64,000 bases of DNA from Synechococcus sp. LA31 (GTDB taxonomy: Bacteria; Cyanobacteriota; Cyanobacteriia; PCC-6307; Cyanobiaceae), in the NCBI RefSeq assembly GCF_018502385.1, contig NZ_CP075523.1:2294001-2358000 (forward strand), in the 5' to 3' direction. The position numbers were made by a program, and so were the translations under genes. The notes under the pieces are model-generated. The model had not been told where the DNA came from. It worked only from the letters and a program-made list of their open reading frames with translations, and did no database searches. Numbering within the stretch: the stretch's first letter is position 1; every line of letters begins with the position of its first letter. Positions 1-64,000 of this stretch are shown here, one piece after another.

Positions 1-379
1 CGGCTCGGATCTCCGCTTTCGCCTGCTGCCAGAGGCTCTCTAGTTCGCGGATGCTGCGGCCCTGCAGGTCGCCGCCCAGGGCGGCCTCCACGCGGGAGAA
101 GCGATCCAGAAAACGGCGGTTGGTGCCAGCCAGGCCGGTTTCGGGATCGATGCCGCACCAGCGGGCCACGTTCACCAAGGTGAACAGCACATCCCCCAGT
201 TCTTCTTGGGCATGGGCTTTGTTGCCGCTGGCCACGGCCTCCTTGAGCTCATCGAGCTCTTCATGCACCTTCTCCCACACGCCGGCCATGTCGTCCCACT
301 CGAAGCCGGCTGCGGCGGCCTTTTGGGAGATGGTCATGGCGCCGGCCAGGCCGTAGCGCACGCCATCAAAAACCTCGTC
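1..379 (-). pseudogene. C-terminal MazG domain fragment (second copy, runs off the window)
   Basis: Minus-strand reading gives a MazG C-terminal domain that matches the intact mazG at 1284-2120 at about 101 of 111 residues (positions 337 down to 5), including the helical motif WEKVHEELDELKEAV and the EELGD metal-binding motif. The 3' end lies beyond the window. In-frame sequence continues upstream through a linker containing VFDGVR, typical of the hinge between the two MazG domains, but no N-terminal domain follows: the COQ4-family gene ends at 466. A GTG at about 379 or the ATG at 337 could start a single-domain protein. It is either a truncated duplicate or a stand-alone MazG-like protein; I favour a remnant of duplication. 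Confidence 0.7.
5..337. repeat. Direct repeat of mazG 3' end, copy 1 (copy 2 at 1308-1640)
   Basis: The 333 bases here align without gaps to 1308-1640, same orientation, spacing 1303 bp. Most differences are silent third-position changes and the encoded peptide differs at about 10 of 111 residues, so both copies have been under coding constraint since duplication. The COQ4-family gene lies between the copies. Confidence 0.8.
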
Positions 380-465
380 CACCCAGCCTTGGGTTGGACC
401 AGGAGCGGCACTGTCGGCGATCGCGTGGGCGCGGGGAGATCTCTCCAGATTTGCGCACCGCCGGG

Positions 466-1239
466 CTAGGCCTTGAGGGCCTCGATGAGCTCAGGGCAGC
501 TGTGCCAGCTCCAGGGGCCGCTGGTGACGGCATCGATCTGCAGCTCCCGGCGCAGGTCCTCCAGGTTGCGGGGCATCAGAGCTTCCCAGGGCTGTGCAAA
601 GAGGGGTTGGGCGTTGGCACCCATCTCCAGCCCTTCACTGATGCGGCCAAAGGCATAGGCCGTGGTGTGGGCCTTGTCGGCGTGGCTTTCCAGCTCGTCG
701 ATCGGGGTGTCATCCCTGAACCAATTCAGCAGCAGGGACATCAAGTCGGTGAAGGCCAATCCTGGGTGGGAGAACTGGGCGACGCTGACGCTGATCACCC
801 CCAATTCGCCGAAGTTGTCCAGGCTGAATCCCGTGAGGATGTGGTGCAGGTCGTGGGTCGCGTAGACCCGGTAGTTGATGTAATCGGCGTCGGTCTCGAG
901 ATTGCTGAAGAAGCTGGGCTCGGGGAAGAAGTTGATGTCGTAGCCCAGCGCCCCGAGCACGGTTGCGTAGGTGTGACCCAGGCTGCCTTTGGGCAGGGCT
1001 TTCAGGGCCGCTGGGTCGTAGGGCCCGCTGAGCTGCCGGGTTTGGATCAGCCGCTCGGCTTCGGGATCGCGGGCCAGGCGTTTGCGGCAGAGCTTCATCG
1101 GGTTGGAGTCCCGCAGCCGGTGGGAGAGCTCAAAGACGTTCTGGGCTGACTCTCCTCCTCCAGCCGCCAGGTCCATCAAGCCCAGAAAGCCCTGGATTTG
1201 CTCGGGGCTGGCCAGGCGATCGAGGTAGCGAAAACCCAT
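466..1239 (-). CDS. COQ4-family protein
   Basis: 257 residues. The COQ4 signature HDxxH-x11-E is intact: H129, D130, H133 and E145. In the family these residues bind a metal ion, and Coq4 takes part in ubiquinone synthesis, scaffolding the complex and acting on C1 of the quinone ring. Cyanobacteria make plastoquinone rather than ubiquinone, so the substrate here is unknown. No signal peptide or membrane segment is seen. It starts at ATG 1239, 44 nt after the mazG stop, on the same strand, and may be cotranscribed with mazG. The family call is firm from the motif; the role is inference only. Confidence 0.85.
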   Translation of the reverse strand: MGFRYLDRLASPEQIQGFLGLMDLAAGGGESAQNVFELSHRLRDSNPMKLCRKRLARDPEAERLIQTRQLSGPYDPAALKALPKGSLGHTYATVLGALGYDINFFPEPSFFSNLETDADYINYRVYATHDLHHILTGFSLDNFGELGVISVSVAQFSHPGLAFTDLMSLLLNWFRDDTPIDELESHADKAHTTAYAFGRISEGLEMGANAQPLFAQPWEALMPRNLEDLRRELQIDAVTSGPWSWHSCPELIEALKA

Positions 1240-1283
1240 GGGGGCTCCAGTGCCGGCCCCTCAAACTAGAAATGGTTTTTCGA

Positions 1284-2120
1284 TCAGACCGCGTCCTGCT
1301 GCTCCTGTCGGATCTGGGCCTTGGCCTGCTGCCAGAGACCCTCGAGTTCGCGGATGCTGCTGCCCTGAAGATCGCCCCCCAGGGCGGCTTCGACGCGGGA
1401 GAAGCGATCGAGGAAGCGCCGGTTGGTGCCCGCGAGGCCTTCCTCGGGTTCGATGCCGCACCAGCGCGCCACGTTCACCAGGGTGAACAGGACATCACCG
1501 AGTTCCTCCTGGGCGTGGCGCTTATCCCCTGAGGCCACAGCTTCCTTGAGCTCATCGAGCTCCTCGTGCACCTTCTCCCAGACACCGTTCATGTCATCCC
1601 ATTCGAAGCCCGCCTTGGCTGCTTTCTTGGAGATGGTCATGGCCCCGGCTAGGGCGCCTTGGCCGCGCACCTTGCCCGCAAGGCGATCGCTGAGGGGGCT
1701 GGCGGAGGGCGGGCTGCTGGGATCCTTGGCCTGTTCAGCAGCCTTGATGGCCTCCCAGCTGGCTTTAACCGCAGCGCTGTCGGTGGCTTCGGCACCGGCA
1801 AACACATGGGGGTGGCGGCGCACCAACTTTTCGCTGATGGCTGAAGCGATCTGACCCAGATCGAATCGTCCCTCCTCCTCGGCGATCTGTCCGTGCAGCA
1901 CCACCTGCAGCAGCAGATCCCCTAGCTCCTCTTTGAGATGGGCGTCATCGCCGTGGCGAATGGCATCGGCCACTTCGTGGGCTTCCTCCAGCACGTAGGG
2001 AACCAGGGAGGCGTGGGTTTGCTCCAGGTCCCACGGGCAGCCGGTCTCGGGATCCCGAAGCCTGGCCACCACATTGATCAGCTCAGCAAGGGCTGTAGTG
2101 GTAGCGGGATCGGCGGCCAT
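1284..2120 (-). CDS. mazG: Nucleoside triphosphate pyrophosphohydrolase MazG
   Basis: About 278 residues with two tandem MazG domains, close to the E. coli length. The N-terminal domain begins with LRDPETGCPWDLEQTHASL and has an EELGDLLLQ metal-binding segment; the C-terminal domain has WEKVHEELDELKE and EELGDVLF. MazG hydrolyses NTPs and damaged dNTPs to monophosphate and pyrophosphate, cleaning the nucleotide pool in the cytoplasm. I chose ATG 2120; a GTG at 2147 would add nine residues and overlap the upstream methyltransferase by 17 nt. Its 3' third is duplicated at the left edge of the window. Confidence 0.93.
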   Translation of the reverse strand: MAADPATTTALAELINVVARLRDPETGCPWDLEQTHASLVPYVLEEAHEVADAIRHGDDAHLKEELGDLLLQVVLHGQIAEEEGRFDLGQIASAISEKLVRRHPHVFAGAEATDSAAVKASWEAIKAAEQAKDPSSPPSASPLSDRLAGKVRGQGALAGAMTISKKAAKAGFEWDDMNGVWEKVHEELDELKEAVASGDKRHAQEELGDVLFTLVNVARWCGIEPEEGLAGTNRRFLDRFSRVEAALGGDLQGSSIRELEGLWQQAKAQIRQEQQDAV

Positions 2121-2130
2121 GGGCTGGCGT

Positions 2131-2829
2131 TCAGGCGGTGGCGCCACCCTCGCATCGGCGACTCAGCCAGAGCCTGTTGAACAGGGCCTGAACCAGCTGA
2201 ATCGGTGGTTCGAGGCCGGCCTGCACCAGTTGAGTTTCGAGGCGTTGACGATCCACCGAGAACACCTCCCTATTGCGAGCGGCCATCACGGCCTCGATCA
2301 TTGAGGGATCCATACCCATTGCTTTGAAGCGGGTCACCCCGATCTGGAGGCCCAGCTCCAGCTCTGGCGGCTCTGTTTCGCTGTAGCTGCTCACGAGCAG
2401 GCAGCCTCCTGGTGCCACCCGCTCGGCCATCTGCCGCAGCAGCCGTTCTTGTGCATCCGGCGTGAGTACATGGAGCACGTTGTGGCTGATCACGGCCTCG
2501 AAGCGTGTGCGACCAAGCGCATCGAGATCATCCGGACCCCACATCACCCGATCGCTCGCTCCGATGCGTTCGATCAGCGCCTCGCACAAACCGCGCATCT
2601 GGGCGCTGGGTTCCACCAAGGTGAAGCGGGCCTGGGGCATGGCAGTCAGCAGACCAGGCAGTTCCGTTCCGGTGCCAGCGCCCACCACCAGCACCTGCTG
2701 CGCCAGCGGTTTCAGGGCGGCGGTTGCTGTTGCGGCGAGTTCAAGGATTGCCGAGTAGGCCGGTATCAGCGTGCTGATGCGCGCGTCGTAGGTGCGGCCG
2801 TAATCCCCATCGAAGTCGAGCAGAGGCAA
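2131..2829 (-). CDS. Class I SAM-dependent methyltransferase
   Basis: 232 residues with a Rossmann-type methyltransferase core. Motif I reads VLVVGAGTGTE (about residues 47-57), followed by the acidic end of strand 2 (LVEPSAQM) and the motif IV region VISHNVLHVL. The substrate cannot be told from sequence. The only usable start is TTG 2829, 16 nt after the stop of the upstream membrane-protein gene. It sits directly upstream of mazG on the same strand and is probably in the same transcript. Confidence 0.8.
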   Translation of the reverse strand: MPLLDFDGDYGRTYDARISTLIPAYSAILELAATATAALKPLAQQVLVVGAGTGTELPGLLTAMPQARFTLVEPSAQMRGLCEALIERIGASDRVMWGPDDLDALGRTRFEAVISHNVLHVLTPDAQERLLRQMAERVAPGGCLLVSSYSETEPPELELGLQIGVTRFKAMGMDPSMIEAVMAARNREVFSVDRQRLETQLVQAGLEPPIQLVQALFNRLWLSRRCEGGATA

Positions 2830-2845
2830 GGTGTGGGGAGGCTGC

Positions 2846-3361
2846 TCAGCGCAGTGTCTTGGATCGGCGGCGCTTGCGGCGCAGCAGGCGGGGCAGGCGC
2901 GGCACAGGATCCCCGTCTTGGATCAGATGCAGCCAGGCGCTGGCTTCCACGCCGCACAGCGCCGCCAGGCTCAGGCCGCGTTGGTGAGTCCACCATCCCT
3001 GGAGCCCCTCAAGCAGAGCTTGTGGGTGCGGTGCGCCCCAGGGGTGCAGCAGCCAGCTCAGTCCGGCGACCAGGCCAGCCAGGTAGATCAGGCGCCCGGC
3101 GCTGCCCATCAAGGGGGAATGGGAGAGGAGCGAGCGATGGCGGAGCAGCCGCCGGTAGGGCCACCAGAGCAGCCGTAGCGGGCCCCAGCGGCGGCTGGGG
3201 TTGGAGCGAGTGTCGAGATCGGGGGAGAGCCAGAGCCCTCCGATCAGAAAGGCCAAACCACCCACCATCACGCCGCCGAGTCCCAGCCACGGGCCCCACA
3301 GCAGCCCGAAGGGCAGGGCCAGGATCCAAGTGGCGCGGTCGTGCTGCTGGCCGCTGGCCAT
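2846..3361 (-). CDS. DUF2227-like putative metal-binding membrane protein
   Basis: 171 residues, ATG start at 3361. Two or three hydrophobic segments (about 11-48 and 88-108) flank a conserved-looking stretch with SPDLD, HRSLLSHSP and nearby Arg/Trp residues. This Asp/His pattern resembles the DUF2227/YdjM group of membrane-bound putative metal-dependent proteins. The C-terminus is very basic (RRKRRRSK). It is the first gene of the minus-strand run methyltransferase-mazG-COQ4. Function unknown. Confidence 0.65.
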   Translation of the reverse strand: MASGQQHDRATWILALPFGLLWGPWLGLGGVMVGGLAFLIGGLWLSPDLDTRSNPSRRWGPLRLLWWPYRRLLRHRSLLSHSPLMGSAGRLIYLAGLVAGLSWLLHPWGAPHPQALLEGLQGWWTHQRGLSLAALCGVEASAWLHLIQDGDPVPRLPRLLRRKRRRSKTLR

Positions 3362-3399
3362 CGTTGGTGGCGGGGTCTGCGTTGCAGAATGGCGCAGCC

Positions 3400-3471
<72 letters not shown>

Positions 3472-3502
3472 TCAAGGATGCGTCTGCTGGCCATGGAGCC
3501 CT

Positions 3503-4189
3503 TCAGGCCATTCCGATCAATCGCTCCAGCTGCATCACCCGATCAGGCCTGGAGCCGCTGATTTCCACCACCCGGCAAGACCCGGCGCTTCGGTTGGGTA
3601 GGTCGTGGCGATAGAGCTGCTTGAACGCAACATCAACCCAATCGCGGTAAGCCCGTTCCACTGAGCGGATGCCGTCGTTCTCCATGCAGGGGTCGCGGCT
3701 TGGGTCGCCCGTGAGGGGCACGAAGGCAATGAGGTCGTAATGGCTGAGGGCTTGGCTTTCCGTGATGGTGCGCCAAAGCTCTTCGATGAAGGCAGCGTTG
3801 ATGTCGGAGGGAAAGGGCAACCCGTTTTTCTCCTGCATGTCTGGGCGGACCTCCGCTGTTGTGAGCCGTTGCTGCAGTGGCAGGCCCTCGCTGCTGCCCA
3901 TGGCTCGGGCGTAGTGGGAGTAGGGGATGAAGTCGAGGCAGCTGCGGTCGCAGATCAGTGGCGTGTTGGGCCTGTGCAGCCGTGCCTGGTTGATGCGGTC
4001 GATGGCGTGCTGCGTCATCAGTCGGTTGCAGCGTTGGCTGGCCCGCTCAGCGAAGTGAATGCGTTCGTGGTGGGCGACGAGCTCCCGGTAGGGCTCATCC
4101 AACAGCTCAAATTCTGGATGTGCCGCCTGGAAGTCGCGCACCAACGTTGACTTGCCGAGGCTGTGGGATCCGCTGATCGCGATTCTCAT
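3503..4189 (-). CDS. P-loop kinase/ATPase (NadR/AAA_28-like)
   Basis: 228 residues starting MRIAISG. The Walker A loop GSHSLGKS occupies residues 7-14; LICDRSCLDF is a likely Walker B-type segment, as in nucleotide or nucleoside kinases of the NadR/AAA_28 group. The start ATG overlaps the stop of the upstream NCS2 permease gene (ATGA, 4186-4189), so translation is probably coupled. The pairing suggests phosphorylation of an imported base, nucleoside or related compound, but that is inference. The open frame runs on far upstream inside the permease gene, which is a high-GC artefact. Confidence 0.75.
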   Translation of the reverse strand: MRIAISGSHSLGKSTLVRDFQAAHPEFELLDEPYRELVAHHERIHFAERASQRCNRLMTQHAIDRINQARLHRPNTPLICDRSCLDFIPYSHYARAMGSSEGLPLQQRLTTAEVRPDMQEKNGLPFPSDINAAFIEELWRTITESQALSHYDLIAFVPLTGDPSRDPCMENDGIRSVERAYRDWVDVAFKQLYRHDLPNRSAGSCRVVEISGSRPDRVMQLERLIGMA

Positions 4190-5790
4190 GGCTTCACGCG
4201 GCTGGCCAAACCAAACACCACAGCCATCAGTAGATAGCCCAGGGCCCAGCTGCTGCCCACACCCCAACCCAGCTGCAACACGCTGTCGGAGGCGGTGAAG
4301 CGCCAGGCATGAATCACCCCGAGCCAGGCGCAGCCCGAAGCCACCACCGCACACAGGCTGGCGGCCAACAAGCGCCGCTCGATCACGTACACCACCATCG
4401 CGGCCAGCAGCATTGCGGTGATGATCTGCCCCTGCTCCAGGGCAAAGGCACCGCTTGCCCATACGTCGGCTTGTTGCAGGGGCGCGAGCACTGCCGCCGA
4501 AAATGGCTGCTCGGCGGTGCCAGTTCCCCCGGCCCGCAGGCCTGCCTTGAGCAGCATCGCTCCCCAGCCCGCCAGCCCCGGTAACAGCCCCAGTGCCACG
4601 GCCGGGGCATGGGCGCTGGGGGTGGCTTGAAAAGCTTGCGCAACGATCACCAGCCCGATGTAGAGCACGATCGCCATGCCTGCTTCGATCGGCACCAGCT
4701 GGGCAATCACCCCGAAGAGCCCCAGCAGACAGGCTCCGCCGATCACCAGGCCGTTCAGCCACGAGTATCCGATTCGTGCACCCATCGCTTTCCAGGCGGG
4801 GTGGCCGATGTAGATGGTTGTGGGAAAGCAGCCCCCCAGACAGGCTGCGGCGATGGTGCCCACCCCATTGATCAGCAGTGAACTGCGCACCGGATAGCGA
4901 TCGCCTGCGGCCTCTGCGCTTTCGATGTTCTGGAGCGAGCCCAGCAGGTTGAACAATCCCATCGGCACGATCACCCCCAGCCAGGGCACCAGCTGCCCCC
5001 GGGCTTGCCACAGGGCCGCCAGCTCCAGATGGGGTGGCCGCACGCCCACCTGGCGCAGTTGCTCTTGCCAGAGCACCGGGTCGAGGCGGATCAAGCCCAT
5101 CCCCCAGGCCAGCGCCATGCCCACCAGCACCGCGAGCAAGCCCCCCGGGATCGGCAGGCGCAGCTGGCCGTAATAGGTGACGAGGATCAGCGCCAACACC
5201 GTGAGGCCCACCACGGGTTGGGCATAGGTGCGCAGCAGGAAACCCAGGGCGATGTAACCCAGGGCAATGCCCGCCAGGGTGGAGAGCAGTGCGGCCCTTG
5301 GTAGCCAGCGCCGCAGCAGGTGCGCGCTGAACGAACCTGCCGCCTCGATCAGGCCGGAGCCAAGACAGGCCACCATGCCGGCCTGCCATGAGAGGCGCAC
5401 TGCGGCCGCTGGATCGAGGCCAGCACTCAGGGCGCCTAATTTCACCGGCAGCATCACCAGAAACACGTAGGCGAACAGGCTCACCGTGTTGATGCCGTAG
5501 GGCAGTGCCGTGCGATCACTGCGTCCTTCGGCGGTTGCGAGCCTGTAGGCCTGCCATGCGTAGGCGAAGTTGCCCAGCAGCAGGCTGATCCCCGTGGCGG
5601 GGAGAATCGTGCCCAGCAACAGCTCAGTGGGATAGCCGAGCACCCCGCCGCATAGCCCCAGGATCAGCAGGATCTGGATCAGGTTGTTGAGCGCTAGGCC
5701 GAGAAAGCCATCCAGATCGCTCTCTACGAACCAGCGTGGGCCGTGGGTAGGAGGAGTGGTCATCACTCCACCATGGCCACTGTGTTGCAT
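4186..5790 (-). CDS. NCS2-family nucleobase (xanthine/uracil-type) permease
   Basis: About 534 residues, mostly transmembrane helices (around 12-14), beginning with a conserved RWFVESDLDGFLGLALNNLIQ region followed by ALPYGINT, typical of the NCS2 branch related to AzgA-like and putative solute permeases. Such proteins import purines or pyrimidines across the inner membrane by proton symport. I chose ATG 5790 because its A is the last base of the preceding gene's stop (TAATG), a coupling arrangement; ATG 5763 is an alternative. It is followed by the kinase gene with an ATGA overlap. Confidence 0.82.
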   Translation of the reverse strand: MQHSGHGGVMTTPPTHGPRWFVESDLDGFLGLALNNLIQILLILGLCGGVLGYPTELLLGTILPATGISLLLGNFAYAWQAYRLATAEGRSDRTALPYGINTVSLFAYVFLVMLPVKLGALSAGLDPAAAVRLSWQAGMVACLGSGLIEAAGSFSAHLLRRWLPRAALLSTLAGIALGYIALGFLLRTYAQPVVGLTVLALILVTYYGQLRLPIPGGLLAVLVGMALAWGMGLIRLDPVLWQEQLRQVGVRPPHLELAALWQARGQLVPWLGVIVPMGLFNLLGSLQNIESAEAAGDRYPVRSSLLINGVGTIAAACLGGCFPTTIYIGHPAWKAMGARIGYSWLNGLVIGGACLLGLFGVIAQLVPIEAGMAIVLYIGLVIVAQAFQATPSAHAPAVALGLLPGLAGWGAMLLKAGLRAGGTGTAEQPFSAAVLAPLQQADVWASGAFALEQGQIITAMLLAAMVVYVIERRLLAASLCAVVASGCAWLGVIHAWRFTASDSVLQLGWGVGSSWALGYLLMAVVFGLASRVKP

Positions 5791-5942
5791 TAATGCCGCA
5801 GCTGCCGCCAGGCTTCCTGGGGGTCGATGCCGCGCTGGCAAAGGTTGACCCAAGGCCGCAGCGGGCCGAGCCAGTCTTCGGGATCCGGGCGGCGCAGCAG
5901 GTCAAGCACCGTCGGCTGGGCCGGGGTGAGGGGTCGTGGCAT
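5790..5942 (-). CDS. Small 50-residue protein coupled to the permease
   Basis: A 50-codon [13 protein letters not shown]... ending WRQLRH. Residues [14 protein letters not shown] give it a Trp- and Pro-rich, soluble character with no membrane segment. Support comes from context: its stop overlaps the permease start by one base (TAATG at 5788-5792), it is on the same strand, and it fills the gap after the SDR gene. I do not recognise a family. It could be a small regulatory or accessory subunit of the transporter. Confidence 0.55.
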
Positions 5943-5994
5943 GGAGCCCAAAGGCGAACTGCAGGGAGCATTCCCCCGATTTGGACCCGTCGCT

Positions 5995-6906
5995 TCAGGC
6001 GTTGCAGAGCTCCTCGCTCACCTCCCAGAGCTGGTTGCAGGCCGCGGCATCGAGCGCGGCTGGAGCGATGCGGCAGGCCTTGGGGTAGCCCTTGAGATTG
6101 CCCAGACCGCCGGGGCCATAGAAGCCACCGGGTTCGGCATCGGACGCCGTGGCCGCAAACAGCTGGGGCAGAGCACCCATCGCGGCGCTCTGGAACAGCG
6201 GATCCATCAGGCGGTAGGCCAGGGCCTCCACGCGGGAGCCGCGGGCGGCCACGGAGGTGGGCTGGAGGTTGGTGCGCGCCAGGCCGGGGTGGGCAGCGAT
6301 CGAGAGCACCGCAGCGCCTTGGCCGTTGAGCCGCCGCTGCAGCTCCAGGGCTGTCATCACGTTGGCCAGCTTGCTTTGGGCGTAGGCAGCCCAGGCGTCG
6401 TAGCGCTGTTCACCCTGCAGGTCATCGAAGGCGATCCGGCCGAAGTAGCTCGCCCCCGAGCTCACGTGCACCACCCGGGCCCCCTGCCGCAGCAGCGGCA
6501 ACAACTGCTGTGTGAGCGCGAAGTGGCCTAGGTGATTCACGGCGAACTGCAGTTCGAACCCCTGGGCGCTGAGCTGGCGGGGAGGGGCCATCACCCCGGC
6601 GTTGTTGATCAGCAGATCGAGCCCGCCCCAGCGCTCAGCCACCTCCGTGGCGCCGCGGCGCACGCTGGCCAGGTCGGCCAGATCCAGCTCCAGCGGGATG
6701 AGATCCCCCCCGTTACCTGGTGTCAGCTTCTGGCAGGCAGCTTCTGCTTTGCTCTGGTTGCGGCAGGCCATCACCACCCGCGCCCCCTTGGCAGCCAGGG
6801 CGCGCGCCGTTTCCAGCCCTAGGCCGCTGTTGGCGCCAGTGATCAGGGCGGTGCGCCCCCGCTGATCGGGGATGGCGTCGCAGGTCCAAGTCATCGGCGC
6901 GCTCAC
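5995..6906 (-). CDS. Short-chain dehydrogenase/reductase (retinol dehydrogenase-like)
   Basis: 303 residues, classical-to-extended SDR. NAD(P)-binding motif TGANSGLG is at residues 23-30, NNAG at 101-104, catalytic Ser at 149/150, and the YxxxK pair is Y175/K179. The Arg in ACRNQSK after strand 2 favours NADPH. The architecture resembles retinol-dehydrogenase-like and protochlorophyllide-reductase-like SDRs, but the substrate is unknown. The listed start is GTG 6906; ATG 6894 is an alternative. It diverges from the protease gene with only 40 bp between. Confidence 0.88.
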
Positions 6907-6946
6907 AAAGCTTCCCTAGGTTGCTGGGATCACGGGTGATGCTGCG

Positions 6947-7912
6947 GTGGGGATTGCTCCCGGGTTGATCCAGCAGGATGCGGAAAGCCTGGATCTGCTG
7001 CGCCAGCTCTTCCCCCGCCAAGGCTCTGCCTCCTTGGTGCTCTACGGCCTGGCTTCAGCCGGGGTGGATACCGGTGCCCTCACCGGCGGTGATCAACCGG
7101 GCTCGGCAGCCCTGCGGTTCACCGCTGAGGAAGACGCGTTCATTCAGCAGGTGTTGGATCGCTTGGCTGGCTCGATTGCCATCCAGCCGCAACGCTCTGC
7201 CGATGCGGCATGGCCGTTTCAGCTGGCCTCGGTGGCGCAGGTGCAGGGGGAGGACAGCATCACCGGGATCACCTACTCCGGTTTCACCACCCTGGGGCGT
7301 CCACCTCGGCTGCTGCCCGAGGAGTCGTATCTACTGATTGAGCTCGAACTGCAGGACGAACCAGGGCTCAGCGTTGGGGAGCAAAGCACGATCGTGCATG
7401 AGCTGGGTCACGCCCTTGGTTTGGATCATCCCGGTGGCAACCCTGACGATCCTGCCTATACCGATCGCGACACGATCATGTCGTACAACACCGGTGGCGA
7501 TCTGCCTGCCACCTGGTTCAGCGATAGTGATCTCGAAGCGCTGCGCTTGATCTGGGGTGCCGCTGCATCGGCATCAGAAAGCAGCGAAGGATCAGCTAAC
7601 ACCAGCTTCCGCATCGATGGTCTGATCAGTGGCGGCACAGCATTGCCGGGGTTTGACCCCGATGCGGGTGATCAGTTGCAACTGAATGGTGAGCTGGTGC
7701 CCAGCGGTTCCACGCGCCTCAAGATCGCTGATACGAGGCGAGGGCTGAAACGTGCACAACGCGGCCCTACGAATCTTGTGTTCGATGATCGCACCAACAG
7801 CCTTTACCTCAACAGCAATGGCGCTGGCAGAGGTTGGGGTGTTGATGGTGGTTTGCTGGCGGTGTTTGATCCGGAGGTCTATCTCGTGGCCTCCGACATC
7901 CAGCTCGTTTAG
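6947..7912 (+). CDS. Metzincin-type zinc metalloprotease, probably exported by type I secretion
   Basis: 321 residues. The zinc motif HExxHxxGxxH is complete (H151, E152, H155, G158, H161) and is followed by a Met-turn segment TIMSYN (M178), as in matrixin/serralysin proteases. There is no N-terminal signal peptide. The C-terminal part (about 240-321) resembles the Asp/Gly-rich, hydrophobic tails that act as type I secretion signals: FDPDAGDQLQLNG, then LYLNSNG and a terminal ASDIQLV. The only start is GTG 6947, with a stop codon nine codons further upstream. Secretion is inferred; no transporter is in the window. Confidence 0.8.
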   Translation: MGIAPGLIQQDAESLDLLRQLFPRQGSASLVLYGLASAGVDTGALTGGDQPGSAALRFTAEEDAFIQQVLDRLAGSIAIQPQRSADAAWPFQLASVAQVQGEDSITGITYSGFTTLGRPPRLLPEESYLLIELELQDEPGLSVGEQSTIVHELGHALGLDHPGGNPDDPAYTDRDTIMSYNTGGDLPATWFSDSDLEALRLIWGAAASASESSEGSANTSFRIDGLISGGTALPGFDPDAGDQLQLNGELVPSGSTRLKIADTRRGLKRAQRGPTNLVFDDRTNSLYLNSNGAGRGWGVDGGLLAVFDPEVYLVASDIQLV

Positions 7913-8721
7913 TTGCGACGGGCCCTGAGTTCGAGCACGGTGGGCCCCACCCAGAAGCTGCCGGGATCGGAAGCGGCGGCAGCGATCTCGCGGTGCGCTT
8001 CGGTTGCATCGCGGCTGCTCCACAGGCCCAGCTCCTGCAGCCGCACGCCATACACCTCCACAAAGCGCTGCATCCACTGGCCCGCCATCGCCTGGCCATG
8101 GCCGGCAACGGGCAGCGGGCGCAGCTCCTCGATCCGCCATCCCCGCGCCGCCAGCAGTGAGGGCAGCCGCCGGTTCACATCCGGATCACCGCCGGCCTCA
8201 CGGAAACTGCGCTGGCAAGCCTGGCCGAAGCGCGCGATGGCTTGTCCACACGGGTGAAGCCCAAAGGTGTCCCAGTGCACGTATTCATGCAGCAGCAGCT
8301 GTCCGCCGCTGCGCACGCTTTGCTGCAAACCATCGAGCAAAGGATCCAGATCGCTCAGAAACATCGCCACCCAGCGGCACCAGGCCAGATCAAACCGTTC
8401 CACTGGCCAGGGATCGCGGAGGAGGTTGTGCTGGCGGAGCTCAAGCTGAGGCAGCGGCTCGCTGCGGGCCATGGCCTGTCCGGCGGCCACATAGGTCTGG
8501 TTGAGCTCCAGGCCCAGCACTCGGCCCGTTGGCCCCACCGCACGAGCGAGTTCGATGGCCGCGAAGCCTGGCCCCGCGCCCACATCGAGCACCCGTGCAC
8601 CGGCGGTGATCCCGGCCCGTTGCCAGGCTTCCTGGGCGCTGGGCAGCCAGAGCTGGTGCTGGAAGCCCAGCCGCTCCAGCTCCTCGGTGTGGGTCCCGAG
8701 GAGGTAGCTGGAGTCGGCCAT
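7909..8721 (-). CDS. Class I SAM-dependent methyltransferase
   Basis: 270 residues with motif I VLDVGAGPGFAAIEL (about residues 44-58), the acidic strand-2 end LGLELN and a motif IV region RFDLAWCRWVAMFL. LLLHEY matches the post-motif region of ubiquinone/menaquinone-type methyltransferases. Substrate unknown. The stop codon overlaps that of the protease gene on the other strand (7909-7912). No operon partner except possibly the small acidic gene 8 nt upstream. Confidence 0.82.
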   Translation of the reverse strand: MADSSYLLGTHTEELERLGFQHQLWLPSAQEAWQRAGITAGARVLDVGAGPGFAAIELARAVGPTGRVLGLELNQTYVAAGQAMARSEPLPQLELRQHNLLRDPWPVERFDLAWCRWVAMFLSDLDPLLDGLQQSVRSGGQLLLHEYVHWDTFGLHPCGQAIARFGQACQRSFREAGGDPDVNRRLPSLLAARGWRIEELRPLPVAGHGQAMAGQWMQRFVEVYGVRLQELGLWSSRDATEAHREIAAAASDPGSFWVGPTVLELRARRN

Positions 8722-8729
8722 GGCGGGCT

Positions 8730-8984
8730 TCAGTCTTCGGGGAAGAGCAGAGCAGCGAGTTCATCGGGATCCACGTCGTAAACGCGGGCCAGGCTGGTTT
8801 CGATGGCGGCGGTCACCTCACCAGGTAGGAAGCGCATGGCGCTGAGGGCCTCGTCGGTGATCTCGTCGCTGAGCAGCTTCTCGCCCTCGAGCTTTTCATC
8901 GTTGATCACAGCCATCACCCAGCTCTGGTAGGCGTACACCAGATCGGAGAACTCCAGATCGGGATCGTTGAAGTCCAGGGCCAT
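8730..8984 (-). CDS. Small acidic protein, function unknown
   Basis: 84 residues from ATG 8984, strongly acidic (FNDPDLEFSDLVYAYQSW; terminal DPDELAALLFPED). No membrane segment. It precedes the methyltransferase gene by 8 nt on the same strand, consistent with cotranscription. It looks like a conserved cyanobacterial small protein, but I cannot name a family. Confidence 0.65.
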   Translation of the reverse strand: MALDFNDPDLEFSDLVYAYQSWVMAVINDEKLEGEKLLSDEITDEALSAMRFLPGEVTAAIETSLARVYDVDPDELAALLFPED

Positions 8985-9031
8985 CGCGAAAGCAGGCGCA
9001 GCTCTCTGCAGTCTGCCGGCCGGTGGGGAGG

Positions 9032-9502
9032 ATGGACACCATGACGACACCATCCCCTGATCCAGTGGCTCTGCAGGCCACCCTGGTGGACTTCGCCCTG
9101 GCGGAACTGGTGCGGCAGCACCGCGAGAGCTTTCCCCCGCTTTGGAGCCAGGAGAGCTGGGCCAAGCTGCTGATCTGGCTCGCCCTCAACTGCGGCTGCA
9201 GCGGAGACGAGGCGGGCTTGAAGGCCTTTGCCGAAGCGATCGGCGCCATGCAGATGGGCCGTTTGCGGCGGGTGTTCTTTGAGCGGGAGCTGGGGGATCT
9301 GGAGCTGCAGCTCATGGCGGATCCAGCCGAACAGCAGGTGCTGGTGCTGCCGCAAGGGCCGGTTGACGCGGTGCTGAATCCTGCCTCCATTGCAGTGGCG
9401 CTGCAGCGGGTGGGGCTGCAGGACCAGGTGGTGACCGATCAAAACCGCTGGCAACGTCTCGATGCTTTGGTGGCACTGCCGTGGGCGAATCGGCAGGGGT
9501 GA
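9032..9502 (+). CDS. Conserved hypothetical protein
   Basis: About 156 residues, starting MDTMTTPSPDP (ATG 9032; ATG 9041 possible). Helix-rich, with FPPLWSQESWAKLLIWLALNCGC near residue 40 and a C-terminal part with QVLVLPQGPVDAVLNP. No catalytic motif is recognisable. It diverges from the small acidic gene at 8984 with 47 bp between them. Confidence 0.65.
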   Translation: MDTMTTPSPDPVALQATLVDFALAELVRQHRESFPPLWSQESWAKLLIWLALNCGCSGDEAGLKAFAEAIGAMQMGRLRRVFFERELGDLELQLMADPAEQQVLVLPQGPVDAVLNPASIAVALQRVGLQDQVVTDQNRWQRLDALVALPWANRQG

Positions 9503-9520
9503 TAGCGGACCGGTGATTCA

Positions 9521-10315
9521 ATGGCCGCGCATCTGGATTGGAGAGCGCAACGCATGCTTCATCGGGCCCATGGAGCCGCGCTGCTGTTGATCGGCTTTGG
9601 CGTGCTTCCAGCGCAGGCAGAGCCTTACCTCCGGTTCGGCGTGGGAGGCGATGGATCGGTTCCGGCCACGTTTCGTGACTCCACGTGCCAATCGGTTCAA
9701 CCTCCGGCTCTCTTCGGTTGCGGGGCGGGGCGCAATGGAGAGCCCCTTGGTGCGAGCGGTGCTTTTGGTTCCGGTGTGGTGCTGGATGCAGGCCTGGGCT
9801 ATCGCTTCAACCGTTGGCTGCGGGTTGAGGGTCTATTCAGCTATCGGCCGGCTTACGAATACAACGGCCAGGCCAACTTCATCCAGTCGGCCCCGCCGCA
9901 GCCGGTATACGCCAATCTCAGTTCGGTTGCGGCCTTTGGTGTGGGCTACATCGATCTTCCTAAGGTCAGCACAGTGCAGCCGTTCATCGGCGCCGGGCTG
10001 GGTGCAGCCCGCAACCGCATCAGTGCGGTGACCTATGGATTCCCGGCGTTAGCGCCAGATGCCTCCACCACCATCGCTGGGGGCACCACAACCGGCCTGG
10101 CCTGGCTGCTCACCGCCGGTGTGGCGATCCCATTGAACGAGCAGCTCACGCTCGATTTGGCGTATCGCTACACCGATTTAGGCACTGTTCAAACCGATGC
10201 AGGTTCGGCCACGATCGTGAGGCCTGCTGGCACCAAAACCCTCGACATTGCTGGCACGCAATCGTCGTTGCAGACCCATGGCGCCATGCTCACCTTGCGT
10301 TATGCCTTCCGCTGA
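9521..10315 (+). CDS. Outer-membrane beta-barrel protein (OmpA/OprF-type small barrel)
   Basis: 264 residues. A signal peptide is clear if translation starts at ATG 9554 (MLHRAHGAALLLIGFGVLPAQA), followed by alternating hydrophobic strands such as YLRFGVGG, GVVLDAGLGYRF, LRVEGLFSYRP, VQPFIGAGLGAA and LTLDLAYRYTDLG. The C-terminus LTLRYAFR ends with the aromatic-rich pattern of an outer-membrane strand. It probably forms an 8-strand barrel. The stop overlaps the next gene's start (TGATG, 10313-10317), linking it to the 2OG oxygenase. Confidence 0.82.
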   Translation: MAAHLDWRAQRMLHRAHGAALLLIGFGVLPAQAEPYLRFGVGGDGSVPATFRDSTCQSVQPPALFGCGAGRNGEPLGASGAFGSGVVLDAGLGYRFNRWLRVEGLFSYRPAYEYNGQANFIQSAPPQPVYANLSSVAAFGVGYIDLPKVSTVQPFIGAGLGAARNRISAVTYGFPALAPDASTTIAGGTTTGLAWLLTAGVAIPLNEQLTLDLAYRYTDLGTVQTDAGSATIVRPAGTKTLDIAGTQSSLQTHGAMLTLRYAFR

Positions 10316-10941
10316 TGGACCTGATCGCCCCCTACCGCAACGCCGGTTTTGAGGCGCTGGCCGATGGTGTGATGGCCTTCTTTGAGCGCCGCGCTGATTT
10401 GCAGCGTCCAGGGGTGGCTTTCGGGCCGGACGGTGATTCTGAGCCGGCCAAGGTCTCCACCGACATCAGCTTGGTGGCGATCGATCGCTCCGATCCGGAG
10501 GCTTTCGCGCTGGCGGAGGTGATCTTGCGGGGGGTGACGGCTGGCCTGGAGCGCTACCTGCAGGAGCGGCCCCTCTTTCGCGACTGCTGCCCTGAGCAGC
10601 AGCTGTTCGTGAATCCGATTTTTAACCTGCAGCGCTATGCCCCTGGCGAAGGGTTCAAGCGCTGGCACTGCGACTGGACGATCAGCCATGAAGCCACCGA
10701 GCCCGTGCACCGCGTGCTCGCTTGGATCCTCTACTGCAACAGCGTTGAGGAAGCTGGCACTGAGTTTCACTGGCAGCAGCACCATGAAGCTGCGGAGCGG
10801 GGCAAGCTCGTGATCTTCCCGGCTGGTCCTTCTCACATTCACCGCGGCCGGGTGAACCACACCCATGGCAAGACGATTGCCACGGGTTGGATTAACGCCG
10901 GCAGCCGCGAGGCCTATCTCAAACGGCTGGCTGCTGGTTAG
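10315..10941 (+). CDS. 2-oxoglutarate/Fe(II)-dependent oxygenase
   Basis: 208 residues. The iron-binding facial triad fits the prolyl-4-hydroxylase-like fold: H118-x-D120 (HCDWT) and a distal His in SHIHRG (H174 or H176), with K186 in HGKTIATGW as a possible 2OG carboxylate ligand. These enzymes hydroxylate proteins or small molecules using O2 and 2OG. The start shares one base with the barrel gene's stop, so the two are cotranscribed and probably coupled. The 3' end overlaps the convergent mscS gene by 23 nt. Confidence 0.85.
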   Translation: MDLIAPYRNAGFEALADGVMAFFERRADLQRPGVAFGPDGDSEPAKVSTDISLVAIDRSDPEAFALAEVILRGVTAGLERYLQERPLFRDCCPEQQLFVNPIFNLQRYAPGEGFKRWHCDWTISHEATEPVHRVLAWILYCNSVEEAGTEFHWQQHHEAAERGKLVIFPAGPSHIHRGRVNHTHGKTIATGWINAGSREAYLKRLAAG

Positions 10942-12193
10942 GACTGCGGCTGTTAGTGCGGTGCTCCTCGGGTGGCCACTGCATGGAGTATTCCACCTGC
11001 TGTGGGAATGGAATCTCGATGTTGTGCTCTTGAAAGGCCTGCCAGATGGCCTGGTTCACTTCGCTGCAGATGCCCACATTGTCCATTGGATTGGAGATCC
11101 AAAAGCGCAGGGCATAGTTGATGGCGTAGTCGCCATAGTTGAGCATCAACGCTTTCGGCGCGGGCTCCGGTAACACCCGTTTCACCTGAGCGGCGGTGGC
11201 TTCCAACAGGGCGATCACCTCGGCTGGATTGTGGTGGTAAGCCGCCCCAATGCTCACCTGGCTGCGGCGCATGCGGTCGCTGGCGGTGTAGGTGGTGGCT
11301 GATTCCGTGAAGAAGGTTTGATTGGGAATGAGCAATTCAGCGTTATCGCGGTCGCGCCACAGCAGCGTGGCCCGCAGGCCCAGGCGCCGCACTTCACAGG
11401 GATCACCATCGAGCATCAGCACTTCACCGGGGCGCACCGAACCCTCAAACAACAGCCAGAGGCCACTCACGAAGTTGGAGAACACTTCTTTGATGCCGAA
11501 GCCCAGACCCACCGATAAGCCCCCGGCCACTGCGATCAAGGCTGTGGTGTTGAGCCCGAGGTGCAGGGCCACCGCCACCAGGCCGATGGCGACCACGCTG
11601 TAGCGCAACATCAGCTCCATGGCCTTGCGGCTGCCGTCGCTGAACCCCACGGCCCGCTGCACCAGCCAGGCCAGGCCCGCTGCAGGCGGACCGCAGCCCA
11701 CCAGCACCACGTACACGATCACACCCGCCTGAAACAGTTTCCCGGCCGTGAGGGGCACGCCAAACAAGGCGCCCAGCGGAGCCACGGCCAGGTCTCGCAG
11801 GCTGTCCAGCTCGCTGATCACCAGCAGTGTGGCCACGAGCAGGTAGGCCGGCCGCAGCAGTCGCGATTCCAACTGGTGCACCCTCCCCGGCTGCATCCAG
11901 CGGCCGAGCAGTCGGTGCAGCAGCGTTAGAGCAAACCAACCCAGCCAGAGCTGGCCCAGCAGGCGCGCCAGGCCATAAGGGTGGTTGAGGTGATGGAGCA
12001 GCCCACTGGCCAGTCCCAGGGCCGCGAGCCCCAGTGGCGCGTAGGCCAGCCTGGGCCAGCGCCCCAGCCAGTGATGGCGGCGGGCAATGCGGGTGAGCGT
12101 CATCAACCCCACGCTCACCAGCAGCTGCACCACCACCGCTGGGCGTTCCAGGTAGCCGAGCCACCCCAAGACTTCCAGCAGCAGTTCTTTCAT
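10919..12193 (-). CDS. MscS-family mechanosensitive ion channel
   Basis: 424 residues. Several N-terminal membrane helices (about 10-160) are followed by the MscS pore and beta domain: GLNTTALIAVAGGLSVGLGFGIKEVFSNFVSGLWLLFEGSVRPGEVL, then a cytoplasmic alpha/beta domain. Such channels sit in the inner membrane and release solutes on hypo-osmotic shock. The start ATG overlaps the stop of the upstream binding-protein gene (ATGA, 12190-12193). Confidence 0.9.
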   Translation of the reverse strand: MKELLLEVLGWLGYLERPAVVVQLLVSVGLMTLTRIARRHHWLGRWPRLAYAPLGLAALGLASGLLHHLNHPYGLARLLGQLWLGWFALTLLHRLLGRWMQPGRVHQLESRLLRPAYLLVATLLVISELDSLRDLAVAPLGALFGVPLTAGKLFQAGVIVYVVLVGCGPPAAGLAWLVQRAVGFSDGSRKAMELMLRYSVVAIGLVAVALHLGLNTTALIAVAGGLSVGLGFGIKEVFSNFVSGLWLLFEGSVRPGEVLMLDGDPCEVRRLGLRATLLWRDRDNAELLIPNQTFFTESATTYTASDRMRRSQVSIGAAYHHNPAEVIALLEATAAQVKRVLPEPAPKALMLNYGDYAINYALRFWISNPMDNVGICSEVNQAIWQAFQEHNIEIPFPQQVEYSMQWPPEEHRTNSRSPNQQPAV

Positions 12194-13458
12194 CGTTGTG
12201 GTGCTGGTTTTGACTGCAGCACCGTGATCATCCGCTCGGTGGCTTCGCCGGGGGTGATCTCACCGAAGACCAGCTGGGTGATCAGGTGCTCGTTGGTTCG
12301 GATGCGGGGATCGTTGCTGTGCAACATCGACACCATTTCATTGATCTGGCTGCCCTGCTCGCCCGCTTTCACCATCGCGGCGAGCACCGTGGAGCTGCTC
12401 ACGGGCACCTTCACAAACCGATTGGCTGGCAGCACCGTTTGGGCTCCCATCGTGAGGTTGCGTTGCACAAGAGGATTCACGGCGAACTTGGTGAAGGCCA
12501 GGGCGCGTTTGCGTCCCATCGCGCTCGAACTGGTGCTGAGCGCAAGCACCCGCAGCCGGTTCACCGGGCTGGCCTGGCCGTAACGGCCGTCCGGCAAGGC
12601 ACTCACGCCCAGGGATGGGCCTAGGTGCCGTCTTAAGCGGAGTAGGGCTGTGCTGCGGCAGGGGATCCAGGCCAGCCGGCCGGCCATGAAGTCAGCCTCA
12701 ACGGCTTGTTGCGTGCCATAAAAGCTGACGCCTTGTTGCTTGCTGGCGTTCTGCAACCAACTCAGCCAGCGCTCGATGTCGCGGCGATCTTGCTCGGTGA
12801 TCGGCTGACGCAATAGCGCTCGGTTGACGGCAGGAATCGCACCTTGGCTGCCGGCTGTCCAGAACAAGTTGTAGAGGTCGATGGAGAGCCCGCTTGGCTT
12901 GCCCCGGGCGCTGTTCGCCAACAGCTCGTTCAACGTGGTGGGAGCGGCTTGAACAGCGGTGCGGTTGAAACAAGCCAGCTGGGCCTTGATCAGCACTGGC
13001 AGTCCGGCGAGTTGACCGTTCGGCGCGCGCAGGCGCTTCACCGCTTCGGGGTCGAACAGGTTCAGCTGCGCCGCCGTTGCCGGGTAGGGCTCCACCAGGC
13101 GGTGTTGCATCAGGCGTAGGGCTGTATCGCCATTCACAAACAGCAGATCAGGTCCGAGGCCGCCCAGGGAGCGCCGCCGGATGGCGGCCTCGATCTGGTT
13201 CTCCGGATAGAGGCTGAACTGGAAGCGGGTGTTGCTGTTGATCTGCCGGAACCCCTGCTCCAGCAGCCGCAACCGCCCGCCGAAGTCATCCAGCAGCTCT
13301 GCATCGATCGTTTCATCGCTGTTGGTGCCGCCCGCCAGATAAACCACGGAGGGCAGCCCACCGGCCGCGCAGCCGCTCAAGACCACGCTGCAGCTCAGAG
13401 CCAGGGCACGCAGCCAGCCCTGACCGGCGCGGGGGATGAAGCGGGGGTGCAGCGCCAT
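12190..13458 (-). CDS. Extracellular solute-binding lipoprotein (ABC sugar-type)
   Basis: About 422 residues from ATG 13458. A lipoprotein signal peptide ends in the lipobox LSGC (Cys about residue 30). The mature part has the cluster B/sugar-type binding protein pattern: [45 protein letters not shown] and a late [14 protein letters not shown] segment. Upstream in-frame starts exist (13509). No ABC permease or ATPase is adjacent; the next gene, coupled by ATGA, is the MscS channel. It diverges from valS. Confidence 0.82.
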
Positions 13459-13535
13459 CGCTCTGCTCAGAACCCCCATCATCCCTGGCCGGGTGCTGTT
13501 TGCGAGCATGGCCGGATTGCCTGCCGCTACCTGCC

Positions 13536-16325
13536 GTGACCGACGCTCTGCCCAAGACTTACGACCCGGTGGGCACCGAAGCGCGCTGGCAGCAGGCCTG
13601 GGAGAGCACGGGGGCCTTCCATCCTGATCCCAACGCTCCGGGCGAACCGTTTTCCGTGGTGATTCCGCCGCCGAACGTGACCGGCAGCCTGCACATGGGC
13701 CATGCCTTCAACACGGCCCTGATCGACACGATCGTGCGCTTCCAGCGGCTGCGCGGCAAAAACGTGCTCTGCCTGCCCGGCACGGATCACGCCTCGATCG
13801 CGGTGCAGACGATCCTCGAGAAGCAGCTCAAGGCCGACGGCAAGCGCAAAGAAGACCTGGGCCGTGAGGCGTTCCTGGAGAAGGCCTGGGCATGGAAGGC
13901 CCAGAGCGGCGGCACGATCGTGGGCCAGCTGCGCCGGCTCGGCTATTCGGTGGATTGGCGCCGCGAGCGCTTCACCCTCGATGCCGGCTGCAGCGAGGCG
14001 GTGATCGAGGCCTTCAACCGCCTGCATGAGCAGGGGTTGATCTACCGGGGTGAATACCTGGTGAACTGGTGCCCCGCCTCCGGCTCCGCGGTGAGTGATC
14101 TGGAGGTGGAGATGAAGGAGGTGGACGGCCACCTCTGGCATTTCCGCTATCCGCTCAGCGCAGGGGCCGCGACTGACGGGCGTACGCACCTGGAAGTGGC
14201 CACCACCCGCCCGGAAACCCTGCTGGGCGACACGGCGGTGGCGGTGAACCCCAAGGATCCTCGCTACGCCGCTCTGGTGGGCCAGACCCTCACGCTGCCG
14301 CTGGTGGGCCGCGAGATCCCGATCGTGGCCGACGACCACGTGGATGCCGAGTTCGGCACCGGCTGCGTGAAGGTGACCCCCGCTCATGACCCCAACGACT
14401 TCGCCATCGGTCAGCGCCACAACCTGCCGCTGATCACGGTGATGGCCAAAGACGGCTCGATGAACGAAGCCGCTGGCCGCTTCCAGGGGCTTGATCGCTT
14501 CGAGGCCCGCAAGGCTGTGGTGGCCGCGATGGAGGAGGAGGGCTTCCTGGTGAAGGTGGAGGACTACCGCCACAGCGTGCCCTTCTCCGATCGCGGCAAG
14601 GTGCCGGTGGAGCCCCTGCTCTCCACCCAGTGGTTCGTGAAAACCGAGCCCCTGGCTGCCCGCTGCCGCGAGGCTCTGGCAAACGCCGATCCGCGCTTCG
14701 TGCCGGAGCGTTGGAGCAAGGTGTATCGCGACTGGCTCACCGACATCCGCGATTGGTGCATCTCCCGCCAGCTCTGGTGGGGCCACCGCATTCCGGCCTG
14801 GTTTGTGGTGAGTGAAACCGGCGGTGAGATCACCGACACCACGCCCTACGTGGTGGCCCGCAACGAAGCCGAAGCCCTGGAAAAGGCCCAAGTCCAGTTC
14901 GGCGGCGGTACCCACGCCCATCCCCTCCAGCTCGAGCAGGATCCCGACGCGCTCGACACCTGGTTCTCCAGTGGCCTCTGGCCCTTCTCCACCTTGGGCT
15001 GGCCCAATGCTGAGGCCGCCGATCTGCAGCGCTGGTACCCCACCAGCGTGCTGGTCACGGGCTTCGACATCATCTTTTTCTGGGTGGCCCGGATGACGAT
15101 GATGGCCGGCGCCTTCACGGGGCAGATGCCTTTCCAGGACGTGTACATCCACGGCCTGGTGCGCGATGAAAACAATCGCAAAATGAGCAAATCGGCGGGC
15201 AATGGCATCGACCCGCTGCTGTTGATTGATCGCTACGGCGCCGATGCGTTGCGCTTCGCCCTGGTGCGCGAGGTGGCCGGCGCCGGTCAGGACATCCGCC
15301 TCGACTACGACCGCAAATCCGACACCTCCGCCACGGTGGAGGCTTCCCGCAACTTCGCCAACAAGCTGTGGAACGTCACGCGTTTTGCGCTGATGAACCT
15401 CGATGGCGAGACGCCCGCGAGCCTTGGGGAACCGGATCCCGCCGCACTGCAGCTGGCCGATCGCTGGATCCTCTCCCGCCTGGCTCGGGTGAACCGCGAC
15501 ACCGCTGAGCGCTATGGCAGCTATGGCCTCGGTGAAGCCGCCAAGGGCCTCTACGAGTTCGCCTGGAACGAGGTGTGCGATTGGTATGTGGAGCTGATCA
15601 AGCGGCGCTTGCTGGTGCCGGCTGATCTCGATGGCGCTGCCCGCGAGGCGGCGCTGGCTGATCAGCGCACCGCCCGTCAGGTGTTGGCCAAGGCGCTCAA
15701 CGAGTTGCTGGTGATGCTCCAGCCGCTGATGCCGCACCTCACCGAGGAGCTCTGGCACGGCCTCACCGGCGCCGGTGAGGAGACGTTCCTTGCCCTGCAG
15801 CCCTGGCCGCAACTCGATGAAGCCGCCCTCAACGACGAGCTCGAGGCGTCGTTCGCCGATCTGATCGAGGCGATCCGCGTGGTGCGCAACCTGCGGGCCG
15901 TGGCAGGCCTCAAGCCCAGCCAGAGCGTGCCTGTGCGCTTCGTGACAGGCCGCAGCGAGCTGGCGACTGTGCTGCAGGCCGCCACCGCAGACATCACGGC
16001 CCTCACTCGGGCGGAGCGCGTGGAGGTTCTGGATCCGGCCGCGGCGGAGTCCAATCCCGCGACCAAGGCCCTGGCCGGTGTGAGCGGCGAGCTGCAGGTG
16101 CTGCTGCCGATTGAAGGCCTGGTGGATCTCGAGGCCCTGCGCGCTCGCCTGGAGAAAGACATCGCCAAGGCCGACAAGGAGATCAAGGGCCTCGCCGGCC
16201 GCCTCGCCAACCCCAACTTCGCGGGCAAAGCACCGCCGGAGGTGGTGGCCGAGTGCAAGGCCAACCTGGCGGAGGCCGAGACCCAGGCGGCACTGGCCCG
16301 CAGGCGTTTGGCGGATCTGGGCTGA
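13536..16325 (+). CDS. valS: Valyl-tRNA synthetase
   Basis: 929 residues from GTG 13536 ([23 protein letters not shown]). Class Ia signatures are intact: HIGH-type HMGH at 53-56 in [15 protein letters not shown], and KMSKS at 549-553. An editing (CP1) domain lies between them, the anticodon-binding domain follows, and the C-terminus is a coiled coil ([21 protein letters not shown]) typical of ValRS. An in-frame TTG at 13500 would add 12 residues without similarity. A very long antisense frame across this gene is a codon-bias artefact. Confidence 0.98.
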
Positions 16326-16332
16326 GGCCGGT

Positions 16333-17841
16333 TCAGTTGGGCGTGATCATCACTTTGAAGATTTCGCCCGAGGCCACGGTGTACGTGGAGTTGCCGTAGG
16401 TGCTGAGGTCGTTGAAGTTGTCAGCCACTTGCGATTCGATCCCTCCCACCACGTAGCCCACCAGCACCGACTCTCCAGCTTCGGTGCGGCGTTGTAGCCG
16501 ATCCAGGTCGACCACGCCGTCGGTCAGATAGCGCACCCGCTGATCCTGGCCTGGGGCCAGGGGGAGGAACACGGAGGAGGCGCCGTAGGTGAGTGGCTCG
16601 CCGGCAGCATTGGCAAGATTGGGGAAGCTACCAGCGAGAGATTGTGTCCAGCTGTTGTCAGCGTTGCGCTTGATGGCTGCGATCTGGGATGTGAATGGGT
16701 AGGAGTGGGCCAGGTCGGGATTGTTATCCCGATTCACGTAGTAGGGCTGGCCATTGGGATCGAGGGTGATGGCAGAGATTCCACCAAAGATCAGGCTGGT
16801 CTGACTGTCGTCGCGGCGGGAGTAGAGCCCGAGATTGGCTGCTGTGTATTGATTGATGCCCTGGCGAAAGGTGCTCGAATCATCGGCATTGGCCATGCTG
16901 GGTTGGCCGGTGAGCAGATCGATCTGCACCGGAACGGTCCACACCCCTTCGCCGTCATAAAACACGCCGCCGAGAGCCTCGCCGTGGCGGCTCGGCTCAC
17001 CCTTACCGTTGCGCTTGAGCTGGTTGACGACATTTAAATCACGCCGGTGAAAGGCACTTTCCACCGGTGTAGAGACGCTGTTCAGCTTGTAGCCGAGCTT
17101 GCCTTTCTTCGGCTTGTGGCGGATGTCAATGTTGCGGACTTGCTCGGTGTAGAGCCCATTGCTGCCTGGTGTGTAACCACCGCTGAAGTCTTGCCCGAAG
17201 ATCAGTTGAGCTTGATGCTTCTGTTCACCTTCGAGCATCTCACCGCCGGTGACGGCGAACAGATGGGTGTCCTGCCCGTTCACCTGCAGCGCTTCGCCCG
17301 CTGTCGACAGCACGCTGTGCTTGGGAAGGCGCGTCGTGTCTCTCTTCACCCAGGCGGCCAGATCATCCAGCTGGATGGCGGAGAGGCGGTTGCGAGTGGA
17401 AAAGCTCTGGGTTGCCTGGTCGTACACGTAGCCGCCCACCCGGAACAGCACATCACCTTGTTGAAACTGCTGGGCGTTGGTGGTGGAGAGCGAGAGTTGG
17501 TGGCCGGCGCCGAGACCCGATTTCGCCAGCGGCCGCGACCAGCTGCGCTCCCGCACCGGGTCGTACACCCAGATGCGTTTGTTCTGATGCGATGGGGGGA
17601 AGTTGGCTTTGCCATCGGCCGTGAAGCTGTGCAGGCCGTTGGTGCGTCCGCCGATCAGGATCCACTCGCCCGTTTCAGTCTGGGCAGCGCTGAAGGACTG
17701 CAGTGTTGGAAATGTGGCGCTGCGTTGTTGGTGTTGCTTGAGCTCCACGCTCCAGGGTTCGTTCCAGCTGCTCAGGGGGCTGGCGCTGGCGGTCTGGTCC
17801 GCTCCCGTTGAACTGAGCGGTAGATCAGCGGAGTCGGCCAT
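16333..17841 (-). CDS. Large hypothetical protein, Kelch/beta-propeller-like
   Basis: About 502 residues from ATG 17841 (MADSADLPLSSTG). No signal peptide. Repeated segments with Gly-Gly followed by aromatic and hydrophobic strands (WILIGGRTNGLHSF, VLFRVGGYVYDQ, HLFAVTGGEM, SLIFGGISAI, LVGYVVGGIES) suggest a Kelch-like beta-propeller. The sequence is polar and extracellular in character, yet no export signal is visible. It ends 8 nt from the convergent valS stop. Function unknown; the propeller call is inference from the repeat pattern. Confidence 0.6.
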   Translation of the reverse strand: MADSADLPLSSTGADQTASASPLSSWNEPWSVELKQHQQRSATFPTLQSFSAAQTETGEWILIGGRTNGLHSFTADGKANFPPSHQNKRIWVYDPVRERSWSRPLAKSGLGAGHQLSLSTTNAQQFQQGDVLFRVGGYVYDQATQSFSTRNRLSAIQLDDLAAWVKRDTTRLPKHSVLSTAGEALQVNGQDTHLFAVTGGEMLEGEQKHQAQLIFGQDFSGGYTPGSNGLYTEQVRNIDIRHKPKKGKLGYKLNSVSTPVESAFHRRDLNVVNQLKRNGKGEPSRHGEALGGVFYDGEGVWTVPVQIDLLTGQPSMANADDSSTFRQGINQYTAANLGLYSRRDDSQTSLIFGGISAITLDPNGQPYYVNRDNNPDLAHSYPFTSQIAAIKRNADNSWTQSLAGSFPNLANAAGEPLTYGASSVFLPLAPGQDQRVRYLTDGVVDLDRLQRRTEAGESVLVGYVVGGIESQVADNFNDLSTYGNSTYTVASGEIFKVMITPN

Positions 17842-17978
17842 GGTTTGGAAGCAGCCTGTTCCTGAATGGTGGGTTGGAGTTCTGCAGGTGTCAGCACAGT
17901 GCGGGTGTCTTCTCACCCTGGAGGCACCCGCGCGGTTGGGAAGCCCGTCATCCTGAACGGGATCACGGATGTGTATCG

Positions 17979-18596
17979 GTGCTCAGCTCGCTTGATCTAC
18001 AGCTTCTGCTGCCGGCGCTGCAGTCGCCGGCCGGCGCCATTGCCTTCGTGCCCCTCTATGCCCTCTGGGTCACGTTGCTGTTGCCGGGTGTCTGGGCCTC
18101 GATGCTGGCCGGCGCTCTCTATGGCCCTTGGTGGGGCAGCCTGATTGTGTTCGTGGGAGCCTCTCTCGGTGCGGAGGCGGCCTTTCTGTTGGGACGCACC
18201 TGGCTGCGCAGCTGGGCCCAGCAGCGCTTGGCGGCCCTGCCCAAGCTGCAGGCTGTGGAACGGGCCGTGAGCCGCGAGGGCCTGAAGCTGGTCTTGCTCA
18301 CCCGCCTCTCGCCAGCCTTTCCCTTCTCGCTGCTCAACCTGGCCTACGGCCTCAGTGAGGTGAGTCTTCGCGATTACACGATTGGTTTGATCGGCATCCT
18401 GCCTGGCACGCTCTTGTTTTGCGGGCTGGGGGCTTTGGCGGGTGATGTGGCCCGCTTCGGGGAGGTGCTCAGCGGCGAGGCAGATCCCAGCACGTGGGCC
18501 CTGCGCATCGTTGGCATCCTGGCCACGGTGGCGGTGGTGTGGCTGGTGGGCCGGGCGGCGCGCCAGGCGCTTCAGGATTCGGAGCCGCCGGGCTGA
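17979..18596 (+). CDS. DedA/VTT (TVP38/TMEM64-type) membrane protein
   Basis: 205 residues from GTG 17979 (MLSSLDLQLLLPAL). Contains the VTT/SNARE-associated core: PGVWASMLAGALYGPWWGSLIVFVGASLGAEAAFLLGR, then RLSPAFPFSLLNLAYGLSEVSLRDYTIGLIGILPGT, with the conserved Pro/Phe/Asn re-entrant region and a final TM helix. Family members are inner-membrane proteins implicated in lipid or solute transport and envelope integrity. Earlier in-frame starts are possible but upstream residues look non-coding. Confidence 0.85.
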   Translation: MLSSLDLQLLLPALQSPAGAIAFVPLYALWVTLLLPGVWASMLAGALYGPWWGSLIVFVGASLGAEAAFLLGRTWLRSWAQQRLAALPKLQAVERAVSREGLKLVLLTRLSPAFPFSLLNLAYGLSEVSLRDYTIGLIGILPGTLLFCGLGALAGDVARFGEVLSGEADPSTWALRIVGILATVAVVWLVGRAARQALQDSEPPG

Positions 18597-18745
18597 TCCG
18601 GCAGCCGCCAGTCGCGCAGCGATGCAAGCACCACAAACCAAGCCAGCCGGAGCCGGGCCGTAGCCCCCGGACGCGCAGATAAGTCGGCGTATTTCGCTCT
18701 GCCGCACTCGGTCTTGATCCAGCGGTGGATGGCGGGCTGCTGCAT
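18572..18745 (-). CDS. Possible small protein (57 residues)
   Basis: An ORF from ATG 18745, MQQPAIHRWIKTECGRAKYADL..., with one moderately hydrophobic segment RLRLAWFVVLASL near the middle. It fills an otherwise gene-free 186-bp gap and overlaps the 3' end of the DedA/VTT gene by 25 nt on the other strand. No clear ribosome-binding site. It reads like a genuine protein but only comparison could show conservation. Confidence 0.4.
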   Translation of the reverse strand: MQQPAIHRWIKTECGRAKYADLSARPGATARLRLAWFVVLASLRDWRLPDQPGGSES

Positions 18746-18782
18746 GCGTGCCAGGGTAAGAGCGTTATCGAAACAGAACACC

Positions 18783-19073
18783 ATGGCTCTGCGTTGGTTG
18801 ATCCAGGCTGCGGCTGGGGTGGGTCTGTTCGCAGCCGGCCCGCTCCAGGCCGCGGTGGTGTGCAACGGCCCTGGTTATCCGCCTGGCTGTGTGGAGGTGG
18901 AAGCGGTGCCAGCGCGTGTGTATGCCCGGCCTGTGGCTGCACCCGGTGGTCCGGTGGTGAATCCATCGCCCGGCGTTGGCTATGGCGCTCCGGGCGTTGG
19001 TGTTCGCCCCGCTGCTGGTCCCGGCGTTGGCCCGAATGCAGGCGGGCCGGTGAATCGTCCCGGTTATCGCTGA
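18783..19073 (+). CDS. Small exported Gly/Pro/Val-rich protein
   Basis: 96 residues from ATG 18783. The signal peptide is clear (MALRWLIQAAAGVGLFAAGPLQA). The short mature part has a CNGPGYPPGC motif, two Cys that could pair, and then Pro/Gly/Val-rich low-complexity repeats (GVGYGAPGVGVRPAAGPGVG). Similar small secreted proteins with Gly-Pro tails occur in many bacteria without known function. It ends 2 nt before the convergent ligA stop. Confidence 0.7.
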   Translation: MALRWLIQAAAGVGLFAAGPLQAAVVCNGPGYPPGCVEVEAVPARVYARPVAAPGGPVVNPSPGVGYGAPGVGVRPAAGPGVGPNAGGPVNRPGYR

Positions 19074-19075
19074 GC

Positions 19076-21605
<2,530 letters not shown>

Positions 21606-21931
21606 GGGCGCGCGGGGAGGAGTGGGGGTGATTCTGCAGGACCAGCCCCCTTCCCCCGCAGTGCGGGTTACAGCACCAGACCGGCGTCGTCGCTCATGCC
21701 GCCGCCTCGGGCGTTGCTGGCTTCCCTCGCGTTGGCGCCGCATCGGCTCGGGAGGGTCTTTGGTTTTGGTGAAGCTGTCACGGCGGTTGTGGCGGACGTT
21801 GCCGGTCACCAGGTCGAGGTGAGCTTCACGGGGCGCATGGCTTGCCCTGGAGAAGGCACGAGGGGTGGGGTTGATCAGTTGCTGCCCCCTGTGGATCCGC
21901 CAGACTGCCGACGCCGCAGACAGCCTCAAGC
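21606..21931. other. 326-bp intergenic region without a supported gene
   Basis: Between the divergent DUF4864-like and SprT-like genes. A small hairpin CCCGC-AGT-GCGGG lies at 21655-21667, not followed by a T run. A 37-codon GTG-started ORF on the minus strand (ending near 21669) has no context or ribosome-binding support. Nothing else recognisable; a structured RNA cannot be excluded. Confidence 0.5.
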
Positions 21932-22477
21932 GTGCCCCTGGTTCCGCTGCTGCCGCTGTTTCACCGGCTCAACCGCGAGCATTTCCAGGGCTCCCTGGCC
22001 GATCCGGATGGCCAGGCTCTGGTGGCGGTGCGCTGGAGCGATGGTCGGATGCGCCGCAGTGCCGGCCTTTACCGCTACGGCCGCGATCGCCAGGGTCGAT
22101 CCATCAGTGAGATCGTGCTGTCGCGCCCACTGCTAGAGCCCCTGCCCCAGCTGGCCGCCACCAGCACGCTCTGCCACGAAATGATCCACGCCTGGGTGCA
22201 TCGGGTGATGCAGGCCGATGAAGTGCATGGCCCCCATTTCCGTGCGCGCATGGCCGCCATCAATGCGGCGCAGCAGGAGTTTGAAGTGAGTGTGCGCCAC
22301 CGCTTTCCCGTGCCCAGCGAGCCGGCTCGTTGGATCGCCCAGTGCCCGAGCTGCGGGCTGGAATCGCCCTATCGGCGCCGGCGGCCTGGCGTGGCCTGCC
22401 GCCTCTGCTGCGAGCGCCATCACGGTGGCCGCTGGCATGCCAGCTGCCAGCTGGTGTTCAAGCCCGCTGCCGCCTAG
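21932..22477 (+). CDS. SprT-like zinc metalloprotease-family protein
   Basis: 181 residues from GTG 21932. The SprT domain carries HEMIH in TLCHEMIHAWVHRVM, followed by HGPHFRARM with the third ligand His. A C-terminal zinc ribbon uses CPSC and CRLC. The layout matches SprT/Spartan-like proteins; eukaryotic Spartan cleaves DNA-protein crosslinks, whereas the bacterial role is poorly known. Confidence 0.85.
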   Translation: MPLVPLLPLFHRLNREHFQGSLADPDGQALVAVRWSDGRMRRSAGLYRYGRDRQGRSISEIVLSRPLLEPLPQLAATSTLCHEMIHAWVHRVMQADEVHGPHFRARMAAINAAQQEFEVSVRHRFPVPSEPARWIAQCPSCGLESPYRRRRPGVACRLCCERHHGGRWHASCQLVFKPAAA

Positions 22478-22487
22478 GTTGCCGCCC

Positions 22488-22589
22488 ATGGGCACGGCCT
22501 TGTGGACACTGCAATGGAGCGGGGTGGCGATCGCCCTGCTGGGTTTGAGCCGGGAGCGCTGGTTGCGGGCCAGGCGCCTGGGGCGTTGA
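22488..22589 (+). CDS. Possible 33-residue membrane peptide
   Basis: ATG 22488, MGTALWTLQWSGVAIALLGL then a basic tail RERWLRARRLGR. One possible membrane helix with a positive C-terminus. It fills the gap between the SprT-like gene and the next gene on the same strand. Too short to judge from composition. Confidence 0.35.
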   Translation: MGTALWTLQWSGVAIALLGLSRERWLRARRLGR

Positions 22590-22608
22590 GGGCTTCTAGC
22601 CTGGGTTG

Positions 22609-23139
22609 ATGGTGGATGCCTATGACGACTGGCGCGACGAGCGCCCAGAGGAGCGCCCCGAGCGACGGGGACCTCGCCGGTCTGAACCTCGTTTGGAGCA
22701 ACGCCTGGATCAGTGGGTATCAGCAGGCCGCCAGCTGGTGGATGGTGTGGCGGGGGCACGTCCCGGTTCCCGCCCCGGCGCCCGCGGTTCAGGCCTGAAG
22801 CTCGATCACCTCGGTCGCTGGGTGGAAGACAAGCTCGATTGGCTTTTGGAAGACGAGGAAGGCTGGCGTGAATCCTGGGAAGGTCAGCCCGCTGGGCCGC
22901 AGCCCCAGCGGCGCAGCCGGCGTGAGCCGCTGCAGGCGATCTCCCGGCGCCGGCCCAAGCCTGCAGCTCTCGCTGTGGAGCCAGCCGCCGATGCAGAGGC
23001 CTGGCCGGATGACGACAGCTTCAGTGTGCCACGCTGGCAGCGTGGTGGCGGCGGATCACAGCCGGAGCCGCCGTCCCCCTCGTCACGGCTTCAAAGCGGG
23101 CGCACAGTGCCGCGCTCTTCGCGACGCCGCTTCGATTGA
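22609..23139 (+). CDS. Hypothetical Arg/Pro-rich protein
   Basis: 176 residues from ATG 22609 (MVDAYDDWRDERPEERPERR). Low-complexity charged N-terminus; a central segment LDHLGRWVEDKLDWLLEDEEGWRE that is likely helical and the best-ordered part; and a disordered basic C-terminus ending SSRRRFD. No family recognised. The 3' end overlaps a convergent gene by 49 nt, which is unusual for this window. Confidence 0.55.
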   Translation: MVDAYDDWRDERPEERPERRGPRRSEPRLEQRLDQWVSAGRQLVDGVAGARPGSRPGARGSGLKLDHLGRWVEDKLDWLLEDEEGWRESWEGQPAGPQPQRRSRREPLQAISRRRPKPAALAVEPAADAEAWPDDDSFSVPRWQRGGGGSQPEPPSPSSRLQSGRTVPRSSRRRFD

Positions 23140-23618
23140 CGGCTGTGGCGAGCGGGGCTCCGTCCGGCCACCTGAAAACTGCAGCCGATGGTGCGCAGCT
23201 CGGCGTTTACCGGCTCCACTAGCTCGCGGGGTAGTTCCTCCGCCATCTGATCGGCGCTGGTGTTGATCGAAGGAGAGCCTTCGGTGAGGGCGCTGAGCAG
23301 CTGGGCCCATTGCTGCACCAGGGTGGTGCGCTGGATCGGCTCCAGACCCGCTCGCTGGAAGACGGCCTGGCAATGGCGGCGATGCCATTGGGTGGGGCCA
23401 TGGGAGTGGGGTTGATGGCCACGGATGGCACAGCCGGTGCGCAGGGCATGGCGGCTGGGTTGGCCGCTGCTGTCACGCAGGCCTGCCTCGCTGAGCAGCC
23501 GGCCGCAGTGCACCGCCGAGATCCCGTAGATGCGCCCCAGATCGGTGAGCGAGAGCCACTGGGGCTCAGCGGCGCTGGTTGCAGGAGGGGGCTGGCTGCA
23601 GCGGATCGGTTGAATCAT
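23091..23618 (-). CDS. Hypothetical protein with helix-turn-helix-like N-terminus
   Basis: 175 residues from ATG 23618. Residues about 20-50 (LSLTDLGRIYGISAVHCGRLLSEAGLRD) resemble a helix-turn-helix. A His-rich stretch (GHQPHSHGPTQWHRRHC) follows, and the C-terminus is basic. No catalytic motif. The role may be DNA binding; this is inference from the pattern. Confidence 0.55.
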   Translation of the reverse strand: MIQPIRCSQPPPATSAAEPQWLSLTDLGRIYGISAVHCGRLLSEAGLRDSSGQPSRHALRTGCAIRGHQPHSHGPTQWHRRHCQAVFQRAGLEPIQRTTLVQQWAQLLSALTEGSPSINTSADQMAEELPRELVEPVNAELRTIGCSFQVAGRSPARHSRQSKRRREERGTVRPL

Positions 23619-23679
23619 CGTCCCGTTGTGAGTGAGCTCATGCTCGCGATCAGCACATCCCCGCGCAACCTGTCAATCT

Positions 23680-24318
23680 TTAGTTGTAGCCACTCGTATC
23701 CTTTGTTGGAATTTGTAATGAAGCTGTGTGTTGGGCGGGGCCCAGCCACCGCTCCAGGGCCGGAGAGAACACCTCGCGGATCACCGTGAGCTCACGCCCG
23801 CCCCGAAAGAAGCGGTAGTGGCGGCTCCAGTAGGGGCCGGGTCTGCCGAATCCCGCTTCAAGGGCTGGAGCCTGCACCAGAGCCAGGCCATCCACTTCTC
23901 GGTAGAGCTCGGCACGGTTGGCGGTGAGGCTGCGCCAGATCGGTTGGCTGCGCTCCTGCAGATGGCGATCGGCCTGGGTTTGGTTCCACCAGCTCTCCGC
24001 CCAGGCCAGGGTTTGCGTGCCGCAGCGCAGCCACACCTGCCGGCGCAGCAGCGGCCGATCCAGCTCCTCCACTTCAACCGGCGCTTCTCCGCCGGCGTCG
24101 GCGTCGGCTTCCATGGCGATCACCTCCACCTCCACCGCCAGCCCGGTGAGCGATTGCAGGTGGCGAGTGGGGCTGCCGTCGCCCAGGAGCAGCAGGCGCC
24201 AGGGGCCGCTGAGGGCGGCACGCTCGCCATCCAATTGGCCGCAGAGCCCCGCGGCCACCGCTTCGGAGGGTGCCTGCCAAAGCGGCAGGGGCGATGGCCA
24301 AAGCTTGGTGGGGGGCAT
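23680..24318 (-). CDS. Chorismate lyase (DUF98/cyanobacterial type)
   Basis: 212 residues from ATG 24318. Hallmarks of the cyanobacterial chorismate pyruvate-lyase family: LLLGDGSPTRHLQSLTG, RRQVWLRCGTQTLAWAESWWN, PIWRSL, and a C-terminal GRPGPYWSRHYRFFRGGRELTVIREVFSPALERWLG. The reaction chorismate to 4-hydroxybenzoate plus pyruvate supplies the plastoquinone head group in cyanobacteria. I recognise the family from motif order, not from a search. Confidence 0.8.
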   Translation of the reverse strand: MPPTKLWPSPLPLWQAPSEAVAAGLCGQLDGERAALSGPWRLLLLGDGSPTRHLQSLTGLAVEVEVIAMEADADAGGEAPVEVEELDRPLLRRQVWLRCGTQTLAWAESWWNQTQADRHLQERSQPIWRSLTANRAELYREVDGLALVQAPALEAGFGRPGPYWSRHYRFFRGGRELTVIREVFSPALERWLGPAQHTASLQIPTKDTSGYN

Positions 24319-24350
24319 CAGTGCGCAGCGATCGGGGGTGGTGGGCTCCC

Positions 24351-25157
24351 CTAGAAACCGCTGCTGATGCTGACGCGCCGGCTCATGCCACCGCGTGCAA
24401 TCACCGCGCTATCGCCGCTGGTGGACACCAGCGTCCAGCCACTGCTGCCGATGCTTTCGCCCACCAGGGCATTGGTGGAGCTGCTTCCAACCTGGAAGAT
24501 CGCCGACCCAGGCTTGCCCGGGATCTGCACCACCCCGAGCAATTCGGGTGTTGCCTCGGCAGCGGTTGCCATCGGCGCCGTTGCCGAGGCGGGCGGCGCC
24601 GGTGCCTGCAGGGTGCCGGTGAGGGGAACCTGCAGGGGGGCAATGGCTCCGGATGGAGTCGAGTGAGCCTCCAACTGCCCTAACTCCTCGATCCAGGCTT
24701 CGTTGGGTGGTGGTGGTGGCAGGGCTTCGCCTGCGGGCGTTGCGGGAGTGTCGCTGCTGATGCTGGCTTCGGGGGTGGTGCCCAGGCTGCGAATGCCTTC
24801 CAGTAGGCGCAGATTGCGTTCCTGCCGCAGATCGTTGCGCGCTTCGCTCCAGCCCTGCCACAGGCTCACGCCCCCGAGCAGGGTGAGGCAGCCCAGGGAT
24901 GCCGCGATCGCCAGGCTGATCCGCGCTGGCAGCTCCAGGCCGCCGATCTGCCACGGCTGCTGCCAGATGCGGTGGGGCTCACGCACCTCCACCTCGATCG
25001 GCTCTTCCGCGGTCGCATGGCGAGGGTGCGGGGCGGGGGGCAGAGGAGACGTGGTTGCAGCGGTGCGGCCGGCGTTGTCGAACACGCGATCCATCACTTG
25101 CTCGGCCTTGAGCTCCCAGTAGGCCCTTGACGTGTTGGTGGGACCTGAGGTGCTCAA
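24351..25157 (-). CDS. Single-pass membrane protein with pilus/GspC-PilP-like C-terminus
   Basis: 268 residues from TTG 25157. A cytoplasmic N-terminal stretch is followed by one membrane helix (about 78-104, LPARISLAIAASLGCLTLLGGVSLW), a Pro/Ala/Thr-rich periplasmic linker, and a conserved-looking tail: ELLGVVQIPGKPGSAIFQVGSSSTNALVGESIGSSGWTLVSTSGDSAVI. The tail resembles the beta domain of GspC/PilP-type proteins, which have VG and G-W-x-L patterns. Role inferred only. Confidence 0.55.
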   Translation of the reverse strand: MSTSGPTNTSRAYWELKAEQVMDRVFDNAGRTAATTSPLPPAPHPRHATAEEPIEVEVREPHRIWQQPWQIGGLELPARISLAIAASLGCLTLLGGVSLWQGWSEARNDLRQERNLRLLEGIRSLGTTPEASISSDTPATPAGEALPPPPPNEAWIEELGQLEAHSTPSGAIAPLQVPLTGTLQAPAPPASATAPMATAAEATPELLGVVQIPGKPGSAIFQVGSSSTNALVGESIGSSGWTLVSTSGDSAVIARGGMSRRVSISSGF

Positions 25158-25211
25158 GCGGGGGCGGAACTCGGCTTTCGCTGCAGCGCTTCTGCAGGGT
25201 TGGGCCGCACC

Positions 25212-27143
25212 CTATCGGCCATGAGCGCTGTTGACGAGCCGCTGACGCCGTTGCTCCAGCTCAAGCCAGAGCATCAGGGCCGTCACGTCGGCCGGGCTCA
25301 CGCCTGGCACCCGTGAGGCCTGGCCGAGGTTCACCGGTTGCACCGCCGCCAGCTTCTCGCGGGCTTCGCGCGACAGGGTGCCGATGGCGGTGTAGTCGAT
25401 GTCGGTGGGAATGAGCTTGTGCTCCTGCTTCTTCACCTGATCGATCTGTTGTTGTTGGCGTGCGAGATAGCCGCTGTATTTGATGTCAATCTCGGCGCCT
25501 TCCCGCACGTCGAGGGGGAGGTCGGCATCAGCCAGGCCATGGCGCACCAGATCAGTGCTGTGGAAGCCGGGACGTCGCAGTAGATCCGCCAGGGTGATTG
25601 AGCCCTTGATGGCGGCGCCCGTCTGCTCCACAACCGCGGCAGCAGCCGGATCGCTCACTTTGAGCCGCACGGTTTCCAGGCGCTGGCTTTCTGCCTTGAT
25701 CGCCTCCTGTTTGCGGGTGTAGATCTCCCATCGGCGATCGTCGATCAACCCCAGCTCGCGGCCCAGGGGGGTGAGGCGTCGGTCGGCATTGTCGCCCCGC
25801 AGCACCAGCCGGTATTCGCTGCGGCTGGTGAGCACCCGGTATGGCTCGCGCAGATCCTTGGTGATCAGGTCGTCGATCATCGTGCCGATGTAGCTGCCCT
25901 CCCGCGGGACGTGCGCTGGCTCCTGGTTCCGCAGCTGGCGCACGGCGTTGAGGCCAGCCACCAGGCCTTGGGCTGCTGCTTCTTCGTAGCCGGTGGTGCC
26001 GTTGAGCTGGCCAGCGGAATAGAGCCCGTGCACCCGCTTGGTTTCGAGGCTGGGCCGGAGCTGAGTGGCGGGCAGGTAGTCGTAGTCCACGGCGTAGGCA
26101 GGCCGCAGCATCACGCACTGCTCCAGGCCTGGGAGTGTGCGCAGCAGCTCCAGCTGCAGCCGCTCTGGCAGGCCTGTGGAAAAACCCTGCACGTAGATCT
26201 CTGGGGTGTCGCGCCCTTCGGGTTCCAGGAAGATCTGGTGGCTGTCCTTGTCAGCGAAGCGCACGATCTTGTCTTCGATCGAGGGGCAATAGCGCGGACC
26301 TTTGCTGTCGATGAAGCCGCCGTAGATCGGTGTGAGATGCAGGTTGTCGCGGATCAGTTGATGGGTGGCGGCTGTAGTGCGGGTGATGTGGCAGCTCATC
26401 GGCTCGCCGCTCACCCAGCTGGCGGGGTCAAAGGAGAAATAGCGCTCATGGGCGTCGCTGGGTTGTTCCTCCAGTTGGTCGAGGGCGATGCTGCGCCGGT
26501 CCACCCGGGCGGGGGTGCCGGTCTTGAGACGACCCATTTGGAAGCCCAGTGCTTCGAGGGCTTGGGTGAGGCCTTCGGCGGCCTGTTCGCCAGCTCGGCC
26601 GGCGCTCATCGACTGGTTACCCACCCAGATCTGGCCGCCCAGGAAGGTGCCGGCGGTGAGGATCACGGCGCCGGCGCTGTAGGTGCTGCCGAAGTAGGTG
26701 CGCACGCCGGCGATGCGGGCGTCTTCGCCGGGTGTGCCTTCCACCTCCAGCCCCGTCACCATCGCTTCGCGCAGGGCCAGGTTGGAGGTGTGCTGCAGCA
26801 GCTGCAGCATCTGGCGGGCGTACTGGCGTTTGTCGGTCTGGGCGCGCAGGGCCCAGACGGCCGGGCCGCGGCTGGCGTTGAGCACGCGCTTCTGCAGGGC
26901 CGTGGCATCGGCCAGGCGGCCGATCACGCCGCCGAGGGCATCCACCTCATGCACCAACTGGCTCTTGGCCGGTCCACCCACCGCCGGGTTGCAGGGCTGC
27001 CAGGCGATGCGGTCGAGGTTGAGCGAAAAGAGAGCTGTGGAGCAGCCCAGCCGCGCTGCCGTGATGGCTGCTTCACAGCCTGCGTGGCCGCCCCCCACGA
27101 CGATTACGTCGAAGTGTTCGGTGGGCGCGGTGGTGAAGGCCAT
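25212..27143 (-). CDS. mnmG: tRNA uridine-5-carboxymethylaminomethyl(34) synthesis enzyme MnmG
   Basis: 643 residues. FAD-binding GGGHAG at 17-22 in [15 protein letters not shown]; the GidA signatures [29 protein letters not shown] and [23 protein letters not shown] are complete. With MnmE it modifies the wobble uridine of certain tRNAs. Length is as expected. It stands alone between two oppositely arranged regions. Confidence 0.98.
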
Positions 27144-27352
27144 CAGCCAATTCTCTATTGCCGCGATGCCCGCTGCAGGCTTGCTGCTGTGAGCAGATCG
27201 CTGAGGCCGATCACCGCTGCCACCCCCCAGCCGTACGCGGCGCAGCTTCTGAGGAGGGATGGCGCCGCTGCGATCACCGGCATTGGCAAGCGCTGCTTCC
27301 CATCGCCACCCTTTCGGTCAGCCCGCTGCCGGGCTCAAAGCGTTCCGATGTC
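27144..27352. other. 209-bp intergenic region
   Basis: Upstream of mnmG. No convincing gene, hairpin or terminator seen; promoter of mnmG is expected here. Leftward edge of the accessory patch that follows. Confidence 0.5.
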
Positions 27353-27562
27353 TCAGACCTCGCTGAGCTGATCCCAGTGGCTCAGATCCGCTTGGCTCAC
27401 CAGTGCTACGCCTTCGGCGAGTTCCCGGACGATGCGTTGCTGTAGTTGCTCACTGAGCAGTCGCTGCTGCAGTATTCGCAGGGCCTCGTTCATTGCCTCG
27501 CCCAGGGGGATGTGTGCTTCTTCCCGGAACCAGCGCACCAGTGCAGCCTCCACGTGCACCAT
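27353..27562 (-). CDS. Antitoxin-like small protein (orphan)
   Basis: 69 residues from ATG 27562 (MVHVEAALVRWFREEAHIPLGEAMNEAL...); a TTG at 27583 adds seven residues. It is helix-rich with the length and composition of ribbon-helix-helix or ParD-like antitoxins, and the C-terminal half (RIVRELAEGVALVSQADLSHWDQLSEV) is acidic. No toxin gene is adjacent: the next downstream gene is mnmG. It sits at the edge of the insertion-element region, consistent with mobile origin. Confidence 0.45.
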   Translation of the reverse strand: MVHVEAALVRWFREEAHIPLGEAMNEALRILQQRLLSEQLQQRIVRELAEGVALVSQADLSHWDQLSEV

Positions 27563-27677
27563 CACGATCTGCTTATCTACCAACTACACCATAAAGAAGC
27601 GCTACTTGTTTGTGGTTCGTGTCTTCGAGTGGCTTCGCTGAGCTGGCTCAGCTTGCAGTGCCGAGCAAACTGATCCC

Positions 27678-27848
27678 ATGCCGATGAGCTCTCACGACGC
27701 CAATCTCCTGCACTCGTCTGAAGCGGATCAGGCCCTTGAGCCTCTTCAGGCGCAACGACGTCTGGGCTTCCTGCAGGCTCAGGCGGTGCTCGATGCCGAC
27801 TTGAAGGCCCACTTCGCGGCCGAGATCGGGACGATGTTCGCAGCTTGA
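27678..27848 (+). CDS. Possible small protein, 56 residues
   Basis: ATG 27678, MPMSSHDANLLHSSEADQALEPLQAQRRLGFLQAQAV ... ending EIGTMFAA. Predicted helical and soluble. It ends 49 bp before the left end of the insertion element. No family recognised; could be a remnant of the interrupted locus. Confidence 0.35.
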   Translation: MPMSSHDANLLHSSEADQALEPLQAQRRLGFLQAQAVLDADLKAHFAAEIGTMFAA

Positions 27849-27897
27849 ATCCGCGATGGCTCGAGCCCCAGCGGATCTATCGAGTGGCGTCCCAGCA

Positions 27898-27921
27898 AGT
27901 GGTGTAACTCGGGGGGATCAG
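27898..27921. repeat. IS256 left terminal inverted repeat
   Basis: The first 13 bases match the right end perfectly in inverse orientation; the following 11 match at 6 positions. Confidence 0.8.
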
Positions 27922-27942
27922 CCCCGGCGTAGCCGGGGCTGA
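27918..27942. other. Perfect hairpin inside the IS left end
   Basis: An 11-bp perfect stem with a 3-nt loop: CAGCCCCGGC, loop GTA, GCCGGGGCTG, plus an outer T-A pair. It lies between the left inverted repeat and the transposase start. No T run follows on either strand. Hairpins in this position in IS elements can block impinging transcription or translation. Confidence 0.7.
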
Positions 27943-28032
27943 CGGCTCGCTTCCCTCACGTCTGTGCTGTGGCAATGGGTGGGCCGGTCTGTGACCCTGT
28001 TCGGAGCACTACCACCAAACCGAACACAGACC

Positions 28033-29289
28033 ATGACCCGCACCCATAGTGGCGCCTCCGAGCTGGGTCAGCTCATGGAGGGCACCACCGCTGGCGCCCT
28101 GATCCTTGAGATTGTGCGCCGGGGTTTCCAGGATCTGCTGGAAGCCGAGGTCTCCGCTGCCATTGGTGCCACGCGCCATGAGCGCTGCCCTGACGAGCGC
28201 TCCACCCACCGCAACGGCTACCGCGAGCGGGTGCTCACCACCCAGGTGGGCGATCTCAGCCTGGCTATCCCCAAACTGCGTCAGGGCAGCTTCTTCCCCG
28301 ACTGGCTCGAGCCGCGCCGCAGGGTCGACAAAGCTCTTTACGCCGTGGTGATGGAGGCCTACACCGGCGGCATCTCCACACGAAAGGTCGATTCACTGGT
28401 CGAGGCGCTGGGCGGGGCGAGCGGCATCTCCAAATCGGAGGTGAGCCGCATCTGCGCTGGGCTCGACGAACAGGTGAAAGCCTTTCTGGGCCGGCCACTT
28501 GACCACGCCCGCTTTCCCTACGTCTACCTCGATGCCACCTATCTCCATGGCCGGCTCGGCCGCAACATGCAGGTGGTGTCAAGGGCGGTGGTGGTGGCGA
28601 TCGGCATCAATGCCCTCGGCTATCGGGAGGTGCTCGGTATCGCCGTGGGAGACAGCGAAGCTGAAGGCTTCTGGCGGCAGTTCCTGGGTTCGCTCAAGGA
28701 GCGCGGCCTGGACGGTACCCGGCTGGTGATCTCAGACGCCCACCTGGGGCTGACCGCGGCGATCAAGCGGATGTTCCAGGGCTGCTGCTGGCAACGCTGC
28801 CGGGTGCACTTCCTGCGCAACATGCTGTCCCACGTGCCCAAAGCGGGCCAAGACATGGTGGCGGCGGCCATGAAAGCGGTGTTCGTGATCCAGGCACCGG
28901 ATCAGGTGCGTGCCCACTGGCAGCGGGTCACCGAAATGCTGCGCAAGCAGTTCCCCACCGCTGTGCCGGTGATGGAAGCCGCCCGTGACGACGTGCTGGC
29001 CTTCCTCCACTTCCCACAGGAGCACTGGCGCAAGGTCTGGAGCACCAACCCGCTTGAGCGCCTCAACAAGGAGATCAAGCGGCGCACCAACGTCGTGGGG
29101 ATCTTCCCCAACGACGCGTCGATCGTGCGGCTGGTTGGCGCTCAGCTACTGGAACAGCAGGAGGAATGGCAGCTGGAGCGCCGCCGCTTCTTCTCTGAGG
29201 CCACCATGGCCAAGATCCCGGAGCCAGAAGAGGCCCTGGAGCTCGCCGATGGTGAAGGCGCTGATGAGGAACCTGGAACACTCAGCTGA
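28033..29289 (+). CDS. IS256-family (mutator-type) transposase
   Basis: 418 residues from ATG 28033 (MTRTHSGASELG). The DDE catalytic residues are D167 (VYLDATYLHGR), D235 (VISDAHLGL) and E342 (STNPLERLNKEIKRRTNVVGIFPND). The conserved C/H region CWQRCRVHFLRNML is present between D2 and E. No stop or frameshift, so it is probably active. An inverted repeat just before the ATG (CTGTTCGG ... CCGAACACAG, 28000-28026) could mask the translation start. The TTG at 27964 is not the true start. Confidence 0.95.
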   Translation: MTRTHSGASELGQLMEGTTAGALILEIVRRGFQDLLEAEVSAAIGATRHERCPDERSTHRNGYRERVLTTQVGDLSLAIPKLRQGSFFPDWLEPRRRVDKALYAVVMEAYTGGISTRKVDSLVEALGGASGISKSEVSRICAGLDEQVKAFLGRPLDHARFPYVYLDATYLHGRLGRNMQVVSRAVVVAIGINALGYREVLGIAVGDSEAEGFWRQFLGSLKERGLDGTRLVISDAHLGLTAAIKRMFQGCCWQRCRVHFLRNMLSHVPKAGQDMVAAAMKAVFVIQAPDQVRAHWQRVTEMLRKQFPTAVPVMEAARDDVLAFLHFPQEHWRKVWSTNPLERLNKEIKRRTNVVGIFPNDASIVRLVGAQLLEQQEEWQLERRRFFSEATMAKIPEPEEALELADGEGADEEPGTLS

Positions 29290-29442
29290 ACATCGCCACC
29301 AATGCTTCCGTCAACACAGAACAGAGCGATTGCTGAATTGCACATTCAGCGATCAGGATTCATAGTGGATGAATGGAGCTGAGCAATCAGCTTCCAGGCA
29401 GTCATCCTCTGACTGCTCCTGTTCACCCTCCGGAAAGGGTCA

Positions 29443-29466
29443 CAGGACCACCTGAGTTACACCACT
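29443..29466. repeat. IS256 right terminal inverted repeat
   Basis: Outer 13 bases GAGTTACACCACT pair perfectly with the left end at 27898-27910. Confidence 0.8.
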
Positions 29467-29644
29467 CAGAGGGGCGCTACCATCTATCGGGATCCCTTCA
29501 ATCGGTCGTTGGTTGTGGCGGCCTGTACAACCGGCTGCTGGTTGATCCCTGCGGACACCACCCTGTTGGCTTACGGGCTGGCTGGGCGCTTGACTCAGGG
29601 CGTTGATCCGCGTGATGTGGGAATCGGGCTGAGCCCTTACGGCA
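29467..29644 (+). pseudogene. Probable gene remnant beside the IS
   Basis: Between the element and the next gene. One frame reads coding-like sequence without stops for about 55 codons (RDPFNRSLVVAACTTGCW... LTQGVDPRDVGIGLSPYG) with no proper start and running into the 3' end of the convergent gene. Codon usage is of normal GC-rich type, unlike the AT-rich neighbour. I suspect the remains of a gene broken by the insertion or by later deletion; family not recognised. Confidence 0.35.
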
Positions 29645-31270
29645 TCAATGAATCCTCACGCTCCAGGATTTCATCCCAAGGCTGTCGGAAAACTCCCAGC
29701 TCAAGAACTTATAGACGCCGTCGTCGTCTCGTTCTTCTCCGTCAATGTAGATGGATGCCTCGCGTGGGAATGCGTGATTGTCAGCGCTGATCTTGATGGA
29801 CTCACCGCCTTTAGAAATAACCCCCTGTACATCTTTGCTGTCTCCCTCTGAATAGCCAGCAACCTGAAATCCTTGCTCATTATAAATCGATACTTCATCG
29901 TACTTAAATTGAGGGCTTGATAGCTTGGCGCGAACTTCGCTACTGGATTTGTTGGTGACAATAATCCTTGTTGATTCGTAGCTGAGGCCGCCGTTCATAT
30001 CGCTGGCATCCAACTGATAGTGCCTTGTATCCCCGTAGGTGATATCTCCGGCGAATTCCGAACTCCAGCCATGGTTGGCAATAAAGAACCGCGCATCGGT
30101 CAGATTAGCACTGCGCATGTTGTTGTTTTCAAAGAAGCTCGGAATCCAGATGACTTCGCTCACGGGGACCACGGGTGTCCCCCACTCCGATTCCATTGAG
30201 GTGAGATTGGCTCCCTCTAGGTTGTTGCCCTTGACATTAGAGGCGAAAAATGTCACATGGCTCCAGTCTGCGGCTTTGAGGTCGCGGCCGATGACATTCA
30301 CTTCTTTATAGTATTTCCCTGGTTCTGGAGTGACGTCATCGTTGCCTAACGATGTCCTCGAATCTCTTGATTGGCTGTTCAGCGATTGACCTTGCAGTTC
30401 TATTGAAGCGCTTTGCGAGCGTCCATAGAGATTCTCGTATTTGATGTCAGCGAGATTGCTTGATGTGTCTGATTTGTGTTTCTTGCTGAGGAGGTTGATC
30501 GACTTTGAGCGCACGAAGCCGAAGTTGCCATCGGTGTTGCTCGGATCCTGGCCGTATCGGGAGTTGAGCGAAAAGTGAAGGCGCTTGAGTTCTGCAGGAT
30601 TGACCTCCAGTGTATTCGCTACACTCATATTGATTTTTCCGGTTATTTTGTCTTTGCCGTTGTAGTCGATGTCGCGGCGGTCTGCATCGGCTGCGATATA
30701 CTTTCCATCTTCTGTCGTTGAGCCTGCCAGCCTGAAGGTGAGTTCATTGCCGTAATTTCTGAATTGGCTGAGGTGTAGGTCGTCCAGCGAGTAAGATAGC
30801 TTGAGATTTCCCGTAATCGGGTCATAGTCGCTGGAGGTGATTTCGATCTCTCCGTTGTTGGCAGGGGCAAACCAGGCGATGCCTTGATTTTTCCAGCCAG
30901 CCTCAACACGCTCTTTGACCAGGTTCTTGTCTGAGAGCCAGGTCAGGTCTCCCGTGGATTTGTTTTTTAGCTGATAAATTGGGTCGAGACCTTTCCCTTT
31001 TTTATCGCTGGCGTCGAATGTTGTCCCCTTGTTGACCCATCCCTTGCCTTCAAGTCTGCGTGTCTTCTTGGATTCCAGGCCCCAGAAGTGTTGCCCACTG
31101 TCCTTGTTGAAGAGGTGAAAAACGGGGCTGGCGCTGTCGCCAAGGTAGGAGTCAAATCCTGACGCGGTAATTTCCCATCCTTGGCTTACGAGTCGATTGA
31201 CCTTGCCAGGGCTTGTCGCAAAGTAAAACTGCGATTCGTCGTTGACAAGGCGAGTTAGCGACTCTTCCAT
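29645..31270 (-). CDS. AT-rich gene: DUF5648-like repeats plus pentapeptide repeats
   Basis: 541 residues from ATG 31270. The N-terminus has repeat units of the kind found in DUF5648 proteins: FYFATSPGKVNRLVSQGWE, HLFNKDSGQHFWGLESKKTRRLEGKGW and YQLKNKSTGDLTWLSDKNLVKERVEAGW (about 15-130). The middle is beta-rich with Asp residues; about 330-400 carries pentapeptide-like GNNLEGANLT and MRSANLTDARF. The C-terminus looks like another beta domain. No signal peptide. The gene is clearly poorer in G+C than its neighbours and lies next to the insertion element, suggesting horizontal origin. Probably secreted or surface-associated; function unknown. Confidence 0.7.
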   Translation of the reverse strand: MEESLTRLVNDESQFYFATSPGKVNRLVSQGWEITASGFDSYLGDSASPVFHLFNKDSGQHFWGLESKKTRRLEGKGWVNKGTTFDASDKKGKGLDPIYQLKNKSTGDLTWLSDKNLVKERVEAGWKNQGIAWFAPANNGEIEITSSDYDPITGNLKLSYSLDDLHLSQFRNYGNELTFRLAGSTTEDGKYIAADADRRDIDYNGKDKITGKINMSVANTLEVNPAELKRLHFSLNSRYGQDPSNTDGNFGFVRSKSINLLSKKHKSDTSSNLADIKYENLYGRSQSASIELQGQSLNSQSRDSRTSLGNDDVTPEPGKYYKEVNVIGRDLKAADWSHVTFFASNVKGNNLEGANLTSMESEWGTPVVPVSEVIWIPSFFENNNMRSANLTDARFFIANHGWSSEFAGDITYGDTRHYQLDASDMNGGLSYESTRIIVTNKSSSEVRAKLSSPQFKYDEVSIYNEQGFQVAGYSEGDSKDVQGVISKGGESIKISADNHAFPREASIYIDGEERDDDGVYKFLSWEFSDSLGMKSWSVRIH

Positions 31271-31350
31271 TGGAAAATGAGTACAGCACTAATGACGGTA
31301 CTCACTGCATCTGCTTCGCTTTGTTCCCATCCTTTTTTCTTCGCTTTTGC

Positions 31351-32766
31351 TCAGGCCGCCAGGTTGCGGAAGCGGGTGTACTGGGGCTCGAATAGCAGCT
31401 TCACCGTGCCCACCGGGCCGTTGCGGTGCTTGGTCACGATGATTTCGGTGATGCCGCGATCGGGGGTATCGGGGTTGTAGTACTCGTCGCGGTAGATCAT
31501 CAGCACCAAGTCGGCGTCCTGCTCGATCGAGCCCGATTCCCTGAGGTCGGAGAGCATTGGGCGTTTGTTGGTGCGGGCCTCCACGCCGCGGCTGAGCTGG
31601 GAGAGGGCAATGACTGGCACGTTGAGTTCGCGGGCCATCTGCTTGAGGCCGCGGGTGATGCGCGAGAGCTCCTGCACGCGGTTGTCGGAGCCGCTGCCTT
31701 CCATCAGCTGGAGATAGTCGATCACCACCAGCCCAAGTTCCTTGCCGGATTCGGCCATCAGCCGCCGGCAGAGCGAGCGCATTTCGAGCACGCCGGCGTT
31801 GGGTTTGTCGTCGATGTAGATCGGCATCTGGCCCAGGGTGCTGATGCCCTGGCCGAGCAGCGGCCATTCCTCCGGTTGCAGGCGGCCGGTGCGCAGGCGG
31901 CCGCTCTCGATCCCCACTTCCATCGCCAGCAGGCGGTAGGTGAGCTGCTCTTTGCTCATCTCCAGGGAGAACACGCACACCGGCAGCTGGTGCAGCTGGG
32001 CCACGTTCTTGGCCAGGTTGAGCGTGATCGCGGTTTTACCCATGGCGGGGCGGCCGGCAATGATGATCAGATCGCTGCGCTGCAGCCCCTGGGTCATCGC
32101 GTCCAGGTCGTAGAAGTTCACCGGGATGCCGGCTACGGCGGTGCCCAGCGAGCGGCTTTCGATCTCGTTGAAGGTGGCGGTGAGGATCTCGGCGGTGGGG
32201 GTGAGGCCGACGCTCGGCTTCTCCTGGCTGATGGCAAAGATCTTCTGCTCCGCTTCATCGAGCACCTGCTCCATCGGCTTGCTCTGATCGAAGCCCAACT
32301 GGATCACCTCGTTGCCCGAGCGGATCAGCTGGCGACGCAGAAATTTGTCCATCACCAGGCGGGCCACCTGGTCGATCGAGGCGGTGGAGAGGGTGCGCTC
32401 CACCAGTTCCACCAGCCGGCTGCTGCCGCCCACCTTCTCCAGAGCACCGGTGTCCGCCAGCCAGGCGGTCATCGCCGTGAGGTCGGTGGGTTTGCCCTGG
32501 CCGTGCAGCATCAGGGCGGTGCGGTAGATCTCGCGGTGGGCCGTGAGATAGAAGGCCTCCGGCTGCAGCACATCCGCCACCCGGCCGATGGCGTCTGGGT
32601 CGAGCAGGATGCCGCCCAACACGGCTTCTTCCGCCTCGAGGTTTTGAGGCGGCACCCCATCGGGCATCGCCTCGAAGCTGGCCTCATCCCGCGGGCGGCC
32701 GCGGGAGCCAGGCCGGCGGCCCTGGCCCTCCTCAGGGTCGAGGTTGCTGAGGGGAACGCTCACCAT
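31351..32766 (-). CDS. dnaB: Replicative DNA helicase DnaB
   Basis: 471 residues. The N-terminal primase-interaction domain (PPQNLEAEEAVLGGILLDPDAI) is followed by the RecA-type ATPase with Walker A GRPAMGKT at 238-245, Walker B LVVIDYLQLM and the SRGVEARTNKRPMLSDLRESGSIEQDAD segment. No intein. It unwinds the replication fork. The rplI terminator lies just upstream, so it needs its own promoter in the short gap. Confidence 0.98.
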   Translation of the reverse strand: MVSVPLSNLDPEEGQGRRPGSRGRPRDEASFEAMPDGVPPQNLEAEEAVLGGILLDPDAIGRVADVLQPEAFYLTAHREIYRTALMLHGQGKPTDLTAMTAWLADTGALEKVGGSSRLVELVERTLSTASIDQVARLVMDKFLRRQLIRSGNEVIQLGFDQSKPMEQVLDEAEQKIFAISQEKPSVGLTPTAEILTATFNEIESRSLGTAVAGIPVNFYDLDAMTQGLQRSDLIIIAGRPAMGKTAITLNLAKNVAQLHQLPVCVFSLEMSKEQLTYRLLAMEVGIESGRLRTGRLQPEEWPLLGQGISTLGQMPIYIDDKPNAGVLEMRSLCRRLMAESGKELGLVVIDYLQLMEGSGSDNRVQELSRITRGLKQMARELNVPVIALSQLSRGVEARTNKRPMLSDLRESGSIEQDADLVLMIYRDEYYNPDTPDRGITEIIVTKHRNGPVGTVKLLFEPQYTRFRNLAA

Positions 32767-32789
32767 GACCAGTTGCCGCCTGCGGAATC

Positions 32790-32821
32790 AAAAAACCGCC
32801 AGACCCTGAAGGGCCTGGCGG
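32790..32821 (-). terminator. Rho-independent terminator after rplI
   Basis: On the minus strand: stem CCGCCAG...CTGGCGG with an additional CCCT/AGGG inner stem (single mismatch), loop of two bases, then six T. It separates rplI from dnaB. Confidence 0.88.
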
Positions 32822-32902
32822 CAAAGGGGGGCACCATTCTCTCGCGCTGCCCAGAGGCTGCAAGAGCGGTGTGGACGTGCTGCGCGATCGCGATCAGCTG
32901 AA

Positions 32903-33361
32903 TCAGTGGCTCACCACTTCCAGATTGATCTCAGCGGTCACTTCGCTGTGGAGCTTCACCTGCACCTTGTAGCTGCCGGTGCGGTGGATTTCCGGAACGA
33001 TGATGTCGCGGCGATCCACCTCTTTCTTGGTGGCGGCTTCGATCGCCTCAGCCACGTCGCCGTTGGTCACGGTGCCGAACAGCACGTCGTCACCGCCGGT
33101 TTGCTTCTTCACGGTGAAGCGGCCGATGGTGTCGAGGGCGGTGCGGAAGGCCACAGCATCAGCCTTGAGAGCGGCCTGGCGCTCGGCTTCCTTGGCGCGG
33201 CGGTGCTCCACCTGACGCATCACTGCAGGCGTGAGGGGCACAGCCTTGCCCTGGGGCAGGAGGAAGTTGCGGGCATAGCCGGGGGCAACTTCCACCAGAT
33301 CGCCGTCCTTACCCAGGCTGAGGACGTCCTCGCTGAGGACCACGGAAACGCGCTTGGCCAT
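32903..33361 (-). CDS. rplI: Ribosomal protein bL9
   Basis: 152 residues: N-terminal domain [38 protein letters not shown], long connecting helix with [12 protein letters not shown], and the C-terminal rRNA-binding domain with [14 protein letters not shown]. Length and order are standard. Followed by a strong terminator. Confidence 0.98.
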
Positions 33362-33405
33362 GGGATCTACGAACTAACGATCGACAATTGGGGCGATGAA
33401 TGAGC

Positions 33406-34335
33406 CTACGCCACAGGTGCATGAGCCTGGTTGACCAGTGGTGCTGGCAGGCGCACCTGGGTGGCGAGGCCGAGGCGCTGCAAGGCGCTGATGTGCATCC
33501 AGGTGAGGTCAGGCTCGCGGCGGCCCCAGCCGTGGCGGGCGGAATGGGGATAGGCGTGGTGGGTGTTGTGCCAGCCCTCACCGAAGGTGACCGCGGCCAC
33601 CCAGGGGTTGTTGCGGGAGCCGTCGCCGCTGTCGTGGAGCACGTAGCCCCAGCGGTGGGTGGCGGAGTTCACCAGCCAGGTGGCGTGATACACGAGCACC
33701 AGGCGGAGTGGGATGCCCCAGAGCACCAGGGCCCAGCCGCCAGCGCCCGTTGCCGTGCCGATCCAGAACAGCAGACCGGCCAGGGGTAGCTGCAGCAGAA
33801 GGAAATTGTTGTTCAGCCAGCGGTAGTAGGGGTCGGCGGTGAGATCGCCAGTGAGGCGAGGCACAGCGCCCATGGCCGGGATCGACTTGAACATCCAGCC
33901 CATGTGGCTCCACCAGAAGCCGCGATGGCTGTTGTGGTGATCCGGTTCCGTATCGGAAAACTTGTGGTGATGGCGGTGCAGGCCCACCCAGTCGATCGGG
34001 CCGTGCTGGCAGCTGAGGGCGCCGCAGGTGGCGAAGAAGCGCTCCAGCCACAGGGGTACTCGGAAGGCGCGGTGGCTGAGCAGACGGTGGTAGCCGATGG
34101 TGACGCCAAGGCAGGCGGTGAGCCAATAGAGCACCACCAGCGTGGCCACCGCTGCGACGCTCCAGAACTGGGGCAGCAGGGCCACCACGGCCAGGGCGTG
34201 AAGGGCAACCATGAAGCCGATCACGGCCCAGTTGCGCCCCTGGGAAGGCGTGGCAACTGGGGCCGTGCCGTGTTGCGCGCCGTGCGGCCGGTGCAGATGC
34301 TGCACGCTGGCGCGGCTGGTGATGGTGGCCGTCAT
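33406..34335 (-). CDS. Delta-9-type acyl-lipid/acyl-CoA desaturase
   Basis: 309 residues from ATG 34335. The three His boxes are intact: HRLLSH at 83-88, HRHHH at 120-124 and HNTHH at 256-260. Two pairs of membrane helices surround them. Such enzymes introduce the first double bond into membrane-lipid acyl chains and in cyanobacteria are important at low temperature. It diverges from the DNA-binding-like gene at 34387, and a second desaturase lies beyond that. Confidence 0.95.
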   Translation of the reverse strand: MTATITSRASVQHLHRPHGAQHGTAPVATPSQGRNWAVIGFMVALHALAVVALLPQFWSVAAVATLVVLYWLTACLGVTIGYHRLLSHRAFRVPLWLERFFATCGALSCQHGPIDWVGLHRHHHKFSDTEPDHHNSHRGFWWSHMGWMFKSIPAMGAVPRLTGDLTADPYYRWLNNNFLLLQLPLAGLLFWIGTATGAGGWALVLWGIPLRLVLVYHATWLVNSATHRWGYVLHDSGDGSRNNPWVAAVTFGEGWHNTHHAYPHSARHGWGRREPDLTWMHISALQRLGLATQVRLPAPLVNQAHAPVA

Positions 34336-34370
34336 GGCCCCTCCGGTTGTGTCCGATAAAATGGTAGCAG

Positions 34371-34382
34371 TACGGATCCGTA
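34371..34382. promoter_or_regulatory. 12-bp palindrome in the divergent desaturase promoter region
   Basis: TACGGATCCGTA is a perfect palindrome, 4 nt upstream of the GTG start at 34387, in the 51-bp gap between the desaturase and the next gene. A possible -10 (GATAAAAT, 34355-34362) lies 8 bp upstream. It is a plausible operator, but there is no independent support. Confidence 0.4.
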
Positions 34383-34386
34383 TCGA

Positions 34387-35169
34387 GTGGATTATCGAAG
34401 CGAACTCGAAGCGGGTCGCGATGCGTTCGGCCATCTGATCAAGGTGTGGCATGAGCGCAATGCTTGGAGCCAGCGGGTGTTGCCGGCCTTGGCGGATGCG
34501 CTGGATCTCGGCCGGGTGCACAACTCCCAGCTCTCCAACTTGCGCAATCGCAAGCTCGCCTCCCCGGGGCCGGAGCTGTTCGTGGCCTTGGGGCGGATCA
34601 ATCAACTGTTGGCCCAAAGTGCAGGACCAGCTGGCCTGTCGGGGGGGCTCGCTGAGCAGCTGGCTGAGCAGCCCGAATTGCTCGCAGCCCTCCAGGCTTC
34701 AGCGCTGCCTTTGCTGGCCGACGACGGCTCAGCCTTGGGGCCAGCCCAGCTGTTTGAGATTTTCGTGGGCCTGCGCCCGCTGCCGAGCGCGTTTGATTTG
34801 CGCATTCAGGCATCGGAGGCGGCTGGTCTGAGTGCGGCGCTGGCGGAGCTGTTTACGGCGGGGCGGCCTTGGCGCCTGTGCCGTGAACAGGTGCTGGCCG
34901 CCTATCCGGCTGAGAAACGGCAGCGGCGTGAGCGCTTCGCTGAGGTGATGGCCGGCCAGCGGGACTACACCGCTGAGGAGCTGGATGGTGAACTCGGCGA
35001 CCTGCGCCTCACCTTGGCGGCCATGGGGGCGGCGGCTGAGGAGGAGCTGAGTGCTGATCAGTTTCTGGAGCTGCTGCGCCAAAAAGCCCGGCTGCTGCTG
35101 CAACCGGGCTCGGGTGATCAGGCTCTCGATCTGGCCGAGGCAATCCGCCGTGAGCTTCAGGCGGGGTAG
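34387..35169 (+). CDS. Putative DNA-binding protein between two desaturases
   Basis: 260 residues from GTG 34387. The N-terminal 70 residues have a helix-turn-helix-like arrangement (WSQRVLPALADALDLGRVHNSQLSNLRNRKLASPGPELFVALGRIN), recalling Xre-type DNA-binding folds. The rest is helical and Leu/Ala-rich with no enzymatic motif. It is divergent from the first desaturase and its 3' end overlaps the second desaturase's stop by 13 nt. Regulation of the desaturases is inference from position. Confidence 0.6.
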   Translation: MDYRSELEAGRDAFGHLIKVWHERNAWSQRVLPALADALDLGRVHNSQLSNLRNRKLASPGPELFVALGRINQLLAQSAGPAGLSGGLAEQLAEQPELLAALQASALPLLADDGSALGPAQLFEIFVGLRPLPSAFDLRIQASEAAGLSAALAELFTAGRPWRLCREQVLAAYPAEKRQRRERFAEVMAGQRDYTAEELDGELGDLRLTLAAMGAAAEEELSADQFLELLRQKARLLLQPGSGDQALDLAEAIRRELQAG

Positions 35170-36122
35170 CGCGCCTCGCGGATGCGCTTGGCCCAGCCCA
35201 GCGTTCGCAGCAACTTGATGTGCTGCCAGGTGATGTCGAACTCAAACCAGCGCAGGCCGTGGCGGGCGCTGGAAGGGTGGGCGTGGTGGTTGTTGTGCCA
35301 GCCCTCGCCGAAGCTGAGGATCGCCACCCACCAGCAGTTGCGTGAGAGGTCGGGGCAGTCGAAGTTGCGATACCCGAAGGCGTGGGTGGCGGAGTTCACC
35401 AGCCAGGTCACGTGATACACGAGCACGAGGCGCAGCGGAATCGCCCACAGCACCAGGCCCAGGCCGCCGCCGTGCACGTTGGCGGCGTTGCCGTACCAAT
35501 AGAGAGCAGCGCCCAGGGGGATCTGCAGGAGCAGGAACCAGCGATCGAGCCAGCGATAGAAGGGGTCCTGGAGCAGGTCGCCAGTGAAGCGGTGCAGTTC
35601 CCTGATGGCGGGGATGTCGTGCAGCATCCACTCGCTATGGGCCCACCAGAGGCCGCGGGCCGCGTCGTGGTGGTCGTTGGGTTGGTCGGAAAACTTGTGG
35701 TGGTGGCGATGCAGGCCCACCCACTCGATCGGGCCGCTCTGGCAGGCCAGGGTGCCCATCAGCACCAGCACGCGCTCCACCCATTTGGGAGCGACGAAGC
35801 TGCGGTGGGCCACGAGGCGATGCAGGCCGAGGGTCACCCCCAGCACGGTGGCCCAGTAGAGAATCGCCAGCGCCACGAGGCCCTGCCAGCTCCAGTACTG
35901 CGGCAGCAAGGCAAACACCGCTCCCACGTGGATGGCGAGCATGAAGCCAGTGGTGCCCAGCTTGTATTTCTTCTGGCTGCGGGGCAGTGGTGCGCGGGGG
36001 ACCACGAGGGCTGCCCGCATCCGGGCTTCCTGCGCGTCGCTGTAGCTGCCTGACCCACCCTCCAGGTCAGCGCTGGTGCGCTGGGCGCGTGCCGCGGAGG
36101 CGGTGTCTGGGGCTAAGACCAA
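35157..36122 (-). CDS. Delta-9-type desaturase, second copy
   Basis: 321 residues. His boxes HRLVAH (101-106), HRHHH (138-142) and HNNHH (276-280) are complete, and the spacing matches the first desaturase at 33406. The N-terminal 50 residues are extra and low-complexity. The start is TTG 36122, supported by a strong Shine-Dalgarno GAGGAG six bases upstream; ATG 36020 would give 287 residues. The two paralogues are far less similar than recent duplicates. Confidence 0.93.
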   Translation of the reverse strand: MVLAPDTASAARAQRTSADLEGGSGSYSDAQEARMRAALVVPRAPLPRSQKKYKLGTTGFMLAIHVGAVFALLPQYWSWQGLVALAILYWATVLGVTLGLHRLVAHRSFVAPKWVERVLVLMGTLACQSGPIEWVGLHRHHHKFSDQPNDHHDAARGLWWAHSEWMLHDIPAIRELHRFTGDLLQDPFYRWLDRWFLLLQIPLGAALYWYGNAANVHGGGLGLVLWAIPLRLVLVYHVTWLVNSATHAFGYRNFDCPDLSRNCWWVAILSFGEGWHNNHHAHPSSARHGLRWFEFDITWQHIKLLRTLGWAKRIREARYPA

Positions 36123-36128
36123 AGTGAA

Positions 36129-36134
36129 CTCCTC
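36129..36134 (-). promoter_or_regulatory. Shine-Dalgarno deciding the TTG start of the second desaturase
   Basis: GAGGAG on the minus strand, spaced 6 nt from TTG 36122. The strength of this site favours the TTG start over the internal ATG at 36020. Confidence 0.6.
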
Positions 36135-36288
36135 AAGGATGCGCAGGCGCCGGTTCGCTCGGGGGCCTCGTGACCCCGCGCACCACTGCCTGGGTGCCCC
36201 GCTGTAGCCGAGGCACCAATCCGAAAAAATCTAGACGGATGGTTGAGCGTCACGCGGCCGGCAGCATGGAGATTCGTTGTTTCTTGCC

Positions 36289-37554
36289 ATGAGCGCATCC
36301 CATCAGGCCTGGGCTTCCGATCAGCTGGCTGCCGCGCTCGAGCGCACCACCGCCCTGGCTCGTGAGCGCCGGGCCGGGGTGAAGCCTCGGCTGAAGCGGG
36401 TGCTGCAGGCCTTCAGTGCCGAGAGGCTGGGGGTGCATCACTTCGCCTCGGTGAGTGGCTACGGCCACGGTGATCTGGGCCGGGAGGTGCTGGATCGGGT
36501 GTTCGCCCAGGTGTTGCAGGCGGAGGCGGCTGCCGTGCGGCTGCAATTTGTCAGCGGAACCCATGCCATCGCTGCCGCGCTGTACGGGGTGCTGCGCCCC
36601 GGAGATCGCCTATTGGCTCTCACTGGTCGCCCTTACGACACGCTCGAGGAGGTGATCGGCATCCGTGGCAGCGGCCAGGGCTCGCTGGCGGAGTTCGGCA
36701 TCGCCTACGACGAGCTCGATCTGCTGGCGGATGGTGGTGTGGATGAAGCGGGCATCGCCGGCGCCCTGGCTGTGCCGACCCGCATGGTGCTCATCCAGCG
36801 CAGCTGCGGCTACAGCTGGCGCCCCTCGCTCACCGTGGAGCAGATCGGTCGGCTGGTGGAGCAGGTGAAGGCGATTCAGCCCGACTGTGTGGTGTTTGTG
36901 GACAACTGCTACGGCGAGCTGGTGGAGCTGCAGGAGCCCACAGCTGTGGGTGCAGATCTGATGGCGGGCTCACTGATCAAAAACCTTGGCGGCACCATCG
37001 CCCCTACCGGCGGCTACGTGGCTGGCCGTGCCGAATGGGTGGAGCAGGCCTGCTGCCGGCTCACGGCGCCGGGTATCGGCAGTGAGGGGGGCACGGGATT
37101 TGATCTGCACCGGCTGCTGTTTCAGGGGTTGTTCCTGGCGCCGCAGATGGTGGCGGAAGCCTTGCTGTGCGCGGAGCTCGCCGCGGCTGTGTTCGACGGC
37201 CTCGGTTACGCGGTGAAGCCCTTGGTGGGCGGCTTGCGCAGTGATGTGATCCAGGCGGTGCGTTTCGGGGCACCGGAACCGCTCAAGGCGGTGTGCCGTG
37301 CGTTTCAGGCCTGTTCGCCTGTGGGCAGCTACCTCGATCCGGTGCCGGCCCCGATGCCCGGCTACGCCAGTGAGCTGGTGATGGCAGGCGGCACCTTCAT
37401 CGATGGCAGCACCAGTGAGTTCTCAGCCGATGGCCCGCTGCGCGAGCCCTACGTGCTCTACGCCCAGGGAGGCACCACCACAGCCCACGCAGAGCTGGCC
37501 CTGGAGCAGGCGTTGCTGGCGCTGGCGGACGGCGGGTGGTGCGGGCCTGCCTAG
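36289..37554 (+). CDS. PLP-dependent methionine gamma-lyase/cystathionine beta-lyase-like protein
   Basis: 421 residues from ATG 36289. It matches the group often labelled aluminium-resistance protein: HHFASVSGYGHGDLGREVLDRVFA, LQFVSGTHAIAAAL, FVDNCYGELVE, and the PLP-lysine region MAGSLIKNLGGTIAPTGGYVAG, where Lys would form the Schiff base. Family members are Cys/Met-metabolism-type PLP enzymes with uncertain substrate. It precedes gcvH by 55 nt on the same strand, so it may share the transcript with the glycine cleavage genes. Confidence 0.85.
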   Translation: MSASHQAWASDQLAAALERTTALARERRAGVKPRLKRVLQAFSAERLGVHHFASVSGYGHGDLGREVLDRVFAQVLQAEAAAVRLQFVSGTHAIAAALYGVLRPGDRLLALTGRPYDTLEEVIGIRGSGQGSLAEFGIAYDELDLLADGGVDEAGIAGALAVPTRMVLIQRSCGYSWRPSLTVEQIGRLVEQVKAIQPDCVVFVDNCYGELVELQEPTAVGADLMAGSLIKNLGGTIAPTGGYVAGRAEWVEQACCRLTAPGIGSEGGTGFDLHRLLFQGLFLAPQMVAEALLCAELAAAVFDGLGYAVKPLVGGLRSDVIQAVRFGAPEPLKAVCRAFQACSPVGSYLDPVPAPMPGYASELVMAGGTFIDGSTSEFSADGPLREPYVLYAQGGTTTAHAELALEQALLALADGGWCGPA

Positions 37555-37609
37555 CCCGCATGCGCCGATTTCCGACAGACTGCAGATCAGCAACCGCCCA
37601 GGCGGCCCC

Positions 37610-37999
37610 ATGGCCCTCAGCTATCCCGACGACTGCCGTTATGCCGACAGCCACGAATACGTGCGAGCCGAAGGCGAACTGGTCCGCATCGGCATCAGCG
37701 CCTTCGCTGTGGATCAGCTGGGCGACATTGTGTTTGTGGAGCTGCCTGAGGTGGGGGCAGCCCTAGGCCAGGGCAGCAGCTTCGGTTCGGTGGAATCGGT
37801 GAAGGCGGTGGAGGAGGTGATCGCTCCGATCAGCGGCACGATCGAAGTGCGCAACGAAGCCGTGCTCGCTAGCCCCGAGGAGTTGCAAAACGATCCCTAT
37901 GGCGAAGGTTGGTTGCTGCTGGTGCGGCCCAGCGATCCTGCCCAGCTGGACGGTCTGATGGATGCCGCCACCTACAGCGCCAAGGTGGATGGCCACTGA
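37610..37999 (+). CDS. gcvH: Glycine cleavage system H protein
   Basis: 129 residues from ATG 37610. The lipoyl-lysine is K65 in [10 protein letters not shown], with the flanking [13 protein letters not shown] and [12 protein letters not shown] strands. It carries the aminomethyl group between the P, T and L proteins. The 3' end overlaps gcvP by 11 nt. Confidence 0.97.
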
Positions 38000-40967
38000 G
38001 TTCCGCCCGGCGGCCCTGAGCCCCTTTGTCGCCCGTCACGTTGGCCCTGATGCGGCCGAGCAGGCCCAGATGCTCAGCGATCTCGGCCTGAACGACCTGG
38101 AGCAGCTGGTCGCCGAGGTGGTGCCCGACGCGATTCGTCTCGAGCCCCTGGTCGCTGCAGAGGGGTTGCCGGTGGGCTGCAGCGAGGCCGAAGCCCTGGC
38201 AGAGCTGCAGCAGATCGCTGCTGCTAACCAGGTGCGCCGCAGCCTGATCGGCCTGGGCTACAGCGACTGCATCACCCCGGCGCTGCTGCAGCGCCACGTG
38301 TTTGAAAACCCGGCCTGGTACACCGCCTACACCCCTTATCAAGCTGAGATCAGCCAGGGGCGCCTCGAGGCGCTGCTCAATTTCCAAACCCTGATCAGCG
38401 AGCTCACCGCTCTGCCGATCGCCAATGCCTCGCTGCTCGATGAGGCCACCGCTGCGGCCGAGGCGATGAGCCTCAGCTACGGCGCATGCCGCGATGCCAG
38501 TGCCCACCGCTTCCTGGTGGATGCCGAGGTGCTGCCGCAAACCTGGGCGGTGTTGCAGACCCGCGCTGAACCCCTGGGTATCGAGCTGCTCAAGGTGCGG
38601 CCGGGTGCGCTCCTGGCAGAGCAGGCCCGCGGTGCGGAGCCCTTCGCTGGGGCGTTTGGTCTGCTGGTGCAGCTGCCTGGAGCCCGCGGTGCGCTCTGGA
38701 ATCCGGTTGAGCTGATCGCCGCCGCCCGCGCCGCTGGAGTGATGGTGACGGCCGCCGTGGATCCCCTGGCCCAGGTGCTGTTGGCGCCAGTGGGCGAGCT
38801 CGGCGTGGAGATTGCCATTGGCAGTAGTCAGCGCTTCGGCATCCCTCTCGGGTTCGGCGGCCCCCATGCCGCCTTCTTCGCCACCACCACCACTCATCAG
38901 CGCCGGATCCCGGGTCGGTTGGTGGGGCAGTCGCTCGATGCGGAGGGGCGCCAGGCCTTGCGCCTGGCTCTGCAAACCCGCGAGCAGCACATCCGCCGCG
39001 ACAAGGCCACCAGCAACATCTGCACCGCCCAGGTGTTGCTCGCGGTGATGGCCGGCTTCTACGCGGTGCATCACGGTCCGGCTGGTCTGGCGGTGATCGC
39101 CAGGCGGGTGCTGAAGCTGCGGGAGCTGTTGCGCCGTGGCCTTGCGCAACTGGGGCTGGAGGTGGAGCCAGGGCCTGGCTTCGACACAGTGCTGGTGCAC
39201 AGTTCCCAGCCCGCCGGTCTGCTGGCCGGGGCGGAAGCCGCTGGGTTCAATCTGCGGCCTGAGCTTGATGGCCTCGCAATCAGCCTGGATGAGCGCAGCT
39301 CGTTGGCTGAACTGCAGCAGCTCCTGGCGGCGATCGCGCTGGCCGATGCAGCAGGGGCAGTTCCCTCGGTGGTCGAGCTGAACACCTCGCTTGAGCAGGA
39401 GCTGGAGGCTTCTGGCTGCAGCGAGGCCCCCGAGCAGCTGCTTTGGGGTGATGCCGTGCCCCAGCGCCATCGGCCCTGGTTGCAACAGGAGGTGTTTCAG
39501 CGCTATCGCAGCGAAACGGAGCTGCTGCGCTACATCCAGCGCCTGGCCGCCCGTGATTTTTCGCTGGTGCACGGGATGATCCCGCTCGGCAGCTGCACGA
39601 TGAAGCTCAATGCCGCTGCTGAGCTGCAGCCGGTGAGCTGGCCTGCCTTTGCCGGGCTGCACCCTTTCGCTCCCGAGGCCCAGAGCGCGGGATACCGGCG
39701 CCTGGTGGCGGATCTGGAGCGCTGGCTGGCGGCGATCACCGGCTTTGCCGGTGTGTCACTGCAGCCCAATGCCGGTTCGCAAGGGGAATATGCGGGTCTG
39801 CTGGTGATCCGCGCCTGGCACCACAGCCGGGGTGATCAGCAGCGCACGGTGTGCCTGATCCCCACCAGCGCCCATGGCACCAACCCCGCCAGCGCCGTGA
39901 TGGCGGGCCTGCAGGTGGTGCCTGTGGCTTGCGACGCCCAAGGCAACATCGACCGCGCCGATCTGGCGGCCAAGGTGGAAGCCCATCGCGCTGAGCTGGC
40001 GGCGCTGATGGTCACCTATCCCTCCACCCACGGCGTCTTTGAGCAGGGGATCCAGGAGATCTGCGCCTTGGTGCATCAGCACGGCGGCCAGGTGTATCTC
40101 GATGGCGCCAACCTCAATGCCCAGGTGGGCCTGGCCAAGCCAGGTCTTTATGGGGCTGATGTGTGTCACCTCAACCTGCACAAGACCTTCTGCATTCCCC
40201 ACGGCGGAGGTGGCCCCGGTGTGGGTCCGATCGCCGTGGCCAAGCACCTGCTGCCGTTCTTGCCGGGTCACCCACTGGCGCAGGCCTGTGGAGGTGCTCA
40301 GGCCATCGGCCCGGTGAGCGCTGCCCCCTGGGGCAGCGCCAGCATCCTCCCCATCAGCTGGATGTATATCCGCTTGATGGGAGGTGCCGGCTTGCGCCAG
40401 GCCTCAGCGGTGGCCCTGTTGGCGGCGAACTGGATGGCGGAGCAGCTGGAGCCTCATTTCCCCGTGCTCTACAGGGGGGCAGGCGGCCGCGTAGCCCATG
40501 AGTGCATCCTCGATCTGCGCCCGCTCAAGCGCAGCGCCGGCCTGGAGGTGGATGATCTGGCCAAGCGCCTGATGGACTACGGCTTCCATGCCCCCACCGT
40601 GAGCTGGCCGGTGGCCGGCACCGTGATGGTGGAGCCCACCGAGAGCGAAGGCCTGGCGGAATTGCAGCGCTTCTGTGCTGCGATGGCGGCAATCCGAGCC
40701 GAGGCCGCGGCGATCGAGAGCGGCGCAAGCGATGCGGCCGATAACCCGCTCAAGCGCGCTCCCCACACCCTGGCGGCCATAACCGCCGACGACTGGTCGC
40801 GTTCTTACAGCCGCAGCACGGGGGGCTATCCCCTTGGTGTGCAGCAGCTGGCGGCCAAACTCTGGCCGGCGGTGGCCCGCATCGACAACGCTTATGGCGA
40901 TCGAAATTTGGTGTGCACCTGCCCGTCGGTGGAGGAGCTGGCCACGAGCTTGCCCACCGGGGCTTGA
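37989..40967 (+). CDS. gcvP: Glycine dehydrogenase (decarboxylating), P protein
   Basis: 992 residues from ATG 37989, overlapping gcvH by 11 nt. The PLP lysine is K732 in [29 protein letters not shown] and [13 protein letters not shown] are also conserved. Full-length single-chain type. It decarboxylates glycine and passes the aminomethyl group to H protein; in cyanobacteria this supports photorespiratory glycine use. gcvT is not in the window. Confidence 0.98.
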
Positions 40968-41108
40968 TTCTGGCCGGGTTGCGTTTAGATTTCGCCGCAA
41001 TGAAAAGTGCGGAATTTCTTCCCGCCTTCACCCTTGCTTTGCCGGCAGGATCTGCTGCAACTGCAGGCATCACTAGCCATCGGGTGAAACCGGTACTGGA
41101 ACGACACC

Positions 41109-41312
41109 ATGAGCTCTGACGACCAAGGCAACACTTCGATCAAACTTTTCACCGATCAAACGTTGCGGGTTGAAGGCACCAACGTGGTGCGTGTTCCTTT
41201 CGGCGTGCGTCGTGCGCAACGGGTCCGCCCGGCTCGCCCTGAGCGTTGGGCCACGGTGGTGCTGCCGTTCGTGGCTGGTGGTTCCACCCCGCCACCGCCT
41301 CAGGCAGCCTGA
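41109..41312 (+). CDS. Small hypothetical protein (67 residues)
   Basis: ATG 41109, MSSDDQGNTSIKLFTDQTLRVEGTNVVRVPFGVRRAQRVRPARPERW. Compact, basic centre, Pro-rich tail. No membrane segment. The regular coding sequence and isolation suggest a real small gene; function unknown. The 3' end overlaps the next, convergent small gene by 13 nt. Confidence 0.6.
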   Translation: MSSDDQGNTSIKLFTDQTLRVEGTNVVRVPFGVRRAQRVRPARPERWATVVLPFVAGGSTPPPPQAA

Positions 41313-41503
41313 TTCAGGCGCCAGTCGATTAAGGCCTTCACATCGTCAACTGAGCTGGCTGGTGTTCGGAAAGGCAGCAGCGTCATCGGGCTGCGCTCAG
41401 GTCGTACCAGCCAGGTGAGATCGGTCTGCGGGATCAACACAAAGCCGCGGTAGCGCACCACCCAGCGCTGATGAACTGGAGTGGAAGTGGCGGCGGTTGC
41501 CAT
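41300..41503 (-). CDS. Small hypothetical protein (67 residues)
   Basis: ATG 41503, with the compact alpha/beta-like stretch RWVVRYRGFVLIPQTDLTWLVRPERSPMTLLPFRTPASSVDDVKALIDWRL. It looks structured rather than low complexity. Function unknown. Head-to-head arrangement with nothing upstream except an AT-rich spacer. Confidence 0.6.
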   Translation of the reverse strand: MATAATSTPVHQRWVVRYRGFVLIPQTDLTWLVRPERSPMTLLPFRTPASSVDDVKALIDWRLNQAA

Positions 41504-41735
41504 CGCCCAAGGAATCGATTGGTGTTATTTGAGCGCCCAATCGTGCGTTGCAGAGGGTCTTTGGTTTTTCTTCGGGCTTAGATCAAAGCTCTTTACAGAA
41601 TTAGATCATTCATCGCCAAGAAAACCTGCCATCACTGGGTTTTGCCGATTTTTGGTGCGAGGTTAACACTTAATTTTGGTGTGTTGGGATACAGCACTCT
41701 GATCAGGTGATGTGCTGGTTCGGCTGCATCGCGAT
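41504..41735. other. AT-rich 232-bp spacer downstream of flv1
   Basis: Visibly richer in A+T than the rest of the window. It follows the flv1 stop and precedes a small gene's start. A weak hairpin (AAAACC...GGTTTT, about 41619-41641) is the only element seen. Could hold the promoter of the 41300 gene or the 3' UTR of flv1. Confidence 0.45.
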
Positions 41736-43553
41736 TCAGTAATTGGCGCCGCTGCGGCGCTGGTGCACGGCGGTGGTGGCGCTGCTGTCGAGCACGGCCC
41801 CGGCCTGGGCCTCGGCATAGAGCAGCCAGTGGTCGCCGCATTCCATCCGCTGCTTCACCGTGCACTCCATCCAGGCCAGGGCCTCGGGCAGCACCGGTTG
41901 CCCCGTGGGGGTGTGCTCCAGCTCTAGGCCGGCGAAGCGATCAGCGCCCGGCGCAAAGGGCTGCAGAAACTGTTTCATCGCTCCGTTCTCGCGGCCGGCT
42001 GCCAGCACGTTGAGCGCAAAGCCGTCGCCCACATGCAGCAGCGCTTCCACAGCGCGGTCTTTCGCCACGGCCACCGTGAGCCCCGGTGGCGAGAAGCTCG
42101 CCTGGCTCACCCAGCTGGCCACCATGGCGCCGCTCAGCTGGCTTTCACCACTGCCCTTCACGGTGGTGAGCACGCACAGGGAACCCACCACGCGGCCCAG
42201 GGCCAACACGGCAGGGTTGCTGCGGCTTTCGCTCATCCCGCCAGCACCGGCGCTGCGCCGTTGTTCCTTGCGTTGGGTGCTGAGCAGCTGGCGGCCCAGG
42301 GCCGTTCCGGTTTCCTCGATGGTTTTCAGGGTGGCGGCATCGGGGCTGAACTTCACCTTGATCGGCTCAAAGGCCAAGCGGAAGCCGCCATCACGCAGCT
42401 TGCTCTCGAGCAGATCGAGCGCTTCACCGCTCCAGCCGAAGCTGCCAAACACCCCCACCGGCTTGGCGCGATCGCCTTCGGCCAGCAGCGTGCCCAGTGC
42501 TGACACGATCGGTGTGGGTGCATGCCCCCCCAGGGTGGGGGAGCCGATCAACACCGCATCGCAGTTGCGGATTGCCTCCAGCAGTTTCTCGGCTGGGCTG
42601 AATTCACAGTTGATGCTCTCCACCCGCACGCCGGTGCGGGCCACGCCCTGCGCTAGCCCGTCGGCGATGGCAGCGGTGTTGCCGTAGGCGCTGGCGTAGA
42701 GCAGGGCCACCGAGAGCTTGGCGCGCTCCTGCGTTTCACCCCAGCGGCGGTAATCCACCAGCAGGCTGCGCCAGCTCTCGGCGATGGCTGGGCCGTGGCC
42801 GGGTGCAATGGTGCGGATCGGCAGCTCATCGATGCGATCGAGCACCGCTTCCACCTGGCGCACCATCGGCGCCATCAGGCAGTCATAGAAGTAGCGGCGG
42901 TCTTCTTCGGTGCTGCTGCGGTTGGCTTCGGCCCAGGCTTCGGTGCAGAGGTGGCCAGCGAAGAACTTGCCACTCATCAGGAGGCCGCTGCCTGCTTCGA
43001 AGGCCATCAGCCCACCGGGCCAGCGGGGCGTGGGTGTGGGCAGTAGCGCAAGGGTGCGGCCATCGGCCCGGGTGAGTTCGGTGTCTGTGCGCACCACCTG
43101 TAGGGGCGGCAGGGGTGGCAGCGCTTCTGGTTCGGCTGCTGCATCGCTGCCCGGGGGCACGGGCTTGCGCTGATCCCACAGCTCACGCAGCAGCTGGGCG
43201 CCGGGGTTGGAGCTGATCAGTGTCAGCTGCGGCCAGCGCTGGGCCAGCTTGCGCAGCAGCTTCACTCGGTTGGGATTGGTGTGGCCCACCACCACCTCCA
43301 GCGGGCACGTGGGTGGAACCAAGGCCGCCAGCGTTTCCAGGTAAGGCCCGGCGAAGGAGTCGCCAGGCGGGTGCACCAGCAGCGCGGTGTCGCCGTTGTC
43401 TGGGAGGTAGAGAAAGCTGTTGGCGGTGGTGCCCCGCTCGAGGCCGTACTCCACTTCAAAGCGCAGCCGGGTGGGGCTTAAGCCGCGCAGGCACACCAGG
43501 CCGGGCTCGATCGGTAGCTGGATGACCTGTCGTTCAGTGTCGTTCCCGGCCAT
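41736..43553 (-). CDS. flv1: Flavodiiron protein with degenerate metal site (Flv1 type)
   Basis: 605 residues from ATG 43553. Metallo-beta-lactamase-like domain, flavodoxin domain (VALLYASAYGNTAAIADGL) and C-terminal flavin-reductase domain in the order of cyanobacterial C-type flavodiiron proteins. The metal-ligand motif HxExDH is replaced by H91-T-N-P-N-R96, and the Asp ligand region reads MSGKFFAG (Lys in place of Asp). This loss is characteristic of Flv1, which works with Flv3 in reducing O2 with electrons from photosystem I without releasing reactive oxygen. It lies downstream of flv3, separated by an oppositely oriented gene. Confidence 0.93.
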   Translation of the reverse strand: MAGNDTERQVIQLPIEPGLVCLRGLSPTRLRFEVEYGLERGTTANSFLYLPDNGDTALLVHPPGDSFAGPYLETLAALVPPTCPLEVVVGHTNPNRVKLLRKLAQRWPQLTLISSNPGAQLLRELWDQRKPVPPGSDAAAEPEALPPLPPLQVVRTDTELTRADGRTLALLPTPTPRWPGGLMAFEAGSGLLMSGKFFAGHLCTEAWAEANRSSTEEDRRYFYDCLMAPMVRQVEAVLDRIDELPIRTIAPGHGPAIAESWRSLLVDYRRWGETQERAKLSVALLYASAYGNTAAIADGLAQGVARTGVRVESINCEFSPAEKLLEAIRNCDAVLIGSPTLGGHAPTPIVSALGTLLAEGDRAKPVGVFGSFGWSGEALDLLESKLRDGGFRLAFEPIKVKFSPDAATLKTIEETGTALGRQLLSTQRKEQRRSAGAGGMSESRSNPAVLALGRVVGSLCVLTTVKGSGESQLSGAMVASWVSQASFSPPGLTVAVAKDRAVEALLHVGDGFALNVLAAGRENGAMKQFLQPFAPGADRFAGLELEHTPTGQPVLPEALAWMECTVKQRMECGDHWLLYAEAQAGAVLDSSATTAVHQRRSGANY

Positions 43554-43653
43554 TGTTTCCCCAGCTCTTGCAGCGATTTTACGAAGCTTTCTGAGAGTTC
43601 TAGGCCATGTTCCAGCGACACTTTTATGTTTGGCGCGCCTGAGGCCACTGCTG

Positions 43654-45219
43654 ATGTCGACCAATCCGTTTCTTTCCGGTGTTGATGGCCTCGGTGCTGT
43701 TGCTGTTGAGCAGTCGCAATGGTTTGAGGCAGGTCGGGGTGATCCGATTGTGATTGGTTTAGAGGCGCCGCTCAGGGGTGACCAACGTGGCAATGGGCGC
43801 GATATGTGGCGTGGAGCCAAGTTGGCTGTTGAAGAGTTGAATCGTGAAGGCGGGATTCTCGGGCGTCGGGTGGAGTTGGTGAGAGCCGATGACCGAGCTG
43901 ATCCTAAGCGTGCTTTGTCTGTGGCGAAGAAGCTGAATCGCATCGATGCTGATGCGGTGATTGGCCCCTACAACTCGGGAGTGGGGTTGATCAATCTCCC
44001 CTACTACCTCAAGAAAGAGATCCTGCCTGTGCATCTCACCTCCACCGATGACACCAGTGGAGAGGGGGTGACAGTTCAGCCCAAGAACAGCCAGATCGCT
44101 CCGGTGGAGGAGGCCTATATCCTCTCGCAAGGGATCCAGCGTGTGTCGATGTTGGTGGATCCCTCCGCCTACACCGTCGGCATGGCTGATCGCTTGGAAG
44201 CATCCCTCACGGCTAAGGGTGTGCAGGTCAAACGCTTCACGATTGCGCCCGGCAGCGCCGATTACAGCGCTGTGATTGAGCAGGCCCTCGCGGTAGATCC
44301 TGGCCTGGTGTATGTGAGCACGTATTACCCCGAAGGCAGCTCCATCGCCCGTGGCTTAGAGGCCAGTAATACGGCGGCTCAGCGCTTTTTCGGGCTTGCC
44401 AATGTGGATCCAGCTTTCATTGCCGAGGCGGGTCTGAAAGCAGCCCGCAGCAGTGTGTTCAGTGGGGTTCCGGAGGCTGAGCAGCTTCCCCACGCCGATG
44501 CCTATGTGCAGGCTTATGAAGAGCGTTTTGATCGCACTCCTGGTGTATGGGGCACCTTCACCTATGACTCGATGAAGGTGTTGGCCGACGCGATGGAAAC
44601 GGCAGGTACTGCCGCCTTTAAGCCAGCTTTGGATAGTCTGCTGCAGACTCGGAATTACAAAGGTGCCACCGGCAAGATCAGTATTGACCCTCTGACGGGC
44701 AACCGGGTGAAGGTGCCTGTCTTCATCCTCAATGTGGATGCGGATGGCGTGTTTGTGCCCAGCTCTGCGCAAGAGGAGGATCCGCAGACGCGTGAGCGCT
44801 TGTCGCTATCACTCGATCCCTCTACTGGCTCGCTGAACAGTGCGGCGCTTGGATCTGGAACCAAGCCTGCGCGCTTCTTGAAGGGTACTTGGGTTGGTAC
44901 GGGCTCGGGTTACAGAAGTGAGGGCTATAAGTCAGAAGGCGACTACAAATTCGTGATCAGCAAGGCTCGTGGTTTTGCTGCTCAAGGCACCAAGCAATAC
45001 CGCGACGAAGACTCGGGTAAGTGGAGCGAGCCGGAGGCGTGTTACTTCACATTGCTCACTGAGGATGGCGATGGGCAATGGCAAATCAGTGGAGCGGAAG
45101 GCGATGGCATTTATCAGGGCACAACCACTGAAGGAGGAGGCCTTATTTTGAATTATCTTGAGGCCGGTGGCGGTGCCGATGACGCCGCATTGCGACTCAC
45201 GCTGAGCAAGCGCCGCTGA
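43654..45219 (+). CDS. Type-1 periplasmic binding protein (branched-chain amino acid/amide type) with extra C-terminal domain
   Basis: 521 residues from ATG 43654. Residues about 30-370 show the Peripla_BP_6 (LivJ/urea-type) fold: IVIGLEAPLRGDQRGNGRDMWRGAKLAVEELNREGGILGRRVELV, then DADAVIGPYNSGVG and TFTYDSMKVLADAM. There is no signal peptide at this start. Residues about 395-521 form an additional domain (FLKGTWVGTGSGYRSEGYKSEGDYKFVI ... ILNYLEAGG) not typical of binding proteins. No permease or ATPase genes are adjacent. It diverges from flv1 (100-bp gap) and converges on flv3 (35 nt between stops). Confidence 0.75.
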   Translation: MSTNPFLSGVDGLGAVAVEQSQWFEAGRGDPIVIGLEAPLRGDQRGNGRDMWRGAKLAVEELNREGGILGRRVELVRADDRADPKRALSVAKKLNRIDADAVIGPYNSGVGLINLPYYLKKEILPVHLTSTDDTSGEGVTVQPKNSQIAPVEEAYILSQGIQRVSMLVDPSAYTVGMADRLEASLTAKGVQVKRFTIAPGSADYSAVIEQALAVDPGLVYVSTYYPEGSSIARGLEASNTAAQRFFGLANVDPAFIAEAGLKAARSSVFSGVPEAEQLPHADAYVQAYEERFDRTPGVWGTFTYDSMKVLADAMETAGTAAFKPALDSLLQTRNYKGATGKISIDPLTGNRVKVPVFILNVDADGVFVPSSAQEEDPQTRERLSLSLDPSTGSLNSAALGSGTKPARFLKGTWVGTGSGYRSEGYKSEGDYKFVISKARGFAAQGTKQYRDEDSGKWSEPEACYFTLLTEDGDGQWQISGAEGDGIYQGTTTEGGGLILNYLEAGGGADDAALRLTLSKRR

Positions 45220-45254
45220 TGATGTGAGCGGACCCCGATCGCCTGTGCTCGCGG

Positions 45255-46997
45255 TCAGTAGTGGTTCCCTACCTTGCGGTGGTGTACGGCGGTTGAGGCC
45301 TGGCTATCGGCCACATTGCCCTGCTCCACTTCGGCGTAGATGATCCAGTGATCTGGGCCTTCCATGCGCTGCAGCACGCGGCAGCCGAGGAAGGCCAGGG
45401 CATCGCCGAGCACGGGGCCACCCTCGGCTACGCCATCGAGTGTGGACACGCCGGCGAAGCGATCGGCGCCGGGTGGGAAGCGCTTGAGGAAATGGCGCAA
45501 CAGGCCCTGGTGGTTGTCTTCGCGCAGGATGTTGAGCACGAAGCGATCGCCCACCTGCATCAATGCTTCGATGGCGCGATCTTTGGCCACGGCCACGGTG
45601 ATTCCGGGCGGCTCGAAGCTGGCTTGGCTCACCCAGCTGGCCACCATCGCTGAGGCCCGCTCTTCCTGCCGGGCGGTCACCACATACAAACCACCGGAGA
45701 GGCGGCCAAGTGCTTTATCGAGGTCACCATCCAGCGACTTCATCGCGGCGATGGTTTTGGCGCGGGTGAGCAGCTGGCCCAGGTCGGTGCCGGCTTCTTC
45801 ACAGCGCTGGTAGTCGTTGCCGTCGGGCACCTGGCGCACCCGTAGCGGCTCAAAGGCTTCCTTCTGGCCTAGACCCCGCAGCTGGGAGGCCACGGTGTCG
45901 ATCGGTTCGTCATTGCCGCCGTAGGCGTCGTAGGTGGCCACCCACTGCTTGGGTTGCAGGGCCGCCAGCAGCGTGCCGATCGATGCCTGCAGGTCGGCAT
46001 CGGGGTTGGCGGGCCAGGTGGGCACCACCACGGCGCTGGCTTCGCCGATCAGGGCACTCAGTTCCTGGGCGTCGGTGGCGCGCAGGTCGACCAGTTGCAC
46101 TTGGGCCTCGGCCTTGCCGATGCCGCGGGCGATGGCCTGGCTGAGCCGGTCGCAGAAGCCGTATTGGCTCACGTAGCAAACGGCGGCGTAAGCCTCTCCT
46201 TTGCTGCGGCCTTCACTCCATTCGCGGTAGTCGGAGAGCCAGAGGCTGAGGTGATCGCGCAGTAGCGGTCCATGGCCCACCGCGATGGTGTTGATCGCCG
46301 GCAAGGCGTCCATGCGCTTCATGGCCTGGAGCACGCTGCGGGCGTTGGGGCCCATCAGGCAGTCGTAGTAGAAGCGGAAGTCCGGGGCGATGGCGCCGGG
46401 ATCCACATCAAACAGGTCGTCGGAGCAGTAATGCAGGCCGAAGGCATCGCAGGTGTAGAGGATGCCGGTGCCGTGATCGAAGGAGAAGATTGTGTCGGGC
46501 CAGTGCAGGTTGGGAGCGCTCAGAAACTCGAAGCGGTGCTGCACGCCGCTGTCCGGGTTCGTGCCCAGATCCAGCTCCTCGCCGCTCTTCACCGCCCGGC
46601 TCTTGAACGGGCGATGCACCTGGTTTTCCAGAAACTGAATCGCCACTTTGGATCCCACAATCTCGATCTCAGGGTTGAGGTCGATCAGGTGCCCGATCAG
46701 GCCCGAGTGGTCGGGCTCGGTGTGGCTCACGATCAGGTGATCGATCGCCTTGGGATCGATCTGCTCCTGGAGGATCGGCAGCCAGGTGCTCTCGAACTTG
46801 AGGTGGCTGCTATCGATCAGGGCGGTGCGCTCACCCCGCACCAGAAAGCTGTTGTAGGTGGTGCCGTTGCGCAGGCCGAACTCAATATCGAAGCGGCTGC
46901 GGTCCCAATCGAGCGAGCGGATCGTGGTGGTGTCAGCCCCGATCGCCTCGCACTGCAGGCTTAGGCGGGGCGTGCTGGCTACAGCTGTCTCAGCCAT
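45255..46997 (-). CDS. flv3: Flavodiiron protein with canonical metal site (Flv3 type)
   Basis: 580 residues from ATG 46997 (MAETAVASTPRLS). The di-iron ligand motif is intact: H92-T-E94-P-D96-H97; the later TCDAFG and VGHGP segments supply further ligands. Flavodoxin and flavin-reductase domains follow. Partner of the Flv1-type protein in light-driven O2 reduction. Upstream in-frame residues to 47021 are unlikely to be translated. Confidence 0.95.
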   Translation of the reverse strand: MAETAVASTPRLSLQCEAIGADTTTIRSLDWDRSRFDIEFGLRNGTTYNSFLVRGERTALIDSSHLKFESTWLPILQEQIDPKAIDHLIVSHTEPDHSGLIGHLIDLNPEIEIVGSKVAIQFLENQVHRPFKSRAVKSGEELDLGTNPDSGVQHRFEFLSAPNLHWPDTIFSFDHGTGILYTCDAFGLHYCSDDLFDVDPGAIAPDFRFYYDCLMGPNARSVLQAMKRMDALPAINTIAVGHGPLLRDHLSLWLSDYREWSEGRSKGEAYAAVCYVSQYGFCDRLSQAIARGIGKAEAQVQLVDLRATDAQELSALIGEASAVVVPTWPANPDADLQASIGTLLAALQPKQWVATYDAYGGNDEPIDTVASQLRGLGQKEAFEPLRVRQVPDGNDYQRCEEAGTDLGQLLTRAKTIAAMKSLDGDLDKALGRLSGGLYVVTARQEERASAMVASWVSQASFEPPGITVAVAKDRAIEALMQVGDRFVLNILREDNHQGLLRHFLKRFPPGADRFAGVSTLDGVAEGGPVLGDALAFLGCRVLQRMEGPDHWIIYAEVEQGNVADSQASTAVHHRKVGNHY

Positions 46998-47078
46998 GGG
47001 TCCGCGCGCGGTTGGGGGCAACTGTAGGAAGGGCTCTCGGAATCGGGGTTCGGGTCGTGGGGCCGCTTAACCCCCAGC

Positions 47079-47105
47079 AAAAAGCCCCGGCACTGAGGCC
47101 GAGGC
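47079..47105 (-). terminator. Rho-independent terminator after hsp20
   Basis: On the minus strand GCCTCGGC pairs with GCCGGGGC (one G-T pair), six-base loop, followed by TTTTT. It lies 57 nt downstream of the hsp20 stop codon. Confidence 0.8.
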
Positions 47106-47162
47106 TGGCTCCCGTCTCGGTTGGTGTGATCGCGATGGCGGCGGGGTGCCGCGCTGCCTGGT

Positions 47163-47609
47163 TCAGCCCTCCACCTTCACGCTCACGCTGGTGAGGGTTT
47201 GGGCCTTGGGCACCTGCACAGTGAGCAGCCCGTCGCGGTAAACCGCCTGGACGCCTTCGCGGTTGATGCCTGAGGGGAAGCGGAAGCTGCGGCTCCAGGT
47301 GCCATAGCGGATTTCGCTCAGCAGCTTGGCGGGTGTTTGGGTGGTCTCGGTGGCTTCGGTGCGCTCGGGCTGAGGGGCGCGGCGTTCGGCGCTGATCACC
47401 AGGTGGCGATCGGTGGCTTTCACATCGATCGAGTCGCGCTCGACGCCGGGCAGCTCCAGGCAGATGCTGTAGCCGGCTTCGGTTTCGTGCACTTCAGCTG
47501 CAGGCACGCGCTCGGCGGTTTGGATCTGTTGCTCGAGGCGCTTGAACAGATCGGTTTCGAGGCGGTCGAAGGCAGAGCGGTCGAAGGCGGATTGACGAAG
47601 GGTGAGCAT
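47163..47609 (-). CDS. Small heat-shock protein (Hsp20/alpha-crystallin)
   Basis: 148 residues from ATG 47609. The alpha-crystallin domain occupies about 38-140: ETEAGYSICLELPGVERDSIDVKATDRHLVISAERR, then RYGTWSRSFRFPSGINREGVQAVYRDGLLTVQVPK. A short C-terminal extension carries the V-x-V-type terminal motif (VSVKVEG). It oligomerises and binds unfolding proteins. No regulatory element is evident upstream. Confidence 0.95.
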   Translation of the reverse strand: MLTLRQSAFDRSAFDRLETDLFKRLEQQIQTAERVPAAEVHETEAGYSICLELPGVERDSIDVKATDRHLVISAERRAPQPERTEATETTQTPAKLLSEIRYGTWSRSFRFPSGINREGVQAVYRDGLLTVQVPKAQTLTSVSVKVEG

Positions 47610-47771
47610 GGCTGGTCTTCCAGGATATGCGGGTGCGGGGTGTTCACCCGCAACGCCAATGTGCCCGGCTTGATTGACAGCTAGAAGCGTGAGAACCGAC
47701 CCATTGAGTGCGGTGCTCACACCCTCAGTTCGGCTGCTACACCAGGGTTGTCGGGAGAGCCGAACGCGTGT

Positions 47772-48284
47772 TTAAAGCCACCACCAGCTGCTGAACGCCG
47801 CCGCCTGGCCGCAGGGCTGATCACCGGGGCCCCAGAGGGTCCACAGGCGGGCGTTGTGGATCTGGAAGCGGCGGCCGCTCTTGCTGATGCGCACGCCGGT
47901 GTAGCCCTCGCTGGCGTGTTGCTGCAGGGCGGTGGCGAGCATCCGGGCGCGGCCGGCGCGCTCCTGTGGTTCGGCCGTGAGCCGTGAGGGCATGCCGATC
48001 ATCTCGGCCCAGGGGCGCTCCCAGAGCTGCAGGGCGGCGGCGTTGGCATAGATCAGCGTGGGATCGGTGCCGCCGTCGTGGGCGAGCACCACGGTGTCGG
48101 CCCCGAACAGCTCCTGGGGGGCATGCGTGTTGAGGCCGCCGGCAAGGAGTGGGCGGCCGAAGGCCTTATCAAACGAGCTCAGGATGCAACTAGCCAGGTG
48201 TTGTTTGCCCGGCGTGAGCCAGGGGGCCGGCGCCTGGGCGACGGCGAGGCGCCGCAGGCGCCGGCGGCGGGCCTGCAGCATCAT
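47772..48284 (-). CDS. MEKHLA-domain protein
   Basis: 170 residues from ATG 48284. The PAS-like MEKHLA domain fills most of the protein: LFGADTVVLAHDGGTDPTLIYANAAALQLWERPWAEMIGMPSRLTAEPQERAGRARML, then GYTGVRISKSGRRFQIHNARLWTLWGPGDQPCGQAAAF. The domain is known from plants and bacteria as a possible ligand or redox-sensing PAS variant. The start is 2 nt after the SWIM gene's stop, making it the last gene of the SNF2 operon. Confidence 0.82.
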   Translation of the reverse strand: MMLQARRRRLRRLAVAQAPAPWLTPGKQHLASCILSSFDKAFGRPLLAGGLNTHAPQELFGADTVVLAHDGGTDPTLIYANAAALQLWERPWAEMIGMPSRLTAEPQERAGRARMLATALQQHASEGYTGVRISKSGRRFQIHNARLWTLWGPGDQPCGQAAAFSSWWWL

Positions 48285-48286
48285 GC

Positions 48287-49213
48287 TCAGCCCGTGTCGG
48301 CGTCGCCGTTGTGGCTGCCGGCAGCCATGGCGGTCGCCATGGCGCTGGTGCTGCAGGCCGCCCCATGGGCCTTGAGCTGCTCCACAAACTGCTTGCCGGC
48401 TTCGGGGAAGCGGCCGTCTTCCGCCAGAGGTAGCGGACCGGCTTCATCCAGACCTGTATCGCCCTCCATCGCCGGGGTGATCACCACGAGCCCCGGATCA
48501 AGGGCTGCGCCGTAGCTCCACCAGCGGTTGGGATCGCGGATGGCGGCGGGAGCGGGATTGAGAGAGCCTTCGGCGGTGGGTGGAGGGGGGGCGTCGGCTG
48601 GAGCTGCCTCCTGTGCTGCTTTGGCCTCTTTGGCTTTCTTTGCCAGCAACGCCCGCCGCTTCACCGCCAGATCGCTGAGCAGCTGGGCGCGGGTGCGGCC
48701 CCGCAACTGGAAGAGCACGAAGGGGTCTTCACTGAAGCGCTCGCCCATCAGGTAATAGACGGCGCTCACGTGTTTGCAGGGATTGATCTTGTCGGGGCAG
48801 GTGCATTCGCTGCGCACCTCCTGCAACTTGAACGGGAACAGGCGGCGGCCGCTGGCGGCGAAGGCGCGTTCGATGTCTTGCGGCATCACGCCGGCTAGAA
48901 GCTGGGCCGACCAGCGCGCTTTTTGGCCAAGGGCCTCGAGCACGTAGCCCCAGTCGTCGTCGCTGAGCACATCGAGCCAGAGCTTCACCTTGTAGGGGTC
49001 TTCGCCGCTGCCCTGCACGCGGGCATGCACGCGGCGCCCTTCAAAGCGGATCGAGAGCACGTTGCCGCTACGGGCGTACTCCCAGGCGCGCTCGAGCCGT
49101 TTCTTGAAGCGATAGCCATTGATCAGCTCCATCCACTGCTCCACCCACCAGGGCTGCTGGCCCAGGCCTTGATCGCCCAGTTGGGTGGTGATGCCGTTGG
49201 GGGTGATGGTCAT
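48287..49213 (-). CDS. SWIM zinc-finger protein
   Basis: 308 residues. The SWIM motif CxC...CxH is C137, C139, C146, H148 (CTCPDKINPCKH). The N-terminal half has an YRFKKRLERAWEYARSG start and an WLDVLSDDDWGYVLEAL segment. The C-terminal third is Ala/Pro-rich and linker-like. SWIM proteins are often encoded next to SNF2-type helicases in bacteria and are thought to aid DNA or protein binding. Its start overlaps the MNT stop (ATGA). Confidence 0.88.
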   Translation of the reverse strand: MTITPNGITTQLGDQGLGQQPWWVEQWMELINGYRFKKRLERAWEYARSGNVLSIRFEGRRVHARVQGSGEDPYKVKLWLDVLSDDDWGYVLEALGQKARWSAQLLAGVMPQDIERAFAASGRRLFPFKLQEVRSECTCPDKINPCKHVSAVYYLMGERFSEDPFVLFQLRGRTRAQLLSDLAVKRRALLAKKAKEAKAAQEAAPADAPPPPTAEGSLNPAPAAIRDPNRWWSYGAALDPGLVVITPAMEGDTGLDEAGPLPLAEDGRFPEAGKQFVEQLKAHGAACSTSAMATAMAAGSHNGDADTG

Positions 49214-49506
49214 GGCAGAGGAATACCGACTCGCTCGATGTGCTGGCGCAGGCCGTTGTGCTGCAGAGATTCCCAGTGGGTTACATCAAATAGATAGGGG
49301 GTGGGCAGTTGGTCGAGGGCGTCGAGGAGGGCGGCACTGCAATTCTCATCGGCGCTGAAGGCCAGGTCGATATCGGAGCCGCGCCAATACCGCCCCATGG
49401 CTCTGGATCCATACAACTTCACCCAATGCAGTTGGGGGAAGCGGTCGTGCAGACAGCGGTGGATCGCTTGGAGCGTCTGCTCCGGCAGGCCCGTATCGGA
49501 ATTCAT
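49210..49506 (-). CDS. MNT-type nucleotidyltransferase
   Basis: 98 residues from ATG 49506. Minimal nucleotidyltransferase fold: KLYGSRAMGRYWRGSDIDLAF gives G33-S34 and catalytic D45/D47, with a third acidic residue at D74 (YLFDV). In HEPN/MNT toxin-antitoxin pairs the MNT protein is the antitoxin and transfers AMP to the HEPN toxin. Both ends overlap neighbours by 4 nt (ATGA): HEPN upstream, SWIM downstream. Confidence 0.9.
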   Translation of the reverse strand: MNSDTGLPEQTLQAIHRCLHDRFPQLHWVKLYGSRAMGRYWRGSDIDLAFSADENCSAALLDALDQLPTPYLFDVTHWESLQHNGLRQHIERVGIPLP

Positions 49507-49940
49507 GGTGTCTCCTCCTCCAGGCGCTGGATCAGGGCGTGACGAAGCCACTGCAGTTCAGCCAGATAGCGGTCGGTGATCAAGCGTGTGGCCTCTGCGG
49601 CCCTGGCCTGGTCATCGGTGTGGGTCATCAGATTGCGCTGCTCGAGCATGTCGATCCAGAGCTGACCGTGTTCCACCAGCCCGGTGGCGAAAGCTTGTTT
49701 GATCACCTCGCGCGGGAGCTTGGCATCGATCCCGTTCCAGGCCAGCAGATCCTTGAGGGTTTTCCAGCTCAGCTCAAAGCTGAACTCATAGGCCTTGATC
49801 AAGGCGATCACCATCAGCTCGTTGGTCGGTATCGCCTGGTGGGCCTCAACCGCCGCCTCCAGCTGCCGCAAGGCCCGTTGCAGGTTTTCAAAGCGTTGTT
49901 TCCAGCGCACATCGCTTTGCTCGGGTCCCAGCGGCGTCAT
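49503..49940 (-). CDS. HEPN-domain protein (HI0074/NTase substrate-binding type)
   Basis: 145 residues. The family pattern RFENLQRALRQLEAAVE ... YEFSFELSWKTLKDLLAWNG ... RNLMTHTDD is complete. The RX4H motif of HEPN RNases is R102...H107, but the residue two after His is Asp (D109), where the HEPN/MNT family normally has the Tyr that the partner nucleotidyltransferase adenylylates. It starts 4 nt after the helicase stop and overlaps the MNT gene by 4 nt. Confidence 0.88.
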   Translation of the reverse strand: MTPLGPEQSDVRWKQRFENLQRALRQLEAAVEAHQAIPTNELMVIALIKAYEFSFELSWKTLKDLLAWNGIDAKLPREVIKQAFATGLVEHGQLWIDMLEQRNLMTHTDDQARAAEATRLITDRYLAELQWLRHALIQRLEEETP

Positions 49941-49944
49941 CGCG

Positions 49945-52900
49945 TCAGTCCTCGCTGAGGGTCACCAGGTCCTTGAGCTGGCGCACGTCCATGCCGCCGA
50001 GCCAGTCTTCGCCGGAGCCCACGATGTCTTCGGCCAGTTTCGACTTCTCCTTGATCATCCGGTCGATGCGCTCCTCCACCGAACCGCTGGTGATGAACTT
50101 GTGCACCATCACGCGGTTCTGCTGGCCGATCCGGTAGGCACGGTCGGTGGCCTGGTTTTCCACGGCCGGGTTCCACCAGCGATCGATGTGGAACACGTGG
50201 CTGGCGCGGGTGAGGTTGAGGCCCACGCCGCCAGCCTTGAGCGACAGCAGGAACAGCTGCGGGCCGCGGGGATCGTCTTGGAAGCGGTCCACCATCGCCT
50301 GGCGTTCGGCCTTGCTGGTGTTGCCGTACAAGAACGGCACTGGCTGCTTCCACTTCTGCTCGAGGTGGGCCTTGAGCAGATGGCCCCATTCGGCGAATTG
50401 GGTGAACAGCAGGGCGCGATCGCCTGCTTCGATCACTTCTTCGAGAATCTCTTCAAGGCGCTGCACCTTGGCGCTGCGGGCGGCGAACTCCTTGAAGAAG
50501 CCCACATCGCTGGGGTCGGGATCCTGCTTGAGGGCCAGGGCTGGGTGGTTGCAGATCTGCTTGAGCTTGGTGAGCAGCGCCAGCACCTGGCCGTGCTTTT
50601 GCCCCAGTGGAGCCCGGGCGATCGCATCGAGGCTCTCCTCCACGGTTTGGTTGTAGAGCTTTTTTTGCTCGGGGGCGAGCCCCACCCATTCGCTCAGCTC
50701 CACCTTCTCCGGCAGGTCGGAAATGATTGATTTGTCGGTTTTCAGGCGCCGCAGGATGAAGGGGCTCACCCGGCTCTTGAGGTCGCGCAGCGACGACATA
50801 TCGCCATAGCGCTCGATCGGCAGCCGGTAGCGCTGGCGGAAGAAGGGTTCATCGCCGAGCACCTTGGGATTGAGGAAATCCATCAGTGCCCACAGTTCGC
50901 TGACGCGGTTTTCCACCGGCGTGCCGGTGAGGGCGATGCGGAAGCGGGGGCCGCATTTGCTGCCTCGCCCGGGGCGGCCCAGATCCCGCGCTGCCATCGA
51001 TTGTTTGGCGTTGTGGTTCTTGATCGCTTGGGCTTCATCGATCACCATGCCCTGCCAGTCGATCGCTTCGAGCAGTTCGCTGTCGCGCTGGAGCAGGCCG
51101 TAGGTGGTGAGCACCAGGTCCACGCCCTTGAGCGCTTTCTTGATCGCTTCGGGGCTGTTGGGCCGGCGCGGGCCGTAGTGCTCGTTCACCACCAGATCGG
51201 GGGTGAACGCTGCTGCCTCCCGCTTCCAGTTGGTGAGCACCGAGGTGGGCGCCACAAGCAGCACCGGCCGCTTCAACTCTTGCTCGGCCTTGAGATGTTG
51301 CAGGAAGGCGAGCAGCTGAATCGTTTTGCCCAGACCCATGTCGTCGGCCAGGCAGGCGCCCTGATCGAAGCGATGCAGGAAGGCGAGCCAGCCCAGACCG
51401 CGCTCTTGATACGGGCGCAGCTGGCCGGCGAAGCCAGGCGGGGCCGGCAGGGGGTCGGGGGCTTTCTGCTGGTGGTACTGCTCGAGCACCGCCTGCAGCC
51501 GTGGGCCTGCGGTGAAGGCATGCACGGGCAGGCGCTGCAGGGTTTCGCCTTCGTTGCCGGTGATGCGCAGGGCGTCGTCGAGGCTGAAGGGGGGCTCGGC
51601 GGCGCAAAACTTTTCGGCGTTTTTGAGATCAAGGGGCCTCAGCTCGATCCAGGCGCCCTTGTGCTGCACCAGTGGGCTGCGCTTCGCCGCCAGCTTCTCC
51701 AGATCGCGCAGGTTGAGGGTGACGCCGCCGATCATGAACTCCCAGCGCCACTCGAGCGTTTCGCCGAGGGTGAAGCCGCGGGATTTTTCGGGTAGCTCGG
51801 CGGTGATCGCCAGGCCCAGGCGCGAGGCCAGGCCGCCCGAGAGGCTGGCGGGCAGCACCACGCCCACGCCCACATCCCGCAGGCGGCTGGCGGCGGTGCG
51901 CACCAGCACGAAGGCCTCCGCCGGGGTGAGTTGCATCGCTTCGGGGGTGGCGGCATCGAGGCCCCGCTCGATCGGCTCAAACGCCAGCAGCGCTCGGCCC
52001 AGACCTTCCAGCAGCAACGCCCCGGGTTGCTCCAGTTGAATTTCACCCAGGGCCAGATTGCCGTCGCCAGCACCCCAGACGATGCCGGCGGGCACCCGCA
52101 GGCTGGGGTCGGCCTCGGCCTGCAGCCCGAAGCGCAGTTCCCAAAGCTCCTCCCCCTCGGGCGGGGTGAACAGCTCCAGGCAGGCTCGGGCCGGCGCCAC
52201 CTTGCCGGCCACGGTTTCGCGCCAGTGGTGGCTGGCGATGGCCAGGCGCTCCTGGTCTTCCTCATCCAGCTGGAGCTTGCCGTCGTGGCTGGACAGCCCC
52301 TCCTGCCAGGCCTCCAGCAGCGGATCAAGGCCCTCGCCGCCAGGGGCGAAGGCGGCCCGCAGCTGGCCATCCACCAGCTTCTCCACGATGCTGGCCACCA
52401 GCAAACGGTTGGAGCGGGGGCGGCCGCAGGCCAGATGGGTGTCGGCGCTTGAGGCGGCTACCACCTGGGGCATGCGCAGGGCCAGTTCTTCGAGGCGGCG
52501 GCGATCGTCTTCGCGGTTGAGCAGGGGCAGCCAGCTGGCCTTGTCATCGGCGGTACCGGGCAGCCAGCGGCCGCGGGCGATCAGGCTTAGGCACCAGCGC
52601 TGGAGGTGGCACCACCACAGCAGGTCATCGCCGAGGCCGGCCGCCTCGGTGCCGGACAGTGGCAGCTGATTGAGCCATTCGGCCGCAGGGCCGGGCTTAA
52701 GGAACCAACCCTCCAGCTGCCAGGGCCACCAGGTGAGGTCTTTGGGCAGGGGCTCACCGGCTTGCATCGGCAGGCCGCTCCAGGCGGCGGCGGCACTGCT
52801 CTTCTGGCCGCGGCTGAGCTGCTGGCGGCTGGGCAGGGTGAGGGTGATGGCGGCTTGGCGCAGGTCTTCCGACCAGAACTGGTTGTCGTCCAGCCAGGTG

Positions 52901-53076
52901 GCCAGGTCGTCGAGGTTGAGGCTGAGGGGGTGCAACGGCGCTTCGCCGCTGGGGCTCACCGGTTCAGCTACGCGCCAGGTGTCCGCCCAGATGAACAGGC
53001 CCGCGCTTGGGGCCTTGCCCTTGGCGAAGCTGCCCTGCGGAACGACGGGCAGCCAGGTGGCATGCAGCAGGCTCAT
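49945..53076 (-). CDS. SNF2-family helicase with SNF2-associated (DUF3670) domain
   Basis: 1043 residues. About 1-500 carries the bacterial SNF2-associated region ([47 protein letters not shown]). Motor domain: [29 protein letters not shown] (Walker A about 577), DEAQ in [18 protein letters not shown] (about 680), TGTPVENR, and the C-terminal HELICc part with [62 protein letters not shown]. It is an ATP-dependent DNA translocase. First large gene of a packed operon running to the MEKHLA gene. Confidence 0.95.
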
Positions 53077-53095
53077 GGAGGCGGGGCCTGGGGAG

Positions 53096-53563
53096 TCAGG
53101 GGCGCGGGATCACGGTGGCCCGTGCTGCGAAAACTCGCGGCAGAACCTGCGATCCGTGCAACACCAGTGCGGCGCCGATCAGCGGCAGCCAAGCACGAAC
53201 GAGCTCCATCATCACAGTTGGACCGACCTGCGCCAAGGCCGGCAGCCAGGGTTGGGGCAGCGGCCATGGGCTTAGGGGCGGTAAAGCCAGGCTGTGGATG
53301 CCGCACACGGCTCCTACCAAACCAGCTTGGAGGTGGCTGTCGTCGGGGTCGGCGCGCTGCAGATGAAAGGCCAGAAGGCCATAGAAGAAGCCGCAGCCTC
53401 CGCCGCGTAGTGCTGCCTCCAGGCCCCAGGGCAAGCCAAAGATCAACGCACTCAGCCCGGCCCCCACAGCCCAGCCAATCGAGCGCAGCCTCAGCTGGGC
53501 GCGCGATGGACCTGGGGCTGTGGAGGCTTCGCAGCTGCTGGTGGCGGCGGAAGGGGCGCTCAT
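53096..53563 (-). CDS. Hypothetical membrane protein upstream of the helicase
   Basis: 155 residues from ATG 53563. Two to three hydrophobic segments (about 30-70, [20 protein letters not shown] and [16 protein letters not shown]; 120-140, [14 protein letters not shown]). No motif recognised. It ends 19 nt before the helicase start and may lead the same transcript. It diverges from alaS (41 bp gap). Confidence 0.6.
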
Positions 53564-53604
53564 GCTGCGCGATCATGCCCGGTTCAGGCTTTTCTTGCTT
53601 CGCC

Positions 53605-56244
53605 ATGGCTGCCGCCGCCCCTCGCACCGGTGCTGAGATCCGCGCGGCCTTCCTGGATTTCTATGAGCAGCGCGGCCACAAGCCCATGGCCAGCGCTTCG
53701 CTGGTGCCGGAAGACCCCACGGTGTTGCTCACCATCGCCGGCATGCTCCCGTTCAAGCCGGTGTTTCTGGGGCAGCAGCAACGGCCGGCGCCACGCGCCA
53801 CCAGTTCCCAGAAGTGCATCCGCACCAACGACATCGAAAACGTGGGCCGCACCGCGCGCCATCACACGTTCTTCGAGATGCTCGGCAACTTCTCGTTTGG
53901 CGATTACTTCAAGGAGCAGGCGATTCAGTGGGCCTGGGAACTGAGCACTGGCGTGTTCGGTTTGTCGCCACAGAACCTCGTGGTGAGTGTGTTCCGCGAA
54001 GACGACGAGGCCGAGGCGATCTGGCGTGACGTGGTGGGGGTGAACCCCAAGCGGATCATCCGCATGGATGAGGCCGATAACTTCTGGGCTTCAGGCCCCA
54101 CTGGCCCCTGTGGTCCCTGCTCCGAGATCTATTACGACTTCAAGCCCGAACTCGGCGACGACGGCATCGATCTGGAGGACGACTCGCGCTTCATCGAGTT
54201 CTACAACTTGGTGTTCATGCAGTTCAACCGCGACGCGGAGGGCACCCTCACGCCGCTGGAGAACCGCAACATCGACACCGGCATGGGCCTCGAGCGGATG
54301 GCGCAGATCCTGCAGGCCGTTCCCAACAACTATGAAACTGACCTGATCTATCCGCTGATCGAAACGGCGGAGCAGTTGGCAGGGGTGGCGTATCCCGCCC
54401 TCGATGAGAAGGGCAAAACCAGCCTGAAGGTGATTGGCGACCACTCCCGCGCCATCACCCAATTGATCTGCGATGGTGTCACCGCCAGCAACCTCGGCCG
54501 CGGCTACATCCTGCGCCGGTTGCTGCGCCGCGTGGTGCGCCACGGACGTCTCCTCGGTATCGAGAAGCCGTTCCTGACGGCGATGGGTGAAGCGTCGATC
54601 GCGCTGATGCAGAGCGCCTACCCGCAGCTGGTTGAGCGGCGCGAGGTGATCCTGGCCGAGCTGCAGCGCGAAGAGGCCCGCTTCCTGGAAACCCTGGAGC
54701 GCGGCGAAAAGCTCCTGGCCGATGTGCTGGCGGCTAAGCCCAAGCAGATCTCTGGTGAGCAAGCTTTTGAGCTCTACGACACCTATGGCTTCCCGCTGGA
54801 GCTCACCGAGGAGATCGCCGAGGAGCACGGCCTCAGGGTGGATCTCGCAGGCTTTGAAGCGGCGATGGAGGCTCAGCGGCAGCGGGCCAAGGCCGCGGCA
54901 GTGAGCATTGATCTCACCCTGCAGGAAGCCATCGATCAGGTGGCGGCTGCTCTGGATGCCACCGCCTTCAAGGGCTACGAGGAACTGGAGCATCCCAGCT
55001 GTGTGCTGGCCCTGGTGGTGAACGGTGAGCCCGCCGAGCGCGCCAGCGCAGGCGATGCCGTGCAGCTGGTGCTCGATGTCACCCCCTTCTACGGCGAGGG
55101 CGGCGGCCAGATCGGCGACCGCGGTGTGCTCTCAGGCGATGGTGTGATCGTGGCGATTGAGGGCGTCAGCCGCAATCGCAGCGTGTTTGTGCACGGCGGC
55201 CGGATCGAGCGCGGCAGCCTGGCAGTGGGTGATCTGCTCACGGCCCAGGTGGACCGCAGCTGCCGCCGCCGCGCCCAGGCGAATCACACCGCCACACATC
55301 TGCTGCAGGCTGCGCTGAAGCAGGTGGTGGATCCGGGTATCGGCCAGGCCGGTTCGCTGGTGGACTTTGATCGCCTGCGCTTCGACTTCCACTGTCCCCG
55401 CGCTGTGAGCGCCGCTGAGCTCGAGCAGATCGAAGCCCTGATCAACGGCTGGATCAGCGAGGCCCACAGCCTCGAGGTGCAGGAGATGGCGATCGAGAAG
55501 GCCAAGGCCGCCGGCGCTGTGGCGATGTTTGGTGAGAAATACGCCGATGTGGTGCGGGTGGTGGATGTGCCCGGTGTGTCGATGGAGCTCTGCGGCGGCA
55601 CCCACGTGGCGAACACCGCCGAAATCGGCCTGTTCAAAATTGTGAGTGAGAGTGGCGTGGCGGCCGGGATCCGGCGCATTGAAGCCGTGGCAGGCCCCGC
55701 GGTGCTCGCTTACCTCAACGAGCGCGATGGGGTGGTGAAGCAGCTGGGCGAGCGCTTCAAGGCCCAGCCCGCCGAAATCGTGGATCGCGTGGTGCAGCTG
55801 ACCGATGAGCTCAAGGCCAGTCAGAAGGCCCTGGCTGCAGCGCGTGAGGAGCTGGCCCTGGCGAAGTCGGCGGCGCTGGCTGGGCAGGCGGTGTCCGTGG
55901 GTGCGCACCAGCTGCTGGTGGCCCGCCTCGATGGCGTGGAGGGTGGCGGCCTGCAGAGCGCGGCCCAGGGACTGGTCGATCAACTGGGCGATGGCGCGGC
56001 CGTGGTGCTGGGCGGCCTGCCTGATCCCGCGGAGCTGGGCAAGGTGATCCTGGTGGCGGCCTTTGGCAAGGCGGTGATTGCGGCAGGCCCCAAGGCCGGA
56101 GCCTTCATCGGTGGCATCGCCAAGGCTTGCGGCGGCGGCGGCGGCGGTCGGCCCAACTTGGCTCAGGCTGGTGGCCGCGATGGCGCAGCCCTCGATGGTG
56201 CCCTCGATCAGGCCCGCGCTGAGCTCACGGCGGCGCTGGGCTGA
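53605..56244 (+). CDS. alaS: Alanyl-tRNA synthetase
   Basis: 879 residues from ATG 53605 ([25 protein letters not shown]). Class II core with motif 2 [14 protein letters not shown] and GLERMAQ; editing domain with H561/H565 (HTATHLL) and C663/H667 (CGGTH); C-terminal C-Ala domain with [15 protein letters not shown]. Full length. A long in-frame extension upstream is an artefact of high GC. Confidence 0.98.
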
Positions 56245-56349
56245 TGCCCCGCCCGCAGGGCCAGCCGGATCGCGAACCGCTCCCTGCGGGTGGCACTCGG
56301 TGATAGCCGGGGAATGCTGCAGCTAGTTCGTTCTCAGGAGCTGCATGCC

Positions 56350-56553
56350 ATGGCCAGCAGCTTTTCCATCCATGCCCGCCAGCACTGGACCTTCCAGCTG
56401 GTGTTCCTGGGCAGTCGTCTCAGGCTCGAGGGTTGCCGTGCGGCCAACGGCCCGGGCGATGAGCCCCTGCACTGCTCCACCTGGCTGCAGCCGCAAGATG
56501 TCCCTTACGACGTAGCGCATGAGTTAATGGCGCATCCGAGCTGCTGCGTTTAA
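56350..56553 (+). CDS. Small hypothetical protein (67 residues)
   Basis: ATG 56350, MASSFSIHARQHWTFQLVFLGSRLRLEGCRAANGPGDEPLHCSTWLQPQDVPYDVAHELMAH. An earlier ATG at 56314 is possible. The sequence looks structured (alternating hydrophobic strands, two or three Cys). Isolated between alaS and a convergent gene. Confidence 0.5.
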   Translation: MASSFSIHARQHWTFQLVFLGSRLRLEGCRAANGPGDEPLHCSTWLQPQDVPYDVAHELMAHPSCCV

Positions 56554-56581
56554 CCCAGCTCCACCCGGTTGCGGCCGCCTG

Positions 56582-57139
56582 TCATCGCCGCAGGTCCTCC
56601 AAGTGATCCGCAGCAGCAGCGATCGAATGGCCCCGGCGGCGTAGGGCCGTGCAGGTTTGCTGCAGCAGGGCTGCATCGCCGCTGTGGGCGGCCTTGATTC
56701 CATCGAGCAGCAGGCCCACCAATTCGTTGCCCTGCAGGCAGCGCTGGCTGATCAGGTCGAGCAGTTCGATCGAGAGGTCGGCATCAAACAGCATCGCTTT
56801 GAGCAGCTGGTCGCTGTCCACGGCGATCAGCTGGGCGGGCGCATCGAGCACCTGCACATCGGCGGAATGCACGCCGTTGCCGAACAGCCCCATCTCCCCC
56901 AGCAGCTCTTCGGCTTCCACGATCGCCAGGGTGTGGGGGTGGCCATCGCTCTGTCGCACCTGGATGGCCACCGTGCCTTCGGTGAGGAGCAGCACCCGTT
57001 TGGCTGGGGCGCCCTGGCGCAGCAACAGTTCACCGGGTTCGGCGCGGAACTCCACCGGCACGATTTCGCTGTCGTGGGACGCCAGGAGCAGTTTCATCCG
57101 CTCCCGCACGATGCTGCGCTGTGTTTCGATCCCCCACAT
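56582..57139 (-). CDS. Cyclic-nucleotide-binding-domain protein without HTH
   Basis: 185 residues from ATG 57139. The cNMP-binding fold spans about 25-125: EFRAEPGELLLRQGAPAKRVLLLTEGTVAIQVRQ, GEMGLFGNGVHSADVQVLDAP. The phosphate-binding cassette is weak (no canonical Arg-Ala/Ser pair after GE). The C-terminal part is helical but has no helix-turn-helix. It diverges from a complete Crp/Fnr-type gene 109 bp away. Confidence 0.75.
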   Translation of the reverse strand: MWGIETQRSIVRERMKLLLASHDSEIVPVEFRAEPGELLLRQGAPAKRVLLLTEGTVAIQVRQSDGHPHTLAIVEAEELLGEMGLFGNGVHSADVQVLDAPAQLIAVDSDQLLKAMLFDADLSIELLDLISQRCLQGNELVGLLLDGIKAAHSGDAALLQQTCTALRRRGHSIAAAADHLEDLRR

Positions 57140-57248
57140 CGGCTGCCCTGCGGCGTGCGCTCATCCTGGTGGGGGTGTCCCCGCTTGGCCACTGGCATTG
57201 CCGTGGCGCTTCAACTGGGCTTGGGTGGTTCCGCTCCCCTGCACGGTC

Positions 57249-57959
57249 ATGGCCGATTTCACCCCTGAGCAGCTCCAGGCCTGGCCGCTGTTCGCTTCCC
57301 TCAGCGCCGAGCAGTGCACGCAGCTGCTCGATCGCCACCTCCAGAGCAGCCATGGCCCGGAGCAAGTGTTTGTGATGGAGCAGGACTGGGGTGAGTCGCT
57401 GTTCCTGTTGCGGAGCGGCATGGCGAAGGTGCGCACCACCACCGCTGATGGCGACGAGGTGGTGATGTCGGTGTTGGGGGAAGGTGATGTGTTCGGGGAG
57501 ATGGCGGCCCTCGATGGCGCAGCCCGCTCGGCCGACGTGGTGGCGCTCACGCCGGTGACCTTGGTGAAGCTGCGGGCCGCACCGTTTGCGGGCTTGCTAC
57601 AGCAGGACGCCGGTTTTGCCCTGGCCCTGGCGCGGCTGGAGGCCTCACGGCTGCGGGATCTCAACCAGCGTTTCGCGATCCAGAGCGGAGATGCCACCAC
57701 ACGCTTGCTCGATGCATTGGCCTACCTGGCCCGGCGCAGCAGCAGCGCCAATGATCCCCAGGCGGTGATCCCGGCGCTGGCACAACGGGAGCTGGGTCTC
57801 CTGGCCGGCTTGGCGCGGGAGACGGCCTCGCGCACCCTGAGCAAATTGCGCAGTCGCGGCACGGTGGACGAGCTGGAGGGTGGTCTGCGGATCGCAGATC
57901 TGCAGCCGCTGATCAAGCGTGGGCTGCTGCCAGCGGATGCGGCTCACTCCTGCAGATAG
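57249..57959 (+). CDS. Crp/Fnr-family transcriptional regulator
   Basis: 236 residues from ATG 57249. cNMP-binding domain with LFLLRSGMAKVRTTTADGDEVVMSVLGEGDVFGEMAALDGAARSADVVAL, dimerisation helix, then a winged helix with QRELGLLAGLARETASRTLSKLRSRG as the recognition region. The effector is not known. Pairs divergently with the HTH-less cNMP-binding protein. The 3' end overlaps the convergent speA stop by 16 nt. Confidence 0.88.
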   Translation: MADFTPEQLQAWPLFASLSAEQCTQLLDRHLQSSHGPEQVFVMEQDWGESLFLLRSGMAKVRTTTADGDEVVMSVLGEGDVFGEMAALDGAARSADVVALTPVTLVKLRAAPFAGLLQQDAGFALALARLEASRLRDLNQRFAIQSGDATTRLLDALAYLARRSSSANDPQAVIPALAQRELGLLAGLARETASRTLSKLRSRGTVDELEGGLRIADLQPLIKRGLLPADAAHSCR

Positions 57960-59881
57960 GTGGTCTGGCGCAGGCTGGTTTCCAGGTGATCCATCAGCCG
58001 GCGGGCTTCGTTGATCTTCAGCTGGCCCCGTTGAATGGCCGCTTCGCTGGTCACCCGTAGGCGCTCCAAGAGCAGCTCCGGATCGTGCTCCATCGCCTCC
58101 AGCACCTGGGCATTGGTGTTGCCGCGCACCACATGGTCGAGCTGATAGCCGCCACCAGGCGCCAGGCGGATGTGCGCGGCATTGGTGCTGCCAAACAGGT
58201 TGTGCAGGTTGCCCATCACCTCCTGATAGGCCCCCCCCAGGAACAGTCCGATCAGGTAGGGCTCCCCGGGGTTCAGGGCATGCAGCTCCAGCAGCGGCTT
58301 GGCCTGCCCATCGCCGATGAAACGGGCGAGCTTGCCGTCGGAATCGCAGGTGAGGTCAGCGAAATGGCCCAATTGCGTTGGTTCCTCATCGAGCCGATGG
58401 ATCGGCATCAGCGGGAAGAGCTGCTCGATCGCCCAGGTGTCCGGGGCGGAGCGGAACACCGAGAGATTGGCGTAATACGTGCCGGCCATGGCGGCCCGCA
58501 GCTGGCGTAGATCGTCGGGGATGGCGCCGCCGCGGGGCAGCCGCGCCACGATCGCTTCAGCGCAGGCCCAGGTGAGCTGCTCGGCCATGGCCCGCTGCGG
58601 CAGCGAGATGTAGCCCAGGCGGAAGGCGGCGAGTGCGTCGTCTTTGAATTTGATCGCATCGTTCCAGGCCTCCTGCAGCCGCGACAGCACGCCGTCGTCC
58701 TCAGCGGCCGTTGCTGTGATGCCCTTCAACGTCTCCCGCAGGTTGCGAACCGTGAGGGGCTCGCTCTCCTCCTCGGCAGGTACAGCTCCAGGCATCGCCG
58801 CACAGCCCAGCACGTTGAACACCAACACCGAGAAGTGGCTGGCGATGGCGCGGCCGCTTTCGCTCACCAGGGTGGGCACGGCGACGCCGTGGGGTTCGCA
58901 GCACTCGCGCACCGTGGCGACCACGTCGTTGGCATAGTTCTGCAGTGAGTAGTTGGTGGAGGCCGCCGTGGCGGTGCGGCTGCCGTCGTAGTCGATCCCT
59001 AAGCCGCCGCCCACATCGAGGAAGCCCATCGGGGCCCCCTGCTTGGTGAGCTCCACGTAGATCTGGCCGGCTTCCTGCAGCGCGTCCTTGAGCACGGCGA
59101 TGTCGTTGATCTGGCTGCCCACGTGGAAGTGGAGCAGGCGCAGATCCGCCAGTAGATCCGCCTCGCGCAGCGCCTCCACGGTGGCGAGTAAATCCGGGAT
59201 CGAGAGGCCGAATTTGGCCTTGTCGCCCACGGAGCTGCCCCAGCGGCCGGTGCTGCGGCTGGAGAGCTTGGCGCGTACGCCGATGAAGGGGGCGGCTCCG
59301 AGGGTGCGGCTGGCGCTGATGATCCGCTCCACCTCATCGGCCTGCTCGATCACCACCACCGGCTGGCGGCCGAGGCGGCGGGCCAGGATCGCGGTTTCGA
59401 TGTAGCGCTGGTCTTTGTAGCCGTTGCAGATCAACAGCGCCTCGGGGTCGTCGATCAGCGAAAGGGCGATCAGGAGCTCAGCCTTGCTGCCGGCTTCCAG
59501 ACCGAAATGCCAACGGCGCCCGCAGCTCACCAGCTCCTCCACCACGTGGCGCTGCTGGTTGCACTTCACCGGGAACACGCCCTGGTAGCGGCCGGCGTAG
59601 CCGTATTGAGCGATGGCGCGCTCGAAGGCGGCGTGCAGGCGCTCAAGCCGGTCTTCGAGGATGTCGTCGAAGCGGATCAGCAGCGGCAGGCCCAGGTTGC
59701 GCCCCTCCAGCCCCTGCACGAGCTCCATCAGATCCAGGCTGCCGCCGCGCTCGCCCTGGGGCTGCACGCTGATGTGGCCGCGGGCGTTCACGGTGAAGTA
59801 GGGCTCGCCCCAGCGGCTGAGGCCGTAGAGCTCGGCGCTATCGGCAGGCGTCCAGGTGGTCAAGGGCCGGGCGGTGATCAC
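57944..59881 (-). CDS. speA: Biosynthetic arginine decarboxylase
   Basis: 645 residues. Alanine-racemase-like barrel with PLP region GVFPVKCNQQRHVVEELV, HVGSQINDI and the GGGLGIDYDGS segment; C-terminal sheet domain with GLFLGGAYQEVMGNLHNLFG. It converts arginine to agmatine for polyamine synthesis. Length close to the E. coli enzyme. Confidence 0.97.
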   Translation of the reverse strand: MITARPLTTWTPADSAELYGLSRWGEPYFTVNARGHISVQPQGERGGSLDLMELVQGLEGRNLGLPLLIRFDDILEDRLERLHAAFERAIAQYGYAGRYQGVFPVKCNQQRHVVEELVSCGRRWHFGLEAGSKAELLIALSLIDDPEALLICNGYKDQRYIETAILARRLGRQPVVVIEQADEVERIISASRTLGAAPFIGVRAKLSSRSTGRWGSSVGDKAKFGLSIPDLLATVEALREADLLADLRLLHFHVGSQINDIAVLKDALQEAGQIYVELTKQGAPMGFLDVGGGLGIDYDGSRTATAASTNYSLQNYANDVVATVRECCEPHGVAVPTLVSESGRAIASHFSVLVFNVLGCAAMPGAVPAEEESEPLTVRNLRETLKGITATAAEDDGVLSRLQEAWNDAIKFKDDALAAFRLGYISLPQRAMAEQLTWACAEAIVARLPRGGAIPDDLRQLRAAMAGTYYANLSVFRSAPDTWAIEQLFPLMPIHRLDEEPTQLGHFADLTCDSDGKLARFIGDGQAKPLLELHALNPGEPYLIGLFLGGAYQEVMGNLHNLFGSTNAAHIRLAPGGGYQLDHVVRGNTNAQVLEAMEHDPELLLERLRVTSEAAIQRGQLKINEARRLMDHLETSLRQTTYLQE

Positions 59882-59949
59882 GGCACCACTGTGCTTGCCA
59901 AGCGGCAGCCCCGCCGCGGACGATGGGCCGGATCTGACGCTTTTCTTCC

Positions 59950-60405
59950 ATGGCTGAACGCACTTTTATTGCCATCAAGCCCGATGGCGTGCAGCGTGGC
60001 CTGGTGGGAGAAATCCTCGGTCGCTTTGAGCGCAAGGGCTTCAAGCTGGTGGGCCTCAAGCAGCTCACCCCCAGCCGTGAACTGGCTGAGAGCCACTACG
60101 GCGTGCACCGCGAGCGCCCCTTCTTTGCCGGCCTGGTGGACTTCATCACCTCCGGCCCCGTGGTGGCGATGGTGTGGGAAGGCGACGGCGTGATCGCCAG
60201 TGCCCGCAAGCTGATCGGCGCCACCAAGCCCCTCGAGGCTGAGCCCGGCACCATCCGCGGTGATCTGGCCGTGAACATCGGCCGCAACGTGATCCACGGC
60301 TCCGATGCTCCCGAAACGGCTCAGTTCGAAATCGGCCTCTGGTTCCAGCCCTCCGAGCTGAGCGACTGGACTCCTTCCGACCAAACCTGGCGCGTGGAGG
60401 GCTGA
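59950..60405 (+). CDS. ndk: Nucleoside diphosphate kinase
   Basis: 151 residues. Active-site His is H116 in [46 protein letters not shown] and VVAMVWEG are the other conserved parts. It equilibrates NTPs and dNTPs. It starts 68 bp from the divergent speA start. Confidence 0.98.
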
Positions 60406-60439
60406 TCCTTCGGATCGCCTCCGGGCAGTGCTGGCCGGC

Positions 60440-60769
60440 TCAGGCCTGGGCCAGTGCTGCCCAAATCCCTTTGCACAGCAGATGCAGCCCCTGATCGGCG
60501 CCCATGCTGTAGCGCCGCTGGCATTTGCCCAGATCGATCAGCGTGTGCAGACCCCACTCCGCCAGGCCCAGCAGCGGTTGGCCGGTGATCAAGCCCACCA
60601 GCAGCCCATGGATGGCGCCATGGCCGGTGAGCCACCAGCGCCACGACACCGCGCCTGAGCAGCCCGGGCATTTTCCCTGGGCCATGCGGTCGTTCTGCAG
60701 ACCGAAATCTCCCAGGAAATGGCCCATGCAGAGCAGGGCCAGCAGATTGATGAAGGGGAGCGGCTCCAT
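60440..60769 (-). CDS. DUF3307-like membrane protein
   Basis: 109 residues from ATG 60769. The N-terminal GHFLGDFGLQNDRMAQGK with later HGAIHG and LHTLIDLGK fits the DUF3307 pattern of conserved His/Asp residues in membrane helices. Function unknown. It ends 34 nt from the convergent ndk stop. Confidence 0.7.
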   Translation of the reverse strand: MEPLPFINLLALLCMGHFLGDFGLQNDRMAQGKCPGCSGAVSWRWWLTGHGAIHGLLVGLITGQPLLGLAEWGLHTLIDLGKCQRRYSMGADQGLHLLCKGIWAALAQA

Positions 60770-60876
60770 CGCGCAGGCCGATGCGGCTGAGCAGGGGTGC
60801 CGCCATGCTGATCGCGATCCCGCTGCCGGCTTTGCAGCTGAGGTGAACCGTTGCGCACCAGTTGGCCGCGGTGGAC

Positions 60877-61986
60877 CTAGCCGTTGAAGCGATCCCAGCG
60901 GAAGTCCTCGAGCAGGGCTTGCTGTTCAGGGGTGCAGCCGCCTGGTTGGAGGCAGGCCCCCACGAGCTCCGCCGTGATCGCCGCCAGCAGCACGCCATTG
61001 CGGTGATGCCCGGTGGCCAGCCACAGCCCCTCCACGCCACTACGCCCCAGCAACGGCCCCTCATCGGGGGTGCAGGGGCGGAACCCCCACCAGCGCTCCA
61101 TCGGCGGCCATTGGCTGGCCTCGGGCAGCAGCGCTTCGATCCCGGCCTGGAGCTGCCGCTGGCCAAACGGGGTGAGCCCCTCCGTGAAGCCCGCCTCGCG
61201 TTCACTGGTGGCACCCACCACCAGCAGTCCGTCCTCCCGGGGCACCAGGTAGGTGCCGGGACCAAAGATCACGCGTTGCAGCGCCTCGCGCGGCCCTTGC
61301 AACGACAGCATTTGTCCCTTCACCGGGAACACGGGCAGCTGCGGCAGCAATTGACCGCTCCAAGCGCCACTGCAGAGCACGGCGGTGGTGGCCTCCAAGA
61401 TCTGCTCCGTAGCGGCGGCATCGCGGACCCGCACGCCCCTCAGGCGATCGCCCTCCTGCAGGAGCTCCAGCACCTCCACACCCTCCTGGAAGCGCACCCC
61501 CAGTTCCACACAAGCCCGCTCGAGGGCGCGCATCAGCTGGCGGCGGTTGTCGATCTGTCCGTCCTGGCGGAACAGCAATCCCGCCTGCCAGCCGGGCCCG
61601 ATCCCCGGTAGCTCCCGTTCAAGCCCTTCACGATCGAGAGCTTCCCCCCAGGCGGCTGTGGGATAAACATCGCGTTCGGCGGCTGTGGCGAACGGCACCA
61701 CGATTCCGCAGGGGCGAAGGCCGCAGCTGAGGCCGCTATCGGCTTCGATCTGGGCCACCCAGGCGGGCACCCGCTCGAGGCTCCGCTGGCCAAGCTGCAA
61801 TAGGGAGCCGCTGAGACCTTCAGCGTGGGGCGCCAGCATGCCCGCCGCCACGAAGCCGGCCGCTTCGCTGCGGCGCCGGCTCAGCACTTCAACCGCCCGG
61901 CCGCGGCGCGCCAATTGGTGAGCTACCGCAAGACCCATCAGGCCCCCGCCCAGGATCAGCACCGGTGACTCGGTGGAGGCCGCCAT
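60877..61986 (-). CDS. thiO: Glycine oxidase ThiO (FAD-dependent)
   Basis: 369 residues. The FAD motif is GGGLMG in PVLILGGGLMGLAVAHQLARRG, followed by AAGMLAPHAEG, typical of ThiO/DadA-type oxidases. The C-terminal MERWWGFRPCTPDEGPLLGRSGVEGLWLATGHHRNGVLLA supplies the rest of the FAD site. It oxidises glycine to iminoglycine for thiamin thiazole formation. Confidence 0.9.
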   Translation of the reverse strand: MAASTESPVLILGGGLMGLAVAHQLARRGRAVEVLSRRRSEAAGFVAAGMLAPHAEGLSGSLLQLGQRSLERVPAWVAQIEADSGLSCGLRPCGIVVPFATAAERDVYPTAAWGEALDREGLERELPGIGPGWQAGLLFRQDGQIDNRRQLMRALERACVELGVRFQEGVEVLELLQEGDRLRGVRVRDAAATEQILEATTAVLCSGAWSGQLLPQLPVFPVKGQMLSLQGPREALQRVIFGPGTYLVPREDGLLVVGATSEREAGFTEGLTPFGQRQLQAGIEALLPEASQWPPMERWWGFRPCTPDEGPLLGRSGVEGLWLATGHHRNGVLLAAITAELVGACLQPGGCTPEQQALLEDFRWDRFNG

Positions 61987-62087
61987 GGCTCGCGGGCAGT
62001 TGCAGAGAGCTCTTCAGTGTTTCAGCCCAGCGCTGCCCGTGGCCACCAGGGCCTTCCATAGGATCGGCCAACGCTTGGAGATGAACG

Positions 62088-63569
62088 ATGGCAGCTGAGG
62101 CCGCCTGGGAAGCCGTGATCGGCCTGGAGACCCACGTGCAGCTGGGGACCAACAGCAAGATCTTCACCAGTGCCTCCACGGCCTTTGGCGACGATCCCAA
62201 CACGCACATCGATCCTGTGGTGTGCGGGTTGCCGGGCACGTTGCCGGTGCTCAATCAGAAGGTGCTCGAGTATGCGGTGAAGGCGGCCATGGCGCTCAAC
62301 CTCAACATCGCGGAGCACAGCAAGTTCGACCGCAAGCAATATTTCTATCCCGATCTGCCGAAGAACTACCAGATCTCCCAATACGACGAACCGATCGCTG
62401 AAGACGGCTGGATCGAAGTGGAGGTGGCTGAAAAAGGGAAAGACACCTATCTCAAGCGTATTGGGATCGAGCGTCTGCACATGGAAGAGGACGCCGGCAA
62501 GTTGGTGCATGCCGGTAGCGATCGCCTAGCGGGTTCCACCCATTCGCTGGTGGATTACAACCGCGCCGGCGTGGCTCTCGCTGAGATCGTGAGTAAGCCG
62601 GACCTACGCACTGGCCGCGAGGCTGCTGAATACGCCTCCGAGATCCGTCGGATCATGCGTTATTTGGGGGTGAGCGACGGCAACATGCAGGAGGGATCCC
62701 TGCGTTGCGACGTGAACATCTCCGTGCGCCGTGGGCCCGATGCGCCCTTTGGCACGAAGGTGGAGATCAAGAACATGAACTCCTTCTCGGCCATTCAGAA
62801 AGCGTGTGAACACGAAATCCAGCGCCAGATCAAGGCCTATGAGGCCGGTGAGCCTGTGGTGCAGGAAACGCGCCTCTGGGATGAGGGCAAGCAGCTCACC
62901 AAGAGCATGCGTAGCAAGGAAGGTGCCAGTGACTACCGCTATTTCCCCGATCCCGATCTCGGCCCGATCGAGGTGAGTGTGGAGCGGCGTGAAGGCTGGC
63001 GCGCTGACTTGCCTGAGCTGCCGGCTGCCAAGCGCCACCGCTACGCCGAAACGCTTGGACTATCGCAATACGACGCCCGAGTGCTGACGGATGAGCGCCC
63101 CATGGCTGAATACTTTGAGGCCGCCGTGGCCGCCGTGGCCGCCGGCGCCGATGCCAAGGGCCTGGCCAATTGGATCACCGGCGACATCGCCGCCTTCGTG
63201 AATGCCAACCGCCTCTCCTACGCCACGCTGCCGTTCCGCCCGGAGCAGTTGGCCGAGATGGTGCAGCTGATCGATGGCGGCAAGATCAGCGGCAAGATCG
63301 CCAAGGAGATCCTGCCCGAGCTGCTGGAGAAGGGTGGTTCGCCGGCCGCGATCGTGGAGGCCAAGGGCCTGGGCATGATCAGCGACCCGGCCGCGATCAC
63401 CGCGATCGTGGAGGAGTTGCTGGCGGCCCACCCGGAAGAGGTGGAGGCGTTCCGCGGCGGCAAAACCAAGCTGCAGGGCTTCTTCGTGGGGCAGCTGATG
63501 AAGAAAACCGGCGGCAAGGCCGATCCGAAGCTGGCGAACCAGATCCTCAATCAGAAGCTGAAGGGCTGA
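62088..63569 (+). CDS. gatB: Aspartyl/glutamyl-tRNA amidotransferase subunit B
   Basis: 493 residues. The GatB core motifs EAVIGLETHVQLGTNSKIF, VDYNRAGVALAEIVSKPD, MQEGSLRCDVNISVR and the C-terminal YqeY-like domain are present. It works with GatA and GatC to convert Glu-tRNA(Gln) to Gln-tRNA(Gln). Confidence 0.98.
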   Translation: MAAEAAWEAVIGLETHVQLGTNSKIFTSASTAFGDDPNTHIDPVVCGLPGTLPVLNQKVLEYAVKAAMALNLNIAEHSKFDRKQYFYPDLPKNYQISQYDEPIAEDGWIEVEVAEKGKDTYLKRIGIERLHMEEDAGKLVHAGSDRLAGSTHSLVDYNRAGVALAEIVSKPDLRTGREAAEYASEIRRIMRYLGVSDGNMQEGSLRCDVNISVRRGPDAPFGTKVEIKNMNSFSAIQKACEHEIQRQIKAYEAGEPVVQETRLWDEGKQLTKSMRSKEGASDYRYFPDPDLGPIEVSVERREGWRADLPELPAAKRHRYAETLGLSQYDARVLTDERPMAEYFEAAVAAVAAGADAKGLANWITGDIAAFVNANRLSYATLPFRPEQLAEMVQLIDGGKISGKIAKEILPELLEKGGSPAAIVEAKGLGMISDPAAITAIVEELLAAHPEEVEAFRGGKTKLQGFFVGQLMKKTGGKADPKLANQILNQKLKG

Positions 63570-63599
63570 GTTTCAGCAGCTAAGCAAACCCCTCAGGAC

Positions 63600-63626
63600 A
63601 AAAAACCTCAGGCTTGTGGCCTGAGG
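63600..63626 (-). terminator. Rho-independent terminator for the right-edge gene
   Basis: On the minus strand CCTCAGGC pairs with GCCTGAGG (8 bp, five-base loop), followed by TTTTTT. It closes the gene at 63648-64000 and lies between it and the convergent gatB. Confidence 0.9.
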
Positions 63627-63647
63627 TATCGCCAGTCGTGGGGTAGA

Positions 63648-64000
63648 TCAGAAGGGCAGTCGACCGCCCAGGTTGCCAGGAAGGGTGACTTTGCGGGAGG
63701 GCTTGGTTTCCGCAGTGGTTTTGTCAGCATTGTTCCCGCGCTTCTGATCGTGGTAGCGATGCACCTCCGTGCGGTTGCTGCCATTGATGGCATTGCCGAT
63801 CACACCGCCAATGGCGCCACCGAGCACACTGCCAAAGAAGGATTCACCAGCTGAAGGCGCAGGAGTCACAGACGCCTGCTCAGGAACAGCCTGCACATAT
63901 GACACCTGAGCGCCAACACCGTTTTGCACGCAGGCCAGGTTTTCGTTGCTCAGATCCAGGCAGGGCTGTACCGGCAGCGGCAACGGCAAGAGCAGCGAAA
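63648..64000 (-). CDS. Glycine-zipper exported protein, 5' end outside the window
   Basis: Reading from the right edge gives a hydrophobic signal-peptide-like stretch (SLLLPLPLPVQP, then CLDLSNENLACVQ), so the start lies beyond position 64000. A glycine zipper follows: FFGSVLGGAIGGVIGNAINGS, as in 17-kDa-antigen-type outer-membrane proteins. The C-terminus is basic and Asn/Lys-rich. Function unknown; probably envelope-located. Confidence 0.7.
   Translation of the reverse strand, partial: SLLLPLPLPVQPCLDLSNENLACVQNGVGAQVSYVQAVPEQASVTPAPSAGESFFGSVLGGAIGGVIGNAINGSNRTEVHRYHDQKRGNNADKTTAETKPSRKVTLPGNLGGRLPF

Follow-up and report, generated by a model that had tools for sequence, protein, structure and literature searches.

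A phage-repressor-related protein, its putative palindromic site and one desaturase gene in the Cyanobiaceae

Is there a protein in the Cyanobiaceae that controls membrane unsaturation from beside the genes that it governs, and if so, which desaturase does it serve? The question is raised by a locus of Synechococcus sp. LA31, where a gene with a helix-turn-helix-like start lies between two genes for delta-9-type desaturases and is preceded by a short palindrome. We address it from a stretch of 64,000 nucleotides (the window; positions 2,294,001 to 2,358,000 of contig NZ_CP075523.1), part of a complete Cyanobiaceae genome of 2.75 Mb on a single contig of 2,752,051 bases. We refer to the central gene and its product as P1, to the desaturase upstream of it as D1, and to the one downstream as D2.

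The desaturases have a published background. Pairs of delta-9 desaturase genes with one locus tag between them are on record, for example SynWH7803_2415/2417 and PMT2172/2174 (PMC2593844). By gene order, SynWH7803_2416 would be the ortholog of P1. desC4 is reported for every brackish isolate and for 47 of 48 freshwater isolates, and 22 of 48 marine isolates lack it (PMC9361551). The gene is strongly differentially expressed at low temperature, with desC3 a core gene (PMC7393227), and in strain WH5701 it is upregulated at 50 PSU (PMC12834511). In marine Synechococcus, the presence of DesC4 is described as separating warm from cold lineages. Within the open-access literature, with subscription journals outside the scope, we found neither a named regulator of desC4 nor a description of P1, and a search by locus tag found no mention.

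The locus and the linkage of P1 to one desaturase

The genes run in the order D1, P1, D2 along the window: D1 on the minus strand, a gap of exactly 51 bp (34336-34386), P1 on the plus strand, and D2 convergent to it (Table 1). Two claims of the first-pass annotation hold as made: two desaturase genes flank P1 at the expected coordinates, and the palindrome TACGGATCCGTA occupies 34371-34382, ending 4 nt before the GTG start of P1. Both flanking genes match PF00487 (FA_desaturase). P1 is 260 amino acids long; D2 begins with TTG, and the 3' ends of P1 and D2 overlap. The translations display three histidine boxes each (HRLLSH, HRHHH, and HNTHH in D1; HRLVAH, HRHHH, and HNNHH in D2). Gene order, distribution, and published locus tags make D1 probably DesC4, a delta-9 desaturase, and D2 is probably DesC3, which its distribution fits.

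Table 1. Features of the P1 locus, with positions counted from the first base of the window.
Feature	Position	Strand	Basis
D1, acyl-lipid desaturase, probably DesC4 (delta-9)	33406..34335	-	PF00487, E=2.9e-17; divergent partner of P1 in 132/132 loci
Shine-Dalgarno-like GGAGG of D1	34340..34344	-	direct sequence reading
Predicted -10 (TAAAAT) of the P1 promoter	34357..34362	+	spacing conserved across loci
Predicted extended -10 (TGC-TACCAT) of the D1 promoter	34361..34369	-	overlaps the P1 -10; spacing conserved
Operator-like palindrome AGTACGGATCCGTATC	34369..34384		perfect 12-bp core at 34371-34382; conserved beyond chance at fixed distance
P1, XRE-like helix-turn-helix regulator with all-helical C-terminal part (predicted)	34387..35169	+	AlphaFold model, VIA-align, phage homolog
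D2, second acyl-lipid desaturase, probably DesC3	35157..36122	-	PF00487, E=2.3e-17; convergent beside P1 in 80/122 loci

P1 was not found to lie in a prophage or mobile element; it sits between the desaturases. The wider region is flanked in the window by dnaB- and rplI-like genes (identified by eye) and by a PF06838 gene. The latter, full-length and methionine gamma-lyase-like, adjoins D2 at 36289-37551 and is followed by ORFs that by eye resemble gcvH and gcvP. About 5 kb from P1 and D1, an ORF at 27964-29289 resembles, again by eye, a transposase of the Mutator/IS256 type.

P1 is widespread in this family. It is matched in 175 of 201 Cyanobiaceae genomes, and in 119 of the 131 with completeness of at least 90% and contamination of at most 5%. 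Across the class, P1 was present in 29 of 291 genomes, all 29 of them Cyanobiaceae, and was seen in no other family. A search through named genomes gave 62 loci, whose range extends from Vulcanococcus and Cyanobium to Prochlorococcus. In two genomes (G032 and G105; loci L202 and L203), the P1 match beside D1 carries internal stops, and these may be pseudogenes or assembly errors.

Which desaturase travels with P1? We collected 176 P1 loci, 135 of them distinct over the first 150 residues. D1 is divergent from P1 and within 500 nt in all 132 non-redundant loci with at least 500 nt of upstream sequence. A convergent D2 within the allowed distance is present in just 80 of the 122 loci with at least 1400 nt downstream, and therefore the linked gene is D1; the Prochlorococcus loci are among those that lack D2. 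Thus, D2 is a convergent neighbor, and not clearly a member of a module with P1 and D1.

A genus in which D1 is mostly missing provides a second view of this linkage. Many of its 34 genomes are incomplete, which weakens the absences. D1 was not seen in 28 of the 34, and all 28 also lack a P1 ortholog. D1 (at least 72% identity) is found in the other 6. Orthologs of P1 (59-60% identity) occur in 2 genomes of the genus, both adjoining D1; a third match (31% identity) is a mobile-element paralog. The remaining 4 D1-bearing genomes lack P1 and carry D2 and D1 in tandem. Each of the 19 genomes of the genus that passed the completeness filter has one or more desaturase matches. In another genus, genome G025 has D1 with neither P1 nor D2 beside it. 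Five genomes hence have D1 but not P1, which shows that D1 can be kept in the absence of P1.

Fold and phage relatives of P1

P1 had been read as having a helix-turn-helix (HTH)-like N-terminus. The predicted structure and the phage homologs support this reading; the profile libraries do not, as Pfam, NCBIfam, and PHROGs recognized neither a family nor an HTH in P1 itself, and sequence searches of the PDB gave only chance matches. Among 41 orthologs, 7 match HTH_3 weakly (best E 0.059), and many of the columns that are invariant between orthologs fall in the N-terminal 75 residues. The AlphaFold model (mean pLDDT 86.2, pTM 0.72) has a four-helix N-terminus, with helices at residues 3-25, 31-38, 46-53, and 62-78. 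Foldseek alone returned nothing at E <= 0.001 for this model, either in the PDB or among viral structures. With VIA-align, the top 31 rows are all XRE/HTH_3 regulators or DNA-binding domains, with Z scores of 4.4-7.4 (values below 8 are middling by the tool's own note). The best row is 2ofy_B (Z 7.4, rmsd 2.8 A, 80 aligned residues), and others include C.BclI (6.3), SinR (6.2), and P22 c2 (4.7). VIA-align found no convincing structural match beyond residue ~140. The Cro/C1-type HTH fold of P1 is thus a feature of the predicted model, and we use the term “XRE-like” because no HTH profile matched above its curated cut-off.

P1 also has distant relatives in phages: at ~30% identity, its homologs are repressor-like and lie on contigs of temperate phages. 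In two cyanobacterial genomes, the relative lies among Bro-N (1.1e-8) or KilA-N (1.3e-18) genes, with primase-helicase and integrase genes also nearby in one of them. Relatives were also found on 6 viral contigs; both contigs that were examined have a gene for the terminase large subunit, and anti-repressor and integrase matches are present on one of them as well. The relative in L208 matches HTH_31 at 1.8e-4 (22.2 bits, below the gathering cut-off of 27), HTH_3 at 1.5e-3, and a PHROG transcriptional repressor at 0.0074. An hhalign comparison of the P1 and phage families gave 99.3% (E 3e-20, 184 columns). The phage homolog found no match among INPHARED phage records.

These Cyanobiaceae temperate-phage proteins (L208 and L210-L215) are homologous to P1 over residues 9-205 and are encoded near anti-repressor, integrase, terminase, and primase-helicase genes. 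They also differ from P1: beyond the low identity, they form a separate clade, carry another inverted repeat, and have no desaturase neighbor in the two elements checked. In the midpoint-rooted tree, P1 (24 rows) stands apart from the phage and mobile sequences (7 rows) with full support and long branches. The other repeat, TTAGC-N5-GCTAA, is present in 4 of 8 upstream regions viewed (L208 and L210-L212), where it lies near the start codon of the repressor-like phage gene. One history, which we regard as doubtful, is that an ancestor of the Cyanobiaceae captured a phage repressor and turned it into a dedicated desC4 switch, whose phage-type sensing part would now read membrane or stress state and on which anti-repressors might still act. 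If this were true, infection and membrane unsaturation would share one control protein.

Conservation of the palindrome

The 12-bp palindrome is part of a longer element: the consensus of 62 sites at fixed distance is a perfect 16-bp palindrome, GATACGGATCCGTATC. In the whole genome, the exact 12-mer TACGGATCCGTA occurs once, and the only other match with up to one mismatch has one mismatch and lies in an apparent coding region.

Conservation was measured in held-out loci: 74 representative orthologous loci whose P1 is less than 75% identical to that of the window, each scanned over 150 nt upstream of P1. The window 12-mer is matched with at most one mismatch in 15 of the 74 (0.02 expected from shuffles), with at most two in 30 (0.10 expected), and with at most three in 57. 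For this last count, the expectation is 2.5 by dinucleotide shuffling and 1.4 when P1 coding sequence serves as the control. Distances from the 12-mer to P1 cluster at 16 and 50-52 nt; in 62 loci, the distance of the 16-mer from P1 is 18 or 52-54 nt. A 28-nt footprint has 90% mean identity in 24 near loci, compared with 64% at four-fold sites. As a control, in D2-bearing loci, 50 of 56 regions upstream of P1 have a match with at most three mismatches, versus 3 of 49 regions upstream of D2.

Conservation is not uniform. The right arm of the palindrome is more variable than the left, and in high-light Prochlorococcus just the GATAT-N6-ATATC-like ends remain, at an unchanged distance. In 10 of 85 representative loci, no site was found with up to five mismatches. 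Across 75 sites, none of 8 position pairs covaries between the arms beyond shuffles, although GATAAGGATCCTTATC, observed in two Prochlorococcus loci, had led us to expect it. Given this and the looser right arm, it is only the symmetric consensus that argues for a symmetric dimer site.

The pattern GATANGGATCCNTATC, allowing one mismatch, yields 23 sites across 17 of 41 genomes; 12 are in the P1 gap, and every one of the 5 exact matches is among these 12. The other 11 compare with 3 sites in 41 genomes for a reversed-pattern control, but CCTAGG-like words may be rarer, and we therefore draw no regulon from off-locus sites.

A proposed repressor and the alternatives

The palindrome adjoins a pair of opposed promoter elements. 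Of the 75 sites, 45 start with A and 30 with G. A minus-strand TANNNT, the putative -10 of D1, is separated from the site by 2 nt in 43 of the 45 A-type loci and by 3 nt in 24 of the 30 G-type loci; the corresponding plus-strand element of P1 precedes the site by 6 nt in 40 of 45 and by 4 nt in 17 of 30. Altogether, the spacing to the D1 -10 is kept in 67 of 75 sites and that to the P1 -10 in 57. By motif, the palindrome is predicted to lie over the start site of P1 and in the spacer of the D1 promoter. A sigma-70 scan reported no promoter with both hexamers, and no -35 was recognizable. An apparent upstream mini-ORF (ATG at 34361) was rejected, since several relatives carry ATA instead of ATG.

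We favor, with a probability of roughly 0.68, a model where P1, a one-component regulator of the XRE type that is related to phage repressors and dedicated to D1, acts at the palindrome to repress its own gene as well as D1. A dimer of P1 would bind the 16-bp site; because the site lies over the predicted P1 start and in the D1 spacer, with the -10 elements overlapping, bound P1 would exclude RNA polymerase from both promoters and thereby silence both genes. A signal, be it cold, salt, or other stress, would release P1 and might be read by its helical C-terminal part. Binding, dimerization, repression over activation, and the signal are steps that we infer; two things favor repression as the sign, namely that the site covers the predicted P1 start and the D1 spacer and that the relatives of P1 resemble phage repressors. 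The suggestion of a local regulator of membrane unsaturation thus remains the best-supported reading of the locus, and it is narrowed to D1. The predicted XRE-type fold, the strict linkage, the conserved palindrome beside opposed -10 elements, the small number of matches elsewhere in the genomes, and the degradation of the palindrome without P1 speak for such a regulator. The evidence ties it to D1 only: P1 often has no D2 beside it, and the palindrome is missing upstream of D2.

A related possibility, to our minds unlikely, is that P1 binds the same palindrome yet, instead of simply repressing both genes, acts from the spacer as an activator of D1 or shifts RNA polymerase from one of the overlapping promoters to the other. 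The site does lie between the D1 -10 and the position expected for a -35 that cannot be recognized, and the spacing to the D1 -10 is the better kept of the two. On the other hand, the phage homologs adjoin anti-repressors, as repressors do, and coverage of P1's own predicted start by the site fits repression.

Could the conserved block instead consist of two overlapping core promoters and no binding site at all? The most conserved stretch includes both -10 elements, and the lack of covariation between the arms would suit this explanation; however, the palindrome lies outside both -10 hexamers, and the 16-bp consensus is self-complementary and held at set distances from P1, so that we consider it quite improbable.

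The palindrome might also belong to another regulator, with P1 merely a linked neighbor. NtcA, which recognizes GTA-N8-TAC, is one such candidate: the window site contains GTA-N8-TAT, one base off this pattern and with the same spacing. This pattern is not conserved, however, as only 13 of the 62 fixed-distance sites have G at position 2 and only 1 has C at position 15, and the site lies at a predicted start and not near -41. The fate of the palindrome where P1 is missing also argues against an unrelated regulator. In the genus that mostly lacks D1, the two genomes with P1 have best 16-mer matches with 0 and 2 mismatches. Five genomes with D1 and no P1 were examined, namely four from that genus and G025; there, the palindrome is degraded, with best matches at 5 or 6 mismatches, a pattern underlain by few independent events. 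The left half, GATAAGGAT, remains in two of the four (G474 and G466) and in G025, and so may be of use to the D1 promoter itself; the other two have their best match far away, near the D2 end. Overall, control by NtcA or a similar outsider appears very unlikely. Finally, the palindrome can hardly work in RNA form, as a hairpin with which the P1 message begins: although the first 55 nt of the predicted message fold at z = -2.0, the arms are unpaired with each other in the predicted fold, an Rfam search gave no match, and pairing across loci is kept no more than by chance.

Repression of P1 and D1 by P1, the model that we favor, can be set beside known systems. XRE (Cro/C1-type) repressors such as SinR, P22 c2, and the C proteins of restriction-modification systems share with P1 an N-terminal four-helix HTH (in P1, as modeled) and a palindromic site at the gene's own promoter. 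Unlike them, P1 falls below Pfam HTH thresholds and would target a desaturase gene, and no structure convincingly matches its C-terminal part, which is all-helical. DesT of Pseudomonas is a local TetR-type repressor of a desaturase gene; by this description, it resembles the proposed role of P1 as a local desaturase regulator and differs in its DNA-binding family. DesK-DesR of Bacillus and Hik33-Rre26 of Synechocystis control cold-responsive genes, a likeness to the proposal for P1; these are two-component systems, and P1 is a single protein with no recognized receiver domain. DesR controls a delta-5 desaturase gene (PMC3264485).

P1, its putative site, and one desaturase form a family-wide module. 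With P1 and the 16-bp site found from Vulcanococcus to Prochlorococcus, the control of membrane unsaturation in abundant phototrophs becomes directly testable, and P1 is a candidate case of a phage-type repressor in core physiology.

Two further sequence elements were observed near the desaturase genes. In three close relatives (L008-L010), a second, partial half-site, CGATACGGACGCG, is present on the upstream side of the palindrome, close to where D1 starts, and could be an extra operator half. Upstream of D2 (36123-36260 in the window), a block, CCGTCTAGATTTTTTCGGATTGG, is common to some relatives (for example, L033); this region has no P1 palindrome, and the block may be a separate control site.
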